Source: a virus
Virus record (IMG/VR): IMGVR_UViG_3300027849_000015
Coordinates: 1 to 47,503 of that record
Length of the DNA stretch: 47,503 nt
Strand: one strand, 5' to 3'
The translations under genes were made by a program, and so were the position numbers. Every line of letters starts with the position of its first letter. The stretch's first letter is position 1. The notes beneath the pieces are model-generated. The model was not told the origin of the DNA. It did no database searches and saw only the letters and a list, made by a program, of their open reading frames with translations. Shown here piece after piece: positions 1-47,503 of the stretch.

Positions 1-3000
1 ACTGCTGTAGTATCTTTAAGAAAACAAGATAATACTTTAATTGAAAGTAAGACTATACAGCTTATCGCAGGTAAACAGCGTGTTAATTTAGGATTTCTGG
101 TTGACCCTTCGATTGTTACTAGTAGTAATTTTAGGTTACAGATGGATTCCAAAACTAATGGAGGTACTGTTGTGCTTTTCAATGGTGCTGCTAATACTTG
201 GCCTATAGATGCGGGAACCTTGCAAATAATAGGAAGCTATTCTAATAGTTACTCTTACATATTCCACGACTGGGTGGTTACAGGAGCTGGAATTACTGGG
301 GATGATGTAGAAAATAATGATAAGATTGGGGGTTCAGTTGCGGGTTGGACTATAGATGCAGACGCTATATATTCTGGTACTAAAGATACTTCTGGATACA
401 CTACAGGTGCTGGCATTACTTTTGCCTCAGCAGGATCTATACATTCAAAAGACTTTAATATTGATACTTCTGGTAACGCTAATTTCCAAGGTACTGTTAA
501 GATTGGTACTACTGATTTAACGGCAACTAATACCTTAAACACTAATACAACTAAGGCTAATGTTGGTTTAGGTAACGTGGATAATGACTCAACTTCAACT
601 ATACAAAGTGGTACAACTAAGGCTAATGTTGGTTTAGGTAATGTAGATAATGATTCCACCTCAACTATACGAGACGGTACAACTAAGGCTAATGTTGGTT
701 TAGGTAACGTAGATAATGATTCCACCTCAACTATACGAGACGGTACAACTAAGGCTAATGTTGGTTTAGGTAACGTAGATAACAATTCAACCGCAACTAT
801 ACAAAGTGGTACAACTAAAGCTAACGTTGGTTTAGGTAACGTAGATAATACTACAGATGCTTCTGTTCTTTCTACAGCAGCTAGTACAGCACAAAATAAG
901 GCAGATCTTGTAACTTCCGAGCTTAAATCTTCGGGACAACAACTTACTGTCAATGGTTCGGGTAGTCTTGGTAACAATACTAACTTCTCATCATTTACGT
1001 ATGATGGTAGTAACAGTCCAGATGGTTTTGCTGGGTCGTTCTACAAACAGTCTGGATCTGCAACCGTAACCAATAATGATTTACTACCTGTTGATGCTAC
1101 ACAAAAGTATAAGCAGAAAATTTGGATTAAAAGTGGTTCCGAAACAAGTAGATACTACCTCGGAACATACGCGCACGATATTGATGGTAATGGTATTTCA
1201 GCTCCGCAGCATATGTATAGGGCGAACACTTTAACCACCCTTGCACAGGACTTGAATAACGGCGATTCTGTTATGTATTTAACCGACTCAAGTAACTGGT
1301 TGAACACAGGTACAGCAGGAGTAAGTACACATACACGTTCTATTATTTTATGGGACTACTCAAATAGTTTTGGTTATTTATATCCTCCCGAAACTTACTC
1401 AAGACGTTGGTATAGTAACGCTTGGGACCCTGCAGCAATCTCTGGTAATAATATTACTTTACGAACTAGTTGGGCTGGTGGCTTTGTTGCTGCAGGAACA
1501 CAGTTAAGTAATGGTAACGCTGGAGGCACGTACAAGTACAATACAGCAAGTAACTCTTTAACAACCGAGAATTGGGTTGAGAGGGTGGGCTATATTGGGA
1601 CTATAGATTATTCAGGAACTAACGTAAGTAGCAAGTTTCCTCCAGGAACCGCTTATGTTAAACACTTAATGTTGTTGAACCGTAATGCTACTAGTGCTGC
1701 AGAGACTTGGCTAGGAGGTATATCTTACCAACTAGACGTGGAAACTCCTGCAGGCTCTCAGACTAAAGCTGATTCTGCCGTTACACTAGCAGGTACTAAT
1801 GCTAACTCCGCAGATAAAACAGCTGGTGCTGTTGGTGGTTGGACTATAGATTCAGATGCAATATACTCTGGTACTAAAGATACTTCTGGATATACTTCTG
1901 GTGCTGGTATTACTCTTGCTTCAGCAGGCTCTATACATTCAAAAGACTTTTATATTGATACTTCTGGTAATGCTAATTTCCAAGGTACTGTTAAGATTGG
2001 TACTATTGATTTAACCGCAAGTAATACTTTAAACACTAATACGACTAAAACTAACGTTGGTTTAGGTAACGTAGATAATGATTCAACTTCAAGTATACAA
2101 AGTGGTACGACTAAAACTAACGTTGGTTTATCTAACGTAGATAATGAAAGTGGTACAGATACTATAGCTAGGGATAAGGTTAGTGGTGCTGTTGGTGGTT
2201 GGACTATAGATTCTTCTGCAATATACTCTGGTACTAAAGATACTTCTGGATATGCTTCTGGTGCTGGTATTACTTTTGCCTCGGCAGGTTCTATACATTC
2301 AAAAGACTTTTATATTGATACTTCTGGTAATGCTAATTTCCAAGGTACTGTTAAGATTGGTACTACTGATTTAACAGAAGATAATACTTTAAACATTAAA
2401 GGAATGTCTGGATCTGGTATAAATGTGTGTAATCCTGAGTATTCGGATCAAATGGATACGGACGTACCTTTTAGCTCTGCTAGTAATAGTACTCCCGAAA
2501 TATATCAAGGCAATGTTAGTGGTCGTGTAGGTAATATCTTCCGAATCTTGGCTACGGGCTCAGACGCATGGACTTATTTTGGAACTAGTACGACTAATTA
2601 TAACGCACCCATAACTCCTAACCGGAAGTGGTTGATTAGTGCTTGGGTACGCCATAATAGTATTAGTGGTGCTAATGGTCAGCTTTATATGCGCTTTTCT
2701 AATGGTAGTCACATAGTGAAATCGTTTAGCACAGGAAGTATTGGCACCTGGACAAGAGTTTCTGGTGTAATAGATGCTACAACAAACCCCTCTGATTCGT
2801 TCATACTGCGGGCAGATAATGACGCGGGTTCTCAATATATGTACTTTGACGGGATAATGGTTGAGGAATATTTAGGGGACGGGACATTAACAGAGCCTAG
2901 TAATTATGTTAGACCTTTAGAGCGTAGAGATAAAACTTCAGGTTCAGTTGCAGGTTGGAATATTAACTCAACTAAAATATACTCTGGTTCTAGTGTTCCA

Positions 3001-4143
3001 ACTGTAGGTACAAATGGATATACTACTGCAGGTATGATACTTAACAGTAATGGAGATATTAACTCTGAACAATTTAGTATTGTTAATGGTTCTGCTAAGT
3101 TTAGTGGGGCTTTAGCTGCTGATACGGTTGGTGCTTCTCAACTTACTATTAGTACTACAGGTAGTGAGACAGGAAATACCTCTGGTGTAATTATGAATCT
3201 TGACCCTTTTTCACCAGCTCCTATAGCTATACGAGATGCTACAACTGATAAAAATATATTTTCAATCAATGTAGTAGATGGGGAGGCTAAAGCTGTAGTA
3301 AATGGTACTGCTGGTGTTGACTTTATATCTGGTATAAGTTCTATTAGTGAAGAAGTGCTAAAAGCCCTAAACCCAGACTATTTGGGGGAAACTGCTTCTG
3401 GAAATACTACGTATAACCTTTCTTACAGCTCTAGTACTACGTATGTTACTACTCCTACGTTATCAGAAGAAGGTGTTCTTAGTATTAATTTTGATATGAG
3501 TAAACTAAGTACTCCTGTAGTTTTAAATAATAGTGGGTCTTCTCCATATACTAGTAATCAACTACCTGATTGGGAAGTTAAAATATATAGAGGTGTAGGC
3601 CTTTCCGGAACCTTGGTATACCATAGGGTTTTCGAAGGTAATATTTGGGTCAATCATAATAGAGATACACTAGTAAGTACTAAACAGTTCTCTTTATATA
3701 TGCAAGATTCTTTCGTAGATAATGCTGGAACAGCTAATAGTGGTGGTCGATACACGGTAAAAGCTACAAAGAGAGGTGGTGACGGCCTGGTAACTGATGT
3801 ATCTGCCAAGATTAACGTTAAAGCTATAAGCTTTAGTCGGAATAGTCTTGAGTCCGTGACGGGAAGTGGTAGTTTCCCTGAATCTTCTTGGGTAGACAAA
3901 GACACTGGTTTTACAGTTAAAACTGGTAAGGTAGGGGGTACTAATGCGGCTACTTACACTGATACTTTTCCAGATGCTTTTGACCAAATCCACGGAGTAG
4001 CTCTTGCGTATCAATATAATTACGCGAATACAACTAATTATAACAACGCTAAAATACAGAACGTTAGTTCCTCCTCGGTATCTATCCGGTGTGGGGGATA
4101 CGTGAGTGTGTATTACATAGCTACTGGCTATACAGCAATTTAA
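1..4143 (+). CDS. Large tail / host-specificity protein (5' end outside window)
   Basis: The reading frame is open from base 1, so this is the C-terminal part (1380 codons) of a longer protein; the ATG at 142 is internal. It carries three close copies of a module with GGWTID, AIYSGTKDTSGY and SIHSKDF motifs (about 331-530, 1822-2020, 2182-2380) and a diverged fourth (about 2940-3110). This pattern is typical of the C-terminal part of phage J-like central tail-tip proteins. Between modules lie GLGNVDN repeats, common in phage tail fibres. The last roughly 250 residues are beta-rich and have no recognised domain. It probably sits at the tail tip and contacts the host. A tail-fibre-assembly-like gene follows at 15 bases. 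The family call is fairly safe; the exact T5 counterpart is not. Confidence 0.8.
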   Translation, partial: TAVVSLRKQDNTLIESKTIQLIAGKQRVNLGFLVDPSIVTSSNFRLQMDSKTNGGTVVLFNGAANTWPIDAGTLQIIGSYSNSYSYIFHDWVVTGAGITGDDVENNDKIGGSVAGWTIDADAIYSGTKDTSGYTTGAGITFASAGSIHSKDFNIDTSGNANFQGTVKIGTTDLTATNTLNTNTTKANVGLGNVDNDSTSTIQSGTTKANVGLGNVDNDSTSTIRDGTTKANVGLGNVDNDSTSTIRDGTTKANVGLGNVDNNSTATIQSGTTKANVGLGNVDNTTDASVLSTAASTAQNKADLVTSELKSSGQQLTVNGSGSLGNNTNFSSFTYDGSNSPDGFAGSFYKQSGSATVTNNDLLPVDATQKYKQKIWIKSGSETSRYYLGTYAHDIDGNGISAPQHMYRANTLTTLAQDLNNGDSVMYLTDSSNWLNTGTAGVSTHTRSIILWDYSNSFGYLYPPETYSRRWYSNAWDPAAISGNNITLRTSWAGGFVAAGTQLSNGNAGGTYKYNTASNSLTTENWVERVGYIGTIDYSGTNVSSKFPPGTAYVKHLMLLNRNATSAAETWLGGISYQLDVETPAGSQTKADSAVTLAGTNANSADKTAGAVGGWTIDSDAIYSGTKDTSGYTSGAGITLASAGSIHSKDFYIDTSGNANFQGTVKIGTIDLTASNTLNTNTTKTNVGLGNVDNDSTSSIQSGTTKTNVGLSNVDNESGTDTIARDKVSGAVGGWTIDSSAIYSGTKDTSGYASGAGITFASAGSIHSKDFYIDTSGNANFQGTVKIGTTDLTEDNTLNIKGMSGSGINVCNPEYSDQMDTDVPFSSASNSTPEIYQGNVSGRVGNIFRILATGSDAWTYFGTSTTNYNAPITPNRKWLISAWVRHNSISGANGQLYMRFSNGSHIVKSFSTGSIGTWTRVSGVIDATTNPSDSFILRADNDAGSQYMYFDGIMVEEYLGDGTLTEPSNYVRPLERRDKTSGSVAGWNINSTKIYSGSSVPTVGTNGYTTAGMILNSNGDINSEQFSIVNGSAKFSGALAADTVGASQLTISTTGSETGNTSGVIMNLDPFSPAPIAIRDATTDKNIFSINVVDGEAKAVVNGTAGVDFISGISSISEEVLKALNPDYLGETASGNTTYNLSYSSSTTYVTTPTLSEEGVLSINFDMSKLSTPVVLNNSGSSPYTSNQLPDWEVKIYRGVGLSGTLVYHRVFEGNIWVNHNRDTLVSTKQFSLYMQDSFVDNAGTANSGGRYTVKATKRGGDGLVTDVSAKINVKAISFSRNSLESVTGSGSFPESSWVDKDTGFTVKTGKVGGTNAATYTDTFPDAFDQIHGVALAYQYNYANTTNYNNAKIQNVSSSSVSIRCGGYVSVYYIATGYTAI
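547..849 (+). repeat. 66-bp in-frame tandem repeats in tail gene
   Basis: Units start at 547, 613, 679, 745 and 811, each encoding a 22-residue unit built on TTKANVGLGNVDN; the fifth is partial. Two more units (TTKTNVGL-NVDN) lie at 2041 and 2107. The period is an exact multiple of three, so copy number can change without breaking the frame. Confidence 0.9.
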
Positions 4144-4157
4144 TAAGGAATATTAAT

Positions 4158-4613
4158 ATGACAGAAATAAAGAAAAAATATGTGGCTTATGACCCCGAAA
4201 CTTTCGAGTTTCGGGGGTTCTACTCCGAAGGTCGTAAGACTATGCCTACAACAGTTGCTGAAGTAGATAGTACGCTATTCCTGGAACATAAGGGGGAACA
4301 TACACACTACTCCCCCGAAAGGGGTTTCTATACAGTAGTTGTAGAACTTACAGAAGAGCAGCTTAGGGAAGACTTTAAGTGGCAAAGGGAAATTGCTATT
4401 AATGAGTTAACGGTTGAAGTAGCTGGTTTAGTATATGATGCCGATGAAACTTCTCGAAGTAGAATAGCAGATACCATTGTTGCTCTAGAACCTGAGGAAG
4501 AAAACCTCTGGGTTCTTGCAGACAATAGTGTAGTAATGCTTTCTCGGGAGTCATTAGTAAGTGTTTTACGGGCTATAGGAAAAGCCCAGAATAACTTATG
4601 GCTGCAAAATTAA
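4158..4613 (+). CDS. DUF4376 tail-fibre-assembly-like protein
   Basis: A 151-residue protein. The start at 4158 follows AAGGAATATTAAT just after the tail gene stop; longer in-frame starts lie inside the tail gene. The second half (INELTVEVAGLVYDADETSRSR, then WVLADNSVVML) matches the DUF4376 pattern seen in phage tail-fibre-associated and tail-assembly proteins. The first half (YVAYDPETFEFRGFYSE) resembles the N-terminus of such proteins. Its place directly after the tail-tip gene supports a role in tail fibre assembly or attachment. The precise function is unknown. Confidence 0.65.
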   Translation: MTEIKKKYVAYDPETFEFRGFYSEGRKTMPTTVAEVDSTLFLEHKGEHTHYSPERGFYTVVVELTEEQLREDFKWQREIAINELTVEVAGLVYDADETSRSRIADTIVALEPEEENLWVLADNSVVMLSRESLVSVLRAIGKAQNNLWLQN

Positions 4614-4646
4614 AGCCAGTTAGAGAAGTTGTCTTATTATAGGCAC

Positions 4647-4680
4647 AAAAAAGCCCAGACTGTAACAGTCTGGGCTTTTC
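4647..4680. terminator. Bidirectional rho-independent terminator
   Basis: An 11-bp perfect stem (AGCCCAGACTG, loop TAA, then its complement) is flanked by A-run and T-run. It separates the convergent tail (+) and dUTPase-side (-) units and can stop both. Confidence 0.9.
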
Positions 4681-4685
4681 TCATT

Positions 4686-4865
4686 CTACTCGTTTACTAA
4701 ATCATTTAATTTTTGCATTATATTATCTATGGTGAGCTCTTCACCCTGTAACCCCATTAAACCACCTATGTTACCTAATGTGTTTGATAAGCCTTGAATT
4801 TGCTTATTTGCGTCATATAATTCTACTTTTAATTCTTTATTTTCGTTTACGTTTTCGTTTTCCAT
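4686..4865 (-). CDS. Small acidic protein of unknown function
   Basis: A 59-residue ORF starting MENENVNENKELKVELYDAN. Its ATG overlaps the dUTPase stop as TAATG, and it ends just before the convergent terminator, so it is the last gene of the minus-strand unit. It looks helical and possibly coiled-coil in the first half, with a glycine-rich middle. No family recognised. Confidence 0.7.
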   Translation of the reverse strand: MENENVNENKELKVELYDANKQIQGLSNTLGNIGGLMGLQGEELTIDNIMQKLNDLVNE

Positions 4866-5290
4866 TACTTCTCTCCTGTTGAGCCGAAACCACCACTACC
4901 GCGTGAGGTCTCTTTATTAAATTTATCTACATACATAATCTTCTTGTTAAAACAAGGGACTATAACTAATTGTACTACCCTATCCCCTCTAAAAGCGAGA
5001 AAAGGTTCATAGCCTTTATTAAAAAGCTCTAAAAAAATCTCCCCTTGATAGTCGGAATCTATAATACCCACGGTATTAGTCAACTCTATCCCTTTCTTTC
5101 CAGTACTAGACCTAGGCACTACAATACCTACGAATCCTGTAGGTATTTCAACCTTAACACCCGTACCTACTTTAAGCTTCTTACCTACAGGTATTAAAGT
5201 ATCTGTAGATAGTTTTAAATCATAACCTGCGGAACCCTCAGTTCCTATTACAGGTTTTAAATCTTCATGTGCTACTATCATCTTAAGCAT
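4865..5290 (-). CDS. dut: dUTP diphosphatase
   Basis: Hydrolyses dUTP to dUMP and pyrophosphate, keeping uracil out of DNA and supplying dUMP to the thymidylate synthase at 31.9 kb. All five motifs of the homotrimeric dUTPase family are present in order: AGYDL, PRSSTGKKG, GIIDSDYQGEI, GDRVVQLVI and the C-terminal RGSGGFGSTG. Length (141 residues) is normal. I place the start at the ATG at 5290 because AAGGAG lies 8 bases upstream; an ATG at 5281 overlapping the upstream stop (ATGA) and a TTG at 5296 are alternatives. It lies downstream of the flap nuclease, as in phage T5. Confidence 0.95.
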   Translation of the reverse strand: MLKMIVAHEDLKPVIGTEGSAGYDLKLSTDTLIPVGKKLKVGTGVKVEIPTGFVGIVVPRSSTGKKGIELTNTVGIIDSDYQGEIFLELFNKGYEPFLAFRGDRVVQLVIVPCFNKKIMYVDKFNKETSRGSGGFGSTGEK

Positions 5291-6135
5291 TCGCAAAACT
5301 CCTTCATTTCTTTTAAATTATTATTATCTGGAGATGCTATGGCATCTTCACAAAAGCCGGGTAAGTCCATCAGTTCGTAGTTCATTAGTATTAAGTCACC
5401 ACTATTATTAATGTTCTGTACAAACTTTTGCTTACCATCTAAGGGAATTTTATCATAAATATCCATTGCAGAGCCATGCTCTCTTATTAGGTTATACGCG
5501 CGTTTAGCACCAACACCTTCAACACCTGCAACAGAGTCACCAGAGTCACCTTGAAGTACTTTAAGGCTAATAAACTGTTCTGGATCATCACAGCCATGTA
5601 GCTCAAAGAAATTATCAATAGTATACTCTTTCCTAGTTACAAAAGAGAACCTAGATACATCATCTGCTAGTAATAAATCCCAATCACCATCAGAACTTAT
5701 TAACCAAGTATGTTTATACTTGTGCTTAGCTTCTTTTACTACATAAGCAGCCAAGTCATCAGCTTCTACATAAGAAAATCTTAACAATGGGTATTGTTGT
5801 TCTGCTAACTCTAGGGCTTTTTCATACCCCTCAAAGAAAGCCTCTACTTGTGCTTTTTCTTCTTCTGTCTGATCTTTATATTTATCTTTACGACCAATTT
5901 TGTAATCAGGAGATATATCTTTTCTAAACTTAGAGTATTTTTTATCTGCAAGCAATACTACTTGTTTTGCTCCGTAGCTTTTAGCAAAGGACTGTATAGT
6001 GCTAAGGTACTCGGCAGCAAAATCAGTCTTTCCTCGGTGTTTAAATCTAAACGCAAAGTTTAGACAATCAATTAATAATAAGTTTTCTAGTTCGGGGGCA
6101 TTAGCTACTTCATCTAGCTCAAATATTCCAATCAT
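5278..6135 (-). CDS. 5'-3' exonuclease / flap endonuclease (T5 D15-like)
   Basis: Structure-specific 5' nuclease expected to remove RNA primers and flaps during replication. It is 285 residues, close to T5 D15. The family signature residues are visible: an early LLLIDCLNFAFR, the acidic cluster YVEADDLAAY, SSDGDWDLLL, and the helix-hairpin-helix region LQGDSGDSVAGVEGVGAKRA. The ATG overlaps the stop of the resolvase gene (ATGA). The neighbouring resolvase and dUTPase match the T5 D14-D15-dut order. Since the DNA polymerase here lacks its own 5' nuclease domain, this gene probably supplies that activity. Confidence 0.93.
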   Translation of the reverse strand: MIGIFELDEVANAPELENLLLIDCLNFAFRFKHRGKTDFAAEYLSTIQSFAKSYGAKQVVLLADKKYSKFRKDISPDYKIGRKDKYKDQTEEEKAQVEAFFEGYEKALELAEQQYPLLRFSYVEADDLAAYVVKEAKHKYKHTWLISSDGDWDLLLADDVSRFSFVTRKEYTIDNFFELHGCDDPEQFISLKVLQGDSGDSVAGVEGVGAKRAYNLIREHGSAMDIYDKIPLDGKQKFVQNINNSGDLILMNYELMDLPGFCEDAIASPDNNNLKEMKEFCECLR

Positions 6136-6590
6136 ATAAGTACAAGTTCCTCTATGGACTTAGCAGCCAACCACTCTGTAAATAGGTAGATATACACATC
6201 AACATATGTATCTCCCAAATCAGAAGTTAAGCTAAATCTGTTTAATTCTGGTAGCTCTTCGGCCACCGCTATTAGAGGTTTACCCCTATCTTTTTTAAAT
6301 ATTAGAGCTGGCTGACGTCTCATAGTTTCTGCTTCTCTAGTACACTGTTCCCACCACATATATAGATTATTACTTTTGGCACTTAATAAATTTTCCATAA
6401 TAACGGAATCTTTAAAAGACTTACATTCTATACAATAGTAGTAGTGGTTAGTCAGACAGTACAGATCACCTTTCATAGCCCCTGCACCTGACATAGGTAC
6501 TCTATCCCACTTAACACCACACTTATCTGTTAATAGGTCTCTGATTTGATACTCAAATCTTGACCCTTTCTGAGACTGTTTACTACTCAT
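6132..6590 (-). CDS. Holliday-junction-resolvase-like PD-(D/E)XK nuclease (T5 D14-like)
   Basis: A 152-residue protein with the layout of archaeal Hjc-type resolvases: KGSRFEYQIRDLL (first acidic residue in helix 1), RVPMSGAGAMKGDLYC (the GD acid) and CIECKS (the E-x-K pair). It is expected to resolve branched recombination and replication intermediates before packaging. It lies between the D13-like and D15-like genes, the place of D14 in T5. The C-terminal half is less conserved. A function as a restriction-type nuclease is less likely given the context. Confidence 0.8.
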   Translation of the reverse strand: MSSKQSQKGSRFEYQIRDLLTDKCGVKWDRVPMSGAGAMKGDLYCLTNHYYYCIECKSFKDSVIMENLLSAKSNNLYMWWEQCTREAETMRRQPALIFKKDRGKPLIAVAEELPELNRFSLTSDLGDTYVDVYIYLFTEWLAAKSIEELVLI

Positions 6591-6861
6591 CTGCCCAATC
6601 TTTAAGAGCTTTCTTTGCCATAAATAGCTCCCCTTTTAGTTTTGTTATTTGAGCATCTATAGCTATTAGTACAGAAGCTACAGGAGCATTTATTCTAATA
6701 CTAGAAGTATGTGTGTACTGGCAATCACTCTTAAAGCCCGTATCATAAGTGCACTCTACAGTATCTAGCAGTGATACCCTTTCCAGCTGTTCTCTGGCTT
6801 CTGCGATCATATACTTGATACTTACTATTTGTTTTGTAAGTTGTGTGATGTTACTATTCAT
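6583..6861 (-). CDS. Small protein of unknown function
   Basis: A 92-residue protein overlapping both neighbours by 8 bases. Predicted mostly helical at both ends (ITQLTKQIVSIKYMIAEARE and the C-terminal AQITKLKGELFMAKKALKDW), with a central strand-like part carrying two cysteines. It is sandwiched between the Rad50-like and resolvase genes, so it probably works with recombination proteins. No family recognised. Confidence 0.75.
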   Translation of the reverse strand: MNSNITQLTKQIVSIKYMIAEAREQLERVSLLDTVECTYDTGFKSDCQYTHTSSIRINAPVASVLIAIDAQITKLKGELFMAKKALKDWADE

Positions 6862-8692
6862 TATCTAACCTCGATATATTATTTTCCTTAATAACACTAA
6901 TAACATCTGCTAGTGGGTGTGTATACCCATGAGATACTACGATGCTATTTAGATTATTTTCTCTTAAAAGAACCTCTATAAGAGTATTCTTACCCTGTTC
7001 GTCTAGAACCGACACCACTTCGTCTAAAAATAATAAGTTAATGTCTACTTTACTAATAGAAGTCATAAGCTTTCTTACTGCTAATAATGTAGCAGTATTT
7101 ACTTTGTTAAACTCTCCACTAGATAGCGATTTTATATCTACAGTGTGTCCGCCTTTATGCACTTTTAAAGCTAATTTGGTATCTTCAATTCCAAAACTTA
7201 GAGCAAACTCTCCGTCTGCTAGTACTTGTAGATACTTATTTATTAGCTCTTCAAATACTTTAACCATAGACTCAATCTTATAAGATATTAGACCCTTATT
7301 GCCCATAGCATTTGCAAGTACATCTGTTCTAGCCAGTAATATTTGTGCTTGTGACAGTTTAGATTCGTTTTCTGTTAGTTCTTCAGTAAACTTATTAAGT
7401 TGCTCTTTTTGGAACTCTATAGTAGCATTACTAGCTATAACTTTAGCGTTATCTTCTTGAGCTAACTTAATCTGAGACTTCTGAGAAAGTATATCGGTTT
7501 TAAGCTGCTTAATAGTCTTTGTTAATTGATCAAGATCTCGTAAGTCCGTAGGTTTTGTGCTATCTAACTTGGCAGCAGCATTATTAGATTGATTAGTAAA
7601 TGTCTCATAAGATTTATACTTAATATTAAGAGACTTTTCAACCTTAAGTGCTTGAGTAGCTAACTCTACGTCAGCTGCTATACTTGTAACATCAGCAGTA
7701 CGTGCGCTTAGGACAGCGTCAGCGGAAGCTAGCATCTCTGCTTTATTTCCAACTTCGAGTGTATGACCACATGCATGACAATTTTCTTTTATTGCAGCGA
7801 CTATATCTCTATCCTTTTTAGCTATTTTCTCAGCCGCTTTTAATGCAGCGACTTTTGTACTTATTTCCTGACTTGCTGCTCTGGCGCTATCTAATCCACA
7901 TGTGTTATCTACGGCTACGTCTACTTGATTAGCCATAACATTCTCATAATCTTGAATAACGGATATATTATATTTTACTAATGAGTTATGTTCGGTGATA
8001 TTTGCAAGCTCGGATTGCTTAACCAAAAGGACAACTTCCTTATCGTTATCAAACTCAGGAACTATGCAGGGTTGTTGTACTTCAGGTATTAAGCTGTTTT
8101 TTTGTAACCACCCTTTAATAACTCCAAGCGCTCCTTGTACAGTAGCCACATCGTCCTTCGCTGACCTAACTGCCTCTTTAAGTGTTTTTTCGGCTTCGAC
8201 ATATTTTGATAATCCTAATAAAGAAATTAAAAATTTCTTTCGATTAGCATCAGTTGCACTTAAAAAGTCCAAGCTACTAACCATTGATTGATATACTAAT
8301 TTAGTAAATGTACTAAAATCCATTCCTAACAAGTTTTCTAAATCTTTATATGTCTGGGTAGTTGTATGTCCAGAAACATCTACTCCATTTTTAAGTAATT
8401 TAACTTTAGTAATAGTATTAACTATTTTTTCCAGTCTATACGTGTCTTGATCAATAGTAAGCTCTACATAACCGCTGTATCCTTTAATATCTGTATATCT
8501 ATTGGGTATGTCTGCTTTCTTAATGCCTCTTGAGTTTTTATTATATAACAGTTCTTCTAGTATGCCGGGTATGGAACTCTTACCATGTCCGTTAGGCCCT
8601 ACTAGTTGGGTAACTGGCTCAGAAACTTCAAAGATATTATCTTCTCCATAACTAAACATATTATTAAACCCAAACTTATTGATCGTTATCAA
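6854..8692 (-). CDS. Rad50/SbcC-like recombination exonuclease ATPase subunit (T5 D13-like)
   Basis: A 612-residue SMC-type ATPase that should pair with the Mre11-like gene just upstream to process DNA ends in recombination-dependent replication. It has Walker A GPNGHGKSS at residues 32-40, long coiled coils, a central zinc hook CHACGH at about 305-310, the ABC signature LSSGEFNKVN and Walker B LLFLDEVVSVLDEQG near the C-terminus. Its size is close to T4 gp46 and T5 D13. It overlaps the D12-like gene by 17 bases. Confidence 0.95.
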   Translation of the reverse strand: MITINKFGFNNMFSYGEDNIFEVSEPVTQLVGPNGHGKSSIPGILEELLYNKNSRGIKKADIPNRYTDIKGYSGYVELTIDQDTYRLEKIVNTITKVKLLKNGVDVSGHTTTQTYKDLENLLGMDFSTFTKLVYQSMVSSLDFLSATDANRKKFLISLLGLSKYVEAEKTLKEAVRSAKDDVATVQGALGVIKGWLQKNSLIPEVQQPCIVPEFDNDKEVVLLVKQSELANITEHNSLVKYNISVIQDYENVMANQVDVAVDNTCGLDSARAASQEISTKVAALKAAEKIAKKDRDIVAAIKENCHACGHTLEVGNKAEMLASADAVLSARTADVTSIAADVELATQALKVEKSLNIKYKSYETFTNQSNNAAAKLDSTKPTDLRDLDQLTKTIKQLKTDILSQKSQIKLAQEDNAKVIASNATIEFQKEQLNKFTEELTENESKLSQAQILLARTDVLANAMGNKGLISYKIESMVKVFEELINKYLQVLADGEFALSFGIEDTKLALKVHKGGHTVDIKSLSSGEFNKVNTATLLAVRKLMTSISKVDINLLFLDEVVSVLDEQGKNTLIEVLLRENNLNSIVVSHGYTHPLADVISVIKENNISRLDNE

Positions 8693-9620
8693 TTATTATA
8701 TCCTTAAATAGAGTTATATAATCTTTTAGTTCTTCCATAGGAATTTCTTTGACTTCTACTAAAAATTCTGCTAACTCTTCAGCTATATCACCACTCATAT
8801 TAAGTGTTGGGGGAGCTGATATATCTTTTGTAATTTTCTTATCTAATAACTCAGAATTCTCTACAATAGCTAATTCTTCTAAACTACCTTCCAACTCATA
8901 TATTGTATAGTGGAACGTAGTAGCTACCATATCTATTGCCTTCGAGACTGTTTTTCTAACAAGCTGAGGTAAACACAACTCATACCACTGATGACTGTTG
9001 TTATCAGTGTCAATAATAAAATAGCCGTTAGTACCAGAAGGAATATTCCTATGAAAGGAAGTGCTAAAAGGACTACCAGGGTATAGAATATTAAGCTGGC
9101 TATTGGTAAAAGAATGTAGGTCTCCAGCAAATACTTTATCGTATGCATTAAATTTCTCCAAATCTACTTCAGGTTTAACATGTGGAGGTATTTCTCCACG
9201 CACGTGTGTTACAGCTATATCACTTTGAGGTACTCCCCAAGATTTATTGTGTAAGATGTTATACGGAATATAATCTATGCCGTCAATGGTTTCAAACTCT
9301 CGTACAACTCTAACATTTAAGTCTTGTAACATATCACTAATATGTCGGTAATTATCCAACTTTTTAGTGTCCATCTCATGATTACCCGCAATCATGATGA
9401 TAGGTTTATGTATTTTTGATAAGAATGTGTACATCAAGCCTACTTCTTCTAGTGAAGGTTTTGCTACGTCCAAGAGGTCACCACCAAATATATGATAGTC
9501 ACAATCAATATTATTTAATTCTTCAGCAAGCATTATAAATCTATTATATTGCCACTCCCTAGGAACATTCTTCTGACCTAACTTAATATGTTGATCAGCT
9601 GTAAAACATATTTTACTCAT
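8676..9620 (-). CDS. Mre11/SbcD-like nuclease subunit (T5 D12-like)
   Basis: A 314-residue calcineurin-type metallophosphoesterase. Metal-binding motifs run in order: FTADQHIKLG near residue 9, FGGDLLDV, AGNHE, THVRGE and AGDLHSF. It should form a complex with the Rad50-like protein downstream and cut DNA ends with Mn2+. The order, D12-like then D13-like, follows T5. The C-terminal 100 residues probably dock onto the ATPase. Confidence 0.95.
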   Translation of the reverse strand: MSKICFTADQHIKLGQKNVPREWQYNRFIMLAEELNNIDCDYHIFGGDLLDVAKPSLEEVGLMYTFLSKIHKPIIMIAGNHEMDTKKLDNYRHISDMLQDLNVRVVREFETIDGIDYIPYNILHNKSWGVPQSDIAVTHVRGEIPPHVKPEVDLEKFNAYDKVFAGDLHSFTNSQLNILYPGSPFSTSFHRNIPSGTNGYFIIDTDNNSHQWYELCLPQLVRKTVSKAIDMVATTFHYTIYELEGSLEELAIVENSELLDKKITKDISAPPTLNMSGDIAEELAEFLVEVKEIPMEELKDYITLFKDIIIDNDQ

Positions 9621-9891
9621 CTCGTAGATGTACCTTACAGCTTGAACATGTTACTACTACGTAACTTTCTAACTCTCTACAATTACCACGTTCTACTCGC
9701 TCACCTCGACTTGTAACTTCAAGTGGGTGGTTGCATACTAGCCTAGCTGCTCTTTTCAATATGTTGATTTTGTCTTTTTCTTCTTCTCTATCTTCATCAG
9801 CGTTGGCTATAGCATTATCATACTTTTTAACACTAAGCGTTTCTAACTTTTCCGCTTCACTCATTAAGATTGTTACTGCATCATCACTCAT
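9613..9891 (-). CDS. Small cysteine-containing protein of unknown function
   Basis: A 92-residue protein overlapping the D12-like start by 8 bases. The first half is highly charged and helical (NADEDREEEKDKINILKRA). The second half has CNHP, a lone C, and CSSC, which could form a zinc site. It is the first gene after the ssDNA-binding-protein terminator and has no obvious promoter of its own, so it may depend on readthrough. Function not recognised. Confidence 0.7.
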   Translation of the reverse strand: MSDDAVTILMSEAEKLETLSVKKYDNAIANADEDREEEKDKINILKRAARLVCNHPLEVTSRGERVERGNCRELESYVVVTCSSCKVHLRDE

Positions 9892-9910
9892 TCAATTCTC
9901 CTTATAAATG

Positions 9911-9940
9911 AAAAAACGGGACATATTGCTACGTCCCGTT
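9911..9940 (-). terminator. Rho-independent terminator after the SSB gene
   Basis: On the minus strand, AACGGGAC, a 10-base loop, and GTCCCGTT are followed by a T-run. It lies 8 bases past the SSB stop. It probably lets the abundant SSB message stop here while some transcripts read on. Confidence 0.8.
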
Positions 9941-9947
9941 AATGGAA

Positions 9948-10610
9948 TTAATCTAATTCGTCAATTGCTTCCTGATCTGCACCAGCGGCAGATTCTTCTT
10001 TCTCACCTGAGATATGTTTCTCTAAGCGTTCAGATTGTGACTCGTAAGTCTCTTTAGGAAACAACTCTTCAATTGTTTTGATACCTTCAATCTTAGCTAG
10101 ATCTTCTGCAGCCATTGGTTCAGACTTACATTTCAACTGCTGTAAAGTATACTCTACGTTGAAAGGTAGTGGACCGGTACTCTTACGGGTAACTGTGACC
10201 CAAGTTCCTGTATCTAAATCTGTAGGATCGAACTGTAATTGTTGTGCTACTGAAATAATATCGTTTAAGATACCTTTCTTAAGCTGTAGAACTTCAACTG
10301 CACCAGTTGCTTTGTTAATTACTTGACATTTGTAAGACCATTGACAGCGAATATCTTCGCCTTTAATATCTAAAACGCCTTTGTCACGAACAGCACATGG
10401 GTTTGAGTTTTCAAACTTCTCTGTAGAACGGTTAAACTGTAAAGCTTCGAATGGTAAGTCTTTACCGTTTGCGCCTTTTACCCAGTAAGTATAAGCAGGT
10501 AAAATTGAATCTGGTAAAATTCGGAAAGTATTCTCTCCTGTTACTAGTTTCATGTACTTAACTTCTGATTTTACTGCGCCGCCGTTTAACTTGTTGAATG
10601 AAATTGCCAT
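9948..10610 (-). CDS. Probable single-stranded DNA-binding protein
   Basis: A 220-residue protein with a beta-rich core (KLVTGENTFRILPDS, AYTYWVKG, FEALQFNRS, GTWVTVTRKSTGPLPF) and an acidic C-terminal tail ending EAIDELD. That is the architecture of gp32-type phage ssDNA-binding proteins, whose acidic tail recruits replication partners. Support from context: tandem consensus promoters upstream, its own terminator, and a position between the D10-like helicase and D12-like nuclease. The call rests on layout and general resemblance, not on a diagnostic motif. Confidence 0.65.
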   Translation of the reverse strand: MAISFNKLNGGAVKSEVKYMKLVTGENTFRILPDSILPAYTYWVKGANGKDLPFEALQFNRSTEKFENSNPCAVRDKGVLDIKGEDIRCQWSYKCQVINKATGAVEVLQLKKGILNDIISVAQQLQFDPTDLDTGTWVTVTRKSTGPLPFNVEYTLQQLKCKSEPMAAEDLAKIEGIKTIEELFPKETYESQSERLEKHISGEKEESAAGADQEAIDELD

Positions 10611-10937
10611 CTATATATTTTCCTTTTTTAAAATAATTTTTGAGTTTGTTATAAGTGCTAGTGGGTTGCTTTTGATTACGTCAACAGATACCCATTCGGG
10701 CACTAGGTCAAGACTTACGTCTACCTCATTATTGTCTAAGTAATCGTCATAGCTACGAAGAGCACAAAGACCTAAGTATTCGGCCTTATGCTTATCGCTA
10801 ACCCAAAAAGCGTCCACTAAGGCTTTTGGGTTTACTATAAAGTTTATACCTTCTGTGCTATCCCTATAATAATCCAACATTTTAGTAGGATCACCATGGG
10901 CTAACAAGAAGATTGTTTCGTATGTAAAGAACTTCAT
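10611..10937 (-). CDS. Unknown protein upstream of SSB
   Basis: A 108-residue protein, the first gene behind two tandem promoters (10961-11077), ending directly against the SSB gene. It contains a hydrophobic N-terminus (FFTYETIFLLAHG) without a clear signal peptide and a region LCALRSYDDYL. Co-transcription with SSB suggests a replication or regulatory role. No family recognised. Confidence 0.75.
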   Translation of the reverse strand: MKFFTYETIFLLAHGDPTKMLDYYRDSTEGINFIVNPKALVDAFWVSDKHKAEYLGLCALRSYDDYLDNNEVDVSLDLVPEWVSVDVIKSNPLALITNSKIILKKENI

Positions 10938-10960
10938 TTAATCCCTCACTTCAAGATATT

Positions 10961-10989
10961 ATTATATCAACTTTTTTGATAATTGTCAA
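10961..10989 (-). promoter_or_regulatory. Sigma70-type promoter (SSB unit, proximal)
   Basis: On the minus strand: TTGACA (10989-10984), 17 bases, TATAAT (10966-10961). Both boxes are perfect consensus. It drives the 10611-10937 gene and SSB. Confidence 0.9.
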
Positions 10990-11048
10990 GAAGTTTTTTA
11001 ATTTAATCTGGAAACTGTATTTGATTCCCTTCTTTAACTTCTGAAACT

Positions 11049-11077
11049 ATTATATCGCTTTTTTAGGTAATTGTCAA
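11049..11077 (-). promoter_or_regulatory. Sigma70-type promoter (SSB unit, distal)
   Basis: On the minus strand: TTGACA (11077-11072), 17 bases, TATAAT (11054-11049), followed by AGTTTCAGAAGTTAAAG, a leader also found at other promoters here. It is a second perfect promoter 88 bp upstream of the first. Confidence 0.9.
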
Positions 11078-11085
11078 TAGATTTT

Positions 11086-12399
11086 TTAAATTATTATTCC
11101 TTGGAATTTAATATCCCAACCTTTTTCTATATAAAATTTCTTGCGACTGTTTCTGTGACGTTTACCAGTATTGCCGTCAAGTCCCATGTCTACTATAATG
11201 GGGGGTAATTTATCTTTGCCTTGTCGCATCACACGACCACATATCTGTTCTAGTAATGGTGCGTTATTAATGGGTGTTCCTAGTATTACACAGCTAAGGG
11301 CACTTACTGATACTCCCTCACTGAATATAGACTGTGTTCCCCAAAGTATAGATGCTCCTGAATCAGCAGCCTCCATAGCCTCAAGTATTTGTCGTCTTTC
11401 GGCAGTATCATTAATTTTGCCCGTGACCATAAGACTATAGCTCTCAGTCTGTATATGCCCCCATTCTAGTAAGTCCGTTCTGTCACATAAAACTAGTACT
11501 TTATGCCCTGCCTCTGCATACGCATCCGCTAGTTTAAGTATTTGACTACGATATACCTCATTATTAATTAATTCAGTAATCTTATTAGCCCAAGGTATAA
11601 ACTCATTAGCACTTAGAGGAATACCCGTGTCCCATAAATGAGCCGTAGGCGCTATCGTATTTTCTTGCTTTGCAATAAATACATCCTGTCCGAAGTAATC
11701 GGGCAGAACACAATGTAATCCGTCTTTTCTTTCGAGAGTTCCCGATAGTCCTATCTTATGTGATGCTTTAGACGCGTTTAATGTATCTGTAAAAGTTTTG
11801 GCAGGACACCTATGTACTTCATCACAAATCAAAGTACCAAACATGTCTCCCAAGTCTTTCATCTTATTCCTAACAGTCTGTATATTTCCTACACAGATAA
11901 CAGGTTTTGTGTCAAACTTGCCCCCGCCAATAATCCCTGGAGTAAACCCTAGATGCTTTTCAATTTCAGAAATCCACATATCACGTATAGTGGTAGTAGT
12001 AGTAATTATTAAAGCTTTCTTTTGAAACTTATGTATAAGCCCCAAACCTGCTATAGTCTTACCCCAACCTACCTTAGCATTTAGCAAACCATTCTCAGAT
12101 AAAAAATCTATAGATTCTTGCTGGTTCTCCCTTGGTGTAAATAAAGGGTCAGGTATTACTACCTCAGCTTTAGTACGTTTATCTATGATTTCATAATCTT
12201 CAGGAATCATATCCAGTCTTCCACTGGGTATAGAGACTACCGTATTACTAATTCTAATCATATTTCGTATAACTAAAGGATATGGAGAGATAGGTTCTTG
12301 ACTTATTTCGTATGTCAAGGCAGACATTAGTTCTAAGTCTAGTTCCGACCCTTTTTCACAATTTAAGTAAATTCTATTGCTTAATACTGCCTTGCTCAT
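11086..12399 (-). CDS. SF2 DNA helicase (T5 D10-like, UvsW-type)
   Basis: A 437-residue superfamily 2 helicase. Motifs: Walker A AKVGWGKT at 108-116, DEVH box at 193-196, motif III GLSGT near 220, and motif VI QICGRVMRQGKDK near 385-397. Such phage helicases unwind branched DNA and remodel forks and recombination intermediates. It overlaps the stop of the 161-residue gene by four bases. It lies close behind the polymerase gene, much as D9-D10 in T5 but with one small gene between. The N-terminal 90 residues are probably a DNA-binding wedge. Confidence 0.93.
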   Translation of the reverse strand: MSKAVLSNRIYLNCEKGSELDLELMSALTYEISQEPISPYPLVIRNMIRISNTVVSIPSGRLDMIPEDYEIIDKRTKAEVVIPDPLFTPRENQQESIDFLSENGLLNAKVGWGKTIAGLGLIHKFQKKALIITTTTTIRDMWISEIEKHLGFTPGIIGGGKFDTKPVICVGNIQTVRNKMKDLGDMFGTLICDEVHRCPAKTFTDTLNASKASHKIGLSGTLERKDGLHCVLPDYFGQDVFIAKQENTIAPTAHLWDTGIPLSANEFIPWANKITELINNEVYRSQILKLADAYAEAGHKVLVLCDRTDLLEWGHIQTESYSLMVTGKINDTAERRQILEAMEAADSGASILWGTQSIFSEGVSVSALSCVILGTPINNAPLLEQICGRVMRQGKDKLPPIIVDMGLDGNTGKRHRNSRKKFYIEKGWDIKFQGIII

Positions 12400-12881
12400 A
12401 TTTTCTTCCTAGTATTAGGGACTCTATCATTAATTAAATTAAATAACAAGTGCCTATTGCCCATTTTAACTACTTGAGCGTATTTATAATTGCCTTGAGA
12501 TACTATAAATTTAGTAGACAAGCCCTTGACCTCAATACCCCAACTGCCAGTAGGAGTTCTCCAGTTACTAATAATAGGTAAGCATTGTACTTCATAAAAT
12601 TTAGTAGGCTTCCAAGTAACTACTCCGCCCGTAGAGTCAATAAACTTGCGGCATTTAGTATTTATTAACTGGCTTAGATTTTCTATTCTTTTATTTATAG
12701 GATATAGATCATACGGTAAAATAATACTAAGTAAGTCCATTCTTCTTTCAGAATATTTATTAGCCCAAGGAAGAATAGTGTCTAACACATACTTATTAGT
12801 ATGTGTTATAATTATCTTATAAACACCCTCTTCTGTGATGTTTACATATTTACGCATCTCATAGAGGGGGAAGTTAATCAC
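12396..12881 (-). CDS. Unknown protein between polymerase and helicase
   Basis: A 161-residue protein with a basic C-terminus (RVPNTRKKI). The GTG at 12881 overlaps the polymerase stop as GTGA; an ATG at 12857 (MRKYVNITEEG) is an alternative start. It contains VTWKPTKFYEVQCLP and GSWGIEVKG, suggesting a compact alpha/beta fold. Its position between the polymerase and the helicase suggests a replication accessory role. No family recognised. Confidence 0.75.
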   Translation of the reverse strand: MINFPLYEMRKYVNITEEGVYKIIITHTNKYVLDTILPWANKYSERRMDLLSIILPYDLYPINKRIENLSQLINTKCRKFIDSTGGVVTWKPTKFYEVQCLPIISNWRTPTGSWGIEVKGLSTKFIVSQGNYKYAQVVKMGNRHLLFNLINDRVPNTRKKI

Positions 12882-15238
12882 GACACAGCCGCAAGATCTG
12901 GGAACATTTTATCAAGCTTACCACAAGAGTAATCCCTAGAACCACCAATTTCTGAGTCTTGCTCTATACCAACTGGAGTGTTAGGAATAGAACAGCCTCT
13001 TGGCTTCTGGATGTGTCTGCAAAGAATTTCTAAGTATTCATCTACTAGATCTTCTCTAACCAAAGCTACAACACTATCGTGTACTAACGCAAAGATTTCA
13101 ACATCTAGGTTTTTCTCAAGAATTTCAGTATCTGCACCAACAGCGCCCATTAATAGATGATCTGAACTAACAGACTGAATTATTGCATTAAAACCTGATC
13201 TAACCTCACCAGCAGCAATACCTCTATCAGAAGAATTGATGTTATGCAGTCTACGTTTACGACCAAAGTGATTATAAATAAATCCTTGTGATTTAATTTC
13301 TTGATGACAATTATCAATCCAACGCTTAAGTTTCTTAAACTTATTAAAATAAGTAGTAATATATTCTTTAGCATCATCAGCAGTACAACTAGCCAACTGA
13401 CCTACTTCTAAAAAGGCTTCATTAACCGCTTCTGCAACTTTCTTAGGACCAGAGCCGTATAAAATACCGAACGAGATAGCTTTTGCTGCTTGTCGAAGTG
13501 CTGGGTATAGCTTTTTAACTTCTGCAGGCTCACATGCCATACCAAATACCATATGTGCAATGTTACTATGGAAATCTGGATATTTATCAGGATCTCTAGT
13601 CATGTTGATAAATACTTGTTGCATAGCTTTATCTCCCGACAATACCGCAGCATAATAAATCTCAGCTGTTGTTAAATCGGCAGCAACTATTTTATACCCT
13701 GGAGGAGCAACAACACAACCTTTAATTATTGGATTATCTCTAGGTAGTTGTTGCATATTAAATTTACCAGAAGAACTAAGTCTGCCAGAAGTAGTAGAAG
13801 TCAAGTTAAAACCTGTACGTACTTTTTGATCTTTATCAATAACTGGCAACAGTTTATCAATGTATGTGGAAATTAATTTGGTTTTCTGTCTAATATCTAG
13901 TATTAGTTTAGGCACGTGATTAATCTCACCTAATTCTTTAAGAACCTCAGAATCTGTAGATATTGCGCCTGTACCCGTAATTTTACCTGTAGGAGCTAAC
14001 CCTATGTAATCAAACAATAATTTACGTAATTGTGGTACTGAATTAGGATTAAATACTTCACCCTGATCTTGTTCTAATTGAGATATTTCTGGTACTTCAT
14101 ACAACTTAGTTTTTAAGTCCATAAGCTCTAGGGATAATAACTCTTTTGCAACTTCTAGGCGGTTTCTATTAATAGGAATACCTCTAGCTTCCATTTTAGT
14201 TAAGAAATGTAGTGCTGGTAGCATCATATCGTTGTAACAATCTAATAGTTTTTTATTCTTTTGTAAAATAGGATAAAACTTGTAATATAACTGTAAAGTA
14301 GCATCTGTATCTTTTGCTGCATATAACTTTATAATGTCCCACGGAATTAGATCATAAGAGAAGTCTCCCACTTTCATACCATGAGTTTTACAGTATTGTC
14401 TTTTAAACTCATCCAACTCTCTATCGTAATCACCTAAAGTACCATACTTCATAGTTAAAGATTTTAAGCCGTGAGTACCTTGACGTTCATCTAATAAATA
14501 ATGAATAATCATAGTATCGTGTATATCTCTACCTATAAATTCAATATTAAAATGGTAGGTTAAAAAGTGCATGTCGAACTTAGCGTTATGTAGTACTATA
14601 CGTCTTGTATCTACTATTTTCTGCATTAAGTCAATACATTCTTGGTCAAAAGCATCAGCATCCATATAAACACCTTGATCAACTCTGTGTGACATAGAAA
14701 CGCCTAAGATAAAACCATCTCTAGCAGCTAACGCGCTAGTTTCTGTATCTAGACCAATAACATCATACTTTTCTGTTTTATATACTTTATTTAGATACGC
14801 CTTGATACTTTCTGTTTCTTTGAAAAACTCATAGTGTCTTGGTATTTCTTCTACTTGTTTTTCCATAATGACAGCATGTATGCTTTGTACTGTTTGGTCA
14901 AATACAGGTTTGTTTTCTGGTTTAAAGGCTAACATAGCAGGGCTAATACTTGCTATAAACTTAACACCTTCAAACTCTGGTTTAGGTGGAGTTAACTTAC
15001 CAGAATAATCAGTTACAGCAGTAGCTTTTGTAAACATTTTTAATGCTTCAGATCCTACCAATATTACGTAGTCATAGTTTTCGGGTATAAAATCTACTCC
15101 AATTTTTAAATCTACATCACGCTTTAGTAACCTATCAACTTTTTTGCTTGATAGGTTATATATAGTTAAGTCTGAAAGATTATACTGTCTTTCATATTTA
15201 ATATTACTTGGCATTTTCTGCACTACTGCTATTTTCAT
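12878..15238 (-). CDS. Family-A DNA polymerase with 3'-5' exonuclease (T5 D9-like)
   Basis: The 786-residue replicative polymerase. Exonuclease residues: D164 and E166 in GLDTETSAL, D222 in HNAKFDMHF, Y306 and D310 in YAAKDTDAT. Polymerase motif A is ADLTTAEIYYAA (D521), motif B RQAAKAISFGILYG (582-595), motif C LVHDSVVAL (D721). There is no 5' nuclease domain; the D15-like gene supplies it. Motif A has TTAE where most family members have SQIE. Residues about 56-120 resemble a degenerate uracil-DNA-glycosylase fold (VGSEALKMF, then SPAMLAF). The start overlaps the preceding gene as ATGA. Confidence 0.97.
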   Translation of the reverse strand: MKIAVVQKMPSNIKYERQYNLSDLTIYNLSSKKVDRLLKRDVDLKIGVDFIPENYDYVILVGSEALKMFTKATAVTDYSGKLTPPKPEFEGVKFIASISPAMLAFKPENKPVFDQTVQSIHAVIMEKQVEEIPRHYEFFKETESIKAYLNKVYKTEKYDVIGLDTETSALAARDGFILGVSMSHRVDQGVYMDADAFDQECIDLMQKIVDTRRIVLHNAKFDMHFLTYHFNIEFIGRDIHDTMIIHYLLDERQGTHGLKSLTMKYGTLGDYDRELDEFKRQYCKTHGMKVGDFSYDLIPWDIIKLYAAKDTDATLQLYYKFYPILQKNKKLLDCYNDMMLPALHFLTKMEARGIPINRNRLEVAKELLSLELMDLKTKLYEVPEISQLEQDQGEVFNPNSVPQLRKLLFDYIGLAPTGKITGTGAISTDSEVLKELGEINHVPKLILDIRQKTKLISTYIDKLLPVIDKDQKVRTGFNLTSTTSGRLSSSGKFNMQQLPRDNPIIKGCVVAPPGYKIVAADLTTAEIYYAAVLSGDKAMQQVFINMTRDPDKYPDFHSNIAHMVFGMACEPAEVKKLYPALRQAAKAISFGILYGSGPKKVAEAVNEAFLEVGQLASCTADDAKEYITTYFNKFKKLKRWIDNCHQEIKSQGFIYNHFGRKRRLHNINSSDRGIAAGEVRSGFNAIIQSVSSDHLLMGAVGADTEILEKNLDVEIFALVHDSVVALVREDLVDEYLEILCRHIQKPRGCSIPNTPVGIEQDSEIGGSRDYSCGKLDKMFPDLAAVS

Positions 15239-15435
15239 TCTGTAATACCTTCACAAATTTCTAGTAACTCTGGCTTGGATTTAATACTTATTTCTTCACA
15301 CAGCTCTGTACCTGACAACTCTGCTGAAAACACAGGTCTGCCCAGTACTTCTTCAATATACTTATGCATATCTCCCATGTCACCTAGTAGTATTCCTGTG
15401 TACGCACCTATTACTGCTGCTTCTCGTTTATTCAT
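15235..15435 (-). CDS. Small conserved phage protein (DUF7736-like)
   Basis: A 66-residue protein starting MNKREAAVIGAYTGILLG, with MHKYIEEVLGRPVFSAEL. This resembles a small widespread phage family (DUF7736, from memory) of unknown function. It overlaps the polymerase start by four bases and lies right behind a promoter, so it is the lead gene of the polymerase unit. A good ribosome site (AGGAG) precedes the ATG. Confidence 0.75.
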   Translation of the reverse strand: MNKREAAVIGAYTGILLGDMGDMHKYIEEVLGRPVFSAELSGTELCEEISIKSKPELLEICEGITE

Positions 15436-15463
15436 TTAGTTATTCTCCTAATTATTAGATTAT

Positions 15464-15492
15464 ATTATACATGGTTTCTAACCATTTCGCAA
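15464..15492 (-). promoter_or_regulatory. Probable promoter ahead of the polymerase unit
   Basis: On the minus strand: TTGCGA (15492-15487), 17 bases, TATAAT (15469-15464). The -35 box overlaps the last codons of the primase gene. The -10 is perfect; the -35 is a 4 of 6 match to consensus. Confidence 0.7.
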
Positions 15493-16344
15493 ATACTTTT
15501 TTAACGTATTTATGTACTGATCAGTCATAGTAGCAGGGTCTTCTCCCTCTTCAAGAGGTATGTTTTCTACTAGTAATTCTGTTTTATGTTTTATCATTTT
15601 TTCTATGTTCTCTGCTGCACTACGTCCTGCAGCATCCCCATCCATTAGTAGGTATACTTTCTGTAATCCTGCCAACATATAGGGCATTAATAAATCTTGT
15701 ATAGTATCAAATGTAACACTTTTAGTTCCAAATATAGTTACTGCATTGGTTAACCCTTTGCCGTGTAAGTATAATGCATCTAATAAGCCCTCAGTTAATA
15801 TTATAGAACCTTCTATCATTTCTATTTTATTTATTGCAGGATACCAAGGTAAACTAACATTAGAAGGGTACATCAAGTACTTAGGCTTAGCGTCTGTTCG
15901 CATAAATCTACCTTGAAACCCCACTATAACTCCCCGATTATCTGATATTGGGAATACAATCCTATCTTCCATACCTATAGTACTTGTGGTATGTGCATCA
16001 AACTTGCTCATTATATGTGCAGGTATGCCTCTAAACATTTCGTTAATAAAAAAGGCGTCTGGAGAGATTTCGAATCCTGCCCATGACGCCTTCCTTAAAT
16101 CCGTTATTACTTCTTTGATTCCAGTAACCCTAGAATTAAAGATATTTCTGTATCTATTGAATCTTGTAAATACGTTTCCTTTGTACCCACAACCCAAACA
16201 ATGATACTTTCCGTCCTCACGGTCGATACGCATAGAGGGGTTTTCATCTTCATGTTCAGGGTTAAAACACTTAACTAGTAAGTCTTTTCCTTTGCTATGA
16301 AATCTGATGTCTTTATCATTAAGTAGCTTTTCTACTTCTGTCAT
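15478..16344 (-). CDS. DNA primase (DnaG-type)
   Basis: A 288-residue primase that should make RNA primers at the fork. It has a CHC2 zinc finger with C26, H31, C49 and C52, followed by a TOPRIM domain: ILTEGLLDALYL (catalytic E), then YLLMDGDAAGRSAAEN (the DxD metal site). The protein is short for DnaG and lacks a separate helicase-binding domain. Its ATG overlaps the replicative helicase stop (ATGA), so the two are translated together and probably act as a primosome. Confidence 0.92.
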   Translation of the reverse strand: MTEVEKLLNDKDIRFHSKGKDLLVKCFNPEHEDENPSMRIDREDGKYHCLGCGYKGNVFTRFNRYRNIFNSRVTGIKEVITDLRKASWAGFEISPDAFFINEMFRGIPAHIMSKFDAHTTSTIGMEDRIVFPISDNRGVIVGFQGRFMRTDAKPKYLMYPSNVSLPWYPAINKIEMIEGSIILTEGLLDALYLHGKGLTNAVTIFGTKSVTFDTIQDLLMPYMLAGLQKVYLLMDGDAAGRSAAENIEKMIKHKTELLVENIPLEEGEDPATMTDQYINTLKKYLRNG

Positions 16345-17744
16345 AATAAGTCTCCCTCTCTAGCCTCTTCTTTTTTAAATTGTGGAGTTGCCTCCACAGC
16401 TTCTTCTCCGTCCATGTCCTCTAAATCAATCTCTGTGGGATCAATAGTTAGAGTCTTCCAGTCCATCCGAAGTCCATACTTTCCATCGTCCTTAGCAGAA
16501 CGAGATTTAGTAGTTTCTAGTGCCATAAGTCCTGATTCTTTATCCATTATTTGAATAAGTTGAGCCAAATCCGCAGCATCTAGTATGCCTTTAGCAAACC
16601 TAGTACCACCATTGTCGTCCATCTGATAAGGAGATACCAAACATACGTCATTTTTTCTTGCTTGATTTTTTAGTAGTTTACCTAATGTAATCTGGGTTTT
16701 CCAGTCATAAGGGTCTGCTCCAGGCTCTAAAACTAACTGATTAATGTAATCTACTACAACTAAAGTTAATAAGTCTCCATACCTACTTTTATAGGAAGAT
16801 ACTTTTACATCTAATGTGGAGATTGTCAAGTCTCTATCATCTAGAATTATAATACGACCCTCATCTTTTTCTTTACAAGTGCTTTGCAGCTCGTCTTGAA
16901 AGTCAAATACGTTAGGTTCTGTATTAAGAATAAAGTGTTTTTCATAAACCTTATCCCCATCTATAAATAGAGATGCCATTACTTGTGCTAGTTTTACATT
17001 ATCTTCCTCAGTAAGCTCATCTTTTCTCAGCTTAGAAAATTCTACTTGAGCGAGTACACATATTATACGATGCCAACACTCCTCAGCAGTCATTTCTATA
17101 GTTGCATAGATAGATACATTGCCTTGCTTGTGTTGTTGTGCTATTAAATTAGCGCAAAATACTGACTTACCACTACCACGCTTACCCCCTAGTAGTACAA
17201 ACTCTTGTCTGTAATAACCACCTGCTTCGTAATCCCAAGCATTACAAATACCACACAACATTTTAGCTTTAGCTAATGCTTCTGCTCGTTTGAATACGGG
17301 AATACTTTTTGCTGTAAATACAACATCTGATGTAGTTAATGTCTCTTCTAGTTGGATAGGTAAATAAGCTAACTTATCTAGTAATTCGTGTCTACCTAGT
17401 AATGATATATCTTGTAGTAATTCGTCTAACATATCCAAAGTAACATTCTGTGCACTTTGGTTTGCTAGTTCGTCTATTGCTACTCTTATATCAACATCTT
17501 TAGTGTCTATTAAAGAAATAGATGCTATAGCTGATAAAGTTTTTCTGTCTCTGCTTCTGAATACTTCAAGTTCTTGCATACTAGGGATTTGTCCCTTAGT
17601 ATCATAAAATTCTTTAATATGTCTTAAAACAGCTTTGAATGTGTTAGTAAAATAATCTGGTTTGAGTTCAGAATATGAAGATAGTGCTAGCTCTTTATTT
17701 TCTTCGGTTAGAAGGAGCTTTATAGTTACGCCCTCTAAATTCAC
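16341..17744 (-). CDS. DnaB-like replicative helicase
   Basis: A 467-residue RecA-fold helicase. Walker A is LLGGKRGSGKS at about 184-194, followed by YATIEMTAEECWHRI (the DnaB E-M motif), Walker B LLTLVVVDYINQL, and a QMDDNGGTRFAKGILDAADLA loop region. The first 150 residues (LKPDYFTNTFKAVLRHIKEF) resemble the DnaB N-terminal helical domain. It should drive the fork together with the overlapping primase. No loader gene is obvious nearby. Confidence 0.93.
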   Translation of the reverse strand: MNLEGVTIKLLLTEENKELALSSYSELKPDYFTNTFKAVLRHIKEFYDTKGQIPSMQELEVFRSRDRKTLSAIASISLIDTKDVDIRVAIDELANQSAQNVTLDMLDELLQDISLLGRHELLDKLAYLPIQLEETLTTSDVVFTAKSIPVFKRAEALAKAKMLCGICNAWDYEAGGYYRQEFVLLGGKRGSGKSVFCANLIAQQHKQGNVSIYATIEMTAEECWHRIICVLAQVEFSKLRKDELTEEDNVKLAQVMASLFIDGDKVYEKHFILNTEPNVFDFQDELQSTCKEKDEGRIIILDDRDLTISTLDVKVSSYKSRYGDLLTLVVVDYINQLVLEPGADPYDWKTQITLGKLLKNQARKNDVCLVSPYQMDDNGGTRFAKGILDAADLAQLIQIMDKESGLMALETTKSRSAKDDGKYGLRMDWKTLTIDPTEIDLEDMDGEEAVEATPQFKKEEAREGDLL

Positions 17745-17802
17745 GTTATCACCTCGATGTATCTTGGGAAGTAATTTATCATCTTAGTTCTCCCCTTATA
17801 AA

Positions 17803-17829
17803 CAAAAAAGGATGGCGAAAGCCACCCTT
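17803..17829 (-). terminator. Rho-independent terminator after the D5-like gene
   Basis: On the minus strand: AAGGGTGGC, loop TTTC, GCCATCCTT, then a T-run. It lies 17 bases past the D5-like stop and separates that unit from the helicase-primase unit. Confidence 0.85.
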
Positions 17830-17845
17830 AATTTACATCAATTCA

Positions 17846-18580
17846 TTACGCTGTTTTTTCATCTAACTTAGCACGTTTTGCTGCACCATCATAGTCTGCA
17901 CAAGTAAGACCGCGACGACTTAAAGTAGATTTGATACCACGTTCAGTTTTATCTGTAGTAGCTTCAACTAAATCAGCAACAGTCATAGAGGTAATATCTA
18001 GACCGGCTAAGAAATCAGAAGTTTCTTTAGCGTTGCTTGTTTCTTGCTTAGGCATAGCAACAATTTCATTGCCACGTAGTAAGCTAAGAGCTTTACCACG
18101 AACACTTGCTAAAGGCTTACCGAATGCTTCGGCTAATGATTCCATAGAACCGCCAGCTTCAACGATGCTGATGAACTGAGCTTCTTCTGCTTCAGTGTAT
18201 GTACGTGGAGCTTTTACTTTCTCAGCTTTGCGTACGTGACTAAACAATTCCATACTTAGTAATTTACCTTGAACTTGCTTAGCATTGAATGTTCCGCCTT
18301 CAAAAGATGCTGCGATCTCTGCATAAGTTAATGAGCCTGAGTTTGCTGTTACAAGGCTAGTAATATCTGCTTCTTGAGAGTCAGTCCAAGCTGAAGCTTT
18401 AGGAGCTGCTTTATCTACTTCGTAATCCATTTTACGTAATTTTGCGCCTACAGAGCGAGAAGTAGTTTCTAAGTCTACTGCGATTTCTGTTAAACGATCT
18501 TGTGATACTGGTTGAGTGCCACCTACTAATTCTACTAAGCGGGCTGTGTTTACTTCATTCCAATTGATTTTTGCTGACAT
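17846..18580 (-). CDS. D5-like DNA-binding regulator with four Myb/SANT-like repeats
   Basis: A 244-residue protein made of four helix-turn-helix repeats: residues about 5-52 (NWNEVNTARLVELV), 64-112 (AWTDSQEADITSLV), 126-168 (TYTEAEEAQFISIV) and 193-232. Each begins with an aromatic residue followed by an acidic helix, as in Myb/SANT domains, and has a basic third helix (SVGAKLRKM, SVRGKALSL, GIKSTLSRRG). In T5 the gene near the ligase encodes D5, an abundant dsDNA-binding protein that represses early and supports late transcription. Its own terminator and upstream promoter (19378-19406) suggest strong expression. The D5 assignment is inferred from position and architecture. Confidence 0.75.
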   Translation of the reverse strand: MSAKINWNEVNTARLVELVGGTQPVSQDRLTEIAVDLETTSRSVGAKLRKMDYEVDKAAPKASAWTDSQEADITSLVTANSGSLTYAEIAASFEGGTFNAKQVQGKLLSMELFSHVRKAEKVKAPRTYTEAEEAQFISIVEAGGSMESLAEAFGKPLASVRGKALSLLRGNEIVAMPKQETSNAKETSDFLAGLDITSMTVADLVEATTDKTERGIKSTLSRRGLTCADYDGAAKRAKLDEKTA

Positions 18581-18583
18581 TTT

Positions 18584-19336
18584 TTATTCCTCTAATAATT
18601 CTTTTATAGTTATAACGGGTATTCCGTTTGTGATTGCTTTTTTGTAAGATGAACCAGTTGTTCCATCTTCACATATTAAGTGTGTAACTGCTTTAGTTAC
18701 TGAGGACTTAACCTCATAACCTTGAGACTCTAGGAATAATCCTGCTTCACTTCGGTTTTTAAAATCATTCAGTTTGCCTGTTATACTTATAACGTAACCG
18801 TTAGTAGGTACTTTGGACGTCTGATTTTTTATTGTTTTAAAGTAAACTGACCAACGAGATATAGTATCTGCATTTGCGTCAATCCACTCTAATAAGTTTT
18901 TAGCTGCTTTGTCACCGATGCCTGAGAGGATGCACATATCATATGTAATTGCCTCGATAGTATCGAAAGCTAGTTTTCTCATTGCACCGTCCCCTACAAG
19001 AGGGATAGAGACAGCAGCTAAAAAATCGTTTGGAGATATACCCTGGTCTACTCTAGTAGTCACTACATCGTACAACTTACTTGACATATGTGGTGAAAAT
19101 CCTCTAGAAACGAGATCCTCAGGAACTAACTCTAGTAAATCATTGAACTTTGTCAATTCTGCTTTATCTAGTGTAGCTTCTCCAAAGCCCTTCATTTTCA
19201 GCTTCTTACAAAAGTTTTGTAATCTCTTTGTGGACTGTGCAGGACAATCATCACTATTCCGACAGAATAATTGATCGTTCACTCGCTCTAATTCACTTTT
19301 GCAAGATGGGCATGTTGTGGGGGCTATAATTTTCAT
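18584..19336 (-). CDS. ligB: NAD-dependent DNA ligase, C-terminal subunit (Zn finger, HhH, BRCT)
   Basis: A 250-residue protein equal to the second half of bacterial LigA: a four-cysteine zinc finger (CPSC at 8-11, C25, CPAQ at about 31), a helix-hairpin-helix region with GDGAMRKLA and LSGIGDKAAKNLLEW, and a C-terminal BRCT domain (ISITGKL to GIPVITIKELL). It has no catalytic lysine and needs the adenylation subunit encoded at 19455-20414. The same split occurs in T5. A promoter lies between the two halves, so they can be expressed separately. Confidence 0.93.
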   Translation of the reverse strand: MKIIAPTTCPSCKSELERVNDQLFCRNSDDCPAQSTKRLQNFCKKLKMKGFGEATLDKAELTKFNDLLELVPEDLVSRGFSPHMSSKLYDVVTTRVDQGISPNDFLAAVSIPLVGDGAMRKLAFDTIEAITYDMCILSGIGDKAAKNLLEWIDANADTISRWSVYFKTIKNQTSKVPTNGYVISITGKLNDFKNRSEAGLFLESQGYEVKSSVTKAVTHLICEDGTTGSSYKKAITNGIPVITIKELLEE

Positions 19337-19377
19337 ATTAATTAATTTCTCTTGTTGCTTTCCTAACTTCTGAAACT

Positions 19378-19406
19378 ATTATATAGTTTTTCATTTCAAA
19401 AGTCAA
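19378..19406 (-). promoter_or_regulatory. Sigma70-type promoter between the ligase halves
   Basis: On the minus strand: TTGACT (19406-19401), 17 bases, TATAAT (19383-19378), followed by the recurrent leader AGTTTCAGAAGTTAGGAAAG. It drives ligB and the D5-like gene. Confidence 0.85.
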
Positions 19407-19454
19407 GATTAAATTTAATATTTTTGTCTGGAAGCTGTGTTGTTTCAGTTTTCA

Positions 19455-20414
19455 TTAGTAAACCCTACCAATAATCTTAGGTATGATCTCACCAGATCGA
19501 ATAACTTCTACGGTACAACCTAGTTCTAAATCTAAGGCTTCAATGTAAGCTATGTTATTTAATGTTGCTCTAGATACTAAAGCTTCGTTAATAATAACTG
19601 GATCTAACAGAGCTACTGGAGTTACCTTACCAGATTTACCTGTCTGCCACTCGACACCTAAGATAGTAGTCTGCACAGATTCTTGCTTTTCTTTCCAAGC
19701 TATTGAGCCACGAGGAAACTTATCAGTAAAGCCAGCCGCATTAAAAGCAGCATTATTACCTAATCGAAAAACAATACCGTCTGTAGGATATATACTTGAC
19801 CAGTTTGCATCTTTATCTAAAATAGTATTGAAACCAATATTAGATACTTCTTCCATGTCAAAGATATAGTTATGTGACCAACCCCAACGGTTTTGAGAAA
19901 TCTGTACATTGTAGGCAACAAATCGCATATTTCCATCAACTTTACGTTGTTCCCAAGTAGAAAGATCTCTATGACCTAGTGCACCACTAGCATAGTTACG
20001 AGAATTCTCCATATCTTTGCTAGCAACAACTTCGCCAGTAATCTGTGTAGGTTTTGTACATGGTATATTAGTTGGAATACCTAAAGTAAGTATTTTTGCA
20101 GAAATATCTCTGCCCATTATACCATCACCACGAGTTAGCGCATGTTGAAACTTACCGTCAACATATAAGATAGATACTGCTGCTCCGTCTAGTTTTGGAG
20201 TTTCAACACAGTCACGTTTATTTAAAGGTAAAGCACCGTCTACATCGTAGTGCTTTTTAAGAGAATACATACGGTACATATGCTTTATATCTCCTGAGCC
20301 ATTAATAGATTGACCGTGAATAGCTTCTAAGGCATCGAACTCTTCATTAGAAATGATAGGTTCTCCGTCATAGTATGCTTTACTCGCTTTCTCCATGAAG
20401 ATCTGTACTGACAT
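19455..20414 (-). CDS. ligA: NAD-dependent DNA ligase, adenylation/OB subunit
   Basis: A 319-residue protein equal to the adenylation and OB-fold part of LigA. ETPKLDGAAVSILY holds the nucleotide-accepting lysine (K in KLDG); GDGIMGRDIS, ITGEVVASK, NPRN-like MENSRNYASGALG, PTDGIVFRL and SIAWKEKQ follow the family order; the OB part has GKVTPVALLDPVII and EVIRSGEIIPKI. The N-terminal Ia NAD-binding region is present but short. I use the ATG at 20414, which has GAGGA 8 bases upstream; the frame upstream of it is an extension inside the PC4-like gene. It overlaps that gene by 35 bases. Confidence 0.92.
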   Translation of the reverse strand: MSVQIFMEKASKAYYDGEPIISNEEFDALEAIHGQSINGSGDIKHMYRMYSLKKHYDVDGALPLNKRDCVETPKLDGAAVSILYVDGKFQHALTRGDGIMGRDISAKILTLGIPTNIPCTKPTQITGEVVASKDMENSRNYASGALGHRDLSTWEQRKVDGNMRFVAYNVQISQNRWGWSHNYIFDMEEVSNIGFNTILDKDANWSSIYPTDGIVFRLGNNAAFNAAGFTDKFPRGSIAWKEKQESVQTTILGVEWQTGKSGKVTPVALLDPVIINEALVSRATLNNIAYIEALDLELGCTVEVIRSGEIIPKIIGRVY

Positions 20415-20690
20415 TTTTGGCTTCCTCGATAACTGATGTAAGAACTTCTGCGTCACTAAGTATGTCTGAAAAGGCATTATATAGTCTTGCAGTAGTGTGT
20501 AATTCATAAGGCATAGTAAATCCATTATTGGTAGGGGCAAACTCTCCTTCAAAGTCTACATACCACTCACGGACACCAATATAGAGCTTATCTCTAAACT
20601 CAGAAATAGTAAATCTATATTGTATTCCTTTAACCTCATTTTCTAGTATAACTGTTTCTACGAGATCAGCGTGACCCTCGTATTTTTCAT
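20380..20690 (-). CDS. PC4/p15-like transcriptional coactivator, frame-interrupted at its start
   Basis: A clear coding frame without an in-frame ATG, GTG or TTG before residue 59. The protein (YRFTISEFRDKLYIGVREWY, then DFEGEFAPTNNGFTMPYEL and ILSDAEVL) matches the PC4 ssDNA-binding fold: SEF, a V-R-E-aromatic strand, GE-x-x-P and a C-terminal helix. An ATG at 20690 sits in the wrong frame; one extra A in the A5 run at 20687-20683 would give MKKYEGHADLVETV and a 103-residue protein. So this is a sequencing or assembly deletion, a slippage-dependent gene, a rare-codon start, or a fresh mutation. PC4-like proteins bind ssDNA and act in transcription or replication. It overlaps ligA by 35 bases. 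Confidence 0.8.
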
Positions 20691-20695
20691 TAGAC

Positions 20696-20962
20696 TTAGC
20701 GATCGTTTTTCAGTACGGCAGACAAAGGAGTCAATTTCTTGATTTTGTCGTACGGGATCCTAAGGGGGGAGTTATATCGCCAATTCCATAATAACACTTC
20801 ACCATCTGTTGGCTTCATGTTACGCATTCTTTCTTGGATATAGGGTATGTCTAGCTCAATAGTACATACCGCGAACGTAACAACATTGCTGTCACGTTTT
20901 TGGTAGTATATGTGAAAGTCACCCATTTGCTCAGCTTTTTTATCGAAAAGAACTTTCTGCAT
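20696..20962 (-). CDS. Unknown 88-residue protein
   Basis: Starts at an ATG after TAGGAGATAGCCC. It has a beta-rich core (DFHIYYQKRDSNVVTFAVCT), a tryptophan pair (LLWNWRYNSPLR) and a lysine-rich C-terminus. It lies between the SANT-like gene and the PC4-like gene in the same unit. No family recognised. Confidence 0.75.
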   Translation of the reverse strand: MQKVLFDKKAEQMGDFHIYYQKRDSNVVTFAVCTIELDIPYIQERMRNMKPTDGEVLLWNWRYNSPLRIPYDKIKKLTPLSAVLKNDR

Positions 20963-20972
20963 GGGCTATCTC

Positions 20973-21356
20973 CTAGCTTACGGTTGGTTGCAAGATACCT
21001 GCGAAGTACATTGCTGCTTTACCTGTCATTTTATCTAAAATATCATCTTGAATAGCTTCTTCACCTGCTGCTGAGATGATTAGCTCTTTAAGCGTAGCAA
21101 TTGCTTCTGCTTTGTTTACTCGCTTAGTTCCGCCTTCTTTTGAAGCAGATTTTGGAGCTGCTGTTTTCTTAATATAAACTTCTGCTTTATTAAGAATCAT
21201 ACGTACACCATTTACAGTTTCTTCGTGAGTTTCTGCAAGTTCTTTAACGATCTCTACTGAAGCAGCTGCTCGGTCGATATCATTGTCATATTCGTTAGCC
21301 ATAGTATCTGAGTATTCTGAAATTACTAAAGCGCGTTTTTCGTCTGTCCAAGCCAT
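20973..21356 (-). CDS. Small Myb/SANT-like DNA-binding protein
   Basis: A 127-residue protein whose first 60 residues (AWTDEKRALVISEYSDTM, then SVEIVKELAETHEETVNGVRMILN) look like one of the repeats of the D5-like protein: an aromatic-led acidic helix and a third helix with GVRMIL. An Ala/Lys-rich linker follows (KKTAAPKSASKEGG), then a helical C-terminus. It is the first gene behind two nearly identical promoters and is probably abundant. A regulatory or nucleoid-type role is likely; the exact function is not known. Confidence 0.75.
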   Translation of the reverse strand: MAWTDEKRALVISEYSDTMANEYDNDIDRAAASVEIVKELAETHEETVNGVRMILNKAEVYIKKTAAPKSASKEGGTKRVNKAEAIATLKELIISAAGEEAIQDDILDKMTGKAAMYFAGILQPTVS

Positions 21357-21399
21357 GTTGGTATTCCTATTGTTAAATTATTCTCTTATTGAGAAAGTT

Positions 21400-21428
21400 A
21401 TTATACTTCGTTTTTTGATATTTTGCAA
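21400..21428 (-). promoter_or_regulatory. Sigma70-type promoter (tandem copy 1)
   Basis: On the minus strand: TTGCAA (21428-21423), 17 bases, TATAAT (21405-21400). Together with the copy at 21481-21509 it lies in an 81-bp-spaced direct repeat that includes the full promoter and its 5' flank. Confidence 0.85.
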
Positions 21429-21480
21429 GAAGTTTTTCAACTTCTTTCATCTAACTAAATATTCTCTAGTTGATAAAGAT

Positions 21481-21509
21481 ATTATACTTCGTTTTTTGAT
21501 ATTTTGCAA
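21481..21509 (-). promoter_or_regulatory. Sigma70-type promoter (tandem copy 2)
   Basis: On the minus strand: TTGCAA (21509-21504), 17 bases, TATAAT (21486-21481). The spacer is identical to that of copy 1, so one promoter is a recent duplicate of the other. Confidence 0.85.
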
Positions 21510-21517
21510 GAACTTTT

Positions 21518-21622
21518 TTAGAATAAAATAGCCGTCCGAAGTTCTTTGACGACTAAACCTTTATGCTTACAAAAATCTTTACGCTCTATAGGGGTTATTA
21601 ATCTTTCTAGGAATTTTAACAT
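21518..21622 (-). CDS. Possible 34-residue peptide
   Basis: The ATG overlaps the stop of the upstream gene (TAATG). The product begins MLKFLERLITPIERKDFCKH and is basic. It ends just before the tandem promoters. Short, but the coupling and the tight fit argue that it is real. Confidence 0.5.
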   Translation of the reverse strand: MLKFLERLITPIERKDFCKHKGLVVKELRTAILF

Positions 21623-22290
21623 TATTTTTTATCACCTTTATTAGCTGCTCTTAATGTATTTGCTAGATTGTGTTGTACTTCCTCTAGCTTCATATAATCT
21701 TCAAACGCTGCTAGGTTCACACCCAACTCTTCTAAGTGTTTCAAACAGCCTAACTCTACAGGAGATTGATAAGATTGCTCTTGCAAACCATTGCCCAGTA
21801 CTTGTATGCGATAAGCATTCTTATACTTACCTTTAATCTGTGCAATACAACCATACTTAGCTGACCATACATATTGTCCATCATCAAAAGATTCTGACAT
21901 ACATTGGTCTGGCATTAGTGGTGGATGTAATGGGTCAATCTTTCCGTTAAAGCGTAACATAGCTCCATTCTTTTCTAGATGATCTTTGATTACATCAGTA
22001 CTACGATAATGTGTATCTGATAGCTCTTGTAATCCGTAGCCATTTAAATAATCAGTAATCCACATGACAACTTCATCCTTGCTGACTGCTGTTTTACGTT
22101 TCTTTGAGCGTTGAACTTTATCTACTTCTTTCTTATCTAAATATTCTTCTACAAGACGACTCATTACTGAGTTGCTTTTAACGCCTAAAATATCACAAGC
22201 TCCTTTTTTGGTTCCACCACCCTCTAACCAGTCTATAGCTTTGATGTAGTGTTCTTCTGTGATGTTATTATATATTTTACGCTTTGCCAT
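21622..22290 (-). CDS. Helix-turn-helix protein of unknown role
   Basis: A 222-residue protein starting MAKRKIYNNITEEHYIKA. Two HTH-like segments are visible: GTKKGACDILGVKSNSVMSRLVEEY at about 25-50 and NGYGLQELSDTHYRSTDVIKDHL at about 78-100. Its C-terminal half has a beta-rich part (YVWSAKYGCIAQIKGKYKNA) and a closing helix. I take the ATG at 22290; upstream codons of the frame lie inside the HNH gene. A DNA-binding regulator is likely. Confidence 0.7.
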   Translation of the reverse strand: MAKRKIYNNITEEHYIKAIDWLEGGGTKKGACDILGVKSNSVMSRLVEEYLDKKEVDKVQRSKKRKTAVSKDEVVMWITDYLNGYGLQELSDTHYRSTDVIKDHLEKNGAMLRFNGKIDPLHPPLMPDQCMSESFDDGQYVWSAKYGCIAQIKGKYKNAYRIQVLGNGLQEQSYQSPVELGCLKHLEELGVNLAAFEDYMKLEEVQHNLANTLRAANKGDKK

Positions 22291-22771
22291 GATTGTATTC
22301 CTTAAATTTCTTATAATATAAATTATGTTCTGTATGCAAGCCACAAACTAAATCACCCATTAAAGGGATGATGTGGTCTACGTGATGACCCTGAGGTGTG
22401 CGCTTGTAAATACTAGCCATATTATCTGAGTCTGTCCAGATAGGTATTGACTTATTAAATCTGTTGTCAGCACAAAGCTTACAAGTACTGACATAAAACT
22501 GTGTTGAGCTTTTGGTGGTTTGACAAACAGAACAACGCTTAATACCAGAGATTGAAAGTAGTTCTGATACACAGGAAGTAGGTAGTTTGCTATCACATAT
22601 CTGAGCAAATAAACTCCTAGTAGTGCCTAATAATTTACTAGCCTGATGCTTTGAAGAAGTATTTAAAATACTATATACTAATTCAAAAGCTGTAAGCTCA
22701 CCATAAACTAAACAAGACTGTGTATAACCTAGATGATCTAGTACGTTTTGTGTTATTTCTATTTGCCGCAT
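22277..22771 (-). CDS. HNH endonuclease
   Basis: A 164-residue protein with a zinc ribbon (CSVC at about 80-83 and CKLC at about 96-99) and an HNH motif GHHVDHIIPLMGDLVCGLHTEHNL. The N-terminal 75 residues contain an HTH-like segment (HQASKLLGTTRSLFAQI). This looks like a free-standing phage homing-type HNH nuclease. It is inserted between two small regulatory genes and overlaps the next by 14 bases without disturbing either frame. Confidence 0.88.
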   Translation of the reverse strand: MRQIEITQNVLDHLGYTQSCLVYGELTAFELVYSILNTSSKHQASKLLGTTRSLFAQICDSKLPTSCVSELLSISGIKRCSVCQTTKSSTQFYVSTCKLCADNRFNKSIPIWTDSDNMASIYKRTPQGHHVDHIIPLMGDLVCGLHTEHNLYYKKFKEYNHGKA

Positions 22772-22773
22772 TA

Positions 22774-23007
22774 TTATAATATCTCTACATTAATTACGCG
22801 ATCATATCTAAAAGATCGCCATGCTTCCGCAACTAAATCATATACTACACAAACCTCCGAATTTTCAGAGATTGGCTGAGTAGTTTCTGGCAATAAGTAT
22901 TCTGCTAAAGTACATTCCATTATACGTAAAGTACCATCTGCTTTTGTAAAAGTAACCATTACAGATGCTATGTCCATGGCGGCTTTAACGTGTATCCAAT
23001 TAATCAT
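22774..23007 (-). CDS. SH3-like beta-barrel protein (WYL_2 / DUF2693 type)
   Basis: A 77-residue protein with the pattern VTFTKADGTLRIMECTL and, later, VVYDLVAEAWRSFRYDRVINVEI. This 'FTKxDGTxRxMxCT ... WRSFRxDR' pattern is common to small phage proteins with an SH3-like barrel (WYL_2). The role is unknown; probably nucleic-acid or protein binding. A promoter lies 30 bases upstream. Confidence 0.8.
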   Translation of the reverse strand: MINWIHVKAAMDIASVMVTFTKADGTLRIMECTLAEYLLPETTQPISENSEVCVVYDLVAEAWRSFRYDRVINVEIL

Positions 23008-23036
23008 TATTATTTCCTCAATTCAAATTATAAGAT

Positions 23037-23065
23037 ATTATAGCAAGAAATCTGATTTCATGCAA
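23037..23065 (-). promoter_or_regulatory. Sigma70-type promoter inside the end of the upstream gene
   Basis: On the minus strand: TTGCAT (23065-23060), 17 bases, TATAAT (23042-23037). It overlaps the last nine codons and the stop of the 90-residue gene, and drives the WYL_2, HNH and HTH genes. Confidence 0.85.
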
Positions 23066-23310
23066 GAGATTTTTTTCTTTAATCTGGTCAAGTACCCGTC
23101 CCAATCTTTTATTTTTTGTTTAGGAGCAGTTATAAGTTCAAAATATTTAAAATTCTTAACAACATATGATGGAAATATTCGACATATATCTTGATAATGC
23201 TCATTTTTCTCAATTGGAGTAGGTTTTCTTTTCCAGTTATGTTTCTGTTTTTCTTCTTGTTTAGCTCTAGTTTTAATAGAAACTTTTGATTGATCTTTGA
23301 AAGACTTCAT
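23038..23310 (-). CDS. Small basic protein of unknown function
   Basis: A 90-residue lysine-rich protein (KTRAKQEEKQKHNWKRKP) with an aromatic middle (VVKNFKYFELITAPK). Its last codons double as a promoter for the next unit. The ATG has AAAGGA about 12 bases upstream, a weak spacing. Probably nucleic-acid binding; no family recognised. Confidence 0.6.
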   Translation of the reverse strand: MKSFKDQSKVSIKTRAKQEEKQKHNWKRKPTPIEKNEHYQDICRIFPSYVVKNFKYFELITAPKQKIKDWDGYLTRLKKKISCMKSDFLL

Positions 23311-23374
23311 ATGATCGTATTATCCTTTTGCGAGAAATTTGCCCCGCTATTTTATTCAGTGATTAAAAAAGAGA

Positions 23375-26122
23375 CTATAAGTCTCTTGATTGTTCTTGAT
23401 GTTCTTTTAGTTCTTCTGGTAATTCAACGCCTGGAGTTATGTTACAGTACTTCTTATACCATGCTATAGCATTTGTAATAGGAGATTTTTCTAAATCTTT
23501 ATTTTCCTTAATACCACAGCGTCTTAGAATAGAGTTAGCTTTGAATAACCCACCAGCGATAGACTCTCCTGTTGCTAAGTAAAATTTATACCCATCTTTT
23601 GTATTTAGTAACTCAGACAATTTCTTAGCATTATTAAGTGATAGAATATACCAAAACTGTTTGAATACCTTATTTAAGTATTCTGCCCTAACATCTGGCT
23701 TTTCTTCTAGATACCTCTCACAATCTTCCCACGATAATTCATCTTCTATATCATAATAGTATTTAATTGTTTCCTTTACTTGGAAAGCATCATTATGTTT
23801 AGGTATGATCAAATTGGGGGCAGACATAAGTATTGCATTTATTCTCTGAATCTTTGCCTCGTCCCTAGATTCAGTATCTAGTGGACTGTCATATGCTTCA
23901 TCTTCTACTTGGATAGCTGCACCTGCCTCTACTAAGTAATAATTAAACGTAGCAATATAAGTACGATATTCTCGTTCTCTGCGAATTGACATCATCTGCC
24001 TAGACTTGGTAGTAAAACCCGTGTCTAAAGTAACTCCTGAGTACCCAGTAGAGTATGACTTCATATTTCTAAAGAAATAGTGTATATGTTTAGGCTCTCT
24101 TTCTCGCATCATAGCTTGATAACGCATATTTGGTGTATGGTTTTCTGAAGTAGTAAGTACGAAAACAGTGTCAAAGTAATTAAAGTCAACACCATTAGTA
24201 ATACTAGGACTACATAGTAACGTATCTATTTTTTGATTATTAAGAGCTTTGGTTGTATTATTAATAATATCAGTAACATCATCATCTCGCTTAGAGCTAG
24301 AGTGTACTACTTTAATTATCTTTTCTGGAAATCTTCTCTCTAGTGCTACTAAGTATTCATTCAAGGCTTTTGGTGAAGAATCAGATACTAGTAAACATTT
24401 ATCCCCAATATCTATACATTCTGCTAAAGCACCCCATAAAGAACTTTCTTTTTTATGTTGCGTTGCTTTAACATTTTTAAGGTTTTGTCTTTTATGATCT
24501 ATTCTATTAAGAGTTCTATTACCCTGCATTAAATCCACATAACAAGCTACAGTTTCTTCACTAATATCACCATCACTAATTACTACTCTATCAGTATTTA
24601 TTAGTAAGTCACCCAATATTTCTATTATCTGAGCTTTGTCCTCTTCTTTTATTATAGAAGCAAACAACAAATTATTCATTAAAGAATCTGCTTCATCTAT
24701 AAACATAAAATCAAACTTCATTCCTTTAATTTTTTTAAGAGAATGCAGCGTTCCAGATAATCTATTAGATTTACCACTAGCAAAGTCTAATCTTGCGGTA
24801 TCTTGCCTAAAATCTCCAGCCTCAAATCTTATAGCATTAGATTCTACAAGAGCAGCCGTATCTGTTAGTGCAAGAAACTTACCTGGCAGTCTTCCTGCTT
24901 TTAACCAAGAAGCTATAGTATGTGTTTTGCCAGTACCTAAAGTTGCCTTTAAGAACGTAACAGAATCATTAGGAAGATCTCTATCTATATCAAGAAACTT
25001 TTCTTGAGAGCCACCACTTATTGATTTTAATTTTAAGCCCTTACATTCTTCAGGCAAAACCCTAACAGAACACGCTTTTATATTATTAGAAGCAGAGATC
25101 TCACCTTGAGAGATATAATCTTCAGACTCCCCAGGTCTTATACTTTCTATGATAGGTACTAGTATTTTTCTAAGAGATCTTAAACAAAACTGTTCTTGCA
25201 TAGCTCTGTGATACGTAGCGATTACTGCAATTCTAAAACCTCTATTAGAACTCTCCCAATTAGCCAACCTATCAATCTTTAACTCTAGCTCTTCTGGAAT
25301 TTCTAAACTACCCTGTATATTAAGGATATATCTATTTCTTTCCGAAACTGAAGCTTGTATAGGTTTAACATAAGGACTATAGCTATCAGGGACATAAGAA
25401 CTATTACCATACTGATAAAACGTTCTATTATTTTTGAAGGGATCCATTTTAGGGTTTTCAAAGATTGGGTACGCTGTGTAGTGTGCTTGTACTGTGTGAT
25501 ACAGTGCAGGATCTACTAAATTAGCTTTATTTTCCACAGTCTTTTTATACGCACTATTAACATGATAAAACATGTTTCTCAACTGAGACTGTGAAAGCTT
25601 ATCATAGTTTCGTATCCACATATGTAGTTTAATGCTATCACTAAAACCCGCAGACGAAGAAGCCTGAGCAATAAAGCCCATATCATCTGGAAACATCTCA
25701 GGGTGGCATGAGTGTAGTAATTTTATCACGTACTCACCCTGTGCTTTTAAATCTGTAGCAGATATGTATGAGGGTCGCGGTATTTCATCTATGTCCATAG
25801 CTACAATATTACTAGGAACTTCTTCCACAAAAGCAGCTTTTCTTGGCACCTTAGCGCCTCTAGTATGTGCTGAGTATTTGTGACGTATGACTAGGGATTT
25901 AGAATCTTTTCCAAGATGTTCTAAAATAGGCAACAACGCCTCTAAACTGGAAGGTTCCAAGAACTCTCCTAGCTTAAAAATTCGTGGATAGCTTGCTTTG
26001 CTTTTACTACCGTCTCTTTTTATAATTTTGGTTAAATTTAAGTTGTCAATATCTACGCGAAAATAATCACCAGAACTATTAACATCATTATAATCACACG
26101 CATGTAATACTGTTAAAGACAT
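23375..26122 (-). CDS. Replication-origin-binding protein: primase-like domain plus SF2 helicase
   Basis: A 915-residue protein. The N-terminal third shows a possible archaeo-eukaryotic primase pattern: D110 and D112 in VAMDIDE, S163-x-x-x-H167 in SIKLHMW, and D204 in LVDPALY. The helicase part has Walker A KATLGTGKTHT at 393-403, a DEAD box at 476-479 (MFIDEAD), VVISDGD near 513 and SITNGVDF followed by AMMREREPKH as motifs V and VI. This fits the origin-binding helicases (herpes OBP-like) annotated in T5-like phages. It is the first large gene after the divergent control region at 26.5-27.06 kb, a sensible site for an origin. Whether the primase site is active is unknown. Confidence 0.8.
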   Translation of the reverse strand: MSLTVLHACDYNDVNSSGDYFRVDIDNLNLTKIIKRDGSKSKASYPRIFKLGEFLEPSSLEALLPILEHLGKDSKSLVIRHKYSAHTRGAKVPRKAAFVEEVPSNIVAMDIDEIPRPSYISATDLKAQGEYVIKLLHSCHPEMFPDDMGFIAQASSSAGFSDSIKLHMWIRNYDKLSQSQLRNMFYHVNSAYKKTVENKANLVDPALYHTVQAHYTAYPIFENPKMDPFKNNRTFYQYGNSSYVPDSYSPYVKPIQASVSERNRYILNIQGSLEIPEELELKIDRLANWESSNRGFRIAVIATYHRAMQEQFCLRSLRKILVPIIESIRPGESEDYISQGEISASNNIKACSVRVLPEECKGLKLKSISGGSQEKFLDIDRDLPNDSVTFLKATLGTGKTHTIASWLKAGRLPGKFLALTDTAALVESNAIRFEAGDFRQDTARLDFASGKSNRLSGTLHSLKKIKGMKFDFMFIDEADSLMNNLLFASIIKEEDKAQIIEILGDLLINTDRVVISDGDISEETVACYVDLMQGNRTLNRIDHKRQNLKNVKATQHKKESSLWGALAECIDIGDKCLLVSDSSPKALNEYLVALERRFPEKIIKVVHSSSKRDDDVTDIINNTTKALNNQKIDTLLCSPSITNGVDFNYFDTVFVLTTSENHTPNMRYQAMMREREPKHIHYFFRNMKSYSTGYSGVTLDTGFTTKSRQMMSIRREREYRTYIATFNYYLVEAGAAIQVEDEAYDSPLDTESRDEAKIQRINAILMSAPNLIIPKHNDAFQVKETIKYYYDIEDELSWEDCERYLEEKPDVRAEYLNKVFKQFWYILSLNNAKKLSELLNTKDGYKFYLATGESIAGGLFKANSILRRCGIKENKDLEKSPITNAIAWYKKYCNITPGVELPEELKEHQEQSRDL

Positions 26123-26472
26123 AGTAGTTCCTTAACACAAAACATGTTGTAGGTAGTATCTTTATCAATAAGGCACTCAACAAAGAAGTCCCCCATATTC
26201 ATTTGCACTTGATTGTTTAAAACCAAATCGTGAATTATATTATCTATGGTTCTATCTGCAAATTCCTCGGCAGATTCTCCATCAAACTCGTTACCTCCAA
26301 CTAAGGAGATCCACCTAGCTTCAATATACTTTCGTACTTCTATATTAATAAAAAGCTCTATGTCGAAAATATCAACATTAGAGGTTTTATCATATATAGT
26401 AAGAGGCTTTTTATTGACTAGGTAGTACGCTTCGTATTTTTTATTACGAGCATCTTGTATATTATAGTGCAT
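26113..26472 (-). CDS. Unknown protein, first gene of the minus-strand region
   Basis: A 119-residue acidic protein (NIQDARNKKYEAYYLVNKK at the start, ESAEEFADRTIDNIIHDLV in the middle). It overlaps the origin-binding gene by 10 bases, has AGGAAAA before its ATG, and sits behind a long leader with two promoters. The position suggests an early regulatory or replication role. No family recognised. Confidence 0.75.
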   Translation of the reverse strand: MHYNIQDARNKKYEAYYLVNKKPLTIYDKTSNVDIFDIELFINIEVRKYIEARWISLVGGNEFDGESAEEFADRTIDNIIHDLVLNNQVQMNMGDFFVECLIDKDTTYNMFCVKELLCL

Positions 26473-26832
26473 TTATATTTTCCTGTTGTTTTTTAGATTA
26501 TATTAGTTGTTTATACGATAACGTAGCATTAGTAGCGTAAGTCCTCGGCAACACCGGATAGACCATCGACTGTACTAAAAGAAACACATTGCTGTGCCAA
26601 CACCCTCAGATTAATGTCCCAATTAAGACACTCCCGCGGTTAAACGTCCACTTCACCAGACGATATGTTTATTCTGAACTATTAAGGGTAATTAAGCCTT
26701 TGTCGTTCTTGCGCAGGTTCACTAGCCCACTGCTATTAACTATTCGGTTCCCAGATCCTACCCTCCAATTACAAAAAGGAGGCACGCCATATCGCGCTTA
26801 GAACTGCTCAGTATTAAATATTCTCTAAGTAA
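26473..26832 (-). ncRNA. Long leader, possible structured RNA
   Basis: About 360 bases with no ORF, transcribed leftward from the promoter at 26839-26867 toward the 119-residue gene. It is less AT-rich than its flanks. On the minus strand it holds several hairpins: CCTCC/GGAGG at about 26787-26766, TGTC/GACA near 26618-26633, a CACA-GCAA-TGTG tetraloop near 26601-26590, and an interrupted GTC-TCCGG stem near 26571-26546. No terminator is seen before the gene, so it may be a 5' leader or a processed RNA. I do not recognise the class. Confidence 0.45.
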
Positions 26833-26838
26833 GAAATT

Positions 26839-26867
26839 ATTATATAACATATATAGAAAAATGTCAA
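26839..26867 (-). promoter_or_regulatory. Sigma70-type promoter, leftward
   Basis: On the minus strand: TTGACA (26867-26862), 17 bases, TATAAT (26844-26839). Perfect consensus. It starts the leader RNA and the origin-binding unit. Confidence 0.9.
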
Positions 26868-26925
26868 GCTTTATTTTAATATTTATAAAAATGACCCAGT
26901 AGAGTACTTTTATTAATTAATACAT

Positions 26926-26954
26926 ATTATATCAAAAACAAATCATATTGTCAA
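26926..26954 (-). promoter_or_regulatory. Second leftward sigma70-type promoter
   Basis: On the minus strand: TTGACA (26954-26949), 17 bases, TATAAT (26931-26926). Perfect consensus, 87 bp upstream of the first. It lies in a very AT-rich stretch (26820-26990) that could also be a DNA-unwinding element. Confidence 0.9.
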
Positions 26955-27007
26955 ATATATTTTTAACTAATTAAATCCTGCTACCAGACGACCTTATAAA
27001 AATAGGC

Positions 27008-27036
27008 TTGACATTACGCACACTTGTGTGTATAAT
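27008..27036 (+). promoter_or_regulatory. Rightward promoter for phoH
   Basis: TTGACA (27008-27013), 17 bases, TATAAT (27031-27036). Perfect consensus. The spacer holds the palindromic ACACTTGTGT. It is divergent from the two leftward promoters. Confidence 0.9.
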
Positions 27037-27087
27037 ATATATTCAATCACTTAAAGTTAGTTGTTTAACCACAAAAAGGAATATAAC

Positions 27088-27837
27088 TTGTCAAGAACTA
27101 AGAGAAAAGAAAAGCCAAGAAAGAACCATAAAAAGAGCGAAGTAGTATTTAGTAGTAAAAAGAAACACGATGAACTACAAATATGGAACAAGCCGGCTTT
27201 AGTCCCCAAGAATAAGAGACAAGAAGAATACATTAATGCAATAAAAAATCAAAAGATTATTTGTAGTACAGGTGTAGCAGGATCGGGCAAATCATATATA
27301 GCCTCAGTAATGGCAGCAGATATGCTTGTAGATTCTTCTAGTGCAATAGAGAAAATAGTAATATGTAGACCCAACCAGATGGAAGGTACTCAAAGCATAG
27401 GATTACTACCAGGAACATTGGAAGAAAAGCTAGCCCCATGGCTCCAACCAATTATTGAGACATTAAAAGCACGTTTAGGTAATGGGCATTTTGATGCTTA
27501 CGTTGCTAATGGTAAGATAGAGTTTCTACCCCTAGAAATGATCAAAGGTAGAACATTAAACAATACATTCCTTATTGCGGATGAGTCAGAAGATATAGAG
27601 TGGCCGGTGTTAAAAACATTGCTACTACGTATTGGTCTAGATAGTAAAATGATTATTGATGGGGATGTTAGACAGACTAGTATCAAAGCCGCCTCTGGAC
27701 TACAAAAATTGATGGATCTTGGTAATGAGTACTACTTACCAGTTGCCTTTGTTGATTTTGAGTCGTGGGAAGATCATTGTGTAAGATCAGACGAGTGTAA
27801 GCTTTTCGGACAAATATTTGAAGAAGCAGGAATATAA
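27088..27837 (+). CDS. phoH: PhoH-like ATPase
   Basis: A 249-residue P-loop ATPase of the PhoH family, common in marine and T5-like phages; function unsettled, possibly RNA-related. Walker A is TGVAGSGKS; downstream come ICRPNQMEG, LLPGTLEEKLAPWLQPI, IKGRTLNNTFLIADESED (Walker B, with DES where many have DEA) and IIDGDVRQTSI. I set the start at the TTG at 27088, because AAAGGA lies 7 bases upstream; a TTG at 27061 is in frame but has no ribosome site. The N-terminus is strongly basic (RTKRKEKPRKNHKK). Confidence 0.9.
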   Translation: MSRTKRKEKPRKNHKKSEVVFSSKKKHDELQIWNKPALVPKNKRQEEYINAIKNQKIICSTGVAGSGKSYIASVMAADMLVDSSSAIEKIVICRPNQMEGTQSIGLLPGTLEEKLAPWLQPIIETLKARLGNGHFDAYVANGKIEFLPLEMIKGRTLNNTFLIADESEDIEWPVLKTLLLRIGLDSKMIIDGDVRQTSIKAASGLQKLMDLGNEYYLPVAFVDFESWEDHCVRSDECKLFGQIFEEAGI

Positions 27838-27841
27838 GATA

Positions 27842-27872
27842 AAGAGCCCAGGCCTAACCGCTTGGGCTTTTA
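27842..27872 (+). terminator. Rho-independent terminator after phoH
   Basis: AGCCCA and TGGGCT arms around a 12-base loop with further partial pairing, followed by TTTT. It lies just past the phoH stop and before the nrdA promoter. Confidence 0.7.
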
Positions 27873-27887
27873 CGTCTAAAAAACAAA

Positions 27888-27916
27888 TTGACAAAAGATA
27901 GAAAATTTAGTATAAT
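27888..27916 (+). promoter_or_regulatory. Sigma70-type promoter for the nucleotide-metabolism operon
   Basis: TTGACA (27888-27893), 17 bases, TATAAT (27911-27916), followed by AGTTTTAATAAATAAATAGG. It drives nrdA through thyA. Confidence 0.9.
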
Positions 27917-27943
27917 AGTTTTAATAAATAAATAGGAGAGAAA

Positions 27944-30121
27944 ATGATAGTAATAAAGAAAGACAACACACACGTATCCTTTGATACAGGCAAAGTACGT
28001 AATTGGGTAGTGTGGGGAGTCAGGGAAGTAAAAGATTTACAAGAACGCATCAGTATGGAATATACAATTCTTACTGAGACTTTATCACGCCTACCAGAAC
28101 GTGTTACAACAGAAGAAATTCACCAAGTAATGATCAATGTTTGTCTTGATAAAGAAGAAATGGAATATAGTAGAGTTGCGGGCAAATTAGAGCTAGCAAG
28201 CATTTATAAAAATCAAGAACGATTATTGGGATTATATAAGCCCCAAACAGCAACCTTTAGTGAAGTCCTAGATATTATGGAATCCAAAGGTTTGTGGAAA
28301 GGTGAGTGGTTAGAAGATGAAGCATTATTCGATCCTAAAATTGATGATTGGTTAATAGAACTAGAATCTTATGATCTTGAGTTTTGGACAGTAAAACAGT
28401 GGAGTGACAAATATTCACTAAGCATTGATAAATTAGCAGTTGAAACCCCTGCAATTGGTTGTTTAGGTATCGCAATAGCCTATCATGGGGTTACAGATTT
28501 AGCTTTTGAAGTTGCTAAAGATTTAATCACTGCTAAACTAAACTTGCCTACTCCCGCATTGAATGGCTGTCGTAATGGTAACTTTAATAGTATTTCTTGT
28601 TGTTTACTAGAGGGTGGAGATAATACTGAGTCTGTAGACGTTGCGGAATTCATCGCAAGTCAAATGACAAGCAAGAAAGCTGGCATTGGTATTACTCTAG
28701 ATACTAGATCTAAGGGCGACCCTGTACGTGGTGGAGAAGTTACACATTTAGGAAAACAACCACTATACAAAGCTATTGAAGCAGCAGTTAAAAAATATAC
28801 TCAAGTAACTCGTGGTGGCTCAGCTACTATGACTTTTAAAGCTATTGACCCAGATATAGAAAAGATCTTATTATTTAAAACACAGAAATGTGATCTAGCA
28901 ACTCGTGTAGATAAGATTGATTATAACTTTGCGTATAACGACGCTTTTGCTAAAGCAGTTCTTTTGGACGAAGATTGGTACTTGTTTAGTAAGTATTGGG
29001 CACCAGATATCCATGATAACTTTCACAGCGAAAACTATGAAGATTATGTTCGTGCTGAGTTAAAGAAAGGTACTCCACACACAAAAGTAAAAGCAATGGA
29101 TATAGTCAAACAGTTTGGTGCTTCTCGTGGTGAAACAGGTCGTATGTACTGCATAAATGTTACAACCACCAACAAGCACACACCATTTATTGATATTATT
29201 CATCAATCTAACTTATGTTTAGAAATAGCACTACCCACTAAACCATACCCAGATATGGCAGATTTGTTAAGTCCTGTATCTGTAGGTGAGACTGCTTTCT
29301 GTAGCCTAGCAGCAGCTAATGTAGCAAATATACCAGATGATGAATTATTTGGTTTTTATGAACGAGCTTTAAGAACAGTAGATAAAATGATAAATAATGC
29401 CCCTATGATGAATGCTAGTATGCAAGAATCTTTGTTGCGTAGACGTTCTGTAGGTATTGGTATTACGGGATTGGCCTCAAAGTTATATAAGGCAGGACTA
29501 GATTATGATGGATCTCCTGAGTCTATAGAGTTTGTTGCACATACAGCCGAAATGCATATGTTTGCGTTATATACTGCAAGTATTAAAATGGCTAAAGAAG
29601 ATGGAATTAGTGTAACAGGAATTAAAAAAGACTGGCTACCTATTGATACAATGGTATCTGATAGAGAGCCTACAATGGATTGGGAAAGTATCCGTGGTTT
29701 ACCACGTAAACATTCAGTACTAGTAGCGCATATGCCTACAGAAAGTAGTGCAGTATTTTCTAATGCTACTAATGGTGTTTATCCTAGCCGCTCACGTGTA
29801 GTTTATAAAAAAGCTAGAATGGGTAAGGTTCAATTTATATCAGAGCATTTTACTCCAGATAAACTAACAGCTTGGCAAGTAGATATGATACCTTACTACG
29901 CTGCTATACAACCTTTTACAGATCAATCTACTAGTGCAGATTACTTTACAGATTTTACAACATTACCAAATAGGAAAGTACCAGAAGTTAATAATATAGA
30001 ATGGTTTATAAGACAATCATACGCAGGAATTAAAACTGCTTATTACAATAATTTCTTAGACACTAAAGGTGAAGAAGTTGAACAAGAAGATTCATGTGAA
30101 GGCGGAGGCTGCAAATTATGA
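27944..30121 (+). CDS. nrdA: Ribonucleoside-diphosphate reductase, large subunit
   Basis: A 725-residue class I reductase alpha subunit that makes dNDPs with the NrdB encoded next. It has a shortened ATP-cone (VIKKDNTHVSFDTGKV), ALNGCRNGNFNSISCCLLE with the redox cysteine, the NLCLEIALP active-site loop with the thiyl-radical cysteine and glutamate, the MPTESSAVFSNATNG phosphate loop, and the C-terminal shuttle pair CEGGGC. The ATG has AGGAGAG upstream. Its stop overlaps the nrdB start (ATGA). All expected catalytic features are present. Confidence 0.97.
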   Translation: MIVIKKDNTHVSFDTGKVRNWVVWGVREVKDLQERISMEYTILTETLSRLPERVTTEEIHQVMINVCLDKEEMEYSRVAGKLELASIYKNQERLLGLYKPQTATFSEVLDIMESKGLWKGEWLEDEALFDPKIDDWLIELESYDLEFWTVKQWSDKYSLSIDKLAVETPAIGCLGIAIAYHGVTDLAFEVAKDLITAKLNLPTPALNGCRNGNFNSISCCLLEGGDNTESVDVAEFIASQMTSKKAGIGITLDTRSKGDPVRGGEVTHLGKQPLYKAIEAAVKKYTQVTRGGSATMTFKAIDPDIEKILLFKTQKCDLATRVDKIDYNFAYNDAFAKAVLLDEDWYLFSKYWAPDIHDNFHSENYEDYVRAELKKGTPHTKVKAMDIVKQFGASRGETGRMYCINVTTTNKHTPFIDIIHQSNLCLEIALPTKPYPDMADLLSPVSVGETAFCSLAAANVANIPDDELFGFYERALRTVDKMINNAPMMNASMQESLLRRRSVGIGITGLASKLYKAGLDYDGSPESIEFVAHTAEMHMFALYTASIKMAKEDGISVTGIKKDWLPIDTMVSDREPTMDWESIRGLPRKHSVLVAHMPTESSAVFSNATNGVYPSRSRVVYKKARMGKVQFISEHFTPDKLTAWQVDMIPYYAAIQPFTDQSTSADYFTDFTTLPNRKVPEVNNIEWFIRQSYAGIKTAYYNNFLDTKGEEVEQEDSCEGGGCKL

Positions 30122-31434
30122 TTACAATTTATACAAATAACCCTAACTGCCCATATTGCGACAAGGCTGTGGGAACTCTTAAAATGCGAGGTATTCCTTA
30201 TGACTACCAAGTAGTAGATAAGACTTTAATAAACAGTAAGTTTCCAGAAGCTACTACTGTACCCCAAATAGTAGATGATGAGCGTTATGTTGGTGGGTAT
30301 GATGATTTAGTTATCTACCTTGCTAAACAAGACGTAACAACAACAACAGCAAAGAAACCCAAAACAATATTCAATGTCAACAACACCGGACATGAGACTG
30401 GAGTTTACCCCTTATTTTTTGGTGAAGAGCTTGGTTTTGCAGATAGCATTACTTGCCCCTATCCTATCCTAGAAGAGCTTTATCAAACCCAAATGTCTCA
30501 AATTTGGAACGAGTTTGAAATAGACCTTACACAAGATAGGCAGGATATGCTTAATGTTGAGCGACCTAAGGTTGACTTAATGGTATTAAACTTATTGTGG
30601 CAGACTTTAGTAGATTCGGTTGCTAGTAGGGCCATAACTGGCTTATTGATGGAGTTTGTTACAAATAGTGATTTGGAAGCATTGTACAATGCGGTAGCTT
30701 TGTTTGAGTCAATTCACAACAAAACCTACAGCCACATTATTAAGCAAACTTTTGTAAATCCACTACAAGGCTTAAGAGATGGTTATGAGAACGAAAGAGT
30801 AATAAAACGTGCTACTACCATTACCAATGCGTTTAATAGGGTAGCTAATCTTAAAGATACTGATTCAGAGGAAGTAAAGAAAGAAGCTGTATACTTATCT
30901 ATTGTTGCTTTATACTTACTAGAGTCAATTAATTTTATGAATTCTTTTGCTGTTACTTTTGGCATAGCAGAAACAGGAGTATTTCAAGGTATCTCTCAGA
31001 ATGTAACATTAATTTGCAGAGACGAGCTTATTCACGCTAGGGCTGGTAAAGAAATACTAGGTATTGAGTACAAAGAATTAGCTAAGATTCTACCTCAAGT
31101 ACAGCACATGTTTGATGAAGTAGTGAGAGAAGAAAAAGAGTGGAATGCTTACTTATTTAGTGAGGGTAGACAGTGTGTAGGTCTTAATGAGAATCTAAGT
31201 AATAACTACATAGATTATCTAGCAAAACCTATTGCTGCTAACCTTAAATTAAAAGAAGTAGTTGCACCTGCTAAAAATCCCTACCCTTTCATGGAAAGCT
31301 ATGTAGACTCTAGTAAAGTACAAGTTGCTGCTCAAGAGCTACAACTTACTTCATATTTATTAAACTCTATTCAATCATCGTCTAAAGCAGTTATTAATGA
31401 TATGTTAATTAGACTCAGAGGAGAATTGCTTTAA
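30118..31434 (+). CDS. nrdB: Glutaredoxin-NrdB fusion (reductase small subunit)
   Basis: A 438-residue fusion. Residues 1-70 are a glutaredoxin: CPYC at 11-14, TVPQI at 47-51, GGYDDL at 59-64. Residues about 85-438 are the ferritin-like beta subunit with iron ligands D166, E197, H200, E269, E303 and H306, and the radical tyrosine Y204 in ESIHNKTYSHII. So one chain carries both the electron donor and the radical subunit. Grx-NrdB fusions are known in some bacteria; T5 itself is not, to my knowledge, described with one. It overlaps nrdA and the DHFR gene at ATGA and TAATG. Confidence 0.95.
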   Translation: MITIYTNNPNCPYCDKAVGTLKMRGIPYDYQVVDKTLINSKFPEATTVPQIVDDERYVGGYDDLVIYLAKQDVTTTTAKKPKTIFNVNNTGHETGVYPLFFGEELGFADSITCPYPILEELYQTQMSQIWNEFEIDLTQDRQDMLNVERPKVDLMVLNLLWQTLVDSVASRAITGLLMEFVTNSDLEALYNAVALFESIHNKTYSHIIKQTFVNPLQGLRDGYENERVIKRATTITNAFNRVANLKDTDSEEVKKEAVYLSIVALYLLESINFMNSFAVTFGIAETGVFQGISQNVTLICRDELIHARAGKEILGIEYKELAKILPQVQHMFDEVVREEKEWNAYLFSEGRQCVGLNENLSNNYIDYLAKPIAANLKLKEVVAPAKNPYPFMESYVDSSKVQVAAQELQLTSYLLNSIQSSSKAVINDMLIRLRGELL

Positions 31435-31913
31435 TGAAAGCGATATTCGCAAGTGATTTAGCAGGGGGATTCGGCTATAAAGGCCGTCTCCCTTGGGCTA
31501 GGGTTCAGGAAGATATGAAATTCTTTATGAATAAAACAAGTAACCACATTATTGTTATGGGTAGAAATACTTGGAATAGTTTGCCTCAGTTACCTTACAG
31601 AATACCTGTAGTGGTATCTTCTATAGAAATACCAGAGGCACACTACCTATCTCCAAGCACTTATATTAAAGACCTACTAGCACTAGAAAAGCTAAACCAC
31701 AAAAAAGAGATATTCTTAATAGGTGGAACAGCTTTACTAACTGTAGAGGCACTACAAGCTTGTGAGGAAATATTCCATACTACTATAAAGACTACTAATA
31801 GAGTAGATGTAAAACTGCCCGAAGAAGTCTTAGACTATTTAAAAACTTTAGATGCTGAAGTTTTATTAGACACACCAAACTGCACCATTAGGAGACACTT
31901 TGCAAAATTATAA
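31434..31913 (+). CDS. Dihydrofolate reductase
   Basis: A 159-residue protein that reduces dihydrofolate made by thymidylate synthase. Motifs: IFASDLAGGFGYKGRLPWA, QEDMKFF (acidic catalytic position), IVMGRNTWNSLPQLPYR (NADPH binding) and IFLIGGTALL. The length is normal. It is coupled to nrdB by TAATG and to thyA by overlap, so folate and nucleotide enzymes are made together. The late part (VDVKLPEEVLDYL) is diverged. Confidence 0.95.
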   Translation: MKAIFASDLAGGFGYKGRLPWARVQEDMKFFMNKTSNHIIVMGRNTWNSLPQLPYRIPVVVSSIEIPEAHYLSPSTYIKDLLALEKLNHKKEIFLIGGTALLTVEALQACEEIFHTTIKTTNRVDVKLPEEVLDYLKTLDAEVLLDTPNCTIRRHFAKL

Positions 31914-32727
31914 ACAACTAATACATGATATATTGTTAACTGGTGAAGCCTCTATGGACAGAACGGGTACGGGAACCATTTCCAAGTTTGGCTCTAGGTT
32001 AGAATGGGATTTGGCCAAAGGCTTTCCCGCTACAACTACTAAAACCTTAGCTTGGAAATCTGTAGTTTCTGAACTACTTTGGTTTCTGTCTGGTTCAACT
32101 AATACTAATGATTTAAGAGAAATACTACACGGATCTAGAACAGAGGGCAAAACTATTTGGGATGCTAACTTTGAGCACCAAGCAGTAAATTTAGGGTATT
32201 TAAATGGAGACTTGGGTCCTGTGTACGGTGCTCAGTTTCATCATAATAATCAATTAAATAACTTTATAGAAGGTATCAAAAATAACCCTAAATCCAGGAG
32301 ACACATTATTTCTTTATGGAACACAGATGATTTAAAAGATATGGCGTTACCTCCTTGTCATGGTTTAGTTATACAAGCTTTTGTTAGTAATGATAACAAA
32401 CTAAGTATACAGTGGTACCAACGTAGCGTAGATTCTTTTTTGGGACTACCCTTTAATATTGCAAGCTACGCCCTGTTTACCCACATACTAGCATCCATAC
32501 TAGGGCTGGGTGTAGGCAAGTTAATATATGTAGGTGGAGACACTCACATTTATACTAATCACGTATCTCAGTGTGAGGAACTATTATCAAGAAAGCCTCT
32601 GCCGCTACCTAGTTTAGAAATGCCTAGTTTTAGTACTATAGACGAAGTAATTATTACTCCAATTTCATCGTTCAAATTAACAGACTACAAAAGTCACGGA
32701 AGTATTAAAGCCGACATGGCTGTATAA
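31900..32727 (+). CDS. thyA: Thymidylate synthase
   Basis: A 275-residue ThyA that converts dUMP to dTMP with methylene-tetrahydrofolate. Visible: MDRTGTGTISKFG (phosphate-binding arginine), FPATTTKTLAWKSVVSELLWFLSGSTN, the catalytic cysteine in LPPCHGLVIQ, QRSVDSFLGLPFNIASYA and GDTHIYTNH. I use the TTG at 31900, which has AGGAG 5 bases upstream and overlaps DHFR; no ATG precedes the conserved region. The RRHIISLWN segment is intact. It ends the nucleotide operon. Confidence 0.96.
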   Translation: MQNYKQLIHDILLTGEASMDRTGTGTISKFGSRLEWDLAKGFPATTTKTLAWKSVVSELLWFLSGSTNTNDLREILHGSRTEGKTIWDANFEHQAVNLGYLNGDLGPVYGAQFHHNNQLNNFIEGIKNNPKSRRHIISLWNTDDLKDMALPPCHGLVIQAFVSNDNKLSIQWYQRSVDSFLGLPFNIASYALFTHILASILGLGVGKLIYVGGDTHIYTNHVSQCEELLSRKPLPLPSLEMPSFSTIDEVIITPISSFKLTDYKSHGSIKADMAV

Positions 32728-32737
32728 AAATTTACTA

Positions 32738-32766
32738 TTGACAAAAAAAGCCGTTTACTGTATAAT
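32738..32766 (+). promoter_or_regulatory. Sigma70-type promoter embedded in a terminator hairpin
   Basis: TTGACA (32738-32743), 17 bases, TATAAT (32761-32766). The -10 box lies in the apical part of the inverted repeat described at 32744-32793. Confidence 0.85.
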
Positions 32767-32793
32767 TAATATCTATACACTAGCGGCTTTTTC
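32744..32793 (+). terminator. Hairpin with T-run after thyA, overlapping a promoter
   Basis: Outer arms AAAAAGCCG and CGGCTTTTT, an inner GTATA/TATAC pair, then a T-run. It can terminate the thyA operon, while the same DNA carries the next unit's promoter. Transcripts starting from that promoter contain only the right arm, so they would escape termination. Confidence 0.65.
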
Positions 32794-32810
32794 ATACATG
32801 GAGGAAAGAT

Positions 32811-33137
32811 ATGCAGTATTCTCAGTTAAAAATAGTAAAAATATCTAAAAGGAGGTGGCAACTCCTTGAAGATTGGAAAACTCCCTTTGGAGTAGTACAA
32901 AAAGGGTTTATAAGTAATGGGGCAAATGTTCCTAGAATTTTATGGTCTATTATACCTCCCGCAGGAGAGTTATTTGAGGCCGCAATTGTTCATGACTATC
33001 ATTATTATATGGCCCTAGGCACAAAGAAATCTTCAGACCTAGCATTTAAACAGGTAGCATTAGATTTTGGAGTAAGTAAGTTTACAGCAACTGCAGCGTA
33101 TTATGCAGTATATTTATTTGGATGGGGTAATCACTAA
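32811..33137 (+). CDS. DUF1353 family protein
   Basis: A 108-residue protein with the DUF1353 pattern: WKTPFGVVQKGFISNGANVPRILW, PPAGELFEAAIVHDYHYY, and a C-terminal YAVYLFGWGN. The family is common in phages, often near lysis or tail-end genes; its function is unknown. The ribosome site is AGGAAAG. It overlaps the next gene at TAATG. Confidence 0.85.
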   Translation: MQYSQLKIVKISKRRWQLLEDWKTPFGVVQKGFISNGANVPRILWSIIPPAGELFEAAIVHDYHYYMALGTKKSSDLAFKQVALDFGVSKFTATAAYYAVYLFGWGNH

Positions 33138-33487
33138 TGGCACCTGAAACCCTTACGGTAGGATGGTTACTAAATAAAGCTTGGCTATTATTAGTAGGCA
33201 TTATGTGGTACGGTAAGAAAACTTTAGACGTAGGTAATAAGGAAAGAGACGAGGCTATTGCAGCATTAGAAAAAACGTTTGCAGAGGCAAGGGGTAAGTA
33301 CGTTACCGATGTACAACTTAAAGAAGCAATACGTGAAGCTTTGGAACCCTATAAAGAAGATCAACAAGAAATAAAAGCCCTGCTTAGAAGTTTAAACGAG
33401 CAGATATTTAACTTAAGTAAGGACATGGCAGTTCAAACTGCTATTAGGAGCCTCTCAAATGACCAACAAAATAATGGTGATAGATAA
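33137..33487 (+). CDS. Membrane-anchored coiled-coil protein
   Basis: A 116-residue protein with one hydrophobic segment at about residues 9-26 (WLLNKAWLLLVGIMWYG) and then a long charged helix (ERDEAIAALEKTFAEARGKY to LRSLNEQIFNLSKD). This fits a small inner-membrane protein such as an accessory holin or spanin-like factor, but no family is recognised. It is coupled to both neighbours. Confidence 0.75.
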   Translation: MAPETLTVGWLLNKAWLLLVGIMWYGKKTLDVGNKERDEAIAALEKTFAEARGKYVTDVQLKEAIREALEPYKEDQQEIKALLRSLNEQIFNLSKDMAVQTAIRSLSNDQQNNGDR

Positions 33488-33827
33488 GGAGTGGGCGTAT
33501 ATTGCAAAGGAATTACAAGTTAGAGGGTACGATGCAGTGTCTGCTACTTCGGAAGAAGCTTTAGAAGATGCTATAATCTGTAGGCCTGATTTAATAGTAC
33601 TAGGAACCGACTATAAGCTTTGCGAATGTTTAAAAGATAAAACAGACATACCAATAGTTATGTTAGCTGATAAACTAAATAAGGAAGGAATCCTTAAAGC
33701 CCTAAAACTAGGATGTATTGACCTTTTAGAAGGTACTGAAAGTTCAGTTCTTAATAAAATAATTACACACCTAAGGTTATCTAATATAGAAACAATCACC
33801 AAACAATTATATAAATTAATTAATTAG
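33459..33827 (+). CDS. Degenerate CheY-like receiver-domain protein
   Basis: A 122-residue protein with a receiver-domain outline: KIMVIDKEWAYIAKEL, AVSATSEEALEDAII, RPDLIVLGTDY, IPIVMLADKLNKEGILKALKLGCIDLL. The phosphoacceptor Asp position after LIVL is Gly, and the C-terminal K-P is missing, so it should not be phosphorylated normally. It may be a pseudo-receiver that binds a host partner. The start at 33459 has AGGAG 8 bases upstream. Confidence 0.65.
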   Translation: MTNKIMVIDKEWAYIAKELQVRGYDAVSATSEEALEDAIICRPDLIVLGTDYKLCECLKDKTDIPIVMLADKLNKEGILKALKLGCIDLLEGTESSVLNKIITHLRLSNIETITKQLYKLIN

Positions 33828-33854
33828 TCTTAATAATTTAGTTTAAATATTCAT

Positions 33855-33883
33855 TTGCCAATTACCTAATACTTTGATATAAT
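33855..33883 (+). promoter_or_regulatory. Promoter of the TTGCNN class
   Basis: TTGCCA (33855-33860), 17 bases, TATAAT (33878-33883), then AGTTTTAGAAATTAG and AAGGAG. Confidence 0.85.
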
Positions 33884-33915
33884 AGTTTTAGAAATTAGTT
33901 AAGGAGATTACACTT

Positions 33916-34065
33916 ATGCTACGACATATAGGTAGAATACTTTTTTATATGAAAATACGTAAATCAATTAAAGAGAGATTAAAAAATGACAGTTCAAGAC
34001 CAACTAAAAGCAAATCAACAAGTTCAGTTCGACCAAAATATGGCAATGCACACGTTAATGGGTAA
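33916..34065 (+). CDS. Small basic protein, overlapping the next ORF
   Basis: A 49-residue ORF starting MLRHIGRILFYMKIRKSIKE. It is first behind the promoter and has AAGGAG 9 bases before its ATG, the best ribosome site in this stretch. It overlaps the 33986-34168 ORF by 80 bases in another frame. The first half looks like a real membrane-proximal or nucleic-acid-binding helix; the second half may be only the shadow of the other frame. Confidence 0.5.
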   Translation: MLRHIGRILFYMKIRKSIKERLKNDSSRPTKSKSTSSVRPKYGNAHVNG

Positions 34066-34168
34066 TCTTCAACATTGGCGTAAAAATCAAAAGAACAACG
34101 CAAATCGCATGAAAATTATTACAGGTCGAGCAAAGATCTTTCAGCTATTACAGAGGTTCAATGGATAA
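33986..34168 (+). CDS. Small Gln/Asn-rich protein
   Basis: A 60-residue protein (MTVQDQLKANQQVQFDQNM to the basic IITGRAKIFQLLQRFNG). The ATG follows GAGAGATTAAAAA. It overlaps the next gene by 8 bases, which supports it as a real gene. No family recognised. Confidence 0.6.
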   Translation: MTVQDQLKANQQVQFDQNMAMHTLMGNLQHWRKNQKNNANRMKIITGRAKIFQLLQRFNG

Positions 34169-34367
34169 CACTACGGACTACTGTGTATGGGCTGACGGGA
34201 CTACAATCCTTTCAGAAGAGTATAACTATGAAGAATACTCTTTTATGTCAGACGACTATCTAATAGTAGAAGTCCCTGATGATGAAGAAGATCCTGAAGA
34301 TTGGATTTATGAGTATATCCACTCTGTAAATCTAGGCATCAGTTGTGAACAAAAGAAAATATTTTAA
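34161..34367 (+). CDS. Small very acidic protein
   Basis: A 68-residue protein with a strongly acidic middle (VEVPDDEEDPEDWIYEYI). The start has AGAGG nearby and overlaps the previous gene. It could be a DNA-mimic or inhibitor-type phage protein, but that is only suggested by its charge. It ends two bases before the tRNA-like element. Confidence 0.65.
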   Translation: MDNTTDYCVWADGTTILSEEYNYEEYSFMSDDYLIVEVPDDEEDPEDWIYEYIHSVNLGISCEQKKIF

Positions 34368-34368
34368 A

Positions 34369-34450
34369 GCAGACGAACACACTCACTAAGCAAGGCGTCG
34401 CTTAGGTGGCTTGGCAATAATAGTCGGTTCGAATCCGCACCTCTGCACCA
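34369..34450 (+). tRNA. tRNA-like element with encoded CCA (unusual or degenerate)
   Basis: The 3' part looks like a tRNA: GGTTCGAATCC (T-loop box), an acceptor strand CCTCTGC pairing with 5' GCAGACG (6 of 7), then A and CCA. The inner part does not fold as a cloverleaf: CACTAAGC and GCTTAGGTG form one long interrupted hairpin with an 8-base loop, and only three T-stem pairs form. No anticodon can be assigned. A terminator follows at once. It is either a decayed tRNA or a tRNA mimic. Confidence 0.5.
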
Positions 34451-34456
34451 AAACCG

Positions 34457-34487
34457 AAGGACTGTACTAATTGGTACAGTCCTTTTT
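34457..34487. terminator. Rho-independent terminator
   Basis: An 11-bp perfect stem AAGGACTGTAC / GTACAGTCCTT with a 6-base loop and a T-run. It closes the 33.9-34.45 kb unit. Confidence 0.9.
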
Positions 34488-34503
34488 TATTTTAAAAAAT
34501 CAG

Positions 34504-34532
34504 TTGCTTAATTACCTATTTCTTGTTATAAT
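34504..34532 (+). promoter_or_regulatory. Promoter of the TTGCNN class
   Basis: TTGCTT (34504-34509), 17 bases, TATAAT (34527-34532), then AGCTTCATAAATAAAAAAGG ahead of the 34560 gene. Confidence 0.85.
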
Positions 34533-34559
34533 AGCTTCATAAATAAAAAAGGAATAAAT

Positions 34560-35306
34560 ATGAATATTTTTTTGTTAGATGACGACATACAAAAATGTGC
34601 AGAATATCATTGTGATAAGCACATAGTAAAAATGCCTATCGAATACGCACAACTTATTAGTGCTGTATTAGTACCTTATGGCCTTGAAGCACCATATAAA
34701 GAGACACATAAAAATCACCCTTGTGCTGTGTGGGCTCGCGCTCATGCAGATAACTATACTTGGCTGTACGACCTAGCTATAGCTACTGGGGCTGAGTACA
34801 CCCATAGATATGGTAAAATACATAAATCCACGGCAGTATTAGACACCGTCCCTAGAGTCATATCAGGAATGCCTGCTGGTAGTTCACCACCCCCTAACTG
34901 CACCACAATCAAAACAGGATATTCTCTTGTAGATTCTTATCGTTTATATTATATGCGCGACAAAGCTCGTATGTTGACTTTCAAAAACAGACCAGAACCA
35001 CCGTGGATGCACGACAGATACTACCTTGAACAGTTAGACATACTCGGACCTCTTGTTATAGAAGTCAAACCACCTAGGGTTACTAAAGCTGACTTACTAG
35101 AAAAATGTAAAATTAAAGGAGTTTCCAAGTTACTACTCAAAGACATTCAAAAGTTACTATTAATAACTGAGTTTCCTGAGCTAGTCCTACCCGACAGTAG
35201 GTTAAAAGCTCCGTACATAGCTGAGTTACAAAAAATTGCTAGCAGTGTAGATTGGTCTAAGCTGACTATCAAAGAAATGTCAGAAGTAATTACAAGCTTA
35301 CATTAA
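34560..35306 (+). CDS. Conserved phage protein with a C-terminal RLKxPYI domain
   Basis: A 248-residue protein. Residues 1-155 match a protein widespread in phages, with invariant-looking stretches FLLDDDIQKCAEYHCDKHIV, NHPCAVWARAHADNYTWL, YTHRYGKIHKS and DSYRLYYMRDKARML; its function is, to my knowledge, unknown. His, Cys and Asp residues in the N-terminus could bind metal. Residues about 175-247 form a separate domain (TKADLLEKCKIKG, LPDSRLKAPYIAEL, WSKLTIKEMSEVI) that recurs in the proteins at 41529 and 45229. It has its own promoter. Confidence 0.8.
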   Translation: MNIFLLDDDIQKCAEYHCDKHIVKMPIEYAQLISAVLVPYGLEAPYKETHKNHPCAVWARAHADNYTWLYDLAIATGAEYTHRYGKIHKSTAVLDTVPRVISGMPAGSSPPPNCTTIKTGYSLVDSYRLYYMRDKARMLTFKNRPEPPWMHDRYYLEQLDILGPLVIEVKPPRVTKADLLEKCKIKGVSKLLLKDIQKLLLITEFPELVLPDSRLKAPYIAELQKIASSVDWSKLTIKEMSEVITSLH

Positions 35307-35396
35307 TAAAAATAACGTAGATGATATTGCTACTTTATCTTTATTAGGAAGAGGCAGATACCCTTGGCGAAGATGGTAAATTATTTTAAAAATCCC

Positions 35397-35425
35397 TTGC
35401 TTTGTACTAAAATTATTGATATAAT
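35397..35425 (+). promoter_or_regulatory. Promoter for the 35.4-36.0 kb non-coding RNA
   Basis: TTGCTT (35397-35402), 17 bases, TATAAT (35420-35425). No gene follows for 620 bases. Confidence 0.85.
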
Positions 35426-35873
35426 AGTTTTAGAGATTTGACAAATAACATAGTTTCTAAGCTGCTTAGGTTCTTCACTTAATCAAGCAGCTCCCGAGTC
35501 TACACTAAATAGTACTCCAACTGTTGTAGACCCCGAGTTATTACCGAGGGTAGGGTTATTAAGCGAAGTAATACGGCCGAGTAAGGATTTGCTACAGTCC
35601 TTGTCGTTATGACTGAAAAAAAGAACCAAGAGCATGGATTGCCAGTCAGCGCAATTAAAGATTAACTGATACAGGTAGTGTGATTCTTCCAGCCCTTACT
35701 AGTCGGGTTTAAAATAACTAGCGTGCTGATGAGAGGTCAGCATACTTTTATCTGAAAACTTTTTAGCATACACTTTACCAGAACCAGTACCAAAAGCAAC
35801 GCCCAAATAATGGGAGGTCTAGAAATGGTTCGACTAGTATAGGGTTGGTAGCCCTGTGGTGTATATGGATTGA

Positions 35874-35946
35874 TACGATGTGGTGTTACGGCAAGCACAG
35901 ATTCCCGCCAAGGGGGTCGGCTCAGGTTCGAGTCCTGACTTCGTAG
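35874..35946 (+). tRNA. tRNA-like domain at the 3' end of the large RNA
   Basis: Acceptor arms TACGATG and CTTCGTA pair at 6 of 7 positions. The T-arm is perfect (TCAGG, loop TTCGAGT, CCTGA). A D-arm GTGT/GCAC encloses a loop with GG. The anticodon arm is irregular: ATTCC/GGGGT with loop CGCCAAG, which would read CCA (Trp) but lacks U33. There is no encoded CCA, unlike the Ala and Thr tRNAs. More likely a tRNA mimic or decayed tRNA than a working tRNA. Confidence 0.5.
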
Positions 35947-35980
35947 AAAGTGTATGACTAAAGAGTTTACTCTTATTTAT

Positions 35981-36015
35981 AAAAGCCTATTGTTAAAATT
36001 AGCAGTAGGCTTTTT
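35981..36015 (+). terminator. Rho-independent terminator of the large RNA
   Basis: AAAAGCCTA and TAGGCTTTTT arms with an internal TTG/CAG pairing and an A/T-rich loop, ending in a T-run. Confidence 0.85.
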
Positions 36016-36046
36016 ACGCGTTTAAATATTAAAGGAGAATTATATA

Positions 36047-36307
36047 ATGCCAACAATTACTAAAAACACAACAGATACTTTCGTAAAATGGGCTGAAATA
36101 CCTGCAGCCTCTAATTTGTTTATACAGAATCGAGGTTCCGCTGTTTTGGAACTATTCATAGGAGCAACCGCACCTGCAGCAGGAGACGTGGGAATATTAT
36201 TACAAGCAAATGATATAGGAATACAAATACAGCTAGGGACTGGAGAAGAAGTCTATATTAAGGATACTGATGTTTCAAGACCAACTATTGTCGTAGCGGT
36301 AGTTTAA
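36047..36307 (+). CDS. Small beta-rich protein, possible virion or surface protein
   Basis: An 86-residue protein behind AAAGGAGAATTATATA. It looks all-beta (FVKWAEIPAASNLFIQNRG, GTGEEVYIKDTDVSRPTIV) with alternating hydrophobic residues, and resembles small phage structural or decoration-type proteins in general character. It starts a five-gene same-strand cluster (36.0-41.1 kb). No family recognised. Confidence 0.7.
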   Translation: MPTITKNTTDTFVKWAEIPAASNLFIQNRGSAVLELFIGATAPAAGDVGILLQANDIGIQIQLGTGEEVYIKDTDVSRPTIVVAVV

Positions 36308-36308
36308 T

Positions 36309-36998
36309 ATGGCAATAATACTACCCCTAAGACAAACACTTCGTAGTATGTTAAAGGTTTCTCCTTTAAAATACTATTTTAGGAAATTAGTAAAGAAGTA
36401 TTTTGTAAAGCTAGACCCTGTACTTAATTCATATTATGAAATGGCAGCGCCCATTACATTTTCGGGTGATTTTGAAATTGAAGTTGAGTTTAGTACGACA
36501 AATACAAACAACCAAATATTACTAGGGGACAACCATACAACGTCAATGTATTTTAATATAGATAGTAATACTATTAATGTCCATATGGGAGGTGCATATG
36601 AACGCGCCTTTGCATTTAGCCCAGTAACATTGCATGACGGCAAATTACACAAGGTAAAATATAAATTAACAGGTGCATCTTTAGAGGTTTTTTTAGACGG
36701 TACTTCTTTAGGTTCTCAAACAGTTACAACTTATACGGGAGCTAATAACTTCAGGATAGGTAACTCTAACTCTGCTAATTATCCTTTTGATGGCATAATA
36801 GCCAACGCTAAATTTACAGACAAATCGGGGGCAAGTGACGTTGTGACAACTTTTAAACTAGACAACAGCCCCGCCAATAATTATACGTATAGCACAGAAA
36901 TTTTAAACAACAATACTTTTACTGATAGTGCTAACGCTAGGCAGTATTTAATTGCTACGAAAGGTTGGATTATTACAGATGGAGGAGCAGCACCATGA
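36309..36998 (+). CDS. LamG/concanavalin-like surface protein
   Basis: A 229-residue protein. Residues about 45-170 form a jelly-roll lectin fold: ITFSGDFEIEVEFSTTNTNN, LHDGKLHKVKYKLTGASLEVFLDG, and FDGIIANAKFTD, the usual LamG strands. The first 40 residues are basic and lack a signal peptide. A glycan-binding role, as a tail-fibre or surface protein, is likely. It overlaps the next gene by ATGA. Confidence 0.75.
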   Translation: MAIILPLRQTLRSMLKVSPLKYYFRKLVKKYFVKLDPVLNSYYEMAAPITFSGDFEIEVEFSTTNTNNQILLGDNHTTSMYFNIDSNTINVHMGGAYERAFAFSPVTLHDGKLHKVKYKLTGASLEVFLDGTSLGSQTVTTYTGANNFRIGNSNSANYPFDGIIANAKFTDKSGASDVVTTFKLDNSPANNYTYSTEILNNNTFTDSANARQYLIATKGWIITDGGAAP

Positions 36999-37177
36999 TA
37001 ACTAAATTAGCAGGCTATTATTCAATTGGTGGTAATCCCGTCATAGTTGATGACGGGCTAGAAGTTTCTTTTTCAGATGATAAAGAATTGATTGTATACG
37101 CTACAGAAGCAGAGTTTTTAGAAGCGTTTCCAGAGCCAGAACCAGAGCCAGAAGAATTAGAAGAGGATGATATATAA
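36995..37177 (+). CDS. Small protein with an acidic tail
   Basis: A 60-residue protein (MITKLAGYYSIGGNPVIVDD) ending in a proline-glutamate tail (PEPEPEPEELEEDDI). Its ATG overlaps the LamG stop, and its own stop overlaps the start of the LRR gene, so the three are translationally coupled. Possibly an accessory or chaperone-like protein for the large neighbours. Confidence 0.75.
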   Translation: MITKLAGYYSIGGNPVIVDDGLEVSFSDDKELIVYATEAEFLEAFPEPEPEPEELEEDDI

Positions 37178-40100
37178 TGTCATTTATATTTAAAATAACT
37201 ACAACAACGTCTCCGCAAACTTTTGTTATACCTTGCGTTGCGGGGGGAACTTTTAACGCAACAGTTGACTATGGAGATGGAACAGGTTCACAAACTGTTA
37301 CAGCCTATAATGATGCCAATTTAACGCATTCATTTGCTACAGCAGGGCAGCACACAATAACTATTGACGGTACTTTCCCAAATGTTAGGTTTAATAATAA
37401 CGCATCAAGTCGAGACCTTGTAAACGAAGTTGTTGATCTGGGCGATGTCGGCTGGACTGATTTATATCAAGCATTTAGGAGTTGTCCAAACTTAACAACT
37501 TTTAATAGTGGCACGGCTGACACTTCAAACGTTACCAGTATGAGTTATATGTTCCTTGATTCCCCAAGTTTAACAACTTTAGATTTAAGTAATTTTGACA
37601 CTTCAAGTGTTACCAATATGAGCCTGATGTTTTATAACTGCTCAAGTTTAACAACTTTAGATTTAAGTAATTTTAATACTTCAAGTGTTACTACTTTTCA
37701 CGAAATGCTTAGAGGTTGCTCAAGTTTAACAACTTTAGATGTAAGTAATTTTAATACTTCAAGTGTTACTACTATGCATCAAATGTTTTATCTCTGCTCA
37801 AGTTTAACAGCTTTAGATTTAAGTAGCTTTGACACTTCAAGTGTTACTCGTATGAGCCTGATGTTTAATAGCTGCTCAAGTTTAACAACTTTAGATGTAA
37901 GTAATTTTAATACTTCAAACGTTACTACCATGGCGGATATGTTTAGGGATTGCTCAAGTTTAACAAATTTAGATGTTAGCAGTTTTGACACTTCAAGTGT
38001 TACTGCTATGACTTATATGTTTAGAAATTGCTCAAGTTTAACAACTTTAGATATAAGTAATTTTGACACTTCAAGTGTTATTAATATGCATCAAATGTTT
38101 ATAGGTTGCACAAGCTTAACAGCTTTAAATCTTAGCAGTTTTGACACTTCAAGTGTTACCGATATGTCGTCAATGTTTTATAACTGCTCAAGCTTAACAG
38201 CTTTAAATGTTAGCAGTTTTGACACTTCAAGTGTTACCAATATATCTCAAATGTTTAGAGGTTGCACAAGTTTAACAAGTCTAGATGTAAGTAATTTTAA
38301 CACTTCAAGTGTTACCAATATGAGCGTGATGTTTTTTAACTGCTCAAGTTTAACAACTTTAGATTTAAGTAATTTTGACACTTCAAGTGTTACTAATATG
38401 AGCCTGATGTTTTATATCTGCTCAAGTTTAACAACTCTAAATGTAAGTAATTTTAATACTTCAAGTGTTACTAATATGAGCCTGATGTTTTATAACTGCT
38501 CAAGTTTAACAACTTTAGATGTAAGTAATTTTAATACTTCAAGTGTTACTAATATGAATACTATGTTTAGAAGTTGCTCAAGTTTAACAACTTTAGATTT
38601 AAGTAGCTTTGACACTTCAAGTGTTATTAATATGCAGGAAATGTTTAGAAGTTGCTCAGGTTTAACAAGTTTAGATGTTAGTAGCTTTAATACTTCAAGC
38701 ACAACCAATATGAGATTAACATTTCTTAGTTGCACAAGCCTAACAACTTTAGATTTAAGTAATTTTAATACTTCAAGTGTTACCAATGTTTATTCTATGT
38801 TTACTAATTGCACCAACTTAACAAATTTAGACATAAAACATTTTAATATATCAAATATAACTGATGGACGGTTTTTTTTAAACAATGCTAACAACGCCTT
38901 AACCACCACACAATATGACGAGCTACTAGAAGCATGGGCCGTTCAGGACGTACAACCTAACGTGACGTGGCATTTCGGTGATGCTCAATATACTGTAGAG
39001 ACTGTTGCAGATTGGTACAGCCCTAGAAGTGCCTCATCTTTATCAATTATTGATAATAAACTTGTTAGTATTGCGGATAGCACAGCAACATTCGGAGCAG
39101 CACAGCAGGTTGATAATTTAATTATTGGTAATACTTATAAAATTGTAGGCACAGCAACTTGTAGTAATAGCTCTGCTAGTCTTTATTTTAGGGTTTCTAC
39201 AAACTCAGCACTTACCGCTAATATTCTTACGATTAGTGCTATTGGCACTGTAAAGGCTGATGCTATTTTTATAGCAACAGCAACAACCCATTATGTTGGT
39301 ATTATTTCTGCAGGCCATGCAGCCAACGACACGGTGACACTAGACGCAGGTATAACAGTCAAAAAAATCACAAACTATACACAAGCTAACTCAGCTAGTG
39401 AATTTGAATATTCACAAGAAAATGTGTTTGGAAGTAACGTGATTACTAACGGTGGTTTTGATACTGATAGCGATTGGCTCTTTACAGTACCCGAAAGTTT
39501 TTCAATAGTAAACGGAGTTTGTGAGATTAATCACGCTTCATCCCCTTGGGGCAGATTACGTCAAGACAACATACCTATAGGTAGTTATCTTATAACTTTT
39601 GATTTAGTAATAGAATCTGGAGCACTTACTGGCATATCGGGATCTGATTTACCAAATTTAAATCTAACCTCTAGTGGCAGTTACTCTTTTGTTTGTAATA
39701 CAACTTCTATATATATACATTTTGTATTTGCAGTAAATCCGACAGTAGGTTCTATAGACAATATATCATTTAAACCAATTACAAACGCCGTAATATACAA
39801 AAACATTCCACAATCAGCTCGTAATCCGTATACTCTTGAAGGTCTTAATTGGACAGGCATTGAATTGGCAAACCCTATGAGTGATTACAGTCTTGATAAT
39901 ACTATATTTACAACAGATAGTAGTGGAATTAGTGTAGACTTTACAGGCGGAAGTGCAGTTGGTACATGGCTTATAAGTTCACCACTAGAAATATACACAG
40001 ATTACAAAGTTTCAGTTAATGTTTCTGATCATACTCGGGGTGGTTTATCTGCTCGCTTAAGGACTGGGAGTACTGTTTTTTTATTGCCAGAGGGTTTAGG

Positions 40101-40755
40101 TGTAAATAGTGCAATTATAAAAAGTGGTGGCGGTGGTAGTACCACTATACGAACTAGAACAAACTCACCAGTAGAACTAACATATAATAGTGTATCAGTT
40201 AAAGAAGTGATCGAGGTAACAGAGCAAGCGGCATTTTCACCCGTAACTAGCCTTATGTCATTAACAGCGGCTTGGACTACTAGAGGTACTGGTTATTCAA
40301 CATTAAGTAATACCACTGCCTCAAGTGTTCGTGTAGATGCTAAGATTAGCAATACAGATGACGGAATTTTAATGGAGGCGGGGGCTAGTACTTTAGGTCT
40401 GATATTATACGTTTATAATGGGGTTTTGTATTTTCAGTGTGGGGATGGTACCGCATACGGAACAGCTAATAACAGAGCAGAAGTATCTTATACATTACCT
40501 GTGGGTGAGTCTGATTATATTATAGAATGCTCTGCCGATACTTCCAACGCTGTTTTATATGTCAATGGCCTAGTAGTAGGTTCACAGACTTTTAGCGAAG
40601 CATTTGTAGGAGGGACTAACGATGGCACGGTAGGCCAGGTAGAATTTGCCGCTGCAGTTAATCGAGGCGGTTGGATAGTTGACGGCTCAGGGTTATACAC
40701 TAACACTATAACCAAATGTGATATATTCAATAACCAAGTAACCGCGGACGTATAA
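37177..40755 (+). CDS. BspA-type leucine-rich-repeat (DUF285) surface protein with C-terminal lectin-like domain
   Basis: A 1192-residue protein. Residues 1-105 form the usual BspA lead-in (YGDGTGSQTV, then HSFATAGQHTITIDGTFPN). Residues about 106-570 hold 18 repeats of 26 residues (LTTLDLSNFDTSSVTNM, then MF and C). Residues about 590-960 contain beta-sandwich modules (YSPRSASSLSIIDNKLVSIA and similar). The last 150 residues look LamG-like (SSVRVDAKISNTDDGILMEAG to LYVNGLVVGSQTF). No signal peptide is seen. BspA proteins of bacteria mediate adhesion; here it may be a phage fibre or host-surface-binding protein. Confidence 0.88.
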   Translation: MSFIFKITTTTSPQTFVIPCVAGGTFNATVDYGDGTGSQTVTAYNDANLTHSFATAGQHTITIDGTFPNVRFNNNASSRDLVNEVVDLGDVGWTDLYQAFRSCPNLTTFNSGTADTSNVTSMSYMFLDSPSLTTLDLSNFDTSSVTNMSLMFYNCSSLTTLDLSNFNTSSVTTFHEMLRGCSSLTTLDVSNFNTSSVTTMHQMFYLCSSLTALDLSSFDTSSVTRMSLMFNSCSSLTTLDVSNFNTSNVTTMADMFRDCSSLTNLDVSSFDTSSVTAMTYMFRNCSSLTTLDISNFDTSSVINMHQMFIGCTSLTALNLSSFDTSSVTDMSSMFYNCSSLTALNVSSFDTSSVTNISQMFRGCTSLTSLDVSNFNTSSVTNMSVMFFNCSSLTTLDLSNFDTSSVTNMSLMFYICSSLTTLNVSNFNTSSVTNMSLMFYNCSSLTTLDVSNFNTSSVTNMNTMFRSCSSLTTLDLSSFDTSSVINMQEMFRSCSGLTSLDVSSFNTSSTTNMRLTFLSCTSLTTLDLSNFNTSSVTNVYSMFTNCTNLTNLDIKHFNISNITDGRFFLNNANNALTTTQYDELLEAWAVQDVQPNVTWHFGDAQYTVETVADWYSPRSASSLSIIDNKLVSIADSTATFGAAQQVDNLIIGNTYKIVGTATCSNSSASLYFRVSTNSALTANILTISAIGTVKADAIFIATATTHYVGIISAGHAANDTVTLDAGITVKKITNYTQANSASEFEYSQENVFGSNVITNGGFDTDSDWLFTVPESFSIVNGVCEINHASSPWGRLRQDNIPIGSYLITFDLVIESGALTGISGSDLPNLNLTSSGSYSFVCNTTSIYIHFVFAVNPTVGSIDNISFKPITNAVIYKNIPQSARNPYTLEGLNWTGIELANPMSDYSLDNTIFTTDSSGISVDFTGGSAVGTWLISSPLEIYTDYKVSVNVSDHTRGGLSARLRTGSTVFLLPEGLGVNSAIIKSGGGGSTTIRTRTNSPVELTYNSVSVKEVIEVTEQAAFSPVTSLMSLTAAWTTRGTGYSTLSNTTASSVRVDAKISNTDDGILMEAGASTLGLILYVYNGVLYFQCGDGTAYGTANNRAEVSYTLPVGESDYIIECSADTSNAVLYVNGLVVGSQTFSEAFVGGTNDGTVGQVEFAAAVNRGGWIVDGSGLYTNTITKCDIFNNQVTADV
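37492..38880 (+). repeat. Eighteen 78-bp in-frame repeats encoding LRR units
   Basis: Each unit begins TTAACAACTTTAGAT or close to it. The phase is exact: 17 steps of 78 bp lead from 37492 to 38818. Units 11-14 are the most alike, pointing to recent expansion there. Confidence 0.92.
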
Positions 40756-40765
40756 AGGAAAAAAT

Positions 40766-41107
40766 ATGAGTTATTTATATACAGTAATGCAAACAGATGT
40801 GAGTGAGTTTCTTGGAAGCGGTGCAAGTTATGCCGATGATAAGTTATTATTAAAAGGCTTAACCTCTACGGAGGCTAACGCTTATACTGGTGAAATCCAT
40901 AGAGTTGACGAGCTAGGTTTTAATCCTGATAATGATGAAGAGTTAGAAGGCTTATTAACTATTGAATTATCAAAAATAGCTGATGATTTAACGATTGAAA
41001 GCGAAGAAGAAGTTAACATCGGCACTTTAACAGTTTTTAGCAAAGTGCAGGGTCAATGGTTATATGCTAATCACCTAAGTTTTATGCCAGTAAGTACAGA
41101 AATTTAA
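40766..41107 (+). CDS. Unknown protein at the end of the surface cluster
   Basis: A 113-residue acidic protein with GLTSTEANAYTGEIHRVDELG and a C-terminal VFSKVQGQWLYANHLSF. It starts 11 bases after the LRR gene behind AAAGGAAAAA. It could be an attachment or assembly partner of the fibre-like protein. No family recognised. Confidence 0.7.
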   Translation: MSYLYTVMQTDVSEFLGSGASYADDKLLLKGLTSTEANAYTGEIHRVDELGFNPDNDEELEGLLTIELSKIADDLTIESEEEVNIGTLTVFSKVQGQWLYANHLSFMPVSTEI

Positions 41108-41116
41108 AAAAACTTC

Positions 41117-41145
41117 TTGCTTAAAAACAAAAAAGTTGATATAAT
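41117..41145 (+). promoter_or_regulatory. Promoter of the TTGCNN class
   Basis: TTGCTT (41117-41122), 17 bases, TATAAT (41140-41145), then AGCTTCAGAAATTAAGAAAA and GGAG. This promoter-leader cassette is almost identical to that at 44144-44198. Confidence 0.9.
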
Positions 41146-41174
41146 AGCTTCAGAAATTAAGAAAAGGAGTTATT

Positions 41175-41519
41175 ATGTTTTTTGTTTGGCATATCAACAA
41201 AAATTTACAAGATAAGATTATTTCGTATCTTGCATCTGTAGTAACAGAAAGTTTTGATAGAACTATTCACGTAGAAGTAGAGTATGATTCAAAAATTTCA
41301 GTAGATGGTTGGACTTACTTTGATGGAGATACTGTCTTTGTTAGCTACAAAAATAAGATAGGTTTGGCTCATGAATTAGTTCATGTAGCCCAAATCCTAA
41401 ATAAACGCTTTAATCCTGACACCCAAGAATGGGAAGGAAAAGTCTATAAGGCAGAGCAGCCTTGGGAAGATGAAGCCTACATGTTAGAATTAGAGGTACA
41501 AAATAAATGGTTTATGTAG
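41175..41519 (+). CDS. Small HExxH metallopeptidase-like protein
   Basis: A 114-residue protein with GLAHELVHVAQ, a zinc-binding HExxH motif, followed about 40 residues later by QPWEDEAYMLE, which can give the third ligand (Glu). It is far smaller than typical metallopeptidases but similar in outline to small phage SprT/minigluzincin-like proteins. The substrate is unknown. Confidence 0.75.
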   Translation: MFFVWHINKNLQDKIISYLASVVTESFDRTIHVEVEYDSKISVDGWTYFDGDTVFVSYKNKIGLAHELVHVAQILNKRFNPDTQEWEGKVYKAEQPWEDEAYMLELEVQNKWFM

Positions 41520-41528
41520 AGGTTAATT

Positions 41529-41834
41529 ATGGGTGATAGATTTTATCAGCAGCAATACGGTACAACTATGGGAGCGCTGGCAGAGCCATTGCGACCTACT
41601 AAATCTTTAACCAAAGCAGAGTTAGTCTTAATCCCTGGTACTGAAAAGTTATTAGTAAAAGATTTACACAGATTGCGTCTAGTTAACCTAGATTTTGTTA
41701 GCCTAGAGCTACCTACGGGCAGGCTCAAAGCACCCTACATTGCACAGTGTAAAAAGATTGACCCAGAAATTAATTGGTCAAAGCTGACAGTTGCAAATTT
41801 AAAAGAAGTAATTACACAAGTTTCGGGGATATAG
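41529..41834 (+). CDS. RLKxPYI-domain protein
   Basis: A 101-residue protein consisting of a short lead and the domain shared with the proteins at 34560 and 45229: TKAELVLIPGTEKLL, LPTGRLKAPYIAQC, NWSKLTVANLKEVITQ. The stop TAG lies inside the tRNA-Ala acceptor/D region, so the gene and tRNA overlap by 10 bases. The ribosome site GAGG precedes the ATG. The function of the domain is unknown; a small helical DNA-binding fold (SAP-like) is one guess. Confidence 0.75.
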   Translation: MGDRFYQQQYGTTMGALAEPLRPTKSLTKAELVLIPGTEKLLVKDLHRLRLVNLDFVSLELPTGRLKAPYIAQCKKIDPEINWSKLTVANLKEVITQVSGI

Positions 41835-41900
41835 CTCAGTTGGGAGAGCAATTCCCTTGCACGGAATAGGTCGCTGGTTCGATCCCAGTTATCTCCACCA
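41825..41900 (+). tRNA. tRNA-Ala(TGC)
   Basis: A full cloverleaf: acceptor GGGGATA/TATCTCC (one G-T pair), D-arm GCTC/GAGC, anticodon stem ATTCC/GGAAT with loop CTTGCAC (anticodon TGC), T-arm GCTGG/CCAGT with TTCGATC, and encoded ACCA. Confidence 0.96.
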
Positions 41901-41905
41901 TATAC

Positions 41906-41981
41906 GCCTCCATAGCTCAGTTGGTAGAGCAGCTCACTTGTAATGAGCAGGTCTTAGGTTCGATTCCTGATGTGGGCACCA
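41906..41981 (+). tRNA. tRNA-Thr(TGT)
   Basis: D-arm GCTC/GAGC, anticodon stem GCTCA/TGAGC with loop CTTGTAA (anticodon TGT), T-arm TTAGG/CCTGA with TTCGATT, encoded ACCA. The acceptor stem GCCTCCA/TGTGGGC has one C-T mismatch and one T-G pair. It lies five bases after tRNA-Ala, so both are probably cut from one transcript starting at the 41117 promoter. Confidence 0.93.
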
Positions 41982-42000
41982 AATATTATAGAGAAATAAA

Positions 42001-42138
42001 ATGAAAGTGTATAATAAACAATGGAAACGCGTATTTACAATAGCTTATCGAGATGATTATGGATTTTTGGTAGATACTACGGGAATACAACACAACCCTA
42101 AAGCTGTTAGACTAGCTACAGAAGGCGACAAAAATTAA
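42001..42138 (+). CDS. Small basic protein of unknown function
   Basis: A 45-residue ORF starting MKVYNKQWKRVFTIAYRDDY, just after the tRNA pair. It overlaps the next frame at its stop. The ribosome site is poor. Coding-like composition; no family recognised. Confidence 0.55.
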   Translation: MKVYNKQWKRVFTIAYRDDYGFLVDTTGIQHNPKAVRLATEGDKN

Positions 42139-42265
42139 TATAATAAAAGTAACACAAGTAGGTCAACGACTTTACTTCACAGCAATAAATAAGGATGGCA
42201 ATATCAAGATAGGTATGCGAGACATTAAAGCTAAGAAGACTGAGTGGTTTGACGCTATAATCTAA
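42134..42265 (+). CDS. Possible small protein with an ATT start
   Basis: The frame INIIKVTQVGQRLYFTAINK ... KTEWFDAII is clearly protein-like but has no ATG, GTG or TTG upstream. The ATT at 42134 overlaps the previous stop (ATTAA) and has GAAGG 8 bases upstream, the spacing used elsewhere here. AUU starts are known (infC). It ends four bases before a terminator. Confidence 0.5.
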   Translation: MNIIKVTQVGQRLYFTAINKDGNIKIGMRDIKAKKTEWFDAII

Positions 42266-42268
42266 ATA

Positions 42269-42295
42269 AACCTCGACTTAGTTCGGGGTTTTTTG
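42269..42295 (+). terminator. Rho-independent terminator
   Basis: AACCTCGA, a 6-base loop, TCGGGGTT (one T-G pair), then a T-run. It closes the tRNA unit ahead of the holin-like gene. Confidence 0.85.
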
Positions 42296-42312
42296 GTCTA
42301 TAAGGAAAAGAC

Positions 42313-42624
42313 ATGCACTGGATAGATAAATATAGGGTATTTCCAAGGGTAGTTTTGGTAGGGTACATGCTAGCCCTAGCATTATCATTGCAATGGTACT
42401 TTGCTTTTGAGATAAAATACCAAACACAATGTGACGCAAAAACAATAGATGTGTTGCTAGCATCAGGCAGCGACCTGAAAACTGCACAGTCCATAGCTTG
42501 TACAACAGTTGATGTAATAGGGCAGCCAAATGGTTATACCGCATTAATGAGTGTACTTACTGGCTCAGCCGCCGCAATATTTAGCTTTTATGTTAGTTCG
42601 GGTCCTGCACGTAAAGATCCATAA
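42313..42624 (+). CDS. Small membrane protein, possible holin
   Basis: A 103-residue protein with two hydrophobic segments: about residues 12-30 (VVLVGYMLALALSLQWYF) and 75-93 (LTGSAAAIFSFYVSSG). The opening (DKYRVFPRVVL) resembles small phage membrane proteins often found near lysis genes. It lies just ahead of the spanins and upstream of the endolysin, so a holin role is reasonable but unproven. Confidence 0.65.
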   Translation: MHWIDKYRVFPRVVLVGYMLALALSLQWYFAFEIKYQTQCDAKTIDVLLASGSDLKTAQSIACTTVDVIGQPNGYTALMSVLTGSAAAIFSFYVSSGPARKDP

Positions 42625-42630
42625 ATTAAC

Positions 42631-42659
42631 TTGCTAAACACTAAAATTATTGATATAAT
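42631..42659 (+). promoter_or_regulatory. Promoter of the lysis/ClpP unit
   Basis: TTGCTA (42631-42636), 17 bases, TATAAT (42654-42659), then AGTTTTAAGAAATAAGGAG. Confidence 0.85.
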
Positions 42660-42687
42660 AGTTTTAAGAAATAAGGAGAACATAACA

Positions 42688-42813
42688 ATGGAAATTTGGA
42701 AACCATTTGAACCGCTTTTACTAGGAGAACCTGGCTGCACATACGAGCAAGACTTGGAGACAGCATTTATGGCTACTTGCATTATATTGGAGATAATGAT
42801 TCATGATTACTAA
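42688..42813 (+). CDS. 41-residue protein ahead of the spanins
   Basis: Starts at an ATG with AAGGAG upstream (MEIWKPFEPLLLGEPGCTYE). A longer in-frame TTG start would lie on the promoter. It overlaps the i-spanin gene by 11 bases. Unknown function. Confidence 0.65.
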   Translation: MEIWKPFEPLLLGEPGCTYEQDLETAFMATCIILEIMIHDY

Positions 42814-43180
42814 TATTTTAATAGGAACCACAGTTTTTACACTATCTCTTTGTGCTTACTTAGGTAATCAGCTAAAAGAAGAAACGAAAGCACATGGTAT
42901 GACTATCGCAAGTCTTGTTCAATCTGAAGCTGTAGTAGCTAAGCTACAAGAGTCTATTATAGACATGCGTGTAGAACAAGTTATAGCTGAAGAAGTATCA
43001 TTAGAAATTACTAACGACTTTAACGAGGCTAAACGAGATTTAAGTGAGATGCGTACCCGTGAAGCAACAGTACTAAAACGAAAGTCTCTTGTAGCCTTAA
43101 AAATTAATAAAGCATTCAAAAAGAGTCAAGAAAGGTTAGCTTGCATTACAGGAGATAAACGATTATGTGGAAACAAATAA
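42803..43180 (+). CDS. i-spanin (Rz-like inner-membrane subunit)
   Basis: A 125-residue type II membrane protein: one N-terminal transmembrane segment (ILIGTTVFTLSLCAYLG) and then a long charged periplasmic coiled coil (EETKAHGMTIASLVQ to TNDFNEAKRDLSEM). It overlaps the lipoprotein gene by 16 bases, as in Rz/Rz1 pairs. It should join the o-spanin across the periplasm and fuse the membranes at lysis. Confidence 0.82.
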   Translation: MITNILIGTTVFTLSLCAYLGNQLKEETKAHGMTIASLVQSEAVVAKLQESIIDMRVEQVIAEEVSLEITNDFNEAKRDLSEMRTREATVLKRKSLVALKINKAFKKSQERLACITGDKRLCGNK

Positions 43181-43482
43181 TCCTAGCAGCAATGTTAGTG
43201 GGTTGTACAAGTACGCCACCTATTACTGTGCCTGTAATTGTAGAAGTTCCTGAGTACCACCCCTCAATGCCTATACCTTACTCAGTATGTAATGTAGTAT
43301 GGGAAGTATTAAGAGTAGAAAACTTAGCTAAAGTAGCGGTATCTTATAACGATAACCTCACCTTAGCTATTTGTCTTGGAGATGTAGAAAGATATATCTT
43401 ACAATTAAAAAACGTAGCTTGTTATTATAGACAAGATTTAAAAGAATACATATGTAGTAAGGAACAACATGTCAGCAAATAA
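43165..43482 (+). CDS. o-spanin (Rz1-like lipoprotein)
   Basis: A 105-residue protein with a lipoprotein signal: MWKQIILAAMLVGCTS, with the lipobox LVGC at residues 11-14. A proline-rich start of the mature part (TPPITVPVIVEVPEYHPSMP) fits Rz1. Four later cysteines (VCNVV, AICLG, ACYY, ICSK) are unusual. Partner of the overlapping i-spanin. Confidence 0.82.
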   Translation: MWKQIILAAMLVGCTSTPPITVPVIVEVPEYHPSMPIPYSVCNVVWEVLRVENLAKVAVSYNDNLTLAICLGDVERYILQLKNVACYYRQDLKEYICSKEQHVSK

Positions 43483-44104
43483 TAGATTATCTAAGGTATA
43501 CAATAAACCTCGTGGAAGCGTTGATAGCGATATTTACTTGGTTGGAGCAATCGAGGCTCCTGAGTATTACCTAGAAGAGTTCCAAACACTACGGGAAGCA
43601 ACAGCGGGCGAAAATATAACTATATACATTAACTCGGGAGGCGGTAGAGTAGACACAGCAGTACAAATGCTAGCAGGTATTAGAAATACTGCGGCAAAGG
43701 TTACTTGTGTTATAGAAGGTTGTTGCCATTCAGCAGCTACTTATGTATTTTTAGCAGCGGACGAGTGGATAGTAAATCACAACAGTCTTATGTTGATTCA
43801 CAACTATTCAGGCGGTGCTTATGGAAAAGGTGGTGAGTTGGTTGATAACGTTATTGCTAATGATAAGTGGGTTAAGAACCTAATGGTAGATGTATACAAA
43901 GGATTCCTTACAGAGGAAGAATTAGAAACTGTATTATTAAACCAGGATCTTTGGCTAGAAACTGATAGTATTAACGAGAGACTACAAAATGTAGTTGTTT
44001 TACGTCAAGAAGCCATTCAAGAGCATGAAGATGCTATGAGAGAAGAAGTTAAGAAAAAACTTAAAGAGTTAAGTGATGAAGAACCAGAAGGCAGTCCTAT
44101 ATAG
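43469..44104 (+). CDS. ClpP-like serine protease
   Basis: A 211-residue protein of the ClpP/crotonase fold. IYINSGGGRVDTAVQML is the oxyanion-hole strand; the catalytic Ser88 is in GCCHSAATYVFLA, His111 in MLIHNYSG, and D166 in WLETDSI is a candidate third residue. T5 also carries a Clp-type protease gene. In phages it may act in head maturation or alter host proteolysis; there is no capsid gene nearby. It overlaps the o-spanin by 14 bases. The C-terminal 35 residues are highly charged. Confidence 0.87.
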   Translation: MSANNRLSKVYNKPRGSVDSDIYLVGAIEAPEYYLEEFQTLREATAGENITIYINSGGGRVDTAVQMLAGIRNTAAKVTCVIEGCCHSAATYVFLAADEWIVNHNSLMLIHNYSGGAYGKGGELVDNVIANDKWVKNLMVDVYKGFLTEEELETVLLNQDLWLETDSINERLQNVVVLRQEAIQEHEDAMREEVKKKLKELSDEEPEGSPI

Positions 44105-44143
44105 TATAGTTGAGACTCCCCCTTAACAAATTTAAAATATTAC

Positions 44144-44172
44144 TTGCCAAATGCCTAATAACTTGATATAAT
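44144..44172 (+). promoter_or_regulatory. Promoter of the TTGCNN class
   Basis: TTGCCA (44144-44149), 17 bases, TATAAT (44167-44172), then AGTTTCAGAAATTAAGAAAA and GGAATAAG. Confidence 0.9.
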
Positions 44173-44202
44173 AGTTTCAGAAATTAAGAAAAGGAATAAG
44201 TA

Positions 44203-44394
44203 ATGAAGATATATGTAGCAATAAATAAGTCGTGTTTAATTACACATTACTTTGACTCTGAACAAGCAGTCAACGCCTTACTTACTATGGACAACTCTGC
44301 GTGGGTACGTAGCGGAGAGTTTACTATTATAGGTAAAGTATCTGGTATGGTAATTAAAGATATTAAATCAGTGTATAAATTATATGGAATATAG
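44203..44394 (+). CDS. Unknown 63-residue protein
   Basis: First gene behind the 44144 promoter; ATG after AAAAGGAATAAGTA. A small alpha/beta-looking protein (KIYVAINKSCLITHYFDSEQ; VSGMVIKDIKSVYKLYG). No family recognised. Confidence 0.7.
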   Translation: MKIYVAINKSCLITHYFDSEQAVNALLTMDNSAWVRSGEFTIIGKVSGMVIKDIKSVYKLYGI

Positions 44395-44422
44395 TCCATA
44401 GTAAAAGGAATAAGGAATCCCA

Positions 44423-44605
44423 GTGTTAGAAACTATCATAGGCATATTTTTGGTAATATGTTATTTAGCTCCCGCGATACTAGCAGAGTTAAGAAACCAT
44501 AAAAACGTGTATGGCATATTAATGTCAAGTGTATTTTTAAATTGGACAGTAGTGGGGTGGTTTGCAAACCTACACTGGAGTATGTCAAAAAAGAAGGATA
44601 TGTAA
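44423..44605 (+). CDS. Superinfection-immunity family membrane protein
   Basis: A 60-residue protein with two membrane segments: LETIIGIFLVICYLAPAIL and YGILMSSVFLNWTVVGWF, joined by AELRNHKN. The P-x-x-x-A-x-x-R-x-H-x-N, N-W-T-x-x-G-W pattern matches the Imm_superinfect family (T4 Imm-related), which blocks entry of DNA from later phages. The GTG start at 44423 has AAGGA upstream. The stop overlaps the next start (TAATG). Confidence 0.88.
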   Translation: MLETIIGIFLVICYLAPAILAELRNHKNVYGILMSSVFLNWTVVGWFANLHWSMSKKKDM

Positions 44606-44769
44606 TGGAAAAGCAAGGTTTTGAGGATTATTTCTTAAATTTGGGATATAAACACTCCAATAACTTAAGTTGGTTAAACGGGTGGACTCGTGCAGAACGA
44701 GAATCTCGTTGTGGTTGGTATGACGAAATAGGGAGACCAAACAGTGATCGCAACAAAGATAAGTCCTAA
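44605..44769 (+). CDS. Unknown 54-residue protein
   Basis: Starts MEKQGFEDYFLNLGYKHS at a TAATG overlap with the immunity gene and overlaps the endolysin by 26 bases. Its C-terminus is charged (RPNSDRNKDKS). No family recognised. Confidence 0.65.
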   Translation: MEKQGFEDYFLNLGYKHSNNLSWLNGWTRAERESRCGWYDEIGRPNSDRNKDKS

Positions 44770-45223
44770 CTTTTGGCTTTCTGAGTTTGAAAAGTCAAGT
44801 ACAGCAGTTAGGTATGGTATTGATAACTTAGCTACCACAGAAGTAAAAGAAAAACTAGAGCTTTTATGTTTAAGAGTGTTACAGCCTACTAGAGATTATT
44901 TTGTAGAAAAGAGAGTGGCTAGAGGTATGACAATTAACTCAGGCTTTCGTTGCGTAGAGTTAAATAGAAATTTAGGATCTAGTGACAATAGTCAGCATGT
45001 TTTGGGCGAAGCTGCCGATGTTGAAATGCGTGGTGTTGATAATTACGTATTAGCTACTTGGATTAGAGAAAACTTAGAGTTTGATCAGTTAATCCTAGAA
45101 TTTTATGATGGCGTAGATCCTTCTTCTGGTTGGGTTCATGTTTCATACAAAGAAAATAATAATAGAGGCGAGTGCTTAACCATTAATAAAGGCACTGTTA
45201 AACGAGGGCTAATAAAAGGATAA
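44744..45223 (+). CDS. Endolysin, M15-type peptidase
   Basis: A 159-residue peptidoglycan peptidase. Zinc and catalytic motifs: INSGFRCVELNRNLG, SSDNSQHVLGEAADVEM (H and D ligands) and SGWVHVSYK (catalytic and third-ligand His). It begins ISPNFWLSEFEKSSTAVRYG, the usual start of the M15_3 phage and tail-associated peptidases. T5 Lys is an L-alanyl-D-glutamate peptidase of the same clan. No signal peptide, so it needs a holin. The GTG start at 44744 has GGGAG 8 bases upstream. Confidence 0.92.
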   Translation: MIATKISPNFWLSEFEKSSTAVRYGIDNLATTEVKEKLELLCLRVLQPTRDYFVEKRVARGMTINSGFRCVELNRNLGSSDNSQHVLGEAADVEMRGVDNYVLATWIRENLEFDQLILEFYDGVDPSSGWVHVSYKENNNRGECLTINKGTVKRGLIKG

Positions 45224-45228
45224 ATAAT

Positions 45229-45546
45229 TTGGATTCTATTGAAACGTGGGGCAAGGGTTGCCGCAGATTAAGAGGAAAGGCTTCCAAACTAGAAATTATT
45301 ACAACTATCAGCGAAGAAACTAGCACTAAGGTGTTAGATATTGGGGGTCTGACTATATCAGACTTAAATAAAATATTAAAGACAGCAAAAGAGCACACCA
45401 AGTTTTCAAAAGAAATGCCTACTGGTAGATTAAAACAACCTTATATAAAAATATTAAATAGTATATTCCCAGAGGTAACGGCTTTCGATAAACTCCCAGT
45501 AGCATCTCTACAGTCTTTACTTGGGGCATTTATATATGTGGAATAA
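45229..45546 (+). CDS. RLKxPYI-domain protein with a TTG start
   Basis: A 105-residue protein. The TTG at 45229 has AAAGGA 8 bases upstream. The N-terminus is basic (TWGKGCRRLRGKASKLE). Residues about 40-104 form the domain shared with the proteins at 34560 and 41529: TISDLNKILKT, MPTGRLKQPYIKIL, FDKLPVASLQSLLGAF. The function is unknown. Confidence 0.75.
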   Translation: MDSIETWGKGCRRLRGKASKLEIITTISEETSTKVLDIGGLTISDLNKILKTAKEHTKFSKEMPTGRLKQPYIKILNSIFPEVTAFDKLPVASLQSLLGAFIYVE

Positions 45547-45721
45547 CGTATTACCTACTACAGCATTAACTATGGGAATATTATTATTAGTAGCTATTAT
45601 TGTCGTACCAACCATTTGGGCGATTTTTACTTTTACAACACTAACTTTAATCGAAACTAGTTTACTAGTATTAGCAGTTAGTTCAATAGGAAATTTAGTA
45701 GGTCGAATCCTACGGTGGTAA
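45536..45721 (+). CDS. Small two-helix membrane protein
   Basis: A 61-residue protein (MWNNVLPTTALTMGILLLVA) with two hydrophobic helices and a basic end (GRILRW). It overlaps the previous gene by 11 bases. The location after the endolysin makes a second holin or antiholin possible, but nothing in the sequence proves it. Confidence 0.6.
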   Translation: MWNNVLPTTALTMGILLLVAIIVVPTIWAIFTFTTLTLIETSLLVLAVSSIGNLVGRILRW

Positions 45722-45727
45722 CAAATT

Positions 45728-45898
45728 ATGAATAAAGATGATTACGCATACGCTATGGCTACACTATTATGTTTAGACCGTGGTATGGAAAAAGATTTAA
45801 TGCAGCTATCAATAGAAACATTAGCTAAAATGTACGTAAGCTACGTAGACAACGCAAAACGTTCTAATGACGCTATAGAGCGTGCTAGTGCATTATAA
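45728..45898 (+). CDS. Unknown 56-residue protein
   Basis: Helical small protein (MNKDDYAYAMATLLCLDRGM; TLAKMYVSYVDNAKR). The ribosome site is weak. It overlaps the next frame by 11 bases. Confidence 0.6.
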   Translation: MNKDDYAYAMATLLCLDRGMEKDLMQLSIETLAKMYVSYVDNAKRSNDAIERASAL

Positions 45899-46073
45899 CA
45901 AGAACCTACCCCCAGTTGGAATTAAGCTTCTTGTTAAAGAGGCAGACACATGGCACCTAGTGACTAGGTCTAAGTGGGCAAATAGAAACACCGAATTTGT
46001 TGATTTCAATGGTGTTGATAAAATTTTTACTTTAAATATAAAGCGAGGCAACATAAAGTGGATGTATCCCTAG
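45888..46073 (+). CDS. Unknown small protein with a GTG start
   Basis: A 61-residue protein (VHYNKNLPPVGIKLLVKEAD; WHLVTRSKWANRNTEFVDFN). The GTG at 45888 has TAGAG 7 bases upstream; a GTG at 45882 is an alternative. It looks beta-rich. No family recognised. Confidence 0.6.
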   Translation: MHYNKNLPPVGIKLLVKEADTWHLVTRSKWANRNTEFVDFNGVDKIFTLNIKRGNIKWMYP

Positions 46074-46207
46074 TAGTAGATGAATACATAATAGTAGTAT
46101 GGCACTTAGCGTTTTGCACACCAGACAATTGGGAGAGTATAGTTGATTATTTCGTTTACACAGTTCGTCAAAGAACTAAAACCATTTTACAATGGGCAGG
46201 TATTTAA
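46058..46207 (+). CDS. Possible 49-residue protein, overlapping two neighbours
   Basis: The GTG at 46058 has GAGG 9 bases upstream (VDVSLVVDEYIIVVWHLAFC). It overlaps the next ORF by 65 bases. The first part looks coding; the second may be only the shadow of the next frame. Confidence 0.45.
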   Translation: MDVSLVVDEYIIVVWHLAFCTPDNWESIVDYFVYTVRQRTKTILQWAGI

Positions 46208-46520
46208 TCCTGCAATTCAAGAAGAATACTTACATAATGGTAGGTTAGATACTAAGTACGTTGAACATATATTAGAGCAGAGAACGACAGAAAGCAAAAT
46301 GAGAAGTCTGGTCAACTCTGAGTTTGGTATGGTTACGTTTGAGGTACCAGAATTAACCAATGAAGTTACTAAAGATACGTTTTTTAAACATTACCAGTTC
46401 GGTAAATTTACTAACGTCCGTGGTTGGATAGGCTTTTTTGACAGGGCACACAATTTATTATTGACTAAGGAATCCTTATATGACTACATCTTGGACAGAG
46501 AAATTAACCTCGAAGCGTGA
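46143..46520 (+). CDS. Unknown 125-residue protein
   Basis: The TTG at 46143 has GGGAG 7 bases upstream; the next ATG is 50 codons downstream. The product (ISFTQFVKELKPFYNGQVFN to FGKFTNVRGWIGFFDRAHNL) is mixed alpha/beta. No family recognised. Confidence 0.7.
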   Translation: MIISFTQFVKELKPFYNGQVFNPAIQEEYLHNGRLDTKYVEHILEQRTTESKMRSLVNSEFGMVTFEVPELTNEVTKDTFFKHYQFGKFTNVRGWIGFFDRAHNLLLTKESLYDYILDREINLEA

Positions 46521-46761
46521 GGAATATAAAGCATTACATGAACAGTACATACCCCTTAAAGCCGATCTTATAATGATAGGGGAGTTACTAGCTAATGTTG
46601 AATATGAAGAAGATCAAATAGATTGTATAGTAGAAGTAGGTAAGGAACTACTATCTGATGTGGAGTACCTAGACAGAAAGATGTTCGTTACTGAGCAGAT
46701 AATTGAGGTCTACGAACGCTATGAAGAGATGGAAGAAATGGAAAACATGCCAATGCATTAA
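46480..46761 (+). CDS. Unknown acidic helical protein
   Basis: A 93-residue protein, mostly helical and acidic (KREEYKALHEQYIPLKADL; the Glu/Met-rich end ERYEEMEEMENMPMH), so probably coiled-coil. It overlaps the previous gene by 41 bases and ends just before a terminator. Confidence 0.7.
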   Translation: MTTSWTEKLTSKREEYKALHEQYIPLKADLIMIGELLANVEYEEDQIDCIVEVGKELLSDVEYLDRKMFVTEQIIEVYERYEEMEEMENMPMH

Positions 46762-46763
46762 TT

Positions 46764-46788
46764 AAGCTGCCTTCGGGTAGCTTTTTTG
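46764..46788 (+). terminator. Rho-independent terminator with UUCG loop
   Basis: AAGCTGCC, loop TTCG, GGTAGCTT (one G-T pair), then a T-run. Confidence 0.9.
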
Positions 46789-46801
46789 CGTTTAAAATCT
46801 A

Positions 46802-46830
46802 TTGCCAAACACTTAAATTATTGTTATAAT
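46802..46830 (+). promoter_or_regulatory. Promoter for the glyA unit
   Basis: TTGCCA (46802-46807), 17 bases, TATAAT (46825-46830), then a short leader and AAGGAG. Confidence 0.88.
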
Positions 46831-46859
46831 ATGTTTAAGAAATAAAGGAGAGATCATGT

Positions 46860-47003
46860 ATGACAAAAGAAATAGAAGAATTACAAGACATTATACGGGA
46901 CGCACCCCTGAATTGGAGCGCCAACGTCAAGCTAGGCAGACTTATTAAAGAGTATGGCGATGAACTTGACGCACAACAAGATAAAGAACTTAAGGAATTA
47001 TAA
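46860..47003 (+). CDS. Small acidic protein ahead of glyA
   Basis: A 47-residue protein ([37 protein letters not shown]). The ATG has AAGGAG 9 bases upstream. It stops one base before the glyA GTG. No family recognised. Confidence 0.65.
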
Positions 47004-47004
47004 A

Positions 47005-47503
47005 GTGGATAGTAGAATAGAAGAGATATTATATCAAGAAAAAAAGCGTCAACAGATAACAATAGAATTAATTGCTAGTGAAAACTTTGCGTCAGACGCA
47101 GTAATGCAGTTGAATGGCTCTATTTTTACAAACAAGTATGCTGAGGGGTACCCTGGTAAGCGTTACTACAATGGTTGTGAGCATATGGATGAGATAGAGA
47201 CTCTAGCAATAGACCAGCTTAAAGAAATCTATGGTTGTGGGTTTGCTAATGTACAGCCACATTCTGGGGCTAATGCTAATACTGCCGTATACAATGCATT
47301 TCTTAACCCAGGCGATAAACTTCTAGGTATGGATCTTTCTAGTGGAGGCCATTTAACTCATGGAGCTAAGGCAGCAATGCCTGGTAAGATATATGACTGT
47401 GAAACCTATGGTGTAGACGAGAATGGATTAATTGATATGGAGGAAGTCCTATCATTAGCTATTCAACATAAACCTAAGATGATTGTAGCAGGAGCTTCAG
47501 CAT
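47005..47503 (+). CDS. glyA: Serine hydroxymethyltransferase (3' end outside window)
   Basis: The first 166 codons of GlyA, the PLP enzyme that turns serine and tetrahydrofolate into glycine and methylene-THF, the cofactor used by ThyA. Signature parts: [76 protein letters not shown]. The GTG at 47005 has AAGGA 8 bases upstream. The PLP lysine lies beyond the window. With DHFR and ThyA the phage encodes the whole thymidylate cycle. A role in base modification cannot be excluded. Confidence 0.95.

Follow-up and report, generated by a model that had tools for sequence, protein, structure and literature searches.

A probable phage RNA gene between protein-coding genes

What is encoded by the 740 bases that separate a pyrimidine-dimer-glycosylase-like gene from a small gene at 36047 in the virus record IMGVR_UViG_3300027849_000015? 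The record is a 47.5-kb virus sequence, and the window analysed here is its full length (positions 1-47,503). Its assignment to a T5-like phage is well founded by sequence comparison: at the DNA polymerase (12878-15238, minus strand), identity is 57% to T5-group phages and 57-68% to environmental T5-like records. The initial annotation proposed that the intergenic stretch encodes a large structured RNA with its own promoter and terminator, no coding frame and a tRNA-like 3' domain. With a probability of about 0.85, we read 35397-36015 as an autonomous noncoding RNA gene of this phage that matches no Rfam 15 family. The unit is delimited by the following features:

34560-35306: pyrimidine-dimer-glycosylase-like gene (PF03013 match)
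35397-35426, plus strand: T5-type sigma-70 promoter, TTGCTT-N17-TATAATA (sequence matches, promoter survey)
35432-36015, plus strand: proposed noncoding RNA, about 584 nt (promoter-to-terminator span, no ORF above 33 aa on the plus strand)
35981-36015, plus strand: intrinsic-terminator-like hairpin with a T run (folding)

The promoter region (35383-35438) shares 81% identity with that of Escherichia phage EscoHU1 (E=5e-3), and 27 of its bases are repeated exactly at 42640. Promoters of this type recur through the window and are recognisable in T5-group phages; transcription is expected to start near 35432. Among the matches listed, blastn of the locus against annotated phages gave promoter-sized matches only. 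The longest ORFs inside the locus have 33 aa on the plus strand and 53 aa on the minus strand, and the next CDS begins 620 nt past the -10 box. The window was surveyed for such promoters, leaving aside a few weaker matches to the pattern that fell inside genes: every other canonical one on the plus strand has a CDS with a ribosome-binding site 26-50 nt away. The promoter at 35397 is the sole canonical one on this strand with no CDS nearby, which supports its reading as the start of an RNA gene. Promoter, terminator and absence of an ORF, as expected of an autonomous noncoding RNA, were thus all found here as the initial annotation had described them.

A T5-type promoter followed by a long CDS-free stretch is an uncommon arrangement, though the window has another instance. 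On the minus strand, a pair of T5-type promoters in tandem (26954 and 26867) is followed by about 365 nt in which no CDS occurs, up to an ORF of 119 aa. This stretch (26840-26473) has no Rfam match and no clear homolog, and it is not unusually structured (folding z=+1.2).

Modules shared with a second T5-like record

Two parts of the predicted RNA recur in a 106-kb T5-like record, IMGVR_UViG_3300027714_000001 (hereafter G007), in genes that we call RNA-A and RNA-B:

35529-35637, plus strand: conserved 5' domain, common to G007 RNA-A (73% identity over 113 nt)
35638-35671, plus strand: conserved cassette, common to G007 RNA-B (33/34 nt identical)

The 5' domain matches G007 46729-46841 (E=1.4e-9) and the cassette matches G007 49183-49216 (E=2.1e-10). 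The two pieces adjoin exactly in the window, their counterparts lie 2.3 kb apart on the same strand of G007, and the rest of the window RNA cannot be aligned with the G007 RNA genes. RNA-A (about 46.68 kb onward) and RNA-B (48.73 kb onward) are different genes; both have a T5-type promoter of their own, and neither contains a credible ORF. Like the window RNA, they lie near tRNA genes; unlike it, they are two separate genes, and downstream of RNA-A come a good tRNA-Arg, complete with CCA, and a tRNA-Asn. Between them are a small protein gene and two promoter units with no convincing ORF, and downstream of RNA-B a 117-aa ORF precedes a GOLLD RNA with its own promoter (175 bits, cut-off 150). 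Homology to two ORF-less, promoter-bearing genes beside a true GOLLD further supports the RNA-gene reading. The simplest reading of blocks that adjoin in one phage and are separate in the other would be domain shuffling between RNA genes, and their recurrence only a few kilobases from a GOLLD gene hints that such RNAs may come in sets and exchange domains.

Positions 44000-52000 of G007 hold a whole series of T5-type promoter units in which no ORF is convincing; they start near 2684, 4055, 4470, 4735 and 5830 of the extracted stretch; the last of them is the GOLLD RNA (175 bits).

In the 5' domain, candidate helices pair 35539-35544 with 35568-35573 and 35583-35587 with 35598-35602, the latter around an invariant GCUACA loop, and the 3' part is a conserved A-rich linker ending ACCAAGAGCAUGG. 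Both helices differ between the window and G007 by compensatory changes (UAUUAC/GUAAUA vs. UAUUGC/GCAAUA in the first; AAGGA/UCCUU vs. AGUGU/ACACU in the second). A possible third helix (ACCC/GGGU vs. AUCC/GGAU), which would make a pseudoknot together with the first, is offset by one alignment column. The helices were picked by eye, with one alignment gap shifted for helix 2. When the conserved columns were kept, the 33 substituted columns randomised and all helices scanned, the null simulation gave P=0.08-0.09 for two sequences only, and RNAalifold did not recover the proposed helices. The compensatory changes are therefore suggestive only: conservation is locally strong in one relative, but covariation is not significant with two sequences. 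Pairing within the cassette makes an H-type pseudoknot likely (AUUGC/GCAAU plus CAGU/ACUG), and its single substitution relative to G007 places a G-U pair where there was a G-C. A cassette so nearly identical would offer a handle for finding binding partners of these RNAs.

Scans of IMG/VR with the pseudoknot pattern retrieved G007 only, and those with the 5'-domain pattern retrieved G007 plus chance matches. The pseudoknot pattern had no match in the genome collection. Two 5'-domain pattern matches there were rejected as chance, since they lie inside long reading frames resembling cytochrome genes (one scored 22 bits with the model). A search anchored on nrdB found nothing. Weak model matches in other T5-like phages were at chance level by score, and those inspected had no RNA-gene context; short matches in two further records (G008 and G025) were discarded because their strand is opposite to that of the neighbouring ortholog. 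In these searches the 5' domain and the cassette thus have two members each, the window phage and G007, which do not prove a conserved structure.

Folding and the tRNA-like domain

Predicted elements outside the shared modules are as follows:

35458-35493, plus strand: 5' hairpin AGCUGCUU/AAGCAGCU, not conserved in G007 RNA-A (folding)
35723-35743, plus strand: local hairpin GUGCUGA/UCAGCAU (folding)
35756-35776, plus strand: 5' arm of a 21-bp clamp helix (folding, shuffle test)
35874-35946, plus strand: degenerate tRNA-Trp-like domain with G33, a U-U acceptor mismatch, G73 and no CCA (ARAGORN, Rfam)
35947-35968, plus strand: 3' arm of the clamp helix, immediately adjoining the end of the tRNA-like domain (folding, shuffle test)

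The many local hairpins noted by the initial annotation are indeed predicted, but the folding energy is not exceptional for this genome. The whole RNA has z=-3.5; a 560-nt segment of it has z=-2.6 and ranks fifth among 57 genome segments (mean of the others -1.0, sd 1.25). Because this genome-wide comparison is unexceptional, we dropped folding energy as evidence. What exceeds chance is the conservation in one relative together with the clamp helix, which has 21 bp and one bulge where 300 dinucleotide shuffles gave a mean of 14.7 and a maximum of 20.

The proposed tRNA-like 3' domain was recovered by ARAGORN as a tRNA-Trp(CCA) at 35874-35946. Its score against the Rfam tRNA model (RF00005) was 29.5 bits in a short search (cut-off 29), and it was absent from the whole-window gathering scan; the two intact tRNAs of the window score 65-68 bits. 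The U33, sound acceptor stem and encoded CCA of a decoding tRNA are all missing from it. On these features, a working tRNA is less likely than either a structural mimic or a decayed tRNA. An intron-containing tRNA was also considered and rejected, as the intron call is a poor, implausible tRNA. The tRNA-like fold and the clamp are compatible with each other, at about 2 kcal/mol above the unconstrained fold. The clamp starts at the base after the discriminator, and 3' processing would therefore be hindered.

The placement of the RNA between tRNA-like and true tRNA genes proved only loosely right, as the intact tRNAs (41825-41981) lie 6 kb downstream. A second degenerate tRNA-like sequence, which ends in ACCA and is followed by a strong terminator, occupies 34370-34453 and was called by neither ARAGORN nor Rfam. 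Further downstream of the RNA, a laminin-G-like protein (36309-36998) is followed by a 1192-aa protein with DUF285/leucine-rich (BspA-like) repeats (37177-40755); both are plausibly tail or surface proteins.

Comparison with known RNA families

Rfam scans at gathering and at permissive E-values returned, on the RNA, only the weak tRNA match and chance-level matches. Direct covariance-model searches of the whole record found no match to the conserved 3' region of GOLLD (RF02032) and none to ROOL (RF03087); the same GOLLD model does detect the clear GOLLD of G007. We detected no tmRNA with ARAGORN or Rfam, and no Rfam group I or II intron family at E<=10. The initial annotation had left the choice between a GOLLD/ROOL relative and something undescribed; the former was not borne out by these searches, and the latter, with no match to Rfam 15 families, is the more fitting part of the guess. 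The sequence supports a large autonomous noncoding phage RNA whose 3' domain is tRNA-like. An RNA gene outside the known families is probable; with two members and non-significant covariation, it is a good candidate rather than an established new class.

Only a small number of large structured RNAs have been described from phages, and what GOLLD and ROOL do is still an open question (PMC12286853). GOLLD assembles into an RNA-only multimeric cage (PMC12286853).

Alternative explanations

A cis-acting leader or attenuator would place the same promoter and terminator in the service of the structural genes from 36047, with the hairpin at 35981-36015 controlling read-through from a long 5' leader. 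The terminator lies only 31 nt before the ATG at 36047, and we saw no other canonical promoter between them. Against a leader, RNA-A in G007 precedes tRNA genes and not structural genes of this kind; moreover, the G007 relative of the laminin-G-like gene at 36309 (25% identity) lies upstream of RNA-A. The product of the gene at 36047 has no detectable relative in G007. We consider a leader unlikely. Somewhat less probable is that the locus is the debris of a tRNA array with no function as RNA, a reading suggested by the degenerate tRNA-like sequences at 35874-35946 and at 34370-34453 and by the wealth of tRNA genes in phages of this type. It is weakened by the conservation in G007, where 109 nt (73% identical) and 34 nt (97% identical) stand within unalignable surroundings. 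Promoter and terminator are also intact, and ARAGORN recognises no tRNA remains in 35432-35870.

Membership in GOLLD or ROOL, even as a diverged member, would fit its size and setting. GOLLD is a large phage RNA found near tRNAs, with tRNAs reported inside its linker region (PMC12286853), and the window RNA likewise has a degenerate tRNA-like domain inside it and intact tRNAs 6 kb away; in G007 a GOLLD lies in the same cluster as the homologous genes. ROOL is similarly large (model of 574 positions) and often near tRNA islands (PMC12286853). However, the window has no match to either covariance model, and the G007 homologs are separate genes which, like the window RNA, have no similarity to the G007 GOLLD; we regard this as the least probable of the alternatives. 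A decoy function is very improbable as well. Here the phage would be protected either by the cassette, as a mimic of type III antitoxin RNA, or by the tRNA-like domain, which would absorb a host anticodon nuclease. Such a role could account for the extreme conservation of a 34-nt pseudoknot-like cassette within otherwise diverged RNAs, and one phage is reported to escape ToxIN through an RNA mimic (PMC3475682). Against it, the cassette is single-copy with no tandem repeats, and no Rfam antitoxin family matched.

The best overall explanation is a modular noncoding RNA gene with the working mechanism outlined below, to which, taken as a whole, we give even odds. It is supported by a clamp helix beyond all 300 shuffles and compatible with the tRNA-like fold, and by the missing decoding features of that domain; it is weakened by the small membership, the non-significant covariation, the failure of RNAalifold to find the helices and the ordinary folding energy. 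The RNA would be transcribed by the host polymerase during infection and would fold into a multi-domain structure, in which the conserved 5' domain and pseudoknot might form a core that binds a protein, the ribosome or further copies of the RNA. The clamped domain could then present a tRNA elbow to host tRNA-handling enzymes with no release as a working tRNA, an action perhaps comparable to that of the other large structural RNAs found close to tRNA genes in phages. This mechanistic part, a binding core plus a clamped domain engaging such enzymes, is tentative and taken alone rather doubtful. More speculative still, T5-like phages may carry a repertoire of undescribed large domain-exchanging RNAs, some beside GOLLD at tRNA clusters, whose clamped tRNA mimics counter host tRNA-directed defences or take over tRNA-handling enzymes.

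Comparable units in cultured phages

Unannotated noncoding units also stand at the head of tRNA arrays in cultured T5-like phages of Aeromonas, the Shenzhenvirus phages (AhSzq-1 and relatives):

L210:2890-3605 and its equivalents in L211-L214: Shenzhenvirus noncoding units that head the tRNA array

They resemble the window RNA in their T5-like phage background and T5-type promoters, and differ from it in that direct sequence similarity is absent. One of them, RNA-1, has a 36-nt motif in common with G007 RNA-B (94% identity). Another, RNA-3, is a 200-nt unit for which RNAalifold predicts a 24-bp closing helix, recalling the long closing helix of the window RNA, with compensatory change at two pairs among five closely related sequences. 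Their occurrence in cultured phages makes the question testable. We found no description of these units in the literature on T5/Demerecviridae noncoding RNAs and GOLLD/ROOL, represented mainly by open-access titles and abstracts, and a prior description is possible. In the relative Akh-2, RNA-1 is much shorter.

Three window proteins (34560-35306, 41529-41834 and 45229-45546) and one of G007 (1931-2371 within the extracted stretch 44000-52000) have a common C-terminal domain with the motif LPTGRLKxPYI. The domain corresponds to phrog_4328 and to the end of phrog_624, annotated as 'DNA binding protein'. Two of these proteins sit directly upstream of RNA or tRNA genes, a placement seen in both phages.
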